From a virus: a DNA stretch of 43,574 nt. Shown piece by piece: positions 1 through 43,574 of the stretch; position 1 is the stretch's first letter; every line of letters begins with the position of its first letter. The notes beneath the pieces are model-generated. The model did no database searches and had not been told where the DNA came from. It saw only the letters and a program-made list of their open reading frames with translations. The position numbers and the translations under genes are program-made. The stretch is taken from IMG/VR virus record IMGVR_UViG_3300006033_001296, positions 1 through 43,574 of that record, one strand, 5' to 3'.

Positions 1-927
1 TCACTGCTTGGCTGCACACGGCATTGCATACAGCCCTTCGCGTTCCTGGGTATCCACGAGTGTTTGGTAGGCGTGACGAGGCCCCTCGTATCGCGCCGCC
101 TTGAAAACGTCACTCGGCTTCGTGCTGTTGAGTCCTGCGCGCAGCATTACCTGTTCCCCTCGACGCCACTCGCCCTTGAATTCCCATAGCGCTTTGAAGA
201 CGGCAGCCTGGCCTGGCGTGCAGTGGATGGCTCCCTCCGGCCAACTATCCAACGTGACCCACCGGAAATCTGCCGAGAACGGACCAAAGACAGGTGTGGT
301 CGGATCTGCCACCTCTGGCATGCCGGCTGTCTCGGCCAGCGGGGTGTAGGTGATTCCGCCGCCGTAGAAAGCGAATCGTTCCTCCAGTGACAACCACTCC
401 ACGCCATACCCAAATGGCTCTCCCCGCGTTTCCCGGTGCCGAGGTGCTATCACGCGGATGTTTCCACCCTTTACCCGGACCCGGTCCAGGATCGTGGGCT
501 CACGCCAGACATTGATCAGGCTGCGCGCAAGCAGTACCGGATCACGTCGCGCCTCACCCAGGTGCCAAACGCCGGAACCGAGATCGATGATCCCATCCCG
601 GCTATTGATATCCATGGCCAGCCGCAACTTTGCCCGAAACCACTCCTCATCGAGTTCCTGCGCGGCCACGTCATCCGCCTGCACCGAGACTTGGCCACAC
701 TCCGGGCAATGGCACAAGCGTCCGCCTTTCCCGTCGCTCCAGATCTGACATCGATGGAGTTGGCAGTAGGGGCAGAGCGTATGGGTTTGATTCAGGGCTG
801 CCGGTTTCACCGCCTTGCCAAGGGCGCTGGACGCGGCAATCTCGCCAGGCGATAACATGCTGCGGGCCAAGGGTGTGCCGCCGGTAAACAGACGGCACAC
901 CAGTGCCCAGGCATCGTGGCTCGCCAC
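1..927 (-). CDS. Zinc-ribbon protein of unknown function with C-terminal winged-helix-like region
   Basis: A 308-residue protein that I do not recognise as a named family. The N-terminal part has a cysteine cluster (C52, C55, C60, C72, C74, C77, including CPYC and CPEC) that looks like a zinc ribbon. The last 70 residues (from about CTPGQAAVFKALWEF) look like a winged-helix fold, so DNA or RNA binding is a reasonable inference. The start is GTG at 925-927, three bases after the stop of the upstream gene on the same strand, with a GAGGA ribosome binding site lying over that stop. It is therefore co-transcribed with the 413-residue gene, leftward from the XRE/ImmA regulators. The stop codon is the first three bases of the window, so the gene is complete. 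Function is unknown. Confidence 0.75.
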   Translation of the reverse strand: MASHDAWALVCRLFTGGTPLARSMLSPGEIAASSALGKAVKPAALNQTHTLCPYCQLHRCQIWSDGKGGRLCHCPECGQVSVQADDVAAQELDEEWFRAKLRLAMDINSRDGIIDLGSGVWHLGEARRDPVLLARSLINVWREPTILDRVRVKGGNIRVIAPRHRETRGEPFGYGVEWLSLEERFAFYGGGITYTPLAETAGMPEVADPTTPVFGPFSADFRWVTLDSWPEGAIHCTPGQAAVFKALWEFKGEWRRGEQVMLRAGLNSTKPSDVFKAARYEGPRHAYQTLVDTQEREGLYAMPCAAKQ

Positions 928-930
928 TGG

Positions 931-2172
931 TTAGTCCTCGTACACCGGCTGCTGATTCGTGGTCTCGACGTCCGGTGGTACCTCGTGGGCTGAGAGCGTC
1001 TGGCCCGGCTGCAGGATGCCCAAGGTGACGAGATAGCTCTCCAACTGTGCCTGCATCTCGGCGTCAAACTTATGCAGGTTCAGACGCCCCTTGCGCGTGA
1101 CCTCGATGGTCACCACCTTGGGGCGCATCTTTCCAGGCTCGGGCGGGTAGTAGAGATTGATGTGCGCGGCCGTCACCAGCCAACCCCGGCTCAGGGGATT
1201 CTCGTTGGGAAACTCGTCCTGCAGCAGATCCGTCACGCAACGTTGATCACTGGACGCCATCGCCGTGCAATCCAACTTCAATGCCGAGCTGGGGCTGAGG
1301 ACGGAGATCGATTTCACCTGCAGGACATCGAATCCATCGGCCTTGGCGGCTGGCACGTTGAAGCCGAGGCTCAATACCGACAAGTCCAGCGTCGGCGGCT
1401 TGATGCGTTGGGCATCGACCTTCACGCCCAGCAGATGCTCGGCGAACGCATCGAGCAGCATCTGATGGTATTTGACGCCGCCCCTCACCAGGGTCCGGGT
1501 CACGCCGGTGGCCATCGAGTATTCCAGTACCGAATGGATGTTCGGGTTGCCCACACGACGCTTGAGGTCGTCACCCTCGAACTCCAATTGCAGCATCGCC
1601 AGATCCTTGACGTGGACGCTCAGCAAGAAAACCCCAGGGCTGCGTTCCATGACATAGGCCTTGCTCCGGTCGCCGCATTGCATCTCGCGCTGGTAGAACG
1701 ACGATACGGCCTGACGCAATCCTGTCATGGCCGGCTCCGAGGTGTTGGGCCGGCGGCATACGCCGAGATCGTGCTGTTGGGCCTGTCCGCCGTGACGCTC
1801 GAAATGATCGACGTCGCCCGCGCGATCGAACAGGTCTGGGTGCTTTGCGTAGAGCCAGAACGAACGGTGCATGTCGCTCTGGCAGGCCACCAGTCCCGCC
1901 AGTGCAGCCGCATTGCCCGTCGATACCTGGAACATGGCCTGTTTGCCGGCGGCGTCGCCCAATTCAACACTGGCACGGAGTTTCGCCGCCACCCGATCGC
2001 GCACCGTCACGTCCGGACAAGTGAGCAAGGCATCCACCAGCGCCTGCGAGGTTTCTGGCGCATCAGTCCAGGTAAACCCAGCGGGCATGGTCAGCCCATT
2101 GTCCGTCAAGAAGTCGCGCAGCCCGGCGTCCACCGGCAGTTCGAGCAGCACTTCGACCCAAGTCTTTTTCAT
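931..2172 (-). CDS. Hypothetical protein, first gene of the leftward operon
   Basis: A 413-residue soluble protein that I do not recognise. The open frame extends upstream to 2355. The start at 2172 (MKKTWVEVLLEL) is preferred because GGAAAGGACTACGAAG lies directly before it and the upstream residues are low-quality coding. No membrane segment or signal peptide is visible. It has a few scattered cysteines and no clear catalytic motif. The gene is divergent from the XRE repressor across a 236-bp control region, and its product is probably co-expressed with the zinc-ribbon protein downstream (three-base gap). Its position next to lysogeny regulators suggests a lysogenically expressed accessory or immunity function. 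That is inference only. Confidence 0.75.
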   Translation of the reverse strand: MKKTWVEVLLELPVDAGLRDFLTDNGLTMPAGFTWTDAPETSQALVDALLTCPDVTVRDRVAAKLRASVELGDAAGKQAMFQVSTGNAAALAGLVACQSDMHRSFWLYAKHPDLFDRAGDVDHFERHGGQAQQHDLGVCRRPNTSEPAMTGLRQAVSSFYQREMQCGDRSKAYVMERSPGVFLLSVHVKDLAMLQLEFEGDDLKRRVGNPNIHSVLEYSMATGVTRTLVRGGVKYHQMLLDAFAEHLLGVKVDAQRIKPPTLDLSVLSLGFNVPAAKADGFDVLQVKSISVLSPSSALKLDCTAMASSDQRCVTDLLQDEFPNENPLSRGWLVTAAHINLYYPPEPGKMRPKVVTIEVTRKGRLNLHKFDAEMQAQLESYLVTLGILQPGQTLSAHEVPPDVETTNQQPVYED

Positions 2173-2408
2173 CTTCGTAGTCCTTTCCGAAATGGCGTCG
2201 GAGGTCTGCGAACGAGGAAATCGAAGCGCTGGCCGGCGACTATGGTTACTAAACTTATATCGCGCATTAGTAAAGCAGCGTGATACAGCGTGATTCTGTT
2301 CCCCTCTTATCCGCTTGTCAATAAGCAAGGAACATCTGGCGTTTTCCTGTATCACAGAGCTATACTTTCAGTCCTATCAGGATTTATTGACGAGACAGGA
2401 GCATCGCC
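2173..2408. promoter_or_regulatory. Divergent control region between the leftward operon and the XRE/ImmA operon
   Basis: No gene fits this 236-bp gap. It holds a perfect 9-bp inverted repeat, GTGATACAG at 2280-2288 and CTGTATCAC at 2347-2355. The right arm lies just upstream of a TATACT -10-like hexamer at 2361-2366. The XRE gene start at 2409 has a good CAGGAGC ribosome binding site. Repressor half-sites overlapping a promoter are typical of phage immunity regions. No convincing -35 partner was seen in either direction, so exact promoters are uncertain. Confidence 0.45.
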
Positions 2409-2753
2409 ATGGGTTCGGCGTTTGGAATACGCCTGCGAAGCCTGCGCGAGGCCAAAGGACTGACCTTGCAGCAGGTGGCCGACGCGGTCGGCTGTACTAA
2501 GGCCTATATCTGGGAACTGGAGAAAAAACCGGGGCAGCGGCCTTCCGCCGAACGGATCCAGGCCATTGCGAAGATATTGGGTGTAACGATGGGTGACCTC
2601 ATGGGAGAGCCCGTTGATGAAGCACCTGAGGCCACGCCCGATGATGTCGTTTTCTTCCGCGAGTATGTCGGCATGCCGGAGGAGGAGAAGCGGCGTTACC
2701 GGCAGGCGCTCGAAGTGATGTTTGGCTCGCGCAAGGACGGAGACAAGAAGTGA
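2409..2753 (+). CDS. XRE-family transcriptional repressor
   Basis: A 114-residue DNA-binding protein. The helix-turn-helix covers about residues 8-58 (LRSLREAKGLTLQQVADAVG, then the recognition helix CTKAYIWELE), a Cro/C1-type fold. The C-terminal tail is short and charged and lacks a LexA-type peptidase. The gene overlaps the next by four bases (GTGA), so it is translationally coupled to an ImmA/IrrE-type metallopeptidase. In known systems (ImmR/ImmA of ICEBs1, and phage homologues) such a peptidase cleaves the partner repressor to induce the element. It probably represses the divergent leftward operon and/or the early genes through the inverted repeat upstream. That target is inferred. Confidence 0.9.
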   Translation: MGSAFGIRLRSLREAKGLTLQQVADAVGCTKAYIWELEKKPGQRPSAERIQAIAKILGVTMGDLMGEPVDEAPEATPDDVVFFREYVGMPEEEKRRYRQALEVMFGSRKDGDKK

Positions 2754-3682
2754 CTGCGGAGGTACTCACGCCGCCCAAGGCCGCGTACAACATCATCAAA
2801 TGGATGCGGGCTTACCTTGGCGGTGAGATGCCTCTGGTTACTGATCTCGACTTGATCCGGCAGATGCTTCCATCGACGCCCTATGGCAAGGGCGTCAAGG
2901 AAATCAAGCCGCCGGCACCTGCGCCGTGGTCTGGCTGCGAGGGGGCACTGGTTCGTAATCCGAGCGATGCCGCCGAGTGGGGCATTTTCTACAACGGCTC
3001 TGCCAGGCCGGAGCGGCGGCGTTTCACCATCGCCCACGAGCTTGGCCATTTCGTACTGCATCGCGCTCAACCGCCCGAAGGCGGCTTCAATTGCGACAAG
3101 TCCAGCGTCTACTCGGGCTCGGACACCATGGCGGTGATCGAGCGTGAAGCCAACGTCTTCGCCAGCAATCTCCTGATGCCGGGAGATGTGTTCGGCAAAT
3201 GCATCAATGGCTCGCATGTCGACCTGCATCTGCTGAGTGACCTGGCGAAGCAATTCGACGTGTCGTTCGAAGCCTTGTGCATCCGCTTTATCCAGCACAC
3301 GAGTCAGCGCGCAATCCTGGTCTGTTGGGACAACGGTTATCTGGATTACGAGTCCCGCAGCAGGGCGGCGGTTATGACGCGAGCCAAGGTGCGGCGCACG
3401 GATGATCCGCAGGAGCCGCTACCGAATACCGTGGCTGCCGATACCTCGGTGACACAGGAATGGAACGGCATCACTTTGTCGGCTGCCGTCTGGTGTGCCG
3501 AGGAGGCACCGCACATGAAGCTGACGGAGTTCAAGCACACCTACAGCGAGCGCGATCGGGTACTCAGCTTGTTGCTGCTGGAATCAGCCGAGCCGCGACC
3601 GTGGGATCAATCATGGCAGGACGGCGACAGCTTCGATAGTTACGACCAGTTCATCTCGAACGGCCAATTGCCGGTTCGGTAA
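2750..3682 (+). CDS. ImmA/IrrE-family metallopeptidase
   Basis: A 310-residue cytoplasmic zinc peptidase. The zinc-binding HELGH motif is at residues 96-100, within FTIAHELGHFVLH. The third-ligand region EREANVFASNLLMP follows about 30 residues later, as in the IrrE/ImmA family. Starting at GTG (2750) it overlaps the XRE stop by four bases, so the two form a regulator-protease pair. Family members cleave or inactivate the adjacent repressor in response to DNA damage or a cell signal. The C-terminal 130 residues (after about 175) are outside the peptidase core and may be a sensory or partner-binding domain. The function as prophage anti-repressor is inferred from context. Confidence 0.88.
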   Translation: MTAEVLTPPKAAYNIIKWMRAYLGGEMPLVTDLDLIRQMLPSTPYGKGVKEIKPPAPAPWSGCEGALVRNPSDAAEWGIFYNGSARPERRRFTIAHELGHFVLHRAQPPEGGFNCDKSSVYSGSDTMAVIEREANVFASNLLMPGDVFGKCINGSHVDLHLLSDLAKQFDVSFEALCIRFIQHTSQRAILVCWDNGYLDYESRSRAAVMTRAKVRRTDDPQEPLPNTVAADTSVTQEWNGITLSAAVWCAEEAPHMKLTEFKHTYSERDRVLSLLLLESAEPRPWDQSWQDGDSFDSYDQFISNGQLPVR

Positions 3683-3784
3683 CGGAAACTGCGCGCCAAT
3701 GCGCAGACTTCCGCCAAAACGCGTTACTCGGAGTCCCCTTCGTACATAGCATGAGCAGCGTTACCTTATGGAACGCTAACCATC
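3683..3784. other. Short intergenic region with hairpin
   Basis: A hairpin CTGCGC-GCCAAT-GCGCAG (3689-3694 and 3701-3706) follows seven bases after the ImmA stop. It lacks a T-tract, so it is at best a weak or Rho-dependent terminator. The promoter for the integration cassette should lie in the remaining 80 bases, but no clear hexamers were seen. Confidence 0.3.
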
Positions 3785-4012
3785 ATGCACGACATCGAAC
3801 TCATCTCCATCGACCGGGGGGGCCCAAGCCCCCGGCACGCGTACGAAGAAATCGCCGACTTGCTCTCTGCAGCGTTGTTGCGACTGCGCACCAGAAATTC
3901 AGCGTCAGACGATCCAGATAAATCTGCTCGTAGAGAGCCGGTTTGTCTTGGCTTCTCCCACCCACAGCGCGTGAATGCGAACCCCAACCAGCAAGAAGGA
4001 GTTCGCCCATGA
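3785..4012 (+). CDS. Small conserved-type protein at head of recombinase cassette
   Basis: A 75-residue protein beginning MHDIELISIDRGGPSP. It is probably real because its stop (TGA 4010-4012) overlaps the ATG of the DUF2924 gene at 4009, continuing the ATGA-overlap pattern of the whole cassette. Its tail (VNANPNQQEGVRP) also resembles small proteins I remember next to DUF2924/recombinase genes, though I could not search for this. It has no cysteines beyond one, no membrane segment and no known domain. The ribosome binding site is weak. An accessory role in recombination or its regulation is inference from position. Confidence 0.6.
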   Translation: MHDIELISIDRGGPSPRHAYEEIADLLSAALLRLRTRNSASDDPDKSARREPVCLGFSHPQRVNANPNQQEGVRP

Positions 4013-4479
4013 CGACACACGCACCCCTGCCCGATACAGCAACGATCTCGGCTCGCATCGCTCAACTTCCCCTGCTGCCCATGGACAGCATCTGGGCATT
4101 GTGGGACGAGCATTTCGATCAGCGACCGAATCATCATCACCGTACCTGGCTGGAGAGCCGACTGGCTTACAAGCTTCAGGAGCGGGCGTTCGGCGGTCTC
4201 AAGGTATCGGTACGGCGCAAACTGGAGAGCATCGGCGAGACCGGCGTGCTGCCCAAGAATCTTCAGCGCGAGGCCGATCGCCTCCTGCCGGGCACCATCC
4301 TGACGCGCATCTATGATGATGTCGAACACCATGTTCTGGTGCGCGGTGTGCGCGACTTCGAATACCGGGGGCAGCGTTTCACGAGCCTGACGGCGGTGGC
4401 CAGGGTCATCACCGGATGCCCATGGTCAGGTCCGGTATTTTTTGGACTCAAGACACGCAGCAAGCAGGAGGCAGCATGA
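4009..4479 (+). CDS. DUF2924 domain protein (recombinase-associated)
   Basis: A 156-residue protein of the DUF2924 type, seen in the motifs IAQLPLLPMDSIWALWDEHF (about 16-35), the RTWLESRLAYKLQERAFGGL block (about 45-64), and a C-terminal GTILTRIYDDVEHHVLVRG/RGQRFTSLTAVARVITG segment. The family is typically encoded directly upstream of a large serine recombinase in phages and integrative elements. Its biochemical role is unknown, with a recombination accessory factor the usual guess. The start at 4009 has AAGGAG at 3996-4000. A longer frame from 3943 was rejected because it lacks a ribosome site and would run through the upstream gene. It overlaps the recombinase start by four bases. Confidence 0.88.
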   Translation: MTTHAPLPDTATISARIAQLPLLPMDSIWALWDEHFDQRPNHHHRTWLESRLAYKLQERAFGGLKVSVRRKLESIGETGVLPKNLQREADRLLPGTILTRIYDDVEHHVLVRGVRDFEYRGQRFTSLTAVARVITGCPWSGPVFFGLKTRSKQEAA

Positions 4480-5894
4480 GAGCGAACCGCACCATGGCGA
4501 CGCCTTCGCAGCCTATCGTCCCCAAAAAACGCTGCGCCATCTATACGCGCAAATCTACCGACGAGGGACTGGACCAAGAATACAACAGCCTGGAAGCGCA
4601 GCGGGATGCTGGCCTGGCATTTGTTGCCAGCCAGCGCCACGAAGGCTGGGTTGCCGTCGGCGATGGCTACGACGACGGTGGCTATTCCGGTGGGAACTTG
4701 GATCGTCCCGGGCTCAAACGTCTCATGGCCGATATCGAGGTTGGCAAGATCGATATCGTCGTGGTGTACAAAATCGATCGCTTGACCCGGGCCTTGTCAG
4801 ATTTCGCCAAACTGGTCGACGTGTTCGATCGCAACGGGGTGTCGTTCGTTTCCGTCACCCAGCAGTTCAATACCACGACCTCCATGGGGCGGCTCACACT
4901 CAACATCCTGCTGTCCTTCGCGCAGTTCGAGCGCGAGGTCACGGGTGAGCGTATCCGCGACAAGATTGCCGCGAGCAAGGCCAAAGGCATGTGGATGGGC
5001 GGGATGCCGCCCCTCGGGTACGACGTCGTCGAGCGCAAATTGATCGTCAATGCCCCCGAGGCCGAACTGGTGCGCGGCATCTTCTGCCGCTATGCCGAGC
5101 ATGGTTCGGCTGCGCAGCTGGTGCGAGAACTTGCCATCGAGGGCCACACTACGAAGTCCTGGGTCACGCAGGGAGGACAGCATCGGCCGGGCCGACCGAT
5201 CGATCAACAATACTTGTTCGCCATGCTGCGCAATCGCATCTACCTTGGCGAGATGGTGCATAAGGGAGAGAGTTATCCGGGGCAACACCAAGCCATCGTT
5301 TCTCCGGAGCTCTGGAATGCCGCCCACGCCTTCATCGAACGGCGGAAGCAAGGCCCGCGCGAGCAACGCACTGAACACCCGGCACTGCTGGCGGGTCTGC
5401 TGTTTGCCCCTGATGGGCAGCGCATGATTCACCATTTCACCAAGAAGAAAAACGGACGCCTCTACCGCTATTACGTGCCCTACCTGCACAAGCGGCGAAA
5501 TGCCGGAGCCACCTTGCAACCGGGGGCTGCGGATGTTGGCGCGCTGCCCGCAGCCGAGATTGAATCTGCTGTTCTGGAGCAGATCCATCTGGCCCTGCGC
5601 TCGCCAGAGATTTTGGTGGCCACGTGGCGATCCTGCCAGAAGCACGCTGCGGGTGCCGAACTCGATGAAGCGCATGTGGTGATTGCCATGCAACGCATCG
5701 GCGCAGTGTGGGAACAACTTTTTCCGATCGAGCAGCAGCGGATCACGCAACTGCTGATCGAGCGTGTCCAACTCCACGGGCAGGGACTGGACATCCTTTG
5801 GCGCGAGGATGGTTGGCTCGGCCTGGGGGCTGACATTGCCGCACACCCCTTGGTCGAGGAGATGAAGGAATCCACGGAGGAGGCGTTCGCATGA
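4476..5894 (+). CDS. Large serine recombinase (phage integrase)
   Basis: A 472-residue site-specific recombinase that should catalyse integration and excision. The resolvase catalytic domain starts at YTRKSTDEG with the nucleophile Ser27. The DRLTR motif and the QFEREVTGERIRDKIAASKA helix follow. A Recombinase domain spans about residues 175-290 (PPLGYDVVERKLI to IVSPELWNAA). The C-terminal part holds the LLAGLLFAPDG region where most large serine integrases have a CxxC zinc ribbon. Here the cysteines are replaced, so the ribbon is degenerate. The ATG at 4476 is preceded by CAGGAGGCAGC and overlaps the DUF2924 stop (ATGA). No attP could be assigned by eye. A coiled-coil directionality region is not obvious. 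Confidence 0.92.
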   Translation: MRANRTMATPSQPIVPKKRCAIYTRKSTDEGLDQEYNSLEAQRDAGLAFVASQRHEGWVAVGDGYDDGGYSGGNLDRPGLKRLMADIEVGKIDIVVVYKIDRLTRALSDFAKLVDVFDRNGVSFVSVTQQFNTTTSMGRLTLNILLSFAQFEREVTGERIRDKIAASKAKGMWMGGMPPLGYDVVERKLIVNAPEAELVRGIFCRYAEHGSAAQLVRELAIEGHTTKSWVTQGGQHRPGRPIDQQYLFAMLRNRIYLGEMVHKGESYPGQHQAIVSPELWNAAHAFIERRKQGPREQRTEHPALLAGLLFAPDGQRMIHHFTKKKNGRLYRYYVPYLHKRRNAGATLQPGAADVGALPAAEIESAVLEQIHLALRSPEILVATWRSCQKHAAGAELDEAHVVIAMQRIGAVWEQLFPIEQQRITQLLIERVQLHGQGLDILWREDGWLGLGADIAAHPLVEEMKESTEEAFA

Positions 5895-6376
5895 GGCAAC
5901 CAAGCAAACCAGCCATGAAGGCCGACAATCCCCGGCTGCGGATGGTTCGTATCGACATCGGCGGCGATGCCCGCAACTACACCACTGGCCAACAGCGGGT
6001 AACAGTGGTGCCGCTTACCATCCGTCGCAAGCAGAATCGCAAGGTCATGATTCCGCCACCTGGGGACGACTCTGTGCTGGGAACCGGTGGCCACGATCTG
6101 CCGATGATCAGGATGTTGGGCAAAGCTTTCTACTGGCAGCGCCTGCTCGATGAGGGGCGCTATCCCACGGCGAATGACTTGGCCCGTTCATTGAAGCTCG
6201 AGCCAGGTTGGGTGGCGGAAGTTTTGCGTTTGACCACGCTGGCGCCGGACATCATTGAGTCCGTCCTTGACGGTCGCCAGCCCCGTGACCTGAATCTTCA
6301 CACCTTGCGCGGCCGCCGTGACCAGCTGCCTCGTGATTGGGGCGAGCAACGCAAAGCGCTGGGGTTCGCGAACTGA
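5891..6376 (+). CDS. Recombinase-linked protein with ParB/KorB-like helix-turn-helix
   Basis: A 161-residue protein that starts inside the recombinase stop (ATGA overlap). The middle segment TANDLARSLKLEPGWVAEVLRLTTLAPDI (about 98-126) has the pattern of the ParB/KorB DNA-binding helix-turn-helix, in which a first helix is followed by a turn and a recognition helix ending in xxLLRLxxLxPxI. There is no ParB N-terminal CTPase-like domain. The N-terminal 60 residues are basic. In context it could be a recombination directionality factor or a regulator of the integrase operon. That function is inferred. It is the last gene before a strong terminator. Confidence 0.75.
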   Translation: MRQPSKPAMKADNPRLRMVRIDIGGDARNYTTGQQRVTVVPLTIRRKQNRKVMIPPPGDDSVLGTGGHDLPMIRMLGKAFYWQRLLDEGRYPTANDLARSLKLEPGWVAEVLRLTTLAPDIIESVLDGRQPRDLNLHTLRGRRDQLPRDWGEQRKALGFAN

Positions 6377-6403
6377 ACCACTGACGCCAATACACCTGCC
6401 AAG

Positions 6404-6429
6404 ACGGCGAGCCCTGTGCTCGCCGTTTT
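6404..6429 (+). terminator. Rho-independent terminator after recombinase cassette
   Basis: An 8-bp perfect stem, ACGGCGAG (6404-6411) and CTCGCCGT (6419-6426), with a seven-base loop, followed by TTTT. It lies 28 bases after the stop of the ParB-HTH gene and separates the integration cassette from the replication operon. Confidence 0.88.
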
Positions 6430-6555
6430 CGCTTCTGTGCTCCAGGCAATGGCGAACCAGAAGTTTCCTCGTGGTTCGCCATTCCGTCCCTCTTATGTTC
6501 GCCACCGAAATTTTCCAATGACATCTCTTCCTCAACAACGTCATTGGAGGTTTAT
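6430..6555. promoter_or_regulatory. Leader of the replication operon with two inverted repeats
   Basis: Two perfect inverted repeats lie between the terminator and the first early gene. AATGGCGAACCA (6448-6459) pairs with TGGTTCGCCATT (6472-6483) across 12 bases, and a further GTTCGCCA lies just downstream. CCAATGAC (6515-6522) pairs with GTCATTGG (6540-6547), whose 3' arm covers the first bases of the GGAGG ribosome site of the next gene. The first looks like an operator or recombination-site dyad, the second like a translation-control hairpin. Promoter hexamers were not convincing. Confidence 0.5.
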
Positions 6556-6819
6556 ATGCCGACACCGGCAAGCAACATCCCTCGGTCGTCCCACCCGGCG
6601 ATCACTAGCCTGGCACCTGGCGACCGCCGGGTCCTGAACGAAAACGAGCTCGCACAGCGATGGGGTGTCAGCCCCAAAACTTTGCAGCGCTGGCGCAGCG
6701 AAGGTCGCGGACCTCGCTACCTCAAGTTGTCGAAGCGAGTCAGTTATCCCCTCGAAGCCGTCATCGACTTCGAATATAGCGCGCTGCACGACTCGACCTC
6801 CGAGCGCGTGGCGAAGTGA
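6556..6819 (+). CDS. Small helix-turn-helix protein (excisionase/AlpA-like)
   Basis: An 87-residue DNA-binding protein. Residues about 32-75 (LNENELAQRWGVSPKTLQRW, then RGPRYLKLSKRVSYPLEAV) are a MerR/AlpA-type winged helix with the recognition helix, a basic wing and the typical xVxYPLxxVxxF ending. Such proteins act as excisionases or phage transcription regulators. The ATG at 6556 has GGAGG five bases upstream. A TTG at 6544 in the same frame would place the ribosome site inside the gene. It is the first gene of the early operon, which fits a regulator or recombination directionality factor. Either role is inference. Confidence 0.85.
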   Translation: MPTPASNIPRSSHPAITSLAPGDRRVLNENELAQRWGVSPKTLQRWRSEGRGPRYLKLSKRVSYPLEAVIDFEYSALHDSTSERVAK

Positions 6820-6829
6820 GGGAGCCGAC

Positions 6830-7333
6830 ATGATGACTTCTCACACTTCACCCGTCGACATCGAACAGGCCATGCCGTTGGCTGAAATGAGCATTGCTCA
6901 GATCGCCGCGCTGCCGCCGGCACAACTGCAAGAGGCACACACTAATTTGCTGACCCTGCAGTCCTTGGTCAAGGGCGTGCTCGATCGCTTCCATGCTGCG
7001 CTCGATCAGCGTTATGCCGAGCAAGCCGTGGCAGTCAGGCAAGCATCCGGCAAGGACTTCGGCGTCTGCCATCTCTCCGATGGACCACTGCGCATCACGG
7101 TCGACGTGCCCAAGAAGGTCGTTTGGGATCAGCCGCAACTGGCCGAAATCGCTCAGCGCATTGCCGCCGCCGGCGACAAGGTCAGCGACTACATCGACAC
7201 CGACTACTCGATTTCCGAGACCCGCTTCAACGCGTGGCCAACGACCCTCAAGGAGACGTTCGCCAAGGCCCGCACCGTCAAACCCGGCAAAACCAGCTAT
7301 CGGATTGCCTTAGTCCAGGAGGATCACGAATGA
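6830..7333 (+). CDS. Hypothetical early phage protein
   Basis: A 167-residue protein of unknown function. The N-terminal half (about 15-65) is helical and Ala/Gln/Leu-rich, with heptad-like spacing suggesting a coiled coil. The C-terminal half contains LRITVDVPKKVVWDQPQLAE and ends in TVKPGKTSYRIALVQ. Two ATGs (6830 and 6833) follow GGGAGCCGAC, and either may be used. The stop overlaps the next gene by four bases (ATGA). The location at the start of the replication operon suggests an early DNA-metabolism accessory protein. No catalytic motif is visible. Confidence 0.78.
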   Translation: MMTSHTSPVDIEQAMPLAEMSIAQIAALPPAQLQEAHTNLLTLQSLVKGVLDRFHAALDQRYAEQAVAVRQASGKDFGVCHLSDGPLRITVDVPKKVVWDQPQLAEIAQRIAAAGDKVSDYIDTDYSISETRFNAWPTTLKETFAKARTVKPGKTSYRIALVQEDHE

Positions 7334-7620
7334 AAACCGCAACCCTGCATCAATCCCTGCAAGCCAAGCTCGGCGCTTATACCGGCGAACACCTGACCGC
7401 CGCGATCCGTTATCAGGACCGCTACGGCAACCTGGTGGAGAAGCCCCTGCTCGACGCCACTCTCGATGAAGTGGCCTTCGCCATCCAGACCCTCAATGCC
7501 GAGAGCGCGAGCATCCACCGCCGCCGCAGTGCGCTCGACAGCCTCTACACCCTGGCCCGTGAGAATGGCTGCCTCGGCTCGGACACGGTGGGCGTGATCG
7601 CGGTGGAGGTGACGAAATGA
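7330..7620 (+). CDS. Hypothetical early phage protein
   Basis: A 96-residue soluble protein, overlapping both neighbours by ATGA junctions, which is good evidence that it is translated. It begins MKTATLHQSLQAKLGAYTG and has an acidic, helical middle. No domain is recognised. The preceding bases AGGAGGATCACGA form a strong ribosome binding site. It is probably a small early protein, with no function assigned. Confidence 0.78.
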   Translation: MKTATLHQSLQAKLGAYTGEHLTAAIRYQDRYGNLVEKPLLDATLDEVAFAIQTLNAESASIHRRRSALDSLYTLARENGCLGSDTVGVIAVEVTK

Positions 7621-8366
7621 ACCAGATCGTTGCCTTCGACTTCGAGTCGCATGATGTGCGTGTTGTCATTGGCCAGGACGGCGAGCCGAGGTTCGTCGCC
7701 GCCGACCTGCTGTCCACTCTGAGTCTCGATCGCAAGGCGCTTGAGCGCCTGGACGACGACGAGAAGGGTGTGAGTTCAATTCACACCCCTGGCGGGCAGC
7801 AGGAGATGACCGTGGTCAACGAGTCCGGTCTCTTCAACCTGGTGCTCGGCAGCCGCAAGCCCGAAGCCAAGCGCTTCAAGCGCTGGGTGACCCACGAGGT
7901 TCTGCCCTCGATCCGTAAAACTGGATCCTATGCCATGCACGGCGCGATTGCCGCACTGCCGGCCCCGACCCAGGACCGCGTCACCGCCCTACTGATGATC
8001 GGCGAGGCGGTGGCCAAGGTGCCCGGCGTCAAGCACGGCATCGCCATGGCGGCAACGCTCACCTGCATTCAGGAGAACACCGGATTGTCGGTGGAGACCA
8101 TGCGCCGGGCGCTGCCTGCCTGCAACGATCCTCTGGCGGCGGTGAATCCGACAAAGCTCGGTGAGCAAATCGGTCTGTCGGCCAGGGCGGTCAACCTCAG
8201 GCTGTCGGCTCTTGGTTTCCAGAGTCGCAACGACCGCGATGAGTGGGAACTGACCGATGCCGGCCAGGCATGGGGCGAAGCCTTGCCGTACTCCCGCAAT
8301 GGGCACTCCGGCTACCAGATCCTCTGGCGGCCTGAAGTCGCCGATCTGCTCAAGGAGGCCGCGTAA
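7617..8366 (+). CDS. Phage antirepressor-type protein with Bro-N domain
   Basis: A 249-residue protein. The N-terminal 105 residues are a Bro-N domain: AFDFESHDVRVVIGQDGEPR, FVAADLL, then VNESGLFNLVLGSRKPEAK and RFKRWVTHEVLPSIRKTGSY, the family signature. The C-terminal half contains a segment resembling a winged helix (NPTKLGEQIGLSARAVNLRL, about 178-200), typical of phage antirepressor C-termini. Bro-N proteins bind DNA and antagonise phage repressors or control early genes. It is embedded in the early operon (ATGA with the upstream gene, TAATG with the NTPase gene). The name antirepressor is by family, not shown for this phage. Confidence 0.88.
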   Translation: MNQIVAFDFESHDVRVVIGQDGEPRFVAADLLSTLSLDRKALERLDDDEKGVSSIHTPGGQQEMTVVNESGLFNLVLGSRKPEAKRFKRWVTHEVLPSIRKTGSYAMHGAIAALPAPTQDRVTALLMIGEAVAKVPGVKHGIAMAATLTCIQENTGLSVETMRRALPACNDPLAAVNPTKLGEQIGLSARAVNLRLSALGFQSRNDRDEWELTDAGQAWGEALPYSRNGHSGYQILWRPEVADLLKEAA

Positions 8367-9169
8367 TGTCTCTACCCATCATTTCAGCCGACGAACGGAT
8401 GCGCGAGCGGCATAGCGCCAAGGTCGGACTGGTCGGTTTCCCTGGTGTCGGCAAGACCACCCAGCTTAAGACCCTGCCGGCCGATTCCACACTGTTCGTC
8501 GATCTCGAGGCCGGGGACCTCTCGGTGCGCGACTGGCCGGGTGACACCGTGCGGCCGCGCACTTGGCAAGAGTTCCGCGATCTCGTGGTGTTCCTCGCAG
8601 GCCCCATGCCGACCGCCACCGCCGAACAGGCGTTTTCGCAGGCTCACTTCGAGCATGTCTGCGCCCGGTATGGCGACCCGGCACAACTGGCCAAATACGA
8701 CACCTACTTCGTCGACAGCCTGACCGTGCTCTCGCGCTTGTGCTTCGCTTGGTGCAAGACCCAGCCGCAGGCCTTCAGCGAGAAAAACGGCAAACCGGAT
8801 AGTCGGGGCGCTTACGGCCTGCTGGGCCAGGAAATGATCACGGCGCTCACGCACCTGCAACACGTCCGGGACAAGCACGTCATCTACGTCGCCATCCTCG
8901 AGGAGAAGACCGATGACTTCAACCGACGCTACTACCAGCTGCAACTGGAAGGCAGTAAGACCGCACTGGAGTTACCAGGCGTCCTCGATGAGGTCGTGAC
9001 CCTGGCCATTCTCAAGGCCGACGACGGCACGACCTACCGTGGTTTTGTCACCCGCGCCGACAACACCTTTGGCTACCCGAGCAAGGACCGCAGTGGCCGC
9101 CTTGACGCTATCGAGGAGCCGGATCTCGGCAAGCTCATCCAGAAATGCCTCGGCACCCAGAGCAACTGA
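8366..9169 (+). CDS. RecA-like phage NTPase (AAA_24 type)
   Basis: A 267-residue ATP-binding protein. Walker A is GFPGVGKTT at residues 24-32. A strand ending in TYFVDSLTVLSRL (about 113-125) serves as Walker B. The rest fits the phage nucleotide-binding/RecA-like superfamily found with ssDNA-binding DUF669 proteins. It probably works in phage replication or recombination, possibly as a recombinase mediator or Sak4-like ATPase. It is immediately followed by a DUF669-like gene, a common phage pairing. Start ATG at 8366 overlaps the Bro-N stop. Confidence 0.88.
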   Translation: MSLPIISADERMRERHSAKVGLVGFPGVGKTTQLKTLPADSTLFVDLEAGDLSVRDWPGDTVRPRTWQEFRDLVVFLAGPMPTATAEQAFSQAHFEHVCARYGDPAQLAKYDTYFVDSLTVLSRLCFAWCKTQPQAFSEKNGKPDSRGAYGLLGQEMITALTHLQHVRDKHVIYVAILEEKTDDFNRRYYQLQLEGSKTALELPGVLDEVVTLAILKADDGTTYRGFVTRADNTFGYPSKDRSGRLDAIEEPDLGKLIQKCLGTQSN

Positions 9170-9215
9170 GGCCGCAGACCAATCCATCGCATTGACCCAA
9201 TTCAAGGAGAAACAC

Positions 9216-9836
9216 ATGAACCAGAACACATGGCAGGACTTCAACGATGCAGAACAGCAACAGGGTTTTGATCTCATCCCCAAGGGTGCGCTCGTCAAGG
9301 TACGCATGACGATCAAGCCGGGCGGCCACGACGATCCTGCCCAGGGTTGGACCGGGGGTTATGCCACCGAGAGCTTCGATACCGGCAGCGTCTACCTCGC
9401 CTGCGAATTCGTCGTGCTGGAAGGCCCGTTTGCCAAACGCAAGATGTGGTCGAACATCGGCCTGCAATCCCGCAAAGGGCCAGCCTGGGGGCAGATGGGC
9501 CGCAGCATGATTCGCGGCATCCTCAATTCCGCTCGCAATGTCTCGCCTCACGACAACTCACCCCAAGCCGCCACTGCCCGGCGCATCAACGGCTTCGCCG
9601 ACTTGGATGGCATCGAGTTCCTGGCCCGAGTGGATGTCGAGAAGGACGCCAAGGGCGAGAACCGCAACGTCGTCAAACTGGCCGTCGAACCCGATCACAA
9701 GGACTACGCAGCGCTGATGGGAATGGCGCCCAAGGTGCCGAGCGGTGGCAGTTCCGCTACGCCAGCGCAGGCGACTCCGTCCCATGCGACTCCTCAGCGT
9801 CCGGCTGCCACTGGCAAGCCAGCCTGGGCACAGTAG
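9216..9836 (+). CDS. DUF669-like single-stranded DNA-binding protein
   Basis: A 206-residue protein with an OB-fold-like pattern: GFDLIPKGALVKVRMTIK (about 18-35), then YLACEFVVLEGPFAKRKMWS and IEFLARVDVEKDAKGENRNV. This matches the arrangement of DUF669 proteins, which sit next to RecA-like phage NTPases. The tail after about 175 is a low-complexity Ser/Thr/Pro/Ala stretch ending in KPAWAQ, like the flexible tail of SSB-type proteins. The start at 9216 has CAAGGAGAAACAC directly upstream. A frame extending to 9039 overlaps the NTPase and was rejected. The ssDNA-binding role is inferred. Confidence 0.78.
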   Translation: MNQNTWQDFNDAEQQQGFDLIPKGALVKVRMTIKPGGHDDPAQGWTGGYATESFDTGSVYLACEFVVLEGPFAKRKMWSNIGLQSRKGPAWGQMGRSMIRGILNSARNVSPHDNSPQAATARRINGFADLDGIEFLARVDVEKDAKGENRNVVKLAVEPDHKDYAALMGMAPKVPSGGSSATPAQATPSHATPQRPAATGKPAWAQ

Positions 9837-9846
9837 GAGCGTAGGC

Positions 9847-10059
9847 ATGAACGGAAAACGTTGTGGCAATTGCCATCATCTCGATCCAACCAGTGCCAGC
9901 AACATTGGCGGCTTGCGTATCGCTCGCTGCCGCCATCCGAAAGGTGTGCGTATCGGCACAACCACCATCCGGAACGACTATGTCGAGTTGGATGCCTTCT
10001 GCGCTGAGCATGTCGTCCGTGCCCGGTGTGGATCGCAGCCGGGAGGCGGTCATGTATGA
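9847..10059 (+). CDS. Small cysteine-rich protein
   Basis: A 70-residue protein beginning MNGKRCGNCHHLDP. Cysteines (CxxC at 6-9, then ARCRHP and FCAEH) form a probable zinc site. The TAGGAGCGTAGGC before the ATG gives a ribosome site, and the stop overlaps the next gene by four bases. A zinc-binding protein of the early operon. Function unknown. Confidence 0.7.
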   Translation: MNGKRCGNCHHLDPTSASNIGGLRIARCRHPKGVRIGTTTIRNDYVELDAFCAEHVVRARCGSQPGGGHV

Positions 10060-10550
10060 GCGGAAAGTGTTGGGTCTGCAAACGACAGGCCAGGGGCTTC
10101 GGCTATTCCGACAACCAGCATCGCGTCGGCAACCCTCGTCGCTACCCCGTCGACTGGGTGTTCTGCTCCCGGCGCTGCCAGGACGCGTTTCACGCACTGT
10201 ATGGCAACTGGCTGCGCGTCAAGGATGGCGGCAAGGACATCAGGGAGGTCGTCATGATCGATCCGTCTGATGTCGAGTTGGCGGCCATGCGCAGTTGTCT
10301 CAAAGCGTTCGGCGAGGCAGCAGGCGCGATCGGATTCACTAAGCCGCTCGGCGACTACTCCGAAGCGGAGGCGCTGCGCGTGATCGATGCCATCGTGACC
10401 TGCTACACCGATGCGATGGTCGTGCACCACGAGGCGACCAAATTCCCACCAGTGCGGGGCATGCCGCCTACACCCGATCCGCTGGCGAGTCCGTTCGCGG
10501 ATCTGGAGGATGACCTGCCCTGGGAAGACGGGAAGAGAGGCAAGTCATGA
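10056..10550 (+). CDS. Zinc-finger phage protein (DUF6511-like)
   Basis: A 164-residue protein. The N-terminal 50 residues carry CWVCKRQARGFGYSD and WVFCSRRCQDAFHALYG, a CxxC..CxxxC zinc-binding module like those of small phage DNA-metabolism proteins. The central helical part is followed by a Pro-rich region and an acidic tail (FADLEDDLPWEDG). The family name DUF6511 is my best recollection and was not checked. It overlaps both neighbours by ATGA junctions, between the DUF669-like gene and the Cas4-like nuclease. A helper role in replication or recombination is inferred. Confidence 0.72.
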   Translation: MSGKCWVCKRQARGFGYSDNQHRVGNPRRYPVDWVFCSRRCQDAFHALYGNWLRVKDGGKDIREVVMIDPSDVELAAMRSCLKAFGEAAGAIGFTKPLGDYSEAEALRVIDAIVTCYTDAMVVHHEATKFPPVRGMPPTPDPLASPFADLEDDLPWEDGKRGKS

Positions 10551-11284
10551 TGGACTTCAACTCCTCTTCCAGCATTTCTGGACAGATCGCCGCCTTGGTC
10601 GACGCCGGGATGCAGCGCGTGCGATCCACTCAGACGCAGCGTGAGTACCTGGGTGCTTCACGTCTCGGAGCGTCATGCGAACGAGCCCTGCAGTACGAGT
10701 TTGCCAAGGCGCCGGTCGATCATGGCCGTGACCATGATGGGCGCTTGTTACGCATTTTTGAGCGTGGCCATGTAATGGAAGACTGCATGGTCGAGTGGTT
10801 GCGGGCAGCCGGGTTCGATCTGCGCACCCGCAAACCCAGTGGCGATCAGTTCGGTTTCTTGGCGGTCGGCGGACGCCTGCAGGGGCACATCGACGGCGTC
10901 ATCGTCGATGGCCCCGAGGGCTTTGCTTACCCAGCGCTCTGGGAATGCAAGTGCCTCGGCTCGAAGTCGTGGCGTGACCTGGAAAAAAACAGGCTGGCCG
11001 TGGCCAAGCCGATCTACGCCGCGCAAGTAGCGATCTACCAGGCCTATCTGGAGTTGCATGAACAGCCGGCAATCTTCACGGCAATCAATGCCGACACCAT
11101 GGAGATCTACACCGAACTGGTGCCGTTCGATGGGGCACTGGCCCAGCGTATGTCCGACCGCGCGCTGAAGGTGATTTCGGCCACGGATGCCGGAGAGTTG
11201 CTACCACGCAGCTTTCTCGAATCCACCCACTTTGAGTGCCGGATGTGCGCATGGCAGGACCGGTGCTGGAGGAATACACCATGA
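10547..11284 (+). CDS. PD-(D/E)XK exonuclease, Cas4-like
   Basis: A 245-residue nuclease. The catalytic core has H114, D116 (GHIDGVIV), E133 and K135 (WECKCLG), and the QVAIYQAYL helix with Q160. Four cysteines at C44 (GASCERALQ), C231, C234 and C240 (CRMCAWQDRC) match the arrangement that binds an iron-sulfur cluster in Cas4 and AddB-type nucleases. It probably resects DNA ends for phage recombination alongside the RecA-like NTPase and ssDNA-binding protein. Two ATGs (10547, 10550) are possible. The first overlaps the upstream stop. There is no CRISPR context in the window. Confidence 0.88.
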   Translation: MMDFNSSSSISGQIAALVDAGMQRVRSTQTQREYLGASRLGASCERALQYEFAKAPVDHGRDHDGRLLRIFERGHVMEDCMVEWLRAAGFDLRTRKPSGDQFGFLAVGGRLQGHIDGVIVDGPEGFAYPALWECKCLGSKSWRDLEKNRLAVAKPIYAAQVAIYQAYLELHEQPAIFTAINADTMEIYTELVPFDGALAQRMSDRALKVISATDAGELLPRSFLESTHFECRMCAWQDRCWRNTP

Positions 11285-11496
11285 ACCCTTCATCAATCAC
11301 CGCTGTACTTGGCGAGCACTTAGTTGATGCAAGCGAGGCGGCTCATTGCCTGAATCTGCCGAGGTACTTGCTCACGCACCCCAAGGAGCGCCAGCGGCTT
11401 GGCGTACCGCATTACCGGGTCGGCAAGCTCGTGCGCTTCAAATTGCAGGAGTTGGAAGCTTGGATGCTGGCACAGGGGGGCGCGTCGAATGCTTGA
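11281..11496 (+). CDS. Excisionase-like helix-turn-helix protein
   Basis: A 71-residue protein with an AlpA/excisionase-like helix-turn-helix: LVDASEAAHCLNLPRYLLTH, then PHYRVGKLVRFKLQELEAWM. The basic wing and the final LxELExWM helix are typical of this fold. It begins at ATG 11281 inside the nuclease stop (ATGA) and overlaps the primase start by eight bases. It could regulate replication genes or bind an origin near the primase. Excision is another option, although a second HTH gene at 6556 also fits that role. Confidence 0.8.
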   Translation: MNPSSITAVLGEHLVDASEAAHCLNLPRYLLTHPKERQRLGVPHYRVGKLVRFKLQELEAWMLAQGGASNA

Positions 11497-13771
11497 TTTC
11501 AACCAAGCCTCTGTTGAGTTGCCACAGGACAACGGGGTGACACGTGAGTCGTTAAGGGCTGATCTCGTTGCTCGACTGGAATCGGTCCTGGCCACTCTGT
11601 TCCCGGCAGGCAAGAAGCGCAAAGGGAAATTCCTCATCGGCGATGTGCTTGGCAGCCCAGGCGATAGTCTCGAGGTTGTCCTCGATGGTGAGAAGGCCGG
11701 GCTGTGGACCGATCGTGCAACCGGTGATGGCGGTGACATTTTCGATCTCATTGCGGCCCACTTGGGCGCCAATGTTCAGACGGATTTCCCGCGTGTGCTT
11801 CAGCACGCGGCAGATCTGCTTGGGCAAGCACCGTCGACGCCATCGCGCAAGGCCAAGAAGGAGCCACCTGTCGATGACCTTGGTCCGGCCACCGCAAAGT
11901 GGGACTACCACGATGCAGCCGGCAATCTGATCGCGGTGGTTTACCGCTACGACCCGCCCGGACGGAAGAAGGAGTTTCGCCCGTGGGATGCCAAGCGGCG
12001 CAAGATGACACCGCCCGAGCCGCGCCCGCTTTACAACCAGCCGGGCCTGGCCTCGGCCAGTCAGGCTGTGCTGGTCGAGGGCGAGAAATGCGCGCAGGCG
12101 CTGATCGATGCGGGCGTCACCGCCACGACGGCGATGCACGGTGCGAATGCCCCGGTGGAGAAAACCGACTGGTCGCCGCTGGCCGGCAAGTCCGTGCTGA
12201 TCTGGCCTGACCGCGACAAGCCGGGCTGGGACTATGCGACGCAGGCAGCGCAGGCCATCTTGTCTGCGGGCGCGAAAACCTGCCACATCCTGTACCCGCC
12301 AGAGGAAGCGGCTGAAGGATGGGATGCGGCCGACGCCATCGCCGAGGGCTTTGACGTTGCGGCCTTTCTCGCTCATGGCCCGCGCCTGCAGATGCACGAC
12401 ATAACCGTGGATGCTGATCCGGTGGCCAGCAGCGACGAGTCAGTCTGGGGCACGGAGGATGCGCTGGCGCTGGCCTTCACCCGACGTTACCACCGCGACT
12501 GGCGTTACGTGGCGACCTGGGGCCGCTGGCTGGTGTGGGATGGCAATCGCTGGCGTACCGAGGACACGCTCGCAGCCACTGATCTGATCCGCAGCGTTTG
12601 CCGGCATGCCGCCGTGCGTGCCGAGAATCCCAAAGTGGCGGCCAAGCTCGCCAGCGCGAGTACGGTCGGTGGCGTGGAGCGGCTGTCACGCGCGGACCGC
12701 AGGCATGCGGCCACCACTGAGGAGTGGGATGCCGATCCATGGCTGCTCAACACCCCCGGTGGTGTGGTTGATCTGAAAACCGGTCGCCAGCGCCCGCACG
12801 ACCGCGCTGACCGGATGACGAAAATCACCACGGCCACGCCCGGGGGTGAGTGCCCGATCTGGCGTCAGTTCCTCGACGAGGTCACAGGTGGTGACAAAGA
12901 GTTGCAGAGCTACTTGCAGCGAATGGTCGGTTACGCCCTCACCGGCTCGACGCGAGAGCACGCGCTGTTTTTTCTGTACGGCACAGGCGCGAACGGCAAG
13001 TCGGTGTTCGTGAACACCTTGGCCACCATCCTCGGCGACTACGCCACCAATGCGCCGATGGACACCTTCATGGAAACGCGCACCGACCGGCATCCGACCG
13101 ATATGGCCGGCCTGCGCGGCGCACGCTTCGTGGCGGCCATCGAAACCGAGCAGGGGCGACGCTGGGCCGAATCGAAGGTCAAGAACCTGACCGGGGGAGA
13201 CAAGATCTCCGCGCGTTTTATGCGTCAGGACTTCTTCGAGTTCTTCCCACAGTTCAAGCTGTTTGTGGCCGGCAACCACAAGCCCGCGATTCGCAACATC
13301 GACGAGGCGATGAAGCGGCGACTGCACCTGATCCCGTTCACGATCACCGTGCCGCCCGAGCGCCGCGACAAGCATCTCCAGCAGAAATTGCTGGCCGAGC
13401 GTGACGGCATCCTGGCCTGGGCGGTGCAGGGCTGCCTCGACTGGCAACGCCTGGGGCGGCTTGATCCTCCGCAGCGAGTCGTGGAAGCAACTGAGGAGTA
13501 TTTCGAAGCCGAGGATGCACTGGGTCGCTGGCTGGAGGAGTGTTGCGTGCGCGAGCCCAACGCCAAGTCGCTGACCGCCGAACTGTTCACCGACTGGAAG
13601 CAATGGGCGGAAGCGGCGGGCGAATTCATCGGGTCGCAGCGGCGTTTTTCTGATCTGCTCATTACGCGCGGTATCGAGAAATGGCGCAACAGCATGGGTG
13701 TGCGGGGATTTCAGGGGCTCGGTCTCAAGAACCCACCTGCACCCGCCTACACCCCCTACGCCGATAACTGA
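11489..13771 (+). CDS. P4-type primase-helicase (toprim, D5 domain, SF3 helicase)
   Basis: A 760-residue replication protein. The N-terminal 100 residues resemble a primase DNA-binding domain without a clear zinc finger. A toprim-like region follows: VLVEGEKC at about 193-200 and VLIWPDRDKPG about 40 residues later. The C-terminal half is a D5/SF3 helicase with Walker A GTGANGKS at about 498-505, DKISARFMRQDFFEF, and the sensor region LFVAGNHKPAI. Together it should prime and unwind DNA at the phage origin. The start at 11489 lies in the previous gene and lacks a strong ribosome site, so coupling to the HTH gene is likely. An extension to 11399 overlaps that gene fully and was rejected. Confidence 0.92.
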   Translation: MLDFNQASVELPQDNGVTRESLRADLVARLESVLATLFPAGKKRKGKFLIGDVLGSPGDSLEVVLDGEKAGLWTDRATGDGGDIFDLIAAHLGANVQTDFPRVLQHAADLLGQAPSTPSRKAKKEPPVDDLGPATAKWDYHDAAGNLIAVVYRYDPPGRKKEFRPWDAKRRKMTPPEPRPLYNQPGLASASQAVLVEGEKCAQALIDAGVTATTAMHGANAPVEKTDWSPLAGKSVLIWPDRDKPGWDYATQAAQAILSAGAKTCHILYPPEEAAEGWDAADAIAEGFDVAAFLAHGPRLQMHDITVDADPVASSDESVWGTEDALALAFTRRYHRDWRYVATWGRWLVWDGNRWRTEDTLAATDLIRSVCRHAAVRAENPKVAAKLASASTVGGVERLSRADRRHAATTEEWDADPWLLNTPGGVVDLKTGRQRPHDRADRMTKITTATPGGECPIWRQFLDEVTGGDKELQSYLQRMVGYALTGSTREHALFFLYGTGANGKSVFVNTLATILGDYATNAPMDTFMETRTDRHPTDMAGLRGARFVAAIETEQGRRWAESKVKNLTGGDKISARFMRQDFFEFFPQFKLFVAGNHKPAIRNIDEAMKRRLHLIPFTITVPPERRDKHLQQKLLAERDGILAWAVQGCLDWQRLGRLDPPQRVVEATEEYFEAEDALGRWLEECCVREPNAKSLTAELFTDWKQWAEAAGEFIGSQRRFSDLLITRGIEKWRNSMGVRGFQGLGLKNPPAPAYTPYADN

Positions 13772-13911
13772 CGCTCATGAATAACCATCTGCCTGACGCA
13801 GCTGACGCTCTTTCACGTAACTCGCCACACGTGTGCGCGTGCGCGCCTCATGGAATGTTTCGACAAACCGTGTCGGCTGCGTCAGACCGAGAACAAGAAA
13901 GGACTGAATAC
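13772..13911. other. 140-bp intergenic region with CTGACGC repeats, possible origin
   Basis: Three direct copies of CTGACGC (13768-13774, 13793-13799, 13802-13808) and one inverted copy (13879-13885) surround a 21-base alternating pyrimidine-purine tract (13826-13846) that contains CACACGTGTG. The repeats follow the primase-helicase gene directly, where P4-type systems may place their origin. A candidate only. Confidence 0.35.
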
Positions 13912-14376
13912 ATGAACACGACGATCCTGGCCCTCGATCTGGGCACGAATACCGGGTGGGCGCTGCACCACCTGGACGGCAGCATCCTCAGCGGCACGGA
14001 ATGCTTCAAGCCGCAGCGTTTCGAAGGGGGTGGCATGCGCTTCCTGCGCTTCAAGCGCTGGCTCAACGAACTGCTGTCGGCCAGCCATTCCATCAACGCG
14101 GTGTACTTCGAAGAGGTACGGCGTCACGCGGGCGTGGATGCCGCGCACGCCTACGGTGGTTTCATGAGCCACCTCACTGCCTGGTGCGAGCACCAGAACA
14201 TCCCGTACCAAGGCGTGCCAGTCGGCACGATCAAGAAGCACGCAACCGGCAAAGGCAATGCCGGTAAGGACGAGATGATCGCAGCTGCACGGTCACGTGG
14301 TCACGATCCCAAGGACGACAACGAAGCCGATGCCCTGGCCTTGCTGCACTGGGCCATCGAGACGCAGGAGGTGTGA
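13912..14376 (+). CDS. RuvC-like Holliday junction resolvase
   Basis: A 154-residue nuclease of the RuvC/RNase H fold. Acidic residues are at D9 (LALDLGTNTGWA), E67/E68 (VYFEEV), and the C-terminal cluster DDNEADALALLHW (E138, D140). The order strand-D, E, then D helix is that of phage crossover-junction endodeoxyribonucleases. It should resolve branched DNA before packaging. The start at 13912 has AAGAAAGGACTG upstream. A longer frame from 13777 was not used because it runs through the low-quality repeat-containing gap. Confidence 0.9.
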   Translation: MNTTILALDLGTNTGWALHHLDGSILSGTECFKPQRFEGGGMRFLRFKRWLNELLSASHSINAVYFEEVRRHAGVDAAHAYGGFMSHLTAWCEHQNIPYQGVPVGTIKKHATGKGNAGKDEMIAAARSRGHDPKDDNEADALALLHWAIETQEV

Positions 14377-14377
14377 C

Positions 14378-14581
14378 GTGAAGATCCCAGCACAGCAATA
14401 CCGCTGCCCGCTCGGTCGCCTGCAGCCGCAGACCACCGACCTGGAAACGGTCAAACAGTCCGGCTGGCGTGACCAAAACATCCTCGTGGTGTCCGAGCAG
14501 GACGACCGTCTGGACTTCGTCGAGCGGGAGTTCGTGCGACGGATCGGCGATCGCCTGTACGGAGGGAAACGCCATGGTTGA
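14378..14581 (+). CDS. Small hypothetical protein between resolvase and DUF6362 gene
   Basis: A 67-residue protein, GTG start with AGGAGGT six to seven bases upstream, one base after the resolvase stop. It overlaps the next gene by eight bases. It contains a CPLGRLQPQTTDLETVKQSG segment and ends with a charged helix (FVEREFVRRIGDRLYGG). No domain is recognised. The ribosome site and tight junctions make it a likely real gene. Confidence 0.7.
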   Translation: MKIPAQQYRCPLGRLQPQTTDLETVKQSGWRDQNILVVSEQDDRLDFVEREFVRRIGDRLYGGKRHG

Positions 14582-14972
14582 ATGGACGATGGAGGATGTG
14601 GCAGCCCGCTTTTCCGAGGCGGCAGAGACAGGACGGCGACTGCCTCCGGTCAGGGTGCAGGGTTACTTCAGTGTGTGGCCAGCGTTCGCACGTAAGGAAT
14701 GGGAAGGCTTCACGGACAAGGACTACGAGTACCGCCCGCTGCCACCAAGCCCCGAGGCCATCGACCGGATGCTGGAGGCGATGCGCTGGGTGCAGTGGCT
14801 GGAGGAGGAGCAGCGCCACCTGATCTGGATGCGTGCCAAGCAATACGAATGGAGGGTCATCTGTCGTCGCTTTGGTTGCGAGCGGACGACGGCGTGGAGA
14901 CGGTGGCAACGGGCATTGCAGATCGTTGCTGAGCGACTCAACGAGCAGTCTCATCGCGCGGTAGTGTTTTGA
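14574..14972 (+). CDS. DUF6362-like phage protein with HTH
   Basis: A 132-residue protein beginning MVEWTMEDVAARFSEAAETG and continuing GRRLPPVRVQGYFSVWP, which matches my memory of DUF6362 phage proteins. Its second half (about 92-125, LIWMRAKQYEWRVICRRFGC then ERTTAWRRWQRALQ) has a helix-turn-helix with the sigma-like pattern of a late regulator. The ATG at 14574 follows GGAGGGAAACGCC. It is the last gene of the early operon, a position typical of late-gene activators. The activator role is inference. Confidence 0.78.
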   Translation: MVEWTMEDVAARFSEAAETGRRLPPVRVQGYFSVWPAFARKEWEGFTDKDYEYRPLPPSPEAIDRMLEAMRWVQWLEEEQRHLIWMRAKQYEWRVICRRFGCERTTAWRRWQRALQIVAERLNEQSHRAVVF

Positions 14973-15299
14973 CGTGAATTGGCGTCAATAGGCGCGTAAG
15001 CGCTGCAATCAAGGGCAATCAGCGGTTTTTGACCATGCAACATCTACCCCGGATTTTGGATAGTATGACAGCTATGATCTGGCGAGCGGTGTGGGTGTGA
15101 AGCTACATCGCTCTCAGTCAGGAAATTCGACGGGTCCTTCCTGTCAAAAATCCCATGCGGGAGGCGACAGCGCGGCATTTCGATAGCGTCAGACTGCGCA
15201 ACGAGGTTACCGGGGTTACCAGTTACCACCCCGGTTACCACTTGAACCGAGTTACCACCCAATCTACGACCCGCCCACTGTGGCGGGTTTTTGCATTCC
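14973..15299. promoter_or_regulatory. 327-bp non-coding region with GTTACC repeats and hairpin
   Basis: No gene fits. Five GTTACC motifs occur at 15206, 15215, 15222, 15234 and 15251. Within them ACCGGGGT (15209-15216) pairs with ACCCCGGT (15228-15235) around an 11-base loop. TTGACG (14969-14974) and CGTCAA (14983-14988) form another small dyad at the end of the DUF6362-like gene. A TTGACC at 15029 resembles a -35 box, but no good -10 was found. Possible roles are origin, cos-proximal region or methyltransferase operator. Confidence 0.45.
15269..15292 (+). terminator. Terminator directly upstream of the methyltransferase start
   Basis: Stem ACCCGCC (15269-15275) and GGCGGGT (15282-15288) with a six-base loop, then TTTTT. 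It ends eight bases before the ATG at 15300. A near-identical element (ACCCGCCCA...GGCGGGTTTT, then GCATT) occurs at 41534-41556. Confidence 0.8.
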
Positions 15300-16694
15300 A
15301 TGACCCAAACCTTGAACGTCGAATACCGGAAGGTCGAGACGCTGATCCCGTTCGCCCGCAATCCGCGCACGCATTCCGAGGCGCAGATCGCCAAGCTCGC
15401 GGCCAGCATCGTCGAGTTTGGCTGGACCAACCCGGTCCTGGTCGATGGTAGCCACGGCATCATTGCCGGCCACGGTCGCCTGGCCGCTGCGCGCAAGCTC
15501 GGCCTGTCCGAGGTGCCGGTCATTGAACTCGGCCACCTCTCGCCGTCACAGAAGCGCGCCTATGTAATCGCTGACAACCGCCTGGCACTCGATGCGGGAT
15601 GGGATGAAGAGATGCTCGCCGCCGAACTGGCGGAACTTACGGAGTCAGGTTATGACCTGACGCTGACCGGATTCACCAACGAGGAAATTGAAGACTTACT
15701 GGTGGATGGTGGGGAAGGAACGGCCGAGGAGTCCTCGGCTGATTCCGACGATGCTGCCGACGAGGTACCTGATACGCCGGTCAATCCGGTATCGCGTCCT
15801 GGTGACGTCTGGCAACTGGGTGCGCACCGCGTGATCTGCGGGGATGCTGCCGACGCCACCGTGGTTGCAGCCTTGATGGCCGACGACAAGGCTGCGCTGT
15901 GCTTCACCTCGCCGCCCTACGGCAACCAGCGGGACTACACGAACACCATCATTGATTGGGATGCCCTGATGCGCGGCGTTTTCTCCAACCTGCCGATGAC
16001 TCCGAACGGCCAGGTGCTGGTGAATCTTGGGCTGATCCATCGCGACAACGAGGTCATACCCTACTGGGATGGCTGGCTCGACTGGATGCGCACGCAGGGC
16101 TGGCGGCGTTTTGCCTGGTACGTCTGGGACCAGGGACCAGGATTGCCTGGCGACTGGAATGGTCGGCTGGCACCGTCGTTCGAGTTTGTCTTCCATTTCA
16201 ACCGCCAGGCACGCCAGGCCAACAAGATCATGCCCTGCAAATTTGCGGGTCAAGAAACGCATCTACGCAAGGACGGCAGTTCCACGGCCATGCGCAAAAA
16301 AGATGGGACGATTGGTGGCTGGACAGCGGCCGGCACGCCCACGCAGGACACCAAGATTCCGGATTCCGTGATCCGCATCATGCGGCACAAGGGAAAGATT
16401 GGACAGGACATCGATCACCCGGCGGTATTCCCGGTGGCACTGCCAGAGCACATTCTGGAAACCTACACCGACGATGGCAACATCGTGTTCGAACCATTCT
16501 GCGGATCCGGCACCACGCTGCTTGCTGCGCAACGCACTGGCCGCGTAGTGCGGGCCACCGAGATTGCGCCCGAGTATGTTGATGTGACCATCAAACGTTT
16601 CCAGCAGAATTTCCCGCAGGTGCCGGTCACGCTGGTGACCACTGGGCAGACCTATGGTGCGGTTGCCACAGAACGATTGGGAGCACCCACATGA
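15300..16694 (+). CDS. ParB-domain DNA methyltransferase (SPPY type)
   Basis: A 464-residue fusion. Residues about 1-110 form a ParB N-terminal-like domain: VETLIPFARNPRTHSEAQIA, GHGRLAAARKLG and RAYVIADNRLAL. Residues about 170-460 are an N6-adenine/N4-cytosine methyltransferase, with motif IV SPPYGNQRDYTN (S204-Y207) before motif I FEPFCGSGTT (about 397-406), the beta-class order. The SPPY form is common in N4-cytosine enzymes, so the target base is not settled. It should modify phage DNA, either to avoid host restriction or to control packaging or expression. The ATG at 15300 has a weak ribosome site. A TTG at 15291 is the alternative. It overlaps the next methyltransferase by four bases. 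Confidence 0.9.
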   Translation: MTQTLNVEYRKVETLIPFARNPRTHSEAQIAKLAASIVEFGWTNPVLVDGSHGIIAGHGRLAAARKLGLSEVPVIELGHLSPSQKRAYVIADNRLALDAGWDEEMLAAELAELTESGYDLTLTGFTNEEIEDLLVDGGEGTAEESSADSDDAADEVPDTPVNPVSRPGDVWQLGAHRVICGDAADATVVAALMADDKAALCFTSPPYGNQRDYTNTIIDWDALMRGVFSNLPMTPNGQVLVNLGLIHRDNEVIPYWDGWLDWMRTQGWRRFAWYVWDQGPGLPGDWNGRLAPSFEFVFHFNRQARQANKIMPCKFAGQETHLRKDGSSTAMRKKDGTIGGWTAAGTPTQDTKIPDSVIRIMRHKGKIGQDIDHPAVFPVALPEHILETYTDDGNIVFEPFCGSGTTLLAAQRTGRVVRATEIAPEYVDVTIKRFQQNFPQVPVTLVTTGQTYGAVATERLGAPT

Positions 16695-18037
16695 CGATTT
16701 CGTGGCTGGCCGACAAGATCGAGCAGTGGCCGACTGCCAAGCTGGTGCCCTATGCCCGCAATGCCCGGACGCATTCGGATGCGCAAGTGGCGCAGATCGC
16801 CGCGTCGATTGCCGAGTTCGGTTTCACCAATCCGATCCTGGCCGGTGGTGATGGCGTCATCGTGGCCGGGCATGGCCGTCTGGCTGCAGCCCAGAAACTC
16901 GGCATCGCTGTCGTTCCAGTTGTGATCCTTGATCACCTGACACCGACGCAGCGTCGCGCCCTGGTAATCGCGGATAATCGGATTGCCGAAAACGCCGGCT
17001 GGGACGATGCCATGCTCCAGGTCGAACTGGCCGCACTGCAGGATGACAACTTCGATCTGTCCCTGACCGGCTTCGATGCCGATGCCCTGGCCGACCTGCT
17101 CGCCGGTGAGGAAACAACCACCGAAGGCGATACCGACGAAGATTCCATTCCGGAAGACACTGGCCCCGTCGTATCAAGGGCCGGCGATGTCTGGCTCTGC
17201 GGGGAGCACCGTGTGCTCTGCGGGGACTCGACTGATGCCGATGCCTACGCAGCTTTACTGGGCGACGAGATCGCCGACATGGTATTTACGGATCCACCGT
17301 ACAACGTCAATTACGCCAACTCGGCCAAGGACAAAATGCGCGGCAAGGACCGCGCGATCCTCAACGACAACCTCGGTGACGGGTTCTACGATTTCTTGCT
17401 GGCCGCACTGACGCCCACCGTGGCGCATTGCCAGGGTGGTATCTACGTGGCCATGTCGTCGAGCGAACTGGACCGCTTGCAGGCGGCGTTCCGTGCGGCG
17501 GGTGGCCACTGGTCCACCTTCGTTATATGGGCCAAGAATACTTTCACCCTGGGGCGTGCCGACTACCAGCGTCAGTACGAACCGATTCTCTATGGCTGGC
17601 CCGAGGGCGCCGATCGTCACTGGTGCGGTGACCGTGACCAGGGCGATGTCTGGCAGATCAAGAAACCGCAGAAGAACGATCTGCACCCGACCATGAAGCC
17701 GGTGGAACTGGTGGAACGGGCGATCCGTAATTCCAGTCGCCCCGGGGATGTGGTCATGGATCCCTTCGGCGGGTCAGGCACCACGATGATTGCCGCGCAC
17801 AAGTCGGGCCGCAAGGCGCGGCTGATCGAACTGGACCCGAAGTACGTCGATGTGATCGTTCGCCGCTGGCAGGACTATGCCGGGGCGAAGGCCATCAGGC
17901 TGTCCGATGGCGTGGCATTCGACGCGCTGTCAGTCGGTGGGGAACTCCGGCAGGAGGTCGCCGCTGGTGATGTCGGCGCAGTAAGTGACGTTGCCGAATT
18001 CGGCGGGGTCATCGGCGAGGATGACCCCGCCGACTGA
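16691..18037 (+). CDS. ParB-domain DNA methyltransferase (DPPY type), paralogue of upstream gene
   Basis: A 448-residue fusion built like its neighbour: a ParB-like N-terminal domain (KLVPYARNARTHSDAQVAQI, GHGRLAAAQKLG), then a methyltransferase with motif IV DPPY at D201-Y204 and motif I DPFGGSGTT at about 357-365. DPPY favours an adenine-N6 enzyme. The two genes are tandem paralogues with an ATGA junction. The last 35 residues (414-448, from about nucleotide 17930) lie entirely over the reverse-strand gene and read as low-complexity Gly/Val/Glu sequence. The original C-terminus was probably near VRRWQDYAGAKAIRL, and the extra tail likely arose by read-through. Confidence 0.9.
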   Translation: MTISWLADKIEQWPTAKLVPYARNARTHSDAQVAQIAASIAEFGFTNPILAGGDGVIVAGHGRLAAAQKLGIAVVPVVILDHLTPTQRRALVIADNRIAENAGWDDAMLQVELAALQDDNFDLSLTGFDADALADLLAGEETTTEGDTDEDSIPEDTGPVVSRAGDVWLCGEHRVLCGDSTDADAYAALLGDEIADMVFTDPPYNVNYANSAKDKMRGKDRAILNDNLGDGFYDFLLAALTPTVAHCQGGIYVAMSSSELDRLQAAFRAAGGHWSTFVIWAKNTFTLGRADYQRQYEPILYGWPEGADRHWCGDRDQGDVWQIKKPQKNDLHPTMKPVELVERAIRNSSRPGDVVMDPFGGSGTTMIAAHKSGRKARLIELDPKYVDVIVRRWQDYAGAKAIRLSDGVAFDALSVGGELRQEVAAGDVGAVSDVAEFGGVIGEDDPAD

Positions 18038-18136
18038 CTGGATTGCCACGCCGTACTTGCGAGTGAGCTTGGTCAGTTCGGCGATGAATGTGTTGTAGTT
18101 GGCTTCGAGTTGCGGGGTGGTGACGACGGCGGCCAT
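17930..18136 (-). CDS. Small reverse-strand hypothetical protein, end of minus cassette
   Basis: A 68-residue protein (MAAVVTTPQLEANYNTFIAE). The start has AAGGGGATCACC upstream. It follows the 125-residue gene by 10 bases, so it shares that transcription unit and lacks its own repeat element. Its 3' half overlaps the methyltransferase C-terminus in antisense by 108 bases. No domain is recognised. I favour this frame over the methyltransferase tail because of its good ribosome site and normal amino acid composition. Confidence 0.65.
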   Translation of the reverse strand: MAAVVTTPQLEANYNTFIAELTKLTRKYGVAIQSVGGVILADDPAEFGNVTYCADITSGDLLPEFPTD

Positions 18137-18146
18137 GGTGATCCCC

Positions 18147-18524
18147 TTACGCTGCTTCGGCTTCGAAGGACTCGTCGGTCACTTCGCAGTGGATCACGAA
18201 GCCGGTGAGGTAAGGCAGTCCCTTGGGGATGCCGTAATCCTTGCTGGTCTGGCGGCCAATCGTCCAGCCCATCCACCGCGTTACTGCGGCGTCGATGGCT
18301 TGCTGGATCGTGTGGCCCCGGAGCATCTCGTTGAGGACGTCGTCGGCAAAGTGGCGTCCGTGGCGGCTGTCGAGGAACAGCCTGACCGATTCGAGGGGCT
18401 GGTAGGTGGCATCCGAAATTGCGGTCATCGCGATCGGCCAGGCGGCTGCGGCGGTGTCGTTCATCGTGCCAAAAAAGCCCCAGGCGTCGTTCTGGCTGGC
18501 GGGGATGTTTTGCTGGGTGGTCAT
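18147..18524 (-). CDS. Reverse-strand hypothetical protein, repeat element A upstream
   Basis: A 125-residue protein beginning MTTQQNIPASQNDAWGFFG. It is acidic, with a helical segment around 57-90 (HFADDVLNEMLRGHTIQQAI) and no recognised domain. The start at 18524 has AAGGAGATAACG upstream. The much longer open frame to 18893 runs through repeat element A and the next gene, and was rejected. Expression is probably driven from repeat element A (18551-18590). Members of this cassette resemble small accessory genes of plasmids and phages. Confidence 0.75.
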   Translation of the reverse strand: MTTQQNIPASQNDAWGFFGTMNDTAAAAWPIAMTAISDATYQPLESVRLFLDSRHGRHFADDVLNEMLRGHTIQQAIDAAVTRWMGWTIGRQTSKDYGIPKGLPYLTGFVIHCEVTDESFEAEAA

Positions 18525-18550
18525 CGTTATCTCCTTCTGGTTGATCGTTG

Positions 18551-18590
18551 CGACACCCGTATGAACGCGCTGTTTGATTGAGAAGCCAAG
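18551..18590 (-). repeat. Start-associated repeat element, copy A
   Basis: A 40-base element. On the minus strand it reads TTGGCT, then 17 bases, then GTTCAT, and this last hexamer ends 36 bases before the start codon at 18524. It is 38/40 identical to copy B. The spacing is promoter-like, but the hexamers are poor matches to sigma-70. Confidence 0.75.
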
Positions 18591-18612
18591 CTCTTCATCG
18601 CAGAAATCTGAA

Positions 18613-19077
18613 TCATTTTTCCGAGGCGATTTGGTCGAGCAATTCCATGGCACCGGCGTCGCAGCACAATGCGATGCGCAGGGTGCGCAGCGCCTGATCG
18701 ATGCTGACTTCGGGCCGGCGATTGTCGAGCAGCCAGCGAATCGCGCTGGCCTGGTCGTTGCTGGGTGTCGGCGACTCGATCGCCACCCCGACGTAACGCC
18801 CGTAGCTGCTGCCGGAGGGATCGACGTAGAGCGTGGTGCGGCCGGGGGCGCAGACTTCGACCACACGTCGGTGACCATTAGCATGGCCGCCACGTCCTGC
18901 TAGCCAATCGCGGTCTTCCAACAGAGTGTTGGCGAAGGCGTCGTACTCGGTTGCGGTCAGCTCCTTGCGGAACTCGATCGTGATGACCTCGGGCGGTGCA
19001 CTTGGATCGCTGTTGTGATGAACCTCGTCGATGCTGCAGGGCTTGCGGGTAAAGCGTGCGCGGATGCTGGTGCTCAT
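18613..19077 (-). CDS. Reverse-strand hypothetical protein, repeat element B upstream
   Basis: A 154-residue protein beginning MSTSIRARFTRKPCSIDEVH. The start at 19077 is chosen because GGAG lies eight bases upstream. An in-frame ATG at 19089 would put the ribosome site inside the gene. Its middle part has YDAFANTLLEDRDWLAGRGG, and the end is Leu-rich helical. No domain is recognised. It belongs to the repeat-headed minus-strand cassette. Confidence 0.75.
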   Translation of the reverse strand: MSTSIRARFTRKPCSIDEVHHNSDPSAPPEVITIEFRKELTATEYDAFANTLLEDRDWLAGRGGHANGHRRVVEVCAPGRTTLYVDPSGSSYGRYVGVAIESPTPSNDQASAIRWLLDNRRPEVSIDQALRTLRIALCCDAGAMELLDQIASEK

Positions 19078-19103
19078 GATGGTCTCCATTCAGTGGATTG
19101 TTT

Positions 19104-19143
19104 CGACACCCACATGAACGCGCTGTTTGATTGAGAAGCCAAG
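19104..19143 (-). repeat. Start-associated repeat element, copy B
   Basis: A 40-base element with the same TTGGCT-17 bases-GTTCAT layout. GTTCAT ends 36 bases before the start codon at 19077. It differs from copy A at two positions. Confidence 0.75.
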
Positions 19144-19198
19144 GGCATTCTGAATCTTTATTTGGGGGCGGCGGCGCGTGTCGCCACCCCGGTTCCGG

Positions 19199-19747
19199 TC
19201 AGACAATCCGGTAGATGCGCTCGCCGCCTTCGGGCTTCTCGGAGGCAAGGTTGAGCCCGAGTTTTTTCTTGAAAGCACCGGCAAAGGTGCCGCGTACTGT
19301 GTGGGCTTGCCAGCCGGTGGCCGCGCAGATCTGGCTGATGGTGGCGCCCTCGGGACGCTGCAACATCTGGATCACGGTGGCCTGCTTGCTGTTCTCACGG
19401 GTGCGGGGCTTGCCCTCGACGCCGATCTTGAGCAGGCGTTTTGCCGCGTACTGCTTTTCTTGCGCCCAGTTGGCTTCAGCCGCCGACACGGCGGCCTCAA
19501 CCTCCGGGTCGGGGTGAATGGCCGCCCGCGTCGGTCGTGCGCGCCCCAGGGCGTCGTAGCCCTCGGCGGCGACGAACCAGTCGGTGCTGTCGCGGGTGAC
19601 CAGGGCCTTGTTGAACAGGCCCTCCAGCACCTTGGTGCGGGCACCGCCCTTAATGTTGTCAGGGAACCATTCGATCTTGCCGCCGGTGTGTTCTATGGCG
19701 TAGGCGAGGATGGCGTGCTGGGCATGGCTCAGTTGGATGGTGGTCAT
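19199..19747 (-). CDS. DUF3489 domain protein
   Basis: A 182-residue protein. The C-terminal region (about 118-182) shows the DUF3489 pattern: SKQATVIQMLQRPEGATISQ, then ICAATGWQAHTVRGTFAGAF and the basic KKKLGLNLASEKPEGGERIYRI. This resembles a winged-helix DNA-binding fold. The N-terminal part (LSHAQHAILAYAIEHTGGK) may be a second helical domain. DUF3489 genes are common on plasmids, phages and ICEs; function is unknown. The start has AGAAGGAGCATCAA upstream, with repeat element C at 19781. Confidence 0.85.
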   Translation of the reverse strand: MTTIQLSHAQHAILAYAIEHTGGKIEWFPDNIKGGARTKVLEGLFNKALVTRDSTDWFVAAEGYDALGRARPTRAAIHPDPEVEAAVSAAEANWAQEKQYAAKRLLKIGVEGKPRTRENSKQATVIQMLQRPEGATISQICAATGWQAHTVRGTFAGAFKKKLGLNLASEKPEGGERIYRIV

Positions 19748-19780
19748 TTGATGCTCCTTCTGGGTGGTTCATGGTGTGGC

Positions 19781-19811
19781 CATAAACGCGCTGTTCGAGA
19801 GTGAAGCCAAG
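19781..19811 (-). repeat. Start-associated repeat element, copy C
   Basis: A 31-base element, minus-strand layout TTGGCT-17 bases-GTTTAT, the last hexamer ending 34 bases before the start codon at 19747. It keeps the core GAACAGCGCG. Confidence 0.75.
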
Positions 19812-19828
19812 TGCTTTCCGCTTCTATT

Positions 19829-20026
19829 TCAGGCCTGCTTCGCGGCCTGTCGGCCCGCCTCGTAGGCCGCCATCAGGGCGCTCTTGACGCCCCAGACACT
19901 GACCTCGTGGAAGTCCATCCGGTCGCTGTTGCGGGTTTCCAGGGTTTCGATGAACAGGTGGTCCAGTGCGATCTGCTGGAGCAGGGTTTCGAGGGCTTGG
20001 TTGACTTGAGGGGTTTGCTTGCTCAT
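19829..20026 (-). CDS. DUF6900-like small protein
   Basis: A 65-residue protein. Its pattern LETRNSDRMDFHEVSVWGVK, then SALMAAYEAGRQA, matches what I recall of DUF6900 proteins; the name is from memory. The start at 20026 has CAAGGAGACACAC upstream. A longer frame from 20089 begins inside repeat element D and was rejected. Function is unknown. Such proteins often sit with DUF3489 genes on mobile elements. Confidence 0.75.
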   Translation of the reverse strand: MSKQTPQVNQALETLLQQIALDHLFIETLETRNSDRMDFHEVSVWGVKSALMAAYEAGRQAAKQA

Positions 20027-20059
20027 GTGTGTCTCCTTGGGCGTCGTTGATGGTGATGA

Positions 20060-20090
20060 CATGAACGCGCTGTTCAAGAGTGAAGCCAAG
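20060..20090 (-). repeat. Start-associated repeat element, copy D
   Basis: A 31-base element, layout TTGGCT-17 bases-GTTCAT, the last hexamer ending 34 bases before the start codon at 20026. The four bases GAAC and GTTC frame the core AGCGC as a short inverted repeat. Confidence 0.75.
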
Positions 20091-20115
20091 CTATTCCTGC
20101 TTGGCTTCAGGTCTT

Positions 20116-20295
20116 TCAGCGCACCTCGGATTCGAGGAGGACGTCGTCGTAGCTGAAATCGCGGTTGCCGATGTAACTGCCGTTTTCCAGTTCGTACTCG
20201 GGTTGCTCGTCTCGATCATTCACAAACACCACGCGCAGTACGCGCCCGTCGATGCGGATGTAATCGCCGACCTGGGCTTTGATTGGGTAACTCAT
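20116..20295 (-). CDS. Small reverse-strand hypothetical protein
   Basis: A 59-residue protein beginning MSYPIKAQVGDYIRIDGRVL, with a beta-rich pattern (RVVFVNDRDEQPEYELENG) that suggests a small SH3-like or barrel fold. AAGGAGATTGAC precedes the ATG at 20295, and repeat element E lies 34 bases further upstream. It is the promoter-proximal gene of the minus cassette, nearest the divergent gap before the terminase genes. Function is unknown. Confidence 0.75.
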   Translation of the reverse strand: MSYPIKAQVGDYIRIDGRVLRVVFVNDRDEQPEYELENGSYIGNRDFSYDDVLLESEVR

Positions 20296-20328
20296 GTCAA
20301 TCTCCTTCAGGATGGTTGATGGTGATTG

Positions 20329-20359
20329 CATGAACGCGCTGTTCTGGAGGAAAGCCAAG
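20329..20359 (-). repeat. Start-associated repeat element, copy E
   Basis: A 31-base element, layout TTGGCT-17 bases-GTTCAT, the last hexamer ending 34 bases before the start codon at 20295. It is the outermost of the five copies. Confidence 0.72.
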
Positions 20360-20408
20360 CACTGAATCGCGACGTCTAAAAACTTCTGCGATCGGCTTGA
20401 TGTAAATC

Positions 20409-20954
20409 ATGGGTTTGTCGATACGCGCCTACGCTCGCCATCGCGGCGTCTCTCATGTAGCAGTCAAGAAGGCGATCGATACCGGACGCATCACGCCGGA
20501 GGCAGACGGCACGATTGAACCAAATCGCGCCGATCTCGAATGGGCACAGAACACGGTGGCGGCCCGCAAGCCAGTCGCTGCAAAAACCGCTTCGCCGGCA
20601 GCGGAGCCGATTCGCCCGGCAAGTGCTCCGGTCGAACCTGTCGCCCCGACGCTGTCAGCAAGCGGTACCTCGCTGTTGCAGGCCAGGACTGTCAACGAAG
20701 TCGTCAAGGCGCAGACCAACAAGGTGCGCCTGGCCCAGCTCAAGGGCGATCTGGTCGATCGTTCGCAGGCTATCGCCCATGTGTTTCGCCTCGCCCGCAC
20801 GGAGCGTGATGCCTGGCTTAACTGGCCAGCCCGGATTTCGGCCGAGATGGCTGCCAAATTGGAAGTCGACGCCCATGAACTGCACGTCGCCCTCGAATCT
20901 GCCGTGCGCGATCACCTGATCGAACTCGGTGACATGCGGCCTCGGGTGGATTGA
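20409..20954 (+). CDS. Phage terminase small subunit-like protein
   Basis: A 181-residue DNA-packaging protein. The N-terminal 45 residues (LSIRAYARHRGVSHVAVKKA, then GRITPEADGTIEPNRADLEW) form a Nu1-type winged helix. An Ala/Pro-rich linker (about 55-90) leads to a helical C-terminal domain (ARTVNEVVKAQTNKVRLAQL). It should bind the packaging site and recruit the large terminase, which begins one base into its stop codon. No strong ribosome site was seen before the ATG. The upstream 49 bases form the divergent gap with the minus cassette. Confidence 0.82.
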   Translation: MGLSIRAYARHRGVSHVAVKKAIDTGRITPEADGTIEPNRADLEWAQNTVAARKPVAAKTASPAAEPIRPASAPVEPVAPTLSASGTSLLQARTVNEVVKAQTNKVRLAQLKGDLVDRSQAIAHVFRLARTERDAWLNWPARISAEMAAKLEVDAHELHVALESAVRDHLIELGDMRPRVD

Positions 20955-22927
20955 TGGAACAGGAAGAGTATGAAGGCGCCCTCGATATCGAGCGTGCCTG
21001 GCGGGAGGGGCTTGTCCCGGATCCACTGTTGTCGGTATCGGAATGGTCGGATCGGCACCGGATGTTGTCCTCCAAGGCTTCGTCAGAACCTGGCCGCTGG
21101 CGTACCAGCCGCACGCCGTATCTGAAGGCCATCATGGATTGCCTGTCGCCCACCTCGCCGGTCGAGCGGGTGGTGTTCATGAAAGCGGCCCAGTTGGGTG
21201 CGACCGAGATGGGCAGCAACTGGATCGGCTACGTGATTCATCACGCCCCCGGTCCAATGATGGCGGTCTGGCCGACCGTGGAAATGGCGAAGCGCAACTC
21301 CAAGCAGCGGATTGATCCGCTGATCGATGAATCGTCAATCCTGCGTGAGTTGATCGCGCCGGCCAGGAGTCGCGACTCTGGCAACACGATACTGGCGAAG
21401 GAGTTTCGCGGTGGTGTCCTTGTGATGACCGGAGCCAACAGCGCGGTTGGATTGCGTTCAATGCCGGTGCGTTACTTGTTCCTCGATGAGGTCGATGGTT
21501 ATCCGATTGACGTCGATGGCGAAGGCAGTGCCGTGGCACTGGCTGAGGCCCGTACCCGGACATTTTCTCGGCGCAAGATATTCATTGTGTCGACGCCGAC
21601 GATTGCCGGTGTCAGCACCATCGAGCGGGAATACGAGGCCAGTGATCAGCGGCGCTACTTTGTTCCGTGCCCTCACTGTGGGCACCGGCAATGGCTGCGC
21701 TTCGAGCAACTGCGCTGGGAGCGTGGTGAAGATGGCAACTTCCCGGATACCGCTGCCTATGTCTGCGAGTCCTGCGAGGTGCCGATCCCGGAGCACCACA
21801 AGACCTGGATGCTGGAGCACGGCGAATGGCGGGCCATGGCTGACGGTGCTAGTCGCACTGCTGGGTTTCACTTGTCGAGTCTGTACAGCCCAATCGGCTG
21901 GCGCAGTTGGAAAGATGTCGCGGCCGCCTGGGAGAGTGCCATCAGTAAGGAAGCCGGATCCGCCGCCGCGATCAAGACCTTCAAGAACACGGAACTCGGG
22001 GAGACCTGGGTCGAGGAAGGCGAAGCACCCGATTGGCAGCGCTTGCTGGAACGCCGCGAGGGCTATCGGATCGGGACCATCCCGGTTGGTGGCCTGCTGC
22101 TGACTGCCGGTGCCGACGTCCAGAAGGATCGCATCGAAGTCTCGATCTGGGCCTTCGGTCGTGGCAAAGAATCCTGGCTCGTCGAGCATCGCGTGCTGAT
22201 GGGTGATACCGCCCGCGACGAGGTGTGGAAATTACTGGCCGGCGTGCTGCGGGAAACCTGGACGCATGAAACCGGCTGCCAGCTTGGATTGGGTCGTCTT
22301 GCCCTGGATACCGGCTTTGCGACGCAGGAAGCCTATGCGTTTGTCCGAAGTGTGCGCGATCCGCGTCTGATGGGCGTCAAAGGTGTGGCACGTGGTGCAG
22401 CCCTGGTTGGCACGCCGACTGCCGTCGATGCAACGTCCGGCGGCAAGAAACTGCGCCGAGGCATCAAGGTGTTCTCGGTGGCCGGTGGCATCGCAAAGCT
22501 GGAGTTCTATAACAACCTACGCAAGGCACCGGAGGTGGCCGAGGACGGCGTGACGATCCGTTACCCCGCCGGCTTTGTCCATCTGCCCAAGGTGGATGCC
22601 GAGTTCTTGCAACAACTGTGCGCCGAACAGTTGATTACGCGGCGCGACCGGAACGGATTCGCCATCCGTGAGTGGCAGAAGATGCGGGAGCGTAACGAAG
22701 CACTCGACTGTTACGTCTATGCCCGGGCCGCTGCCGCAGCCTCCGGCCTCGATCGCTTTGAGGATCGGCACTGGCGAGAACTAGAAAAGCAACTCGGGAT
22801 CGCCAGCGCTGATCCCCCCGATTTATCCGATGTACCCGATGCCGAGGCCACCCACAGAGGTGGCCTCACTGTTTCTGGCGTCCGCAATGGCGGACGTCGT
22901 TTGATCCGCAGCCGCTGGCTGACTTGA
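20954..22927 (+). CDS. Phage terminase large subunit (GpA family)
   Basis: A 657-residue packaging motor and nuclease. The ATPase has a GpA-type deviant Walker A (KAAQLGATE, residues 77-85) and Walker B YLFLDE with D178-E179. A CPHC...CESC zinc-binding pair follows at about 235-270. The C-terminal nuclease region includes LLTAGADVQKDRIEVSIWAF. The gene order small terminase, large terminase, then connector and portal is as in lambda, implying cos-type packaging. The ATG overlaps the previous stop (TGATG); the frame also contains a TTG one codon before. Confidence 0.93.
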   Translation: MEQEEYEGALDIERAWREGLVPDPLLSVSEWSDRHRMLSSKASSEPGRWRTSRTPYLKAIMDCLSPTSPVERVVFMKAAQLGATEMGSNWIGYVIHHAPGPMMAVWPTVEMAKRNSKQRIDPLIDESSILRELIAPARSRDSGNTILAKEFRGGVLVMTGANSAVGLRSMPVRYLFLDEVDGYPIDVDGEGSAVALAEARTRTFSRRKIFIVSTPTIAGVSTIEREYEASDQRRYFVPCPHCGHRQWLRFEQLRWERGEDGNFPDTAAYVCESCEVPIPEHHKTWMLEHGEWRAMADGASRTAGFHLSSLYSPIGWRSWKDVAAAWESAISKEAGSAAAIKTFKNTELGETWVEEGEAPDWQRLLERREGYRIGTIPVGGLLLTAGADVQKDRIEVSIWAFGRGKESWLVEHRVLMGDTARDEVWKLLAGVLRETWTHETGCQLGLGRLALDTGFATQEAYAFVRSVRDPRLMGVKGVARGAALVGTPTAVDATSGGKKLRRGIKVFSVAGGIAKLEFYNNLRKAPEVAEDGVTIRYPAGFVHLPKVDAEFLQQLCAEQLITRRDRNGFAIREWQKMRERNEALDCYVYARAAAAASGLDRFEDRHWRELEKQLGIASADPPDLSDVPDAEATHRGGLTVSGVRNGGRRLIRSRWLT

Positions 22928-22952
22928 AACCCACCACAAAGGAAATCGCATC

Positions 22953-23450
22953 ATGAGTCTGCAAACCCAAATCCACAGCCTGGTCATCCGTGTCGCCGAC
23001 GAGTTCAGGACGGTCTATGCCAAGATTGGCAACCTCTCGTCGCTCTCGACGACCGACAAATCCACGCTGGTCGCCGCTATCAACGAACTCAAGGCGGCGA
23101 TTGCTGCGGTTGCCGTCATCGATGATCTGGCCCCCGGCAGTACAACCACCACCTTCTCTGCCTCCAAAATCGTCACGCTGCTCGATGACTTGCGTGCCCA
23201 GATTCTCGGTGGTGCCGATGCGGCTTACGACACACTGCTGGAACTGCAGCAGGCCCTGCAGAATGACCAGACCGGCATTGCCGCGCTGACCGCCGCCATC
23301 GACAAGCGCGTGCGCTTCGATGCTGCACAAACCTTGACTGCGCCGGAGCAATTGCAGGCCCGGACCAATATCGGCGCAGTGGCCAGTACCGATATAGGTG
23401 ACACCAGCACCGACTTCGTCGCCATCTTCGAAGCACAGTTGATCGCCTGA
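22953..23450 (+). CDS. Fibre-like virion protein between terminase and connector
   Basis: A 165-residue protein. The N-terminal part (MSLQTQIHSLVIRVADEFRT) is helical and coiled-coil-like with repeating Leu/Ala; the middle continues with LELQQALQNDQTG. The C-terminal segment LTAPEQLQARTNIGAVASTD is a hallmark of phage tail-fibre and baseplate appendage proteins. AAAGGA precedes the ATG. Lying right after the terminase rather than with the tail, it may be a head fibre or a decoration. The assignment is inference from sequence pattern. Confidence 0.65.
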   Translation: MSLQTQIHSLVIRVADEFRTVYAKIGNLSSLSTTDKSTLVAAINELKAAIAAVAVIDDLAPGSTTTTFSASKIVTLLDDLRAQILGGADAAYDTLLELQQALQNDQTGIAALTAAIDKRVRFDAAQTLTAPEQLQARTNIGAVASTDIGDTSTDFVAIFEAQLIA

Positions 23451-23452
23451 TC

Positions 23453-23845
23453 ATGAGCCTGGTTTCACAGATGGCTGCGCTGGCCAGTCGGGTCGCCGCC
23501 GAGATCAAGACGCTGGTACGCCCTGAGCATCCGGGGATCGCTCGTGCCTGGGTGACCTTTGGCTATAGCGGTTCCGCCATCCAGATCAGTGCCGCTCACA
23601 ACGTCGCAACGGTCACCCGGCTGGCAGCGGGACGTTACCGGATAACTTTTTCCCAACCCTTCGTGGATGCGAACTACTGCTGGCTGGCGTTTGCCCGCAG
23701 CACCGGAAATTCGGGCAGCGCCAGGACGGCCTTGGCACGTTCGACATCGGATGCCAAGACGGCGGCTTATGTCGACGTGGTGTGCGCTACGGGCAATACC
23801 TCCCTGGCGGATACCACGGAGATGAACCTGGTGGTCTATCGCTGA
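23453..23845 (+). CDS. Beta-rich virion appendage protein, probable partner of preceding fibre
   Basis: A 130-residue protein two bases after the previous gene. It begins with a short helix (MSLVSQMAALASRVAAEIKT) that resembles the start of the previous protein. A beta-sandwich-like region follows (AWVTFGYSGSAIQISAAHNV, GRYRITFSQPFVDANYCWLA) of a kind found at the ends of phage fibres and head decorations. No ribosome site is evident, so it is probably coupled. Function in adsorption or head decoration is inferred. Confidence 0.62.
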   Translation: MSLVSQMAALASRVAAEIKTLVRPEHPGIARAWVTFGYSGSAIQISAAHNVATVTRLAAGRYRITFSQPFVDANYCWLAFARSTGNSGSARTALARSTSDAKTAAYVDVVCATGNTSLADTTEMNLVVYR

Positions 23846-24066
23846 TGGCACATACCGAAGACCAACTGACCGCCCTTGAGGCGGCGCTGGCCAAGGGAGA
23901 GCGGCGCGTCACCTTTGGTGACAAGACCGTGGAGTACCGTACGGTGGAGGAACTCCAGGCGGCAATCGACGCGGTCAAGCGCGATCTCCACGATCAGGCA
24001 GTCGCCCGAGGTCTCTGGCCGAAGGCACCACGCCAGATCCGGGTCACCACGAGCAAGGGATTCTGA
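23845..24066 (+). CDS. W: gpW-like head-tail connector protein
   Basis: A 73-residue protein (MAHTEDQLTALEAALAKGER, then VTFGDKTVEYRTVEELQAA) that fits the gpW family of head-tail joining proteins in length and in the helix-hairpin-helix pattern. It sits before the portal gene as W precedes B in lambda. The ATG overlaps the previous stop (TGATG). The frame from 23782 was rejected because it overlaps the upstream gene. Confidence 0.82.
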   Translation: MAHTEDQLTALEAALAKGERRVTFGDKTVEYRTVEELQAAIDAVKRDLHDQAVARGLWPKAPRQIRVTTSKGF

Positions 24067-24067
24067 G

Positions 24068-25558
24068 ATGCGCTGGCTGAAACGAATCTCACGCCGGATG
24101 TTCGGTGGCAGTCCGCTGCACGAGGCGGCTGGTGGTGGACGTCGTTCTTTTGCCTGGCTACCGGCCAACCCGGGTGCGGTAGCGGCGCTGATGGCGACCC
24201 AGACCGAACTGCGCACCAAGAGTCGCGATCTCGTGCGCCGCAATGCCTGGGCCAATGCCGCGCTGGAGTCCTACGTGGCCAATGCGATCGGTACCGGCAT
24301 CAAGCCGCAGTCCCTGGTGGCGGATGCCGCATTGCGCGAACGGATCCAGATGCTCTGGCGCGACTGGACGCTGGATGCCGACGCTTCGGGGCTCACTGAT
24401 TTCTATGGCCTGCAAGCCTTGGCCTGCCGGGCGATGCTGGAGGGCGGCGAGGCACTGGTGCGGATCCGCTATCGGCGCCCAGAAGACGGGCTGGCGGTGG
24501 CGCTGCAATTGCAGGTACTCGAACCGGAGCACTTGCCGGTGACCATGAACACGACGGCTGCGAACGGCAACGTGATTCGCGCCGGCATCGAATTCGACCG
24601 CCTCGGACGGCGTGTGGCCTATCACCTGTATCGGGCACATCCCGAGGATGGCGCACTGGCACCGATGTCCGGCAATGGCGGCATTGAAACGGTCCGTGTC
24701 GATGCATCGGAAATCCTGCATCTCTTCCGCCCCCTGCGGCCAGGGCAGATTCGTGGCGAACCCTGGTTGGCCCGGGCCTTGGTCAAGCTCAATGAACTCG
24801 ACCAGTACGATGATGCCGAACTGGTGCGCAAAAAAACTGCCGCTATGTTTGCCGGTTTCATTACGCGCCTGGCACCCGAGGACAACCTGATGGGCGAAGG
24901 CGTCTCGGACGCCAACGGGGTGGCTCTAGCCGGTCTGGAGCCCGGCACCTTGCAGATCCTGGAGCCTGGCGAAGACGTCAAATTCTCGCAACCGGCCGAT
25001 GTCGGCGCGAGCTATGCCGACTTTCTGCGTATGCAGTTCCGTGCCGTCGCCGCTGCTATGGGTGTCACCTACGAACAACTGACCGGGGATCTCACCCAGG
25101 TCAATTACTCGTCGATCCGTGCCGGCCTGCTGGAGTTTCGCCGTCGCTGCGAAGCCTTGCAGCACGCCGTGCTCGTCCACCAATTGTGTCGACCGATCTG
25201 GCAGGCCTTCATCGAGCAAGCAGCACTTGAGGGGGCGTTGTCCTTGCCGGGGTATGCCCGGGGCGGTCAGGCCAAGCGACGCGAGTATCTGGCTGTGAAG
25301 TGGATTCCGCAGGGCTGGCAATGGGTGGATCCCAAGAAAGAGTTTGACGCCATGCTCACCGCCATCCGGTCGGGTCTGCTCTCCCGTTCGGAGGCTATCT
25401 CATCCTTCGGCTACGACGCCGAAGATGTTGATCGGGAGATTGCCGCTGACAACGCACGGGCCGATGCGCTCGGGTTGGTGTTTGAGTCCGACCCCCGTCA
25501 TGACTTGGCAGCTGCGCCGCCAGCCGTTGTTCCCCCCGAAACCCCGGAGAACCCCTGA
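24068..25558 (+). CDS. Lambda-type portal protein
   Basis: A 496-residue protein of the lambda gpB portal family. Features include RRNAWANAALESYVANAIGT early in the protein, the wing and clip region, and the conserved TYEQLTGDLTQVNYSSIRAG segment about 335-355, then RRREYLAVKWIPQGWQWVDPKK. Twelve copies should form the DNA channel of the head. The ATG at 24068 is taken because the upstream extension to 23876 covers the gpW-like gene. It is followed two bases later by the protease gene. Confidence 0.92.
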   Translation: MRWLKRISRRMFGGSPLHEAAGGGRRSFAWLPANPGAVAALMATQTELRTKSRDLVRRNAWANAALESYVANAIGTGIKPQSLVADAALRERIQMLWRDWTLDADASGLTDFYGLQALACRAMLEGGEALVRIRYRRPEDGLAVALQLQVLEPEHLPVTMNTTAANGNVIRAGIEFDRLGRRVAYHLYRAHPEDGALAPMSGNGGIETVRVDASEILHLFRPLRPGQIRGEPWLARALVKLNELDQYDDAELVRKKTAAMFAGFITRLAPEDNLMGEGVSDANGVALAGLEPGTLQILEPGEDVKFSQPADVGASYADFLRMQFRAVAAAMGVTYEQLTGDLTQVNYSSIRAGLLEFRRRCEALQHAVLVHQLCRPIWQAFIEQAALEGALSLPGYARGGQAKRREYLAVKWIPQGWQWVDPKKEFDAMLTAIRSGLLSRSEAISSFGYDAEDVDREIAADNARADALGLVFESDPRHDLAAAPPAVVPPETPENP

Positions 25559-25559
25559 C

Positions 25560-26843
25560 ATGCATTTACCTCATCTTGCGGCCCGTCTCTACGGGACGCC
25601 GCTTCTGCTCGCCCGTGCCAAGCTCGACGTGATTCTGTCGGTGCTCGGCGAGCGGGTGAATTGGCCTGAATCCGAACTGGCGGCATCTCTCCCACAGGCA
25701 CGGGCACGCATCGATGCACCTGCAGGTGTTGCCGTGATCCCCGTGGTTGGGTCGCTCGTTCGTCGCACCATGGGGTTGGAACCGGCCTCGGGCTTCACGT
25801 CCTACGCTGAGATCGCCGGCATGGTCGATGCGGCGATCAGCGATCCGAGTGTCGAGGGCATCTTGCTCGACATCGATTCTCCGGGTGGCGAAGCAGGCGG
25901 CGTCTTCGAACTTGGCGAGCGGATCCGTGCTGGCGATGCCGTGAAGCCCATCTGGGCTGTGGCGTCGGACGCCGCGTACTCCGCTGCCTATGCCATTGGC
26001 TGCGCGGCATCTCGTCTGGTGGTCACACGTACCGGCGGCGTGGGCTCTATCGGCGTGATTGCCATGCACGTCGACCAGACCGCCCGCGATGCCCAACAAG
26101 GCTATCGCTACACCCCGATTACGGCGGGAGAACAAAAGAACGATTTTTCTCCCCACGAAAAGCTCGGCCCTGATGCCCATGCCCGACTCCAGGCCGAAGT
26201 CGATCGTCTCTACGGCCTGTTCGTGACTCACGTCGCTGCGATGCGTCGGCTCGATGCCGAAGCGGTGCGTGCCACCGAGGCCGGCATCTATTTCGGCGAG
26301 GAGGCGGTGAGTGCCGGGCTGGTCGATGCCGTCGGCAGCCTCGATTCGGTCATCGCCGAATTCGGCAGTTTTCTGGTGGCTCGTCGGGCGCGCGGCCACG
26401 CGGTATCGAGTTCCTCGCGCTCACTGGCAACACCCATCGCATCAAGTCCTTCAACTTCCATGGAGATCTCAACCATGTCTCACCCTGACACAACTGAAAA
26501 GCCACTGACCGATGAACCGGCAAAAGCTCCCGAGCCCGAATCGGAGACCCCGGTCACTAATGAAGTGCCGGCCACTGACGCCCAAGCCCGCCCTGCGGAG
26601 AACGGAACCAACGCACTCGCCATCGCCGAACTGTGCCAACTCGCCGGCCATCCGGAATTGACGGCCCGTTTCCTCGCGGAAGGCGCTTCTGAAGGTCAAG
26701 TCCGTAAAGCGCTGCTGGCCAGCCGCGCCGACAGCCCGGAAATCCGCTCGACGATCGCACCGGATGCCTCGGCGCCTCAGCAATCCCAATCTGCCGCCAA
26801 TCCCCTGTTGGCGGCTGTCAAGAAACTCACCGGAAAGGAGTAA
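25560..26843 (+). CDS. S49 (SppA/ClpP-like) prohead protease with scaffold-like C-terminus
   Basis: A 427-residue protein. The protease core covers about residues 55-300, with the putative nucleophile S141 (DAAYSAAYAIG) and general base K193 (GEQKNDFSPHEKLGPD), the Ser-Lys pair of S49 enzymes. It should process the scaffold and capsid. Residues from about 306 onward are acidic, Pro/Glu-rich and helical. They fit a scaffold region that can also be made alone from an internal start at 26475. The ATG at 25560 overlaps the portal stop region. Confidence 0.92.
   Translation: MHLPHLAARLYGTPLLLARAKLDVILSVLGERVNWPESELAASLPQARARIDAPAGVAVIPVVGSLVRRTMGLEPASGFTSYAEIAGMVDAAISDPSVEGILLDIDSPGGEAGGVFELGERIRAGDAVKPIWAVASDAAYSAAYAIGCAASRLVVTRTGGVGSIGVIAMHVDQTARDAQQGYRYTPITAGEQKNDFSPHEKLGPDAHARLQAEVDRLYGLFVTHVAAMRRLDAEAVRATEAGIYFGEEAVSAGLVDAVGSLDSVIAEFGSFLVARRARGHAVSSSSRSLATPIASSPSTSMEISTMSHPDTTEKPLTDEPAKAPEPESETPVTNEVPATDAQARPAENGTNALAIAELCQLAGHPELTARFLAEGASEGQVRKALLASRADSPEIRSTIAPDASAPQQSQSAANPLLAAVKKLTGKE
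26475..26843 (+). CDS. Probable nested scaffold protein (internal start in protease gene)
   Basis: An in-frame ATG at 26475 has GGAG at 26462-26465, nine bases upstream. It would make a 122-residue protein (MSHPDTTEKPLTDEPAKAPE and onwards) that is acidic, Pro-rich then helical, ending with a basic tail (AVKKLTGKE). This is the lambda C/Nu3 arrangement, where the scaffold is the 3' end of the protease gene. Independent production is inferred from the ribosome site. Confidence 0.55.
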   Translation: MSHPDTTEKPLTDEPAKAPEPESETPVTNEVPATDAQARPAENGTNALAIAELCQLAGHPELTARFLAEGASEGQVRKALLASRADSPEIRSTIAPDASAPQQSQSAANPLLAAVKKLTGKE

Positions 26844-26846
26844 GCC

Positions 26847-27224
26847 ATGCCCGTCATTACCGAAGGTCTCAATCTGGGCGATCTGCTCAAGTACGAAGCC
26901 CCCAATCTCTATTCGCGTGACCAGGTCACGGTCGCCGCCGGCCAGAACCTCGTACTCGGCACCGTGGTCGGCATCGACGCCACCACGGCCAAGGTCAAGC
27001 AGATCGATCCGGCCGCGACGGATGGCACCGAGGTCGCCGTCGGCGTTCTCGCCACCTCGATCGACGCCAGCCTGATCGATCGCGAGGACGGGATTCTGAT
27101 TGCCCGTCACGCCGTCGTCGCCGATCACGCCCTGACCTGGCCTGCCGGCATCACCCCCCTGGACAAAGCCGCCGCCATCGCCCAACTCAAGGCGGCCGGC
27201 GTGCTCGTTCGCCACGCTGTTTAA
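26847..27224 (+). CDS. gpD-like head decoration protein
   Basis: A 125-residue protein in the lambda gpD position, right after the protease and before the capsid gene. The pattern LLKYEAPNLYSRDQVTVAAG then GTVVGI and AVGVLATSID is that of the gpD family, which trimerises on the expanded capsid to stabilise it. AAAGGAG lies before the ATG. It overlaps nothing and is followed by a 12-base gap to the capsid gene. Confidence 0.85.
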   Translation: MPVITEGLNLGDLLKYEAPNLYSRDQVTVAAGQNLVLGTVVGIDATTAKVKQIDPAATDGTEVAVGVLATSIDASLIDREDGILIARHAVVADHALTWPAGITPLDKAAAIAQLKAAGVLVRHAV

Positions 27225-27236
27225 AGGAGTCTTCTC

Positions 27237-28241
27237 ATGCAGAACCCGTTCTCGAATCCTGCTTTCTCGATGGCCAACCTCACGGCCGCCATCAACCTTC
27301 TGCCAAACCGCTACGGCCGGCTGGAGTCACTCAACCTGTTCCCGGTCAAGCCGGTGCGTTTCCGCCAGATCCTCATCGAGGAGAAGAACGGCGTGCTCAA
27401 TCTCCTGCCGACGCTGCCGGTGGGCAGTCCCGGTACCGTGGGGCAACGCGACAAGCGCAAGATGCGCTCCTTCGTCGTGCCCCACATCCCGCACGACGAT
27501 GTGGTGCTCCCCGACGAAGTCCAGGGGCTGCGCGCCTTCGGTTCGGAAACCGAACTGGAGACCGTGGCCGGCGTCATGGCCCGCCATCTGGAAACCATGC
27601 GCAACAAGCACGCCATCACGCTGGAACACCTGCGCATGGGTGCCCTCAAAGGCATCATCCTCGATGCCGACGGCTCGACGCTCTACAACCTTTACGACGA
27701 GTTCGGCATCGCTCCGAAGGCGATCAACTTCGCGCTGGCCACGGACAGCACCAACGTCCGCCAGAAATGCGTCGATACCCTGGCGCACATCGAGGAGAAC
27801 CTGCGCGGCGAGTTCATGACCGGCGTGCGCTGCCTGTGTTCGCCAGAGTTCTTCGAAAAGCTCATCGCCCATCCCAAGGTCGAGAAAGCCTACGAGAACT
27901 TCCAGCAGGGGGCGATCCTGCGCGACGACGTGCGCACCGGCTTCACCTTCGGCGGCATCGTTTTCGAGGAGTATCGCGGTCAGGCCACCGATGGCAACGG
28001 CGCCACCCGTCGCTTCATCGCGGCCGGCGAAGCGCATGCCTTCCCGGTAGGCACCATCGATACCTTCGGCACCTACGTGGCACCGGCGGATTTCAACGAG
28101 ACCGTCAATACGCTGGGACAGCCGCTGTACGCCAAGCAGGATTCCCGCAAGTTCGAGCGTGGTACCGATCTGCATACGCAGTCGAATCCGCTGCCGATGT
28201 GCCATCGCCCGGGCGTGCTGGTCAAGCTGACGATGTCCTGA
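27237..28241 (+). CDS. gpE-like major capsid protein
   Basis: A 334-residue major capsid protein of the lambda gpE family. Typical segments are LLPNRYGRLESLNLFPVKPV near the start, the ETVAGVMARHLETMRNKHAI helix, EFFEKLIAHPKVEKAYENFQ in the middle, and AFPVGTIDTFGTYVAPADFN in the C-terminal region. AAAGGAGTCTTCTC precedes the ATG. It should form the T=7 shell with the gpD-like decoration. Confidence 0.93.
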   Translation: MQNPFSNPAFSMANLTAAINLLPNRYGRLESLNLFPVKPVRFRQILIEEKNGVLNLLPTLPVGSPGTVGQRDKRKMRSFVVPHIPHDDVVLPDEVQGLRAFGSETELETVAGVMARHLETMRNKHAITLEHLRMGALKGIILDADGSTLYNLYDEFGIAPKAINFALATDSTNVRQKCVDTLAHIEENLRGEFMTGVRCLCSPEFFEKLIAHPKVEKAYENFQQGAILRDDVRTGFTFGGIVFEEYRGQATDGNGATRRFIAAGEAHAFPVGTIDTFGTYVAPADFNETVNTLGQPLYAKQDSRKFERGTDLHTQSNPLPMCHRPGVLVKLTMS

Positions 28242-28522
28242 TGACCGTCCTGACTGATCTGTATGCGGCAGCCGGGCGAGCTGGCTTGCTCACACCCGCC
28301 GTCATTGGGGGCGCGGAAGTCCTGGTGGATTTTCGTGCCCCCGATGTCGAGGTGCTCGATGGCCTGGGCTTGTCCTCTGACTATGCAATCCGCTACCCGG
28401 TCGAAGCGACGATTCTGGATAGCGGTCACGAACTCGTGATCGGTGGCGTGACCTACCGCGTCCGCGAAGTCAGGGCCATTGGGGATGGTTCTGAATGCCG
28501 GGCCACACTCACCCGACTTTAG
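28241..28522 (+). CDS. Head completion / head-tail joining protein (FII-like)
   Basis: A 93-residue protein starting at the capsid stop (TGATG overlap). Its beta-rich sequence (VLVDFRAPDVEVLDGLGLSS, then VEATILDSGHELVIGGVTYRV) and position fit the small head-tail joining proteins like lambda FII. Its stop (28520-28522) overlaps the reverse-strand moron stop. The role is by position and pattern. Confidence 0.72.
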   Translation: MTVLTDLYAAAGRAGLLTPAVIGGAEVLVDFRAPDVEVLDGLGLSSDYAIRYPVEATILDSGHELVIGGVTYRVREVRAIGDGSECRATLTRL

Positions 28523-29154
28523 GGGCCGATCTTGATCCAGCGGTTCCAGAGCATACGCGCGATGGTGGCATTCACTGCTTGGCGATCGAAACGATCGGGA
28601 TCGAAATCAAGGCCAGCCCATTCCCGGAAGGCTTTGGTTTCATCCCCGTAGGGATCATCTTCCAGTCGGTCGAGGAAGTCCTGATAGCCGCCCGAGCCTC
28701 CCGCATCGTCGGGCGGGCAGGCACGCTCGCCAGCCTCGACCCAGGCAAAACCGCCATCGCTCGGCGTTGGTTTGACGTCCTTGATCGCTTCGACGGTGAT
28801 GCGGTGCTGCCAGCCATCACCGAAATCGTAGAGGTAGGTGCAGGAATCTCCTTCGGCGAGCAACTGGTTAAGGCGGTATTTCTTCTCGTCGAGCACCTCC
28901 CAGCCAGGATCGGTGAATTCTGGATCGGGCACACCGTAGTGCTTGTCGCGGATCTCGAACTTGTGCAGATGCGAGTCCGACCAACCCATCGCGGCCTGAA
29001 GGATGTGATGCAGGGCATCGAGCCTAGTCCGGCCGTCCAGGTGAATGCGACGCCAGATCGTCGGACGAATGCCGAGAAGTTCAACACGAATCGTGTAGTG
29101 GTCGGGCGTCGACTGACTGCTGCGATGTTTTTTGGTTTTGGTGGCGGTGGCCAT
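28519..29154 (-). CDS. Plasmid pRiA4b ORF-3-like protein (inverted moron)
   Basis: A 211-residue protein of the pRiA4b ORF-3 family, seen in IRPTIWRRIHLDGRTRLDAL, LHHILQAAMGWSDSHLHKFE, and CTYLYDFGDGWQHRITVEAI (about 108-127). The family is spread among plasmids, transposons and phages, and its role is unclear. The ATG at 29154 was chosen over 29223 because the latter starts in the next gene. The stops of this gene and the head-completion gene overlap (TTAG). It is the only reverse gene within the head-tail module, so it is probably a separately expressed cargo gene. Confidence 0.9.
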   Translation of the reverse strand: MATATKTKKHRSSQSTPDHYTIRVELLGIRPTIWRRIHLDGRTRLDALHHILQAAMGWSDSHLHKFEIRDKHYGVPDPEFTDPGWEVLDEKKYRLNQLLAEGDSCTYLYDFGDGWQHRITVEAIKDVKPTPSDGGFAWVEAGERACPPDDAGGSGGYQDFLDRLEDDPYGDETKAFREWAGLDFDPDRFDRQAVNATIARMLWNRWIKIGP

Positions 29155-29213
29155 GCTGGTTTGTTTCCCCGTGATCCTTGCCGTCCATTTTACGTACCCA
29201 TTCGGAGAATCAA

Positions 29214-29657
29214 ATGCCCACATCCATTCGGGAGCGGCTATTGCAGGAGATCATCAACCGACTCAGTCCCCTGGCGCAGGCAGAAGGCGCACAGATCAAG
29301 CGATCGCCGACTACTGCCATCAGCCGCGACGCGAGCCCGGTCTTGCTGCTCTTTCCAGAAGCTGAGTCCATTGCCCAGCGGGCCAATGATCGTATCGAGC
29401 GCCATCTGATCGTCCGCCTGGTCGCCATGGCCCGTGAAACCAGCGGCGAAGCCGCCGAGGTCATTGCCGATCGTCTGCAGGTTGCCGCTCACGCAGCCCT
29501 GTTTGCCGACGTCAACTTTGGCGGCCTGTGCATCGGACTTCAGCAACTTGATTGCGAGTGGGACATCGAGGATGCCGATGCCACGGCGGCTGCCATTCCG
29601 ACACGTTATCAGGTCACGTACCGCACCCTGGTACATGACCTCACTGCGCAGGGCTAA
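29214..29657 (+). CDS. Probable tail terminator/completion protein
   Basis: A 147-residue protein beginning MPTSIRERLLQEIINRLSPL. Its helix-then-beta arrangement (SPVLLLFPEAESIAQRANDR, RHLIVRLVAM) and place after the head-completion gene fit the lambda U or Z-like tail terminator group. CGGAGAATCAA precedes the ATG. The frame from 29178 was not used, since it has no ribosome site. The role is by position. Confidence 0.7.
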   Translation: MPTSIRERLLQEIINRLSPLAQAEGAQIKRSPTTAISRDASPVLLLFPEAESIAQRANDRIERHLIVRLVAMARETSGEAAEVIADRLQVAAHAALFADVNFGGLCIGLQQLDCEWDIEDADATAAAIPTRYQVTYRTLVHDLTAQG

Positions 29658-29661
29658 GACC

Positions 29662-29832
29662 ATGGAAGTAACTCTCAGCAAACCTCACGAACATGCCGGC
29701 ATGGCGTGCAACCCCGGCGATGTCATCGAACTGGCAGACGATCTCGCGCAATGGCTTTGCGAAATCGGCAGTGCTCAACCGGTGCTCCAAGCTGCCAAAC
29801 CCAGCAAGCAACCCAACATCACTCAGGAGTAA
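29662..29832 (+). CDS. Small DUF7210-like phage protein
   Basis: A 56-residue protein (MEVTLSKPHEHAGMACNPGD and then VIELADDLAQWLCEIG) resembling the small DUF7210 proteins between tail terminator and tube genes. This name is from memory. It ends in a Pro/Lys-rich tail. The ribosome site is weak (GGGCTAAGACC). Confidence 0.65.
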   Translation: MEVTLSKPHEHAGMACNPGDVIELADDLAQWLCEIGSAQPVLQAAKPSKQPNITQE

Positions 29833-29835
29833 GCA

Positions 29836-30570
29836 ATGGCCTATTTTTCCGGACAAGGTCGCGTCTTCATCGGCGCGCGTGACACCAATGGCAACCCGCT
29901 GGGGCTCACCTTCGTCGGCAACGTGCCTGATCTGAAGGTTTCGCTGTCCGTCGAGACCCTGGAGCATCAGGAATCGCAATCCGGCCAGCGCCTGACCGAT
30001 TTGCAACTCATCAAGACCAAGAAAGGAGAGTTCGCCTGCACCCTGGAGGAACTGATCCAGACGAATCTGGAGCTCTCCCTCTACGGATCCACCACGGCGG
30101 TCACCACCGGCACCGTAACCGACGAGCCTGTCATCGCGACGGCGGAACTCGGCAAACTCTATTTGCTCGGCAAGCAGAACGTCTCTGCCGTAGTCATCAA
30201 GGCAGGTGCTACCACCGTCGCCAATACGAAATACACGGTCAATTCCAAGCATGGCTCCATTCAGTTCACCGACATCACCGGTGTGACCGGTGCGATTGCT
30301 GCCAGCTACAGCTACGGTGCTGCCAACGTCACGGCCATGTTCACGCAGCCCTTGCCAGAACGCTGGGTTCGCTTCGAGGGTCTGAACACGGCCGACGCCA
30401 ACAAGGAAGTCGTAATCGACCTCTATCGGGTGGCCATCAATCCGGCGAAAGATTTGTCTGTGATCGGCACCGAACTCATGAAGTTCGAGTTATCCGGGCA
30501 GGTGCTGGCCGATCTCACCAAGCCGGCTGCTGGTGCGCTTGGCCAATTCGGTCGGATCGTGTTGCTGTGA
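29836..30570 (+). CDS. Major tail tube protein
   Basis: A 244-residue protein with the tail-tube signature: FSGQGRVFIGARDTNGNPLG, then KVSLSVETLEHQESQSGQRL, which is typical of the phage tail tube beta-barrel, followed by an Ig-like insertion (about 90-165: YTVNSKHGSIQFTDITG) and the C-terminal barrel with ELMKFELSGQVLADLTKP. CAGGAGTAAGCA precedes the ATG. It should polymerise into the tail around the tape measure. It overlaps the chaperone start (TGATG). Confidence 0.88.
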   Translation: MAYFSGQGRVFIGARDTNGNPLGLTFVGNVPDLKVSLSVETLEHQESQSGQRLTDLQLIKTKKGEFACTLEELIQTNLELSLYGSTTAVTTGTVTDEPVIATAELGKLYLLGKQNVSAVVIKAGATTVANTKYTVNSKHGSIQFTDITGVTGAIAASYSYGAANVTAMFTQPLPERWVRFEGLNTADANKEVVIDLYRVAINPAKDLSVIGTELMKFELSGQVLADLTKPAAGALGQFGRIVLL

Positions 30571-30971
30571 TGGGCAAGGAGATGTTCGCGGCACTGCCGC
30601 CGGTGCCGGCGTCCGTCGAGATCGCTGGCGAGCACATCGAACTCACGCCGCTCAAGGTGGGCGAAGTGCCAGCATTCGCTCGGGCGGTACAACCCATCGC
30701 AGCGAATCTTTCAGCATCGCCTGATTGGCTGGCAATTCTGGCCGAGCACGGCGAGGCGGTGATCGCAGCTCTCGCCATTGCGACGCGCCGTCCGGTCGAC
30801 TGGGTGGCTGGGCTCGATCTCGATGAGGCTGTGCGCCTGGCCGAAGTGGTGTTCGGGGTGAATGCCGATTTTTTTATCCGGCGCCTGTTGCCGAGCGTGA
30901 CGCAGGCAGCGGCGCGAATCGGCCTGGCACTGGAAAACCCGACGCCTGGAGCCATGCCCTCCAACGCATGA
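30570..30971 (+). CDS. Tail assembly chaperone (G-like)
   Basis: A 133-residue protein with the IELTPLKVGEVPAFARAVQP start and a helical EAVRLAEVVFGVNADFFIRR segment. Length and position between the tube and tape measure fit the lambda G-type chaperone. The codons for DFF contain seven Ts in a row. The -1 frame from there stays open into the next gene. ATG 30570 lies in the previous stop, and GTG at 30567 is an alternative. Confidence 0.78.
   Translation: MGKEMFAALPPVPASVEIAGEHIELTPLKVGEVPAFARAVQPIAANLSASPDWLAILAEHGEAVIAALAIATRRPVDWVAGLDLDEAVRLAEVVFGVNADFFIRRLLPSVTQAAARIGLALENPTPGAMPSNA
30869..30875 (+). other. Candidate -1 frameshift site (T TTT TTT)
   Basis: A seven-base T run, in frame as (GA)T TTT TTT. 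Slipping back one base would join residues 1-102 of the chaperone to a 92-residue extension running to 31153, with no stop before the ATG of the next gene at 30968. The product would be 194 residues, like lambda G-T. No downstream structure was checked. Confidence 0.45.
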
Positions 30972-31153
30972 TCGGCGCAGGGCATGCCTACGCAGACATT
31001 CTCAACTACACGCTGGCGCAAACCGATGCCTTTCTGGCCGCCATCGACCAGCAGGAGTGCCGGCAACTGGCGAATCTCCTGTCGGTAACGGCGACCGGCA
31101 GTCAGGGCAGCAGTGACGCATTGCGCCGGATGATGAAGGTGCTGTCGTGCTGA
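30968..31153 (+). CDS. Small tail chaperone partner (T-like)
   Basis: A 61-residue helical protein (MIGAGHAYADILNYTLAQTD) overlapping the G-like gene by four bases (ATGA). It lies in the -1 frame of that gene and may be made either separately or as a fusion through the T-run frameshift. The position before the tape measure gene fits a lambda T role. It may be independently translated from coupling. Confidence 0.72.
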   Translation: MIGAGHAYADILNYTLAQTDAFLAAIDQQECRQLANLLSVTATGSQGSSDALRRMMKVLSC

Positions 31154-31797
31154 AACTCTCCCTGACCGCCTCCGGCCTGCTCGACAAGTCCCGCCTCGAT
31201 GCCTGGAGCCGGCAGAAGCAGGCTGCCATCCACAAGGCGGTCGCGACCGGAATGCAATCAGGCGGCAAGACCGTTGCTGATGCCGTGCGCAGCAGGGTAA
31301 ATGCCGATTTTACGGTCAGAAAACCGGCCTTCGTGAGATCGCTGCGGGCCAAGGTCTATGACCGCAACCCCGAAAAATTGCCGGCGCTGCTAATCGGCTC
31401 GAAGATTCCCTGGCTCGGCATCCATGTGCGGGGTGGAACCATCTCCGGCCGGATGCTAATTCCATTGACCGAGGAAGGCCGCCGCATCGGTCGTCGAGCG
31501 TTCAAACGGGTCATCGATACGCTGATTCATTCGGGCAACGCGTATTTCATCCGCAAAAACGGCCAGGCCATCCTGATGGCCGAGAACATCAAGGAAAACG
31601 CCTCGGTACTGACCCGGTTCAAGCGCGCGGAACGGAGCCGCACCGGCGCGAAGTCGATCAAGCGCGGCACAGAGATTCCCATTGCCGTGCTGGTACCGGC
31701 GGTGTCCATGAAACGCCGCTTCGATCTGGAAGGAACGGTACGCGGCCAGATGCCCGTCCTGGCCAGAGCAATCGAGAAGCAGTTGACCAAAATTTGA
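31147..31797 (+). CDS. Basic phage tail protein (DUF6441-like)
   Basis: A 216-residue basic protein beginning (GTG) MLKLSLTASGLLDKSRLDAW, with DAVRSRVNADFTVRKPAFVR and RGTEIPIAVLVPAVSMKRRF. I recall similar proteins named DUF6441, but this was not checked. It lies between the chaperone pair and the tape measure, where a minor tail protein such as Z is possible. It overlaps the previous gene by seven bases. Confidence 0.7.
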   Translation: MLKLSLTASGLLDKSRLDAWSRQKQAAIHKAVATGMQSGGKTVADAVRSRVNADFTVRKPAFVRSLRAKVYDRNPEKLPALLIGSKIPWLGIHVRGGTISGRMLIPLTEEGRRIGRRAFKRVIDTLIHSGNAYFIRKNGQAILMAENIKENASVLTRFKRAERSRTGAKSIKRGTEIPIAVLVPAVSMKRRFDLEGTVRGQMPVLARAIEKQLTKI

Positions 31798-31813
31798 GAG
31801 AGATGAATTTGTC

Positions 31814-34411
31814 GTGACTCAGGATCGCGCCCAACTGCTGATTACTGCCGTTGACCAGACCCGCTCGGCCTTCGACTCGATTCGCGGCAACCTGTCCAAG
31901 CTCGGTGATGAATCGAACCGGGTCAAGGGAATGCTGGCCGGACTTGGTGTATCGCTTTCCGTGGTCGGGTTTGCCACCATGATCAAGAGCGCCATCGATG
32001 CAGCCGATCAACTGAACAAGCTCTCGCAAAAGATCGGTATCTCGGTCGAAGCGCTGTCGACTTTGCGCTTCGCCGCGCAATTGTCCGATGTCAGCCTGGA
32101 GACCCTGCAGAAGGGGATCAAGGGGCTGTCCCAGAACATTACTGAGGCCAATACCGGTATCGGCGACGGGGCGCAGGTCTTCGATGCCCTTGGTATCTCG
32201 GTCAGAAATGCCGATGGCAGCATGAAGTCCACCGAAGCTGTGCTGCTACAGGTGGCCGATGTCTTCGCCAACCTGGAGGATGGCGCGGTCAAGACGGCGC
32301 TCGCCGTGAAGCTGTTCGGCAAGAGTGGCATGGACATGATCCCGTTCCTGAATCAGGGGGCGGCTGGCATCACTCAACTGACTGCCGAGGCTGAACGACT
32401 GGGCCTCAAGCTCACCACTGAGACGGCGCGCTCGGCGGAAGCCTTCAACGACAACCTCACGGCACTCAAGGCATCGAGCTCCTCGCTCGGCATCGCACTG
32501 GCCCGTGATTTTCTGCCGGAACTGACGAACATCACCAACGCCATGCGCGAAGCGGCCAATGAGGCGGGAACGTTGAAGGCGTTGTGGGTCGGTCTGGGCG
32601 GGGTTGGCAATCTGATCTTCAACGGCACCGAGATCAAACGTGCCCGCGACGAGGTTGCGCGGATTCAGGAACTGGTCGATTCGACGCGCAAGAAGGTCGA
32701 TACCGGCAAGGCGCCCGTGCCGTTCATGCCCTTCGACGTCAAGTTCAACGATGGCGCGATGGCGACGCTGCGGAAGAACCTCGCCCAATGGGAGCAGGAA
32801 CTGGCGGGGGCGAAGCAGCGCCTCGATGATCTGACCAGTCCAAAGCGCCCCGAAGAGAAGACGCCGACCGGCAAGCCCACCGAGGACATGCAGCGCATCG
32901 CCTGCGTGGTATCCGGTGGGCAATGGGTCAATGGCAAGTGCGAGAAAAAATCCGCCGGGGGTGCGGAGAAGGACACGACTGGCGCACAGCTTGCGGTGGT
33001 CAAGGCGCAGGCCGAAGCCGAATTCAAAGTCCTCAAGGAAGGGCTCGATCTGCAGAAGACGGCCCTGGATCGCGCGCTCGACGACCGTCTGGTCTCGATC
33101 CGCGACTACTACGGCCGCAAGACGCAGATCGAGCAACAGGCCATCGATCAGGAGTTGGCGGCCAAACAGCAGGAGTTGACCGCGCAATCGGCCATTGCGG
33201 TCGGCGGCAAGGACGAAGCGCAGCGCCTGCGGGCCAAGGCCGAGGTCAAGAAACTCGAAGGCGAAATCACCGTGCTCAACATGAAGCGCAGCGAAGTCGA
33301 GGTCGCCAATGCCCACGCTGCCGCCAAGGCAGAGAAGGAACTGGCCGACGAACTCGCCCGTGTGCGTGACCGCTTGGCCGAGATCCGGGGCGCAGGGGGT
33401 GGAGGGGGTGGCGACGTGACCCGCGCCCGACTCGAACGTGAATACCAGCCGCTCATCGAGAAACTCAATCGCATGGGCGACACCACCGGCGCGGCCGATG
33501 TCGGACGCCTGATCAACGTCGAGGCGGACCTGGCGGAACTCGCCAAGCTTGAACGCCAGTACGGCGTCGTCACGGAGCGCATGGCCATTCGCGAGCGCGA
33601 ACTACAGGTGCAGAAGGACGCCGGGATGCTCACCGAGTCGCAGATGCGGCGCGGCGTACTCGAGTTACACCAGCAGACCGCCGCCGAAGTGGACGGCTTG
33701 ATTCCGAAGATGCAGGAACTGGCTGCATCCACCGGGTCGGAGGAAGCCATCAACCGCGTGGCCCGACTCAAGGTGGAAGTCGCCAGCCTAAAGACCGAGG
33801 CCGACGATGTCGCCACCCGCATCAACGGCGACGTGGAAAACGCCTTCGCCACGATGTTCGAGCAGATCGGTTCGGGGGCGAAATCGGCCAAGGATGCCTT
33901 TGCCGATTTTGCCCGTTCGGTGATTTCGGCGATCAACCGCATCGCTGCGCAGAAAATCGCCGAAGAATTGTTCGGCGGGATGAGCAAGGGCGGCGGTGGC
34001 GGCTTGGGTGGCCTGATCTCGGGGCTATTCCAGTGGGCCGGCTTTGCGTCCGGTGGTTACGTCACAGGGCCAGGCACGACCACCAGCGATTCCATTCCGG
34101 CACGACTGTCCGCCGGGGAATACGTCCTGCGTGCGGAGGCGGTGCGCCGGGTCGGCGTCGAGTTTCTGCATGCCCTGAACGGCGGTCTGGCCGCACCCCG
34201 CTGGTTGGGGCCGCGTCTGGCCTTTGCCGAGGGTGGTCTGGTACCGGATATCGCCCAAGCTCCTGCTGCTTCACCGTCGCAATCGGTGCGCATCGTCAAT
34301 GTCATCGATCCCGGCATGGCGGCCGACTACCTGAATTCCGCCGCCGGTGAAAAAACCATTCTCAACGTGCTTTCACGCAATGGCTCGGCCGTGCGCGAAT
34401 TACTGAGGTAA
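31814..34411 (+). CDS. Tail tape measure protein
   Basis: An 865-residue protein that sets tail length. The N-terminal part is a tape-measure-type domain (LLITAVDQTRSAFDSIRGNL and a short hydrophobic segment LAGLGVSLSVVGFATM). A long charged helical coiled coil follows (about 390-690), with a CVVSGGQWVNGKC loop at about 357-369. The C-terminal end has the common FASGGYVTGPGTTTSDSIPA motif. The start is GTG 31814; the ribosome site is modest. Size is typical of a siphophage with a tail of about 130 nm, by rule of thumb. Confidence 0.92.
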   Translation: MTQDRAQLLITAVDQTRSAFDSIRGNLSKLGDESNRVKGMLAGLGVSLSVVGFATMIKSAIDAADQLNKLSQKIGISVEALSTLRFAAQLSDVSLETLQKGIKGLSQNITEANTGIGDGAQVFDALGISVRNADGSMKSTEAVLLQVADVFANLEDGAVKTALAVKLFGKSGMDMIPFLNQGAAGITQLTAEAERLGLKLTTETARSAEAFNDNLTALKASSSSLGIALARDFLPELTNITNAMREAANEAGTLKALWVGLGGVGNLIFNGTEIKRARDEVARIQELVDSTRKKVDTGKAPVPFMPFDVKFNDGAMATLRKNLAQWEQELAGAKQRLDDLTSPKRPEEKTPTGKPTEDMQRIACVVSGGQWVNGKCEKKSAGGAEKDTTGAQLAVVKAQAEAEFKVLKEGLDLQKTALDRALDDRLVSIRDYYGRKTQIEQQAIDQELAAKQQELTAQSAIAVGGKDEAQRLRAKAEVKKLEGEITVLNMKRSEVEVANAHAAAKAEKELADELARVRDRLAEIRGAGGGGGGDVTRARLEREYQPLIEKLNRMGDTTGAADVGRLINVEADLAELAKLERQYGVVTERMAIRERELQVQKDAGMLTESQMRRGVLELHQQTAAEVDGLIPKMQELAASTGSEEAINRVARLKVEVASLKTEADDVATRINGDVENAFATMFEQIGSGAKSAKDAFADFARSVISAINRIAAQKIAEELFGGMSKGGGGGLGGLISGLFQWAGFASGGYVTGPGTTTSDSIPARLSAGEYVLRAEAVRRVGVEFLHALNGGLAAPRWLGPRLAFAEGGLVPDIAQAPAASPSQSVRIVNVIDPGMAADYLNSAAGEKTILNVLSRNGSAVRELLR

Positions 34412-34414
34412 GCC

Positions 34415-35221
34415 ATGGCTTTTACCAGTGGCACTGCCACCGATTATCTCGATCTCTTGAACCGACTCAAGCAGTTCATCACCCAGGACATGCTGCCGGC
34501 CAACGAGCGCTGGTCAGTGCTGCGCTGGGTGCCCGGACCGCCGGCAGAACTGGTGCTCCAGGGCCCTGGGCTTGCCGGTACGGAGCAAATTAACGTCGGT
34601 ATCCTGTCCGAGGCCGGCGCTGACTATGGCAACTGGAAACTGCGTGGCTTCGTCGGTTGGAATGCGGCGCAGACCTTCGACGGCCAGTACAACCCGAGCG
34701 GGACGTTCTACGCGCTGCTGATGGCCTCCGCCATGCCGTATTGGATCGTCGCCAACGGTCGGCGCATCGTCCTTGTCGCCAAGACCGGCACCTATTACGA
34801 AATGATGCATCTGGGCTTGTTCCTGCCTTATGCCACGCCGGGACAATACCCGTACCCGCTTCTAGTCGGCGGCACTTATAACAGTTCGACGCGCTGGAGC
34901 AATTCCTACCAATACCGCAATCACCTGCCCAAATCGTCGGGGTATTCGGGTGCGTACTACGCGCCGACCGGCGTGTGGACCGGGGTGTCGGCAATGTGGC
35001 CGAACAGTTGGGGCAGCAACACGCGCGAGTGCCCCGACGGCTCCTACCCGCTGCTGCCGTTCATCCTGGCCGGCTTGGGGGAGATGGACGGCTGCTACTG
35101 CATACCGGGCTACGCCAATGCCGTCGAGAACATCATCAGCATCGGTGGCGTCGATCATCTGGTGGTGCAGGACGTGTATCGCACCGGCTACAGCGACTAC
35201 TGGGCCCTAAAACTCGCGTAA
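34415..35221 (+). CDS. Tail-tip protein, paralogue 1
   Basis: A 268-residue protein with a helix at the start (MAFTSGTATDYLDLLNRLKQ) and a beta-rich body including PNSWGSNTRECPDGSYPLLP. It shares its N-terminal MAFxSG...DLL pattern and C-terminal IxxGGxDxxV pattern with the next gene, so the two look like tandem paralogues. No family was recognised. Context between the tape measure and the tail tip suggests a tail distal or adhesion part. Confidence 0.75.
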   Translation: MAFTSGTATDYLDLLNRLKQFITQDMLPANERWSVLRWVPGPPAELVLQGPGLAGTEQINVGILSEAGADYGNWKLRGFVGWNAAQTFDGQYNPSGTFYALLMASAMPYWIVANGRRIVLVAKTGTYYEMMHLGLFLPYATPGQYPYPLLVGGTYNSSTRWSNSYQYRNHLPKSSGYSGAYYAPTGVWTGVSAMWPNSWGSNTRECPDGSYPLLPFILAGLGEMDGCYCIPGYANAVENIISIGGVDHLVVQDVYRTGYSDYWALKLA

Positions 35222-35243
35222 TGCGGCCCATGTGAGGTAATCA

Positions 35244-36002
35244 ATGGCATTTCAATCCGGCATAACCACCTCGCCGAACGATCTCCTCGACAAGATCCGG
35301 CTCTTCGCCACCGGGGTCTGCGGTTACACGCAACTGATGTACCAAGCAGATGCCGGCTACTTTCGCCTGCACCTTCAGCACGCCGCCAGTGGCCAGTTTG
35401 TTAACCTGCATTCCTATGCGAGCTACGTCGCCTGGTACGGCTCGACCAGTTTCAACAGTGGGCTGGCCTACAGTTCGCAAACCGTCGCATCGGGTTCGTT
35501 CTCTGTATCCCAGATGTCGGGCAGCGCCGAGTATTTCCTCTTCGGCGGCGATGGCTGGTGCTATTGCATCGTACAGACGGCCAGCACCACTTACGGGCCG
35601 CTCATCTTCGGGGCGATCACCAAGACCTGCACATTCACTGGTGGTGCTTTCCTGTCGGACACCTACAGCACTTATGTTCGGGCCGACATCGACGGCAATA
35701 CGAACAAGTGGAAGGTCGGCACCTCCGGCACGGATGCAGTGCGGGCCTTCTACAACGCTACCACGCGCCAACTCGACAGCTATTCGCCCATCGCCTTCAA
35801 CGGCGTGACACCCATGTATCCCTGCACGATTGAAGTTGGTCGCCCGACGCCGAGCTACTTCTACTCGATGATGGGTTTCGCGCCCGGTGTGCGCTTGTTG
35901 CGCATGAACGGACAGTACGTGAACAAGGACATCGTCACGCTGGGTGGTAGCGACTGGATGGTCTTCAGCATGAGTTACGGCGGCTACGGATTTCTGAAAT
36001 GA
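35244..36002 (+). CDS. Tail-tip protein, paralogue 2
   Basis: A 252-residue protein beginning MAFQSGITTSPNDLLDKIRL, related in pattern to the previous gene. The body is rich in Ser/Thr/Tyr/Gly and beta-type. The C-terminus has KDIVTLGGSDWMVFSMSYGG. The end overlaps the next gene by four bases (ATGA). GAGGTAATCA precedes the ATG. Function is inferred from context as a virion protein. Confidence 0.75.
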   Translation: MAFQSGITTSPNDLLDKIRLFATGVCGYTQLMYQADAGYFRLHLQHAASGQFVNLHSYASYVAWYGSTSFNSGLAYSSQTVASGSFSVSQMSGSAEYFLFGGDGWCYCIVQTASTTYGPLIFGAITKTCTFTGGAFLSDTYSTYVRADIDGNTNKWKVGTSGTDAVRAFYNATTRQLDSYSPIAFNGVTPMYPCTIEVGRPTPSYFYSMMGFAPGVRLLRMNGQYVNKDIVTLGGSDWMVFSMSYGGYGFLK

Positions 36003-37687
36003 CGACCTACGCTGGAGCCATTCTGCCGTCCGGATTGCCGTCTGATCCTGCCTACGGTGCGGCCTACAAGTTCCTGCCGGCCCCTTTGACGTTGCCTTAC
36101 CCGAGCGCCTTGGCTAGCAACCCGCCGAATTCGGGGGCGATGACCAACAACCTGCCGGTCGCCGAAATCGTGGTGGGCTTTGCGGGAAATGTCCTTCGTC
36201 AGTTCGAGCAGGACTGGTATCACCACGTCCACCTGCTGCCGGCCAAGATCGCACTGGGCAACCTGCTGTCGACGCAGATGCGCCAGGTCGAGGTCTGGAA
36301 CGCCCATTTCGCCCCCAAGACCCTGTCGGCGCTCAATGGCCAGAACGATGGCGGCATCACGCTCGCTGCCCCGGCGAATCCGCCGACCACTTACGGAATG
36401 CTGGAGTCGCGCCTGCACAACGTCTCGGTCAGCCTCGACGGGCCGCCGGTGATCGAGGCAAGTTTCACCTTCCAGTTTCCCAACGAAGCGCCGACCCTGT
36501 CGATCTCCGGTAGGCGCGTCGTGGTCTTCGGTCTGAAACCCAACTGGGCGGATGGCTGGTTGGAGCGCCTGATGTGGGCAACCGACGTGCTGGCTGCCCG
36601 CGACGGCACCGAACAGCGGGTCAGCCTGCGTGCCAAGCCACGTCGCTCGCTGGAATTCTCAATCCTGGTCGGCCGCGACGATGCGGCGCTGCTGGATGTG
36701 CTGCTCTCAAGCTGGCAGTCCCGGGTCTATGCGTTGCCCATCTGGCCCGACAAGGCAGTCCTGGCAGCCACGGTCACGGCCGGCAGTACGGTGATTCCGT
36801 TGACTACTACCAATCTCGAATACGAGGCCGACGGCTTGCTGGTAATCGGTTCTGACAGTCGCAACACCGAGGCGGCGGAAGTGCTGTCGGTGGCGAGCAA
36901 TGCCGTGACCCTGAAACAACCGTTGCTGCAGACCTGGCCTGCAGGTGCGTTCGTGACGCCGGCGCGCACGGCCCGTCTGCGAGTGACGCAGGCAGTGTCG
37001 CGTGTGACCGACGCCATCGCCCGGGCCCGCCTCGTATTCGACATTGCCGGCACCACGGCCATCGCGAAACAGGAGTCGGCGACCACCTTCAACTCGACAC
37101 CAGTCTGGACGACACGGCCGAATCGGGTACGCGATGTCGATGCCGACTACCTGCGACTGGCCGAGGTGCTGGATTTCGAGACCGGCATCACGGCAGTGGA
37201 TGACCATGCCGCGCGTCCCTTCGTGCGGCGATCCTTCGACTACCTCTTCAAGAACCGTGCGGAGATTTCGGCTTTCCGGGGCTGGCTGGCTGCCCGGCTG
37301 GGCCGTCTGACGGCGTTCTGGCACCCGACCTGGGAAGCCTCCATCGTCCCGACCAAGAAAATTCTCTCCAACCAGACGGTGATGACGGTGGCCTCGCGCG
37401 GCTACGCGCTCTATTTCAATCCGATGCCGGGCCGCACGGAAGTGGCCTTCCTGCACAAGAACGGCACCTGGTACTTCCGCACCATCACGAGTTTCGGGGC
37501 GGGCACTACCGGCGACGAAGAAGTGATGGCAATCAACCAGTCCTTCGGCTTCGATGCCAATCCCGAGGATTGGGTCGCCATCTACTTTCTGGAGAAGACC
37601 CGACTCGACGCCGACCAGATCGAAATCAACTGGCAGACGGACAGTGTGGCGGAAGTCTCGCTACCAGTGCGCAGCGTGAAGTCGTAA
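35999..37687 (+). CDS. Tail distal-tip structural protein
   Basis: A 562-residue protein. It has a central block (SRVYALPIWPDKAVLAATVT) and a C-terminal block FDYLFKNRAEISAFRGWLAA with RLTAFWHPTW, which recurs in phage tail-tip proteins of this type. It appears to be a distal-tail or baseplate-like protein with several beta domains. It lies between the paralogous pair and the BR0599 protein. The specific role is inferred. Confidence 0.75.
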   Translation: MTTYAGAILPSGLPSDPAYGAAYKFLPAPLTLPYPSALASNPPNSGAMTNNLPVAEIVVGFAGNVLRQFEQDWYHHVHLLPAKIALGNLLSTQMRQVEVWNAHFAPKTLSALNGQNDGGITLAAPANPPTTYGMLESRLHNVSVSLDGPPVIEASFTFQFPNEAPTLSISGRRVVVFGLKPNWADGWLERLMWATDVLAARDGTEQRVSLRAKPRRSLEFSILVGRDDAALLDVLLSSWQSRVYALPIWPDKAVLAATVTAGSTVIPLTTTNLEYEADGLLVIGSDSRNTEAAEVLSVASNAVTLKQPLLQTWPAGAFVTPARTARLRVTQAVSRVTDAIARARLVFDIAGTTAIAKQESATTFNSTPVWTTRPNRVRDVDADYLRLAEVLDFETGITAVDDHAARPFVRRSFDYLFKNRAEISAFRGWLAARLGRLTAFWHPTWEASIVPTKKILSNQTVMTVASRGYALYFNPMPGRTEVAFLHKNGTWYFRTITSFGAGTTGDEEVMAINQSFGFDANPEDWVAIYFLEKTRLDADQIEINWQTDSVAEVSLPVRSVKS

Positions 37688-37700
37688 CCAGGATCCAAGG

Positions 37701-38498
37701 ATGAGCTACAACACGCAGGAAATCTCGGCGGCCGCCGGCCAGCCGGTGGAACTCTATCGCTTCGTCCTTGGCCAGTTGGTGTGGACGGTGACGAGCGGTC
37801 GCGAGGCGATCACCTATCAGGTCGAGAGCTACCAACCCGCCGTGATCCGCCGCTCGGCGGTCGAGCAGTCACCGGAGTTTGCTCGGAATGGCATCGACCT
37901 CGAATGCGCCCGTGATTTCGCCGTGGCGCAGCTCTTCGCGGCCGCGCGTCCCAACGGCGTCGTGTCGCTCACGGTGTTCCGCAATCACCTCGGTGACTCC
38001 GAGTACATCACCTGGTGGAAGGGGCGCGTGGCCTCTGTCGCCTTCATGGGTAGTACCGCGAAGATTCGTTGCGAGTCGATCTTCACGGCCCTGAAACGCC
38101 CTGGCTTGCGTGCCTATTACCAGACCGGTTGCCGCCATGCGCTGTTCGATCCGGGATGCGGCGTGAACAACCAAGCCTACAAACTCACCGGCACGGTGGC
38201 GTCGTTCTCCGGACTGAATGTCATCTCCAGTACCTTCCTGTCGCAGGCATCGGGCTGGCTGACTGGGGGTTACCTGCGCGTCGGTGGCGTGCCGCGCATG
38301 ATTACCAATCACTCCGGCGACACCATCACGCTTTCGGCTGTGCTGCCGGGACTGGCCGCAGGGGTGGCGTTCGAGGCCTTTGCCGGCTGTGACCGGACGT
38401 TTGCCACCTGCCAGTCCAAGTTTGGCAACAGTCTCAATTTCGGCGGGTTCCCCTGGATTCCCGCCAAGAACCCCTTTGCCGGGGATTCCATCGTCTGA
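37701..38498 (+). CDS. BR0599/DUF2163-type tail protein with gpL-like cysteines
   Basis: A 265-residue tail-tip protein. The N-terminal 150 residues fit the DUF2163 pattern (YRFVLGQLVWTVTSGREAIT). The C-terminus has GCRHALFDPGCG and GCDRTFATCQSKFGNSLNFG, then GFPWIPAKNPF, the BR0599 signature. The four cysteines recall the iron-sulfur domain of lambda gpL, so a metal cluster is plausible. CAAGGATG lies before the ATG. Confidence 0.88.
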   Translation: MSYNTQEISAAAGQPVELYRFVLGQLVWTVTSGREAITYQVESYQPAVIRRSAVEQSPEFARNGIDLECARDFAVAQLFAAARPNGVVSLTVFRNHLGDSEYITWWKGRVASVAFMGSTAKIRCESIFTALKRPGLRAYYQTGCRHALFDPGCGVNNQAYKLTGTVASFSGLNVISSTFLSQASGWLTGGYLRVGGVPRMITNHSGDTITLSAVLPGLAAGVAFEAFAGCDRTFATCQSKFGNSLNFGGFPWIPAKNPFAGDSIV

Positions 38499-38508
38499 GG
38501 ACAGATCC

Positions 38509-38748
38509 ATGTGGGTACAGATTGCAATCTGGGTGATCACCACGGTCATCGGCATGCTGCTTGCGCCGAAGCCGCCCAAGCCTGCTTCCGCCACGCCGGG
38601 CAACCTCGATGTGCCAGTGGCGGAATCCGGAAAACCCATTCCAGTGCTGTTCGGCACGCGCGTCATCCGTCAGGCCAACGTCGTTTGGTACGGCGACGTC
38701 AAGACCACCGAGATTCGCCAATCGTCCGGTAGTGGAGGCAAGAAATGA
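38509..38748 (+). CDS. Small membrane-type tail module protein
   Basis: A 79-residue protein with one hydrophobic segment near the start (VQIAIWVITTVIGMLLAP) and a conserved-looking tail (GKPIPVLFGTRVIRQANVVW, then YGDVKTTEI). GAGGACAGATCC gives a ribosome site. Such small proteins occur between the gpL-like and gpJ-like genes. It ends by overlapping the next gene (ATGA). Confidence 0.75.
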   Translation: MWVQIAIWVITTVIGMLLAPKPPKPASATPGNLDVPVAESGKPIPVLFGTRVIRQANVVWYGDVKTTEIRQSSGSGGKK

Positions 38749-38951
38749 TTGTGACGCACGACGACGCCAAGGCCTTCGGCTACTGCAATGCCGGCCTACG
38801 CAAGTGGTTCCCGCGCGATGGCGTGACCTTCGACGATTTCCGGCAACACGGCGTGACCGCCGACTGGCTGCGCGCCACCGGCGATGCCATGGCGTGCCGG
38901 CTGGCCGATGCCGTCGAACAGCAGCGCGAGCAACAGCAGGAGATGACGTAA
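38745..38951 (+). CDS. Small tail module protein
   Basis: A 68-residue protein (MIVTHDDAKAFGYCNAGLRK, then WFPRDGVTFDDFRQHGVTAD). It resembles a common family of small proteins next to gpJ-like genes, but no name is given here. It overlaps the previous gene by ATGA and ends just before the tail-tip gene start. The C-terminus is Gln-rich. Confidence 0.72.
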   Translation: MIVTHDDAKAFGYCNAGLRKWFPRDGVTFDDFRQHGVTADWLRATGDAMACRLADAVEQQREQQQEMT

Positions 38952-41162
38952 ATGGGTGGCGGAGGTAAAGGCGGTGGCGGTTCGTCATCGTATGTCGTCG
39001 GCCATCGCTATTACGCCGGATTGCACCTGGCGATCTGCCACGGCCCGGTGGATGCGGTGACGCGCATCATCGTCGGCGAACGCACGGCGTGGAGTGGCAG
39101 CGTCACGTCTTCGCAGACGCTCTACGTGAATGCCCCGGAACTCTTCGGCGGGGATTCGCGCGAGGGTGGCGTTCAGGGTTACGTCGAGGTCAAGCTGGGC
39201 GGGCCGGCGGAAACAATCTCGGGCTATCTGCAGCAGAAACTCGGCAGCGTCATTCCGGCCTTCCGAGGGGTGGTCTCGATCATCGTTCAGCAGTGCCAAC
39301 TGTCGGCGATGAACCCCTACATCAAGCCGTGGAGCATCGAGGCACGACGCATCCCGGCTCCGGCTGCCCTGGGGAGTGGCTACATCAATGGTGATGCCAA
39401 CCCGGCACACATCATTTACGAGTGCCTGAACAATGCCACCTGGGGGCTGGGCTACGCCGCCAGCGAAATCGATGCGAGCAGTTTCCAGACGGCAGCCAAC
39501 ACGCTGGCCTCGGAGCAGTACGGACTGTCCTTGCTTTGGGATCGCGAGCAGCCGCTGGAGGAATTCATCGCCGAGATACTCCGGCACATTGATGGCACGC
39601 TCTACGTCCATCCGCGTACCGGCAAGTTCGTTCTGAAACTGGCTCGGGCTGACTACAACGTTTCCAGCCTGCTGGTGCTTGATGCCTCGAACATTCTTGA
39701 ACTGGAGAGTTTCTCCCGGCCCTCGGAATCGGAACTCGTCAATCAGATCACCGTCCGTTACCGAGATCGTTCCACCGACAAGGACGCCGCCATCACGGTG
39801 CATGACCTGGCGGCACTGGAACTGGCGGGTGGTGTTGTTTCGTCGGCGACGGTCGACTATCCAGGAATCAGCAATGGCAGCCTGGCGTCCCGCGTGGCGC
39901 TGGGCGACCTCAAGCAACTCTCGGTACCGCTGGCCAAGGCCACGCTGATCGCCAATCGGCAGGCATCGAATCTCAATATCGGCGACGTATTCAAGTTCAC
40001 CTGGCCGGAACTGGGTATTGCGCAACTGGTGATGCGAGTCGTGCGCGTGTCCTATGGCACGCTGACCGACGGTCGGGTGCGAATCGAGTGCGTGGAAGAC
40101 ATCTTCGGCCTGCCGTCCGCCTCCTACGTGTCCCCGACCCCGACTTCGTGGGTATCTCCGCTAACCTCGCCAGCCCCGGTGCCGTATCGCCGGTTGAACG
40201 AAGCGCCGTGGTGGACCGTGGTCAAACGGGTAGTCGGCGAATCGGCGACTGCACAAAACGAACTCGACCCACAGGGCGGACTGCTGGTGGCCTGCGCGAG
40301 TCGCCCGTCCGGTGATTCGCTCAACGTCAAACTGCTGACGCGCCAGGGCAGCGCTGCCTACGCTGAGGTGGATACGATGGGCTTCACGCCGAATGCGACG
40401 CTCATCAATGCCTGTGATGAGCAGGCCACGGTATTCAGCATCGGCAATGGCCAAGACCTGGACATTGTGAAGCTCAACACTTACGCCTACCTCGACAACG
40501 AGATCGTGGCGGTCAAGGCGATCAATCTGGTGACGGGCACCGTCACGGTGGATCGCGGCGTGCTCGATACAGTGCCGGCACCGCATCTGGCATCCGCGCG
40601 CATCTGGTTCGCCGATGCGTTCGAGGCGCTAGTCACCGAGCAATACCTCTCTGGCGAGTCGCTGCAGGTCAAGATGCTTCCGGCGACTGGCCTTGGGCGA
40701 CTGGCGGAATCCGCAGCACCAGCAGACAGCTACACGTTTGCAGGCCGCATGATCCGTCCCTATCCACCGGGGAACGTGAAGGTGAATAACGTGATGTGGC
40801 CGACGACGATTCTCGGTCAGATTGCACTCACCTGGGCCCACCGTGACCGCATGCAGCAGACGGTCTATCTGGTGACGCAGTCGGAGGGCAACATCGGCCC
40901 GGAGGTGGGCGTGACCTACACGGTGCGCTTCTACAACGAGAACAACTCGCTCCAGAAAACCCTGACGGGGCTCACCACAACCACCTGGACGTATCTCTCT
41001 GCTGACGAGGCGACCGATAGCGGACTGGGCCGCATCAACGGCAAGTTCAAGGTTGAGATCGAAGCCGTGCGCGCTGGCTACACCAGCTGGCAGAAACAGA
41101 CCCGCAGCGTCGACCGCGCAGGGTACGGCCTGAACTATGGCAAATACTATGGAGGCATCTAA
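38952..41162 (+). CDS. gpJ-like tail tip / host-specificity protein
   Basis: A 736-residue protein that begins MGGGGKGGGGSSSYVVGHRY, has the hub region (PAHIIYECLNNATWGLGYAA, LYVHPRTGKFVLKLARADYN) typical of gpJ-like tail proteins, and a fibronectin-like segment near the end. It should form the central tail fibre hub that contacts the host receptor. The C-terminal part (after about 600) is the likely variable receptor-binding region. Its stop overlaps the next ATG by one base. Confidence 0.87.
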   Translation: MGGGGKGGGGSSSYVVGHRYYAGLHLAICHGPVDAVTRIIVGERTAWSGSVTSSQTLYVNAPELFGGDSREGGVQGYVEVKLGGPAETISGYLQQKLGSVIPAFRGVVSIIVQQCQLSAMNPYIKPWSIEARRIPAPAALGSGYINGDANPAHIIYECLNNATWGLGYAASEIDASSFQTAANTLASEQYGLSLLWDREQPLEEFIAEILRHIDGTLYVHPRTGKFVLKLARADYNVSSLLVLDASNILELESFSRPSESELVNQITVRYRDRSTDKDAAITVHDLAALELAGGVVSSATVDYPGISNGSLASRVALGDLKQLSVPLAKATLIANRQASNLNIGDVFKFTWPELGIAQLVMRVVRVSYGTLTDGRVRIECVEDIFGLPSASYVSPTPTSWVSPLTSPAPVPYRRLNEAPWWTVVKRVVGESATAQNELDPQGGLLVACASRPSGDSLNVKLLTRQGSAAYAEVDTMGFTPNATLINACDEQATVFSIGNGQDLDIVKLNTYAYLDNEIVAVKAINLVTGTVTVDRGVLDTVPAPHLASARIWFADAFEALVTEQYLSGESLQVKMLPATGLGRLAESAAPADSYTFAGRMIRPYPPGNVKVNNVMWPTTILGQIALTWAHRDRMQQTVYLVTQSEGNIGPEVGVTYTVRFYNENNSLQKTLTGLTTTTWTYLSADEATDSGLGRINGKFKVEIEAVRAGYTSWQKQTRSVDRAGYGLNYGKYYGGI

Positions 41163-41512
41163 TGGCAAGCACTGATCCCAATCTCGGACTCACCTACGGC
41201 TGGACACTCGGTGAGTCGGGCTGGCATACCAGCATGGACACCAATCTGAAACGGCTTGGCGCGCTGGTCGGACTCTCGGTCAAGGATCGGGATCTGACCA
41301 CGCCGCCGGCCAGTCCTGTCGACGGTGATCGCTACATCATTCCTGCCGCAGCTACTGGCGTCTGGGCCGGTAAGACCAACCAGATCGCCGTGCGCGTGGC
41401 GAGCGCATGGGAGTACTACACGCCGAAGGTCGGCTGGCTCTGCTACGTCGAGGACGAAGCCGTGCTCTCGGCCTACAAATCGGCAGGCTGGAGTGCTGGC
41501 ATCGCCATCTGA
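41162..41512 (+). CDS. DUF2793 domain protein
   Basis: A 116-residue protein. The segment PPASPVDGDRYIIPAAATGV, then WAGKTNQIAV and EYYTPKVGWLCYVEDEAVLS is the DUF2793 pattern, found at the ends of phage tail proteins. The start (ATG 41162) overlaps the gpJ-like stop. It probably decorates or extends the tail tip. A terminator follows at 41534. Confidence 0.88.
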   Translation: MASTDPNLGLTYGWTLGESGWHTSMDTNLKRLGALVGLSVKDRDLTTPPASPVDGDRYIIPAAATGVWAGKTNQIAVRVASAWEYYTPKVGWLCYVEDEAVLSAYKSAGWSAGIAI

Positions 41513-41533
41513 CACCGTTTCACCAACCACGCG

Positions 41534-41556
41534 AACCCGCCCACAAGGCGGGTTTT
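41534..41556 (+). terminator. Terminator between tail and lysis genes
   Basis: Stem AACCCGCC (41534-41541) and GGCGGGTT (41547-41554), five-base loop, then TT. Only 21 bases separate it from the ATG at 41578. It is nearly the same as the terminator at 15269-15292. Confidence 0.78.
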
Positions 41557-41577
41557 GCATTTCTGGAGGAGGAAAAC

Positions 41578-41871
41578 ATGGATTCCACACCAATGGAGCG
41601 CCGCAAGATGGTGACCATCCCGCAGGAAGAATTCGAGGCGATGCTGGAGCTCGCCGCCGAACGCGGTGCCCGGCATGCACTGGCCGATGTCGGCCTCGAC
41701 GGGCCAGAGGCTGCGCACGACATCCGTGAACTGCGCGGCCTGCTGGATGCCTTCAATGAGGCCAAGAAAACCGCTGGCCTGACCATCGTGAAGATGTTGG
41801 TCACCGGCCTGGTCATGGCGCTGCTGGCCGGCGCGTTCCTGAAACTGAAGCTATTCGGAGGTGGGCAATGA
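41578..41871 (+). CDS. DUF6127-like membrane protein (lysis module)
   Basis: A 97-residue protein. An acidic N-terminus leads to ELRGLLDAFNEAKKTAGLTI and a transmembrane segment (VKMLVTGLVMALLAGAFLKL). Its size and place fit a holin-like or lysis-accessory protein, and I recall similar proteins as DUF6127. GGAGGAGGAAAAC precedes the ATG. It overlaps the next gene by ATGA. Confidence 0.78.
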   Translation: MDSTPMERRKMVTIPQEEFEAMLELAAERGARHALADVGLDGPEAAHDIRELRGLLDAFNEAKKTAGLTIVKMLVTGLVMALLAGAFLKLKLFGGGQ

Positions 41872-42344
41872 TCGAAACGCTACTGGGCGGTTTGCTGGGT
41901 GGTGCGTTTCGCCTAGCCCCGGAAATTCTGAAATGGATGGATCGCAAGGGCGAGCGCAGCCACGAACTGGCGATGCAGGATAAGGCGCTGGAATTCGAGA
42001 AATTACGCGGTGCGCAGCGGATGGCCGAGATCGGTGCCAGTGCCGATGCGGCGTGGAATGCCGGTGCCATCGATGCGCTGAAAGAAGCCGTGGCGGCGCA
42101 GGGGCAGCGTTCCGGCGTGCGTTGGGCTGATGCCTTATCGATCAGCGTGCGGCCGGTGATCACCTACTGGTTCATGGCGCTCTACTGCGCGGCCAAGACT
42201 GCAGCGTTTGCGGCTGCCGTCACCGCCGGTGCTGGTTGGGGCACGGCGATCCTGCACGCCTGGACGGAAGCGGATCAGGCGTTGTGGGCGGGCGTGCTGA
42301 ACTTCTGGTTCCTCGGCCGCGTATTCGACCGGGTTCGGCCGTGA
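41868..42344 (+). CDS. Putative holin
   Basis: A 158-residue protein. The N-terminus (ETLLGGLLGGAFRLAPEILK) is amphipathic, and the C-terminal half has hydrophobic segments around 100-122 and 128-152 (ITYWFMALYCAAKTAAFAAA, AGVLNFWFLGRVFDRV). Two or three membrane passes and a position before the lysozyme gene support a holin role. The family resembles 3TM holins. The stop overlaps the lysozyme GTG. Confidence 0.75.
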   Translation: MIETLLGGLLGGAFRLAPEILKWMDRKGERSHELAMQDKALEFEKLRGAQRMAEIGASADAAWNAGAIDALKEAVAAQGQRSGVRWADALSISVRPVITYWFMALYCAAKTAAFAAAVTAGAGWGTAILHAWTEADQALWAGVLNFWFLGRVFDRVRP

Positions 42345-42805
42345 CCCAAGTGCCGCAAGCAGCCATCGAGCTGGCCAAGCGCTTCGAAGGCTTCCACCGG
42401 GCGGCGAGGGCTGATCCCGGTCGGGCACAGCCGTACATCTGCCCGGCCGGATACTGGACGATTGGCTACGGCCACCTGTGCGACCCAAAGCATCCGCCGA
42501 TCACCGAAGCAGAAGCCGAAATCTATCTGGCACGTGATCTGCAAACGGCGCTGGTGGCGACCTTGCGCTATTGCCCGGTACTGGCCACCGAGCCCGAGGG
42601 GCGGCTGGCAGCCATCGTGGATTTCACCTTCAACCTTGGTGCTGGTCGGTTGCAGGCATCGACGCTGCGGCGGCGAATCAACCAACGCGACTGGGTTGCG
42701 GCTGGCCAGGAGCTGCGCCGGTGGGTCTATGGCGGTGGGAAAGTGCTGCCGGGCCTTGTCACGCGGCGGGAGGCTGAGGCCGCTTGGTTGCTTCGGAACA
42801 CCTGA
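42341..42805 (+). CDS. Lysozyme-like endolysin (GH24)
   Basis: A 154-residue muramidase of the T4/P1/P22-type lysozyme family (GH24). E16 (KRFEGFHRA), C34 and T40 (PYICPAGYWTIGYGH) match the catalytic E, D/C, T pattern, with Cys in place of Asp as in P1 Lyz and a spacing of 17 residues between E and C, longer than the usual eight. FNLGAGRLQASTLRRRIN is the substrate-cleft segment. No signal peptide is visible, so release should need the holin. Start is GTG 42341, overlapping the holin stop. Confidence 0.9.
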   Translation: MTQVPQAAIELAKRFEGFHRAARADPGRAQPYICPAGYWTIGYGHLCDPKHPPITEAEAEIYLARDLQTALVATLRYCPVLATEPEGRLAAIVDFTFNLGAGRLQASTLRRRINQRDWVAAGQELRRWVYGGGKVLPGLVTRREAEAAWLLRNT

Positions 42806-42816
42806 TCTCGGATCAG
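42802..42816. other. Hairpin over two convergent stops
   Basis: CTGATC (42802-42807) and GATCAG (42811-42816) around a three-base loop cover both the lysozyme stop and the reverse gene stop. There is no T-tract, so termination is uncertain. Confidence 0.3.
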
Positions 42817-43574
42817 ACAGCTTCCAGTGCTCGATCCGCAGACTCGCCAGCGGCAACAAAGCTTCTCAGAATGTTTCCGCCGGATTCGCCGACTAACAAA
42901 TAAGCCAACTTGAAGCGATCGTCTGAACCTGCCAGAGCCTCTAACTTGCGCACCTGCTCCTGTAGTTTGACCATATCTTCGCCGAGCCAAGCCATGATGC
43001 GGCGAATACGATCCTCGATGTTTGCGCTGTCCTTCAATTCGGCGAGTTCGTGGACGACATCATGCTTGGTTCCGATCCAGTCCGCACAGAGGGATTCGAC
43101 CGAAGCACGAATATCTGTGGGCAACTCGACGTTCGTCAGTTCCTTCTGTACATAGTCGGCGTTGCTCATCAGACTCATTGCGCAAGCATATGCCGCTGAG
43201 CAGAATTCATCGATCGCACCGCTGCCAGAAGCGACGGGCTGCTGATGGTTGTGCGGCTGAGCACGGAAATACTCCTGACTGAAGGGTTTCCACTCATCCT
43301 CGGAGAATAGGCGGGAAACGTACTCACGGGCCGAGCCCGGTTCCCATTGGTATTTTTCGGAGAACAGGTCAAGGAACCCTAGTAGGTGAAAGAAAGCCCG
43401 ATTGCTGATATCCCAATGAAGCTGTTCCCCGATGTAGTCACCATTGATTCCCTTGTACTCGTCGATGCCCCGTCGCAGGCCAAGGCAGAATTCCTCGATG
43501 ACGCGATTGACCACGACCGGATCTTCTCCGGCATTAGCTGCAATCTGATCGATGAATGTGCGCTCATTTGTCAC
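42813..43574 (-). CDS. Hypothetical protein at right edge (start uncertain)
   Basis: A 253-residue frame whose first codon (GTG) is the last three bases of the window, so the gene may extend further. The product is acidic and helical (RVIEEFCLGLRRGIDEYKGI, LHWDISNRAFFHLLGFLDLF), with helical segments at the end (RIMAWLGEDMVKLQEQVRKL). No family was recognised. It is convergent with the lysis genes, so it may be phage cargo or a flanking host gene. Confidence 0.7.
   Translation of the reverse strand: MTNERTFIDQIAANAGEDPVVVNRVIEEFCLGLRRGIDEYKGINGDYIGEQLHWDISNRAFFHLLGFLDLFSEKYQWEPGSAREYVSRLFSEDEWKPFSQEYFRAQPHNHQQPVASGSGAIDEFCSAAYACAMSLMSNADYVQKELTNVELPTDIRASVESLCADWIGTKHDVVHELAELKDSANIEDRIRRIMAWLGEDMVKLQEQVRKLEALAGSDDRFKLAYLLVGESGGNILRSFVAAGESADRALEAV

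Follow-up and report, generated by a model that had tools for sequence, protein, structure and literature searches.

Evidence for a programmed −1 ribosomal frameshift in a viral tail assembly chaperone gene, with a conserved Shine–Dalgarno-like element upstream of the slip site

Frameshifting into the −1 frame in tail assembly genes is widely conserved among long-tailed phages (PMC5009743), and within the D3112 group a T TTT TTC heptamer together with a required −1 shift has been reported for PaMx73 (PMC4378225). A frameshift product or a slip site is also annotated in the records of the Pseudomonas phages MP42 and MP38 and the Stenotrophomonas phages phiSHP3 and Summit. In another phage cluster, 6–7% frameshifting was measured for two tail chaperone genes (PMC3711429), and in the Mu-like phage KS10 such a site was sought and not found (PMC2628397). 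The open reading frames (ORFs) concerned share low similarity between phages (PMC5009743), and homology to G of phage lambda therefore does not define membership of this group of systems. With respect to upstream elements, −1 sites with a Shine–Dalgarno (SD) spacing of 9–14 nt have been described, with dnaX and many IS elements named as users (PMC5009743, section 36), and PRFect (PMC10885494) uses a ribosome binding site upstream of the slip site as a general feature.

The DNA analysed here, called the window, is a viral record of 43,574 bases; the features around its tail assembly chaperone gene are collected in Table 1. The chaperone gene is located between the genes for the major tail protein and the tape measure protein, with one gene for a DUF6441 protein intervening, and its ATG at 30570 overlaps the stop codon of the major tail protein gene (29836–30570). 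Within the same head–tail module, a gene of the PRiA4_ORF3 family (PF07929, E 5.9e-56; 28519–29223, minus strand) lies antisense directly before the tail terminator gene and has the look of a moron (cargo gene). Further upstream, the adjacent ORFs 15291–16694 and 16691–18037 are of similar build, each starting with a ParB-like part; a DNA methylase domain was found when the former was tested, and the latter was assessed by eye only.

Table 1 Features of the tail assembly chaperone locus (positions in the window)
Feature	Position	Strand	Basis or remark
Major tail protein with Ig-like domain (lambda V position)	29836–30570	+	phrog_807, E 4.1e-78
G-like tail assembly chaperone, zero-frame product, 133 aa	30570–30971	+	phrog_1442; PF20336 (DUF6631); AlphaFold model
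Shine–Dalgarno-like GGGGTGA	30855–30861	+	anti-SD pairing; 10 nt from the end of its G-rich core to the slip site
Slippery heptamer T TTT TTT	30869–30875	+	direct reading; T TTT TTY in relatives
T-like part in the −1 frame, 92 residues plus stop	30875–31153	+	phrog_13355; phrog_14432; tblastn
Dual-coding overlap, end of G and start of T	30876–30970	+	synonymous divergence; frame openness
Candidate stimulatory hairpin	30881–30915	+	separated from the slip site by 5 nt; unproven
TGG codon for the invariant Trp of the T domain	30947–30949	+	ATG 30968 follows 7 codons later
ATG overlapping the G stop (ATGA)	30968–30970	+	sole start codon for T in the window
DUF6441 protein, gene between GT and tape measure gene	31147–31797	+	PF20039, E 1.8e-86
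Tape measure protein, 865 aa	31814–34411	+	several tail length tape measure PHROGs

The zero-frame product belongs to the tail chaperone family. It matches phrog_1442 (annotated as tail assembly chaperone, E 1.3e-32) and scores above the cut-off for PF20336 (DUF6631), while the named viral structural matches of its AlphaFold model (pLDDT 82) are mostly phage tail assembly chaperones, one of them a pre-tape measure frameshift protein G. The T-like part is related to phrog_13355 (E 8.7e-12) and phrog_14432 (profile positions 119–183 of 191, E 3e-5), and tblastn gave a match to the T of annotated frameshift chaperones in Stenotrophomonas phages; its predicted model (pLDDT 73.7) had no convincing viral structural match. 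A profile comparison with Pseudomonas phage U4 connected both parts (G, E 3.2e-13; T, E 8.5e-8). A fold search of the PDB had no hit at E ≤ 0.001, the PDB sequence search gave no meaningful match and NCBIfam nothing above cut-off, and no direct sequence similarity was seen to lambda G (BLASTP E 68) or to HK97 gp13 (E 1.0).

A preliminary description of this locus proposed a −1 frameshift at an in-frame T TTT TTT (30869–30875), followed by a −1 frame that stays open to a stop at 31153. Direct reading confirms both the coordinates and the frame. The ATG at 30570 opens an ORF of 133 aa that ends at TGA 30969–30971 and in which codons 100–102 are GAT (30867–30869) and TTT TTT (30870–30875); the −1 frame runs without interruption through 92 codons from TAT at 30875 to TGA 31151–31153, so that the fusion would indeed have the proposed length of 194 residues (102 + 92). 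The accompanying argument that a seven-T run is rare in this DNA had to be dropped: TTTTTTT occurs three times on the two window strands together against 1.74 expected, and at least three copies are present in 22 of 100 dinucleotide shuffles of the window. An open −1 frame is by itself also unremarkable, since synonymous recoding of the overlap keeps it open 65.5% of the time. As far as the sequence can tell, the window alone does not lift the slip site above chance; it is the conservation in relatives that does so. The window contains a second X XXY YYZ heptamer in this region, A AAC CCG at 30935–30941. Of 25 intact sequences (24 loci and the window, excluding L026, which is cut off), none but the window, L002 and L008 has it, and it is therefore not the slip site.

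Relatives were collected as 25 viral contigs, 80 genome contigs (the best 80 of 89), 57 further viral contigs (the best 80 of 190, minus 23 already in the set) and two annotated phage records, giving 165 sequences with the window included; clustering at 95% identity reduced these to 91 representatives. The DUF6441 gene occupies the same place in 82 of the 87 representatives with room to tell, unlike in MP42 and MP38. The preliminary description held that its reading would fall if relatives had no conserved slip site and there were no fusion product. An in-frame T TTT TTY near the 3′ end of G was found in 164 of the 165 sequences (T TTT TTT in 79, T TTT TTC in 85), the sole sequence lacking the heptamer, L026, being truncated upstream of it. 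All 91 representatives share the six leading Ts and differ in the seventh base (T in 56, C in 35), a variation that tandem slippage allows. All 88 representatives with Asp at the slip site use GAT for it (background 0.30), and all 91 use TTT for the first Phe (background 0.14). When the set was thinned to 46, 21, 14 and 9 divergent sequences, both codons stayed at 100% (9/9 in the smallest set). Codon choice is, by this comparison, fixed exactly where the slip needs it.

Downstream of the slip site, all 91 representatives keep the −1 frame open where 60.6 would be expected to, and 19 of 91 have an open +1 frame (25.9 expected). Third-position synonymous divergence, determined for 68 disjoint pairs, was 115/1008 in the sampled part of the overlap (+7 to +55) versus 476/2751 upstream. 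Substitutions that create a −1-frame stop at +31 to +55 numbered 0 against 27.0 expected, counted over 879 non-independent pairs; for the 68 disjoint pairs, the count at +7 to +55 was 0 against 1.2 expected, which makes it a weak test. The T domain carries a Trp (column W25) that is invariant in 39 aligned T parts and that comes before the G stop in all 90 representatives that could be tested, L077 being omitted because an extra T fuses its frames. No ATG, GTG or TTG in the T frame precedes this Trp in 39 of the 90, and a start with an SD sequence does so in only one. No stop interrupts the −1 frame before the end of T, and the T domain is without a separate usable start. The comparison indicates that the −1 frame is used, starting at the slip site.

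About 10 nt upstream of the slip site there is an SD-like sequence whose anti-SD pairing exceeds what codon usage would lead one to expect. Most relatives have GAGGTGA at this place, and of 150 start positions profiled (−120 to +29) it has the strongest mean anti-SD pairing. The mean energy is −8.53 kcal/mol versus −5.94 ± 0.32 kcal/mol for synonymous recodings, none of 300 of which was as low. The excess holds after thinning to 46, 21 and 14 sequences and is not significant at 9 (reached by 207 of 1000 nulls); six neighbouring control blocks have no comparable excess. The codon before Val ends in G, both for Glu (GAG in 65 of 67) and for Gly (GGG in 18 of 21). L079 and L126 have no such element, in L058 and the FGANADFF group it is weak, and it is likewise missing at the sites of Summit and lambda. 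By analogy with dnaX, it is likely a stimulator of slippage. In the literature searched, we found no SD stimulator for tail chaperone frameshifts, which is not to claim that none is in print; the conserved element as such is new to us.

The strength of the SD-like element varies together with the last base of the slip site. Pairing at or below −7 kcal/mol is found in 97% of the 35 representatives with T TTT TTC versus 64% of the 56 with T TTT TTT, figures that are uncorrected for kinship. Fifteen representatives have a weak or absent element (above −6 kcal/mol), namely L038–L041, L058, L079, L114, L115, L117, L118, L120, L122, L124, L125 and L126; all have T TTT TTT and none has T TTT TTC. T TTT TTC is presumably the weaker slip site of the two, and a trade-off between SD strength and the slip-site base is possible, again uncorrected for kinship. 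The wider proposal is that in these chaperones, as a class of their own, a dnaX-like cassette (SD plus T TTT TTY) and not the heptamer alone determines the G:GT ratio, the SD element being tuned against the slip site; in our opinion this proposal is evenly balanced between being right and being wrong.

Downstream of the slip site, the candidate hairpin reaches −22.3 kcal/mol for 40 nt in the window (z −2.63) and is strong in near relatives too. The alignment shows no significant covariation in its stem (64 of 500 shuffles reach the observed value; 77.4% of cells paired, 19 distinct rows), and RNAalifold kept six pairs with no two-sided change. The family-wide energy profile has its minimum at +12 (mean z −1.13), with a nearly equal value at −90 upstream (−0.95). 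A contribution of the hairpin to slippage is possible only.

The conserved layout could in principle have been produced in other ways. Translational coupling is ordinary in phages, and T might be a separate protein that is started at ATG 30968 through the ATGA overlap. The preliminary description had pointed to an ATG of the downstream gene itself, and this codon and the overlap do exist in the window; as a start for T, however, it is not conserved. An ATG at this exact position is present in 3 of 91 representatives, ATG or GTG in 6 and ATG, GTG or TTG in 20, and any ATG between the slip site and 30 nt beyond the G stop in 10 of 91. With a counterpart in only 3 of 91, independent translation cannot be the general route. 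A T protein started at this ATG would moreover be 31 T-frame residues shorter, without the invariant Trp and without the greater part of the first predicted helix, and the fixed GAT TTT TTY codons and the reduced synonymous change ahead of the ATG would be left unexplained. ATG 30968 is thus probably not the normal start of T, and we consider separate translation very improbable. The same low probability is assigned to slippage of RNA polymerase on the T run, in which mRNAs longer by one U or shorter by two would encode the fusion. A seven-T homopolymer is a possible site for this in principle, but 35 of the 91 representatives have only six Ts (T TTT TTC), and transcriptional slippage in bacteria has been described for runs of nine A or T (PMC5009743). 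Furthermore, the conservation follows codon boundaries, and the SD-like element is placed at a spacing that ribosomal −1 sites use.

It may also be asked whether GAT TTT TTY is conserved merely through constraint on the peptide N-A-D-F-F combined with codon bias, T being made in some other way. The peptide is highly conserved in the relatives, and the search patterns partly select it: some contain the slip-site FF or F, which gives a bias toward loci with those residues, not toward particular codons. What is fixed, however, are the codons and not the residues alone, against the bias of the genes themselves (GAC 70%, TTC 86%), and distant phages keep the T before TTT TTY whether the residue is Asp, Asn, Gly, Ser or His. 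The chance that protein constraint is the explanation is therefore very slight, smaller than for the two foregoing mechanisms. Least credible of all, to a practically negligible degree, is a sequencing or assembly indel in a single real ORF. Homopolymers are error-prone, and in L077 (Thermomonas sp. S9, a canu contig) one extra T does fuse G and T into one frame; this is probably a long-read homopolymer error, although it may be a natural G–T fusion. The two-frame layout recurs in the other 163 site-bearing sequences, from isolates, MAGs and metagenomes, and such an indel is, at the level of sequence, already refuted by these relatives.

We thus regard it as very probable that a programmed −1 ribosomal frameshift of the lambda G–GT type yields a longer second chaperone. 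The sequence comparison establishes the site, the frames, their conservation and the absence of a start codon from which all of the T domain could be translated; relatives conserve the slip site, the openness of the −1 frame and the position of the T domain upstream of possible starts, which supports the G–T reading of the preliminary description. According to the proposed mechanism, most ribosomes would read G (30570–30971) to its stop and produce the 133-residue chaperone. In a minority, tRNA-Phe on TTT TTT (30870–30875) would slip one base back and re-pair on 30869–30874, after which translation would resume at TAT 30875 and end at TGA 31151–31153, giving the 194-residue GT. Pairing of GGGGTGA (30855–30861) with the 3′ end of 16S rRNA may raise the slip rate as in E. 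coli dnaX, an effect we infer by analogy and for which support is moderate. If the proteins act as in lambda, G would coat the tape measure protein and a few copies of GT would recruit the major tail protein, so that the slip rate would set the G:GT ratio.

The result corrects the annotation of a two-part gene for which several public relatives still lack the T part. The public records of pAN, PotUPM1, VW-6B and U4 have only G annotated and the T frame blank, and in that of Bhz63 the T end is a separate small ORF; all five (L167, L168, L169, L171 and L173 in our set) have T TTT TTY and an open −1 frame. The natural series of related sites, which differ in the last base and in SD strength, could serve for testing how the G:GT ratio is tuned in tail assembly.

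Among the described systems, E. coli dnaX likewise combines a tandem slippery heptamer with an SD-like element about 10 nt upstream; it is an unrelated gene with A AAA AAG as slip site, and the downstream hairpin is unproven in the window. HK97 gp13/gp14 is likewise a chaperone with an annotated −1 frameshift product, whereas the X XXY YYZ heptamer rule found no site in gp13. Phage lambda G–GT agrees with the window in the order of the genes, in slipping by −1 close to the end of G and in a T that needs no separate start. Its slip site is G GGA AAG instead of T TTT TTT, and it lacks an SD-like element there, the anti-SD minimum being −2.1 kcal/mol as compared to −9.3 kcal/mol in the window. 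Closest are gpG/gpGT of the D3112/MP22 type (Casadabanvirus MP42 and MP38; PaMx73) and of phiSHP3, which have homologous G and T parts, the same −1 direction, a T TTT TTY site and the same position relative to the major tail and tape measure proteins. They differ in having T TTT TTC where the window has T TTT TTT, and in having the tape measure gene directly after GT, where the window has the DUF6441 gene in between. Since MP42, MP38, phiSHP3, Summit and PaMx73 show the same arrangement, the event is of a known type; the frameshift is already known in D3112/MP22-group phages, and the window is another member.
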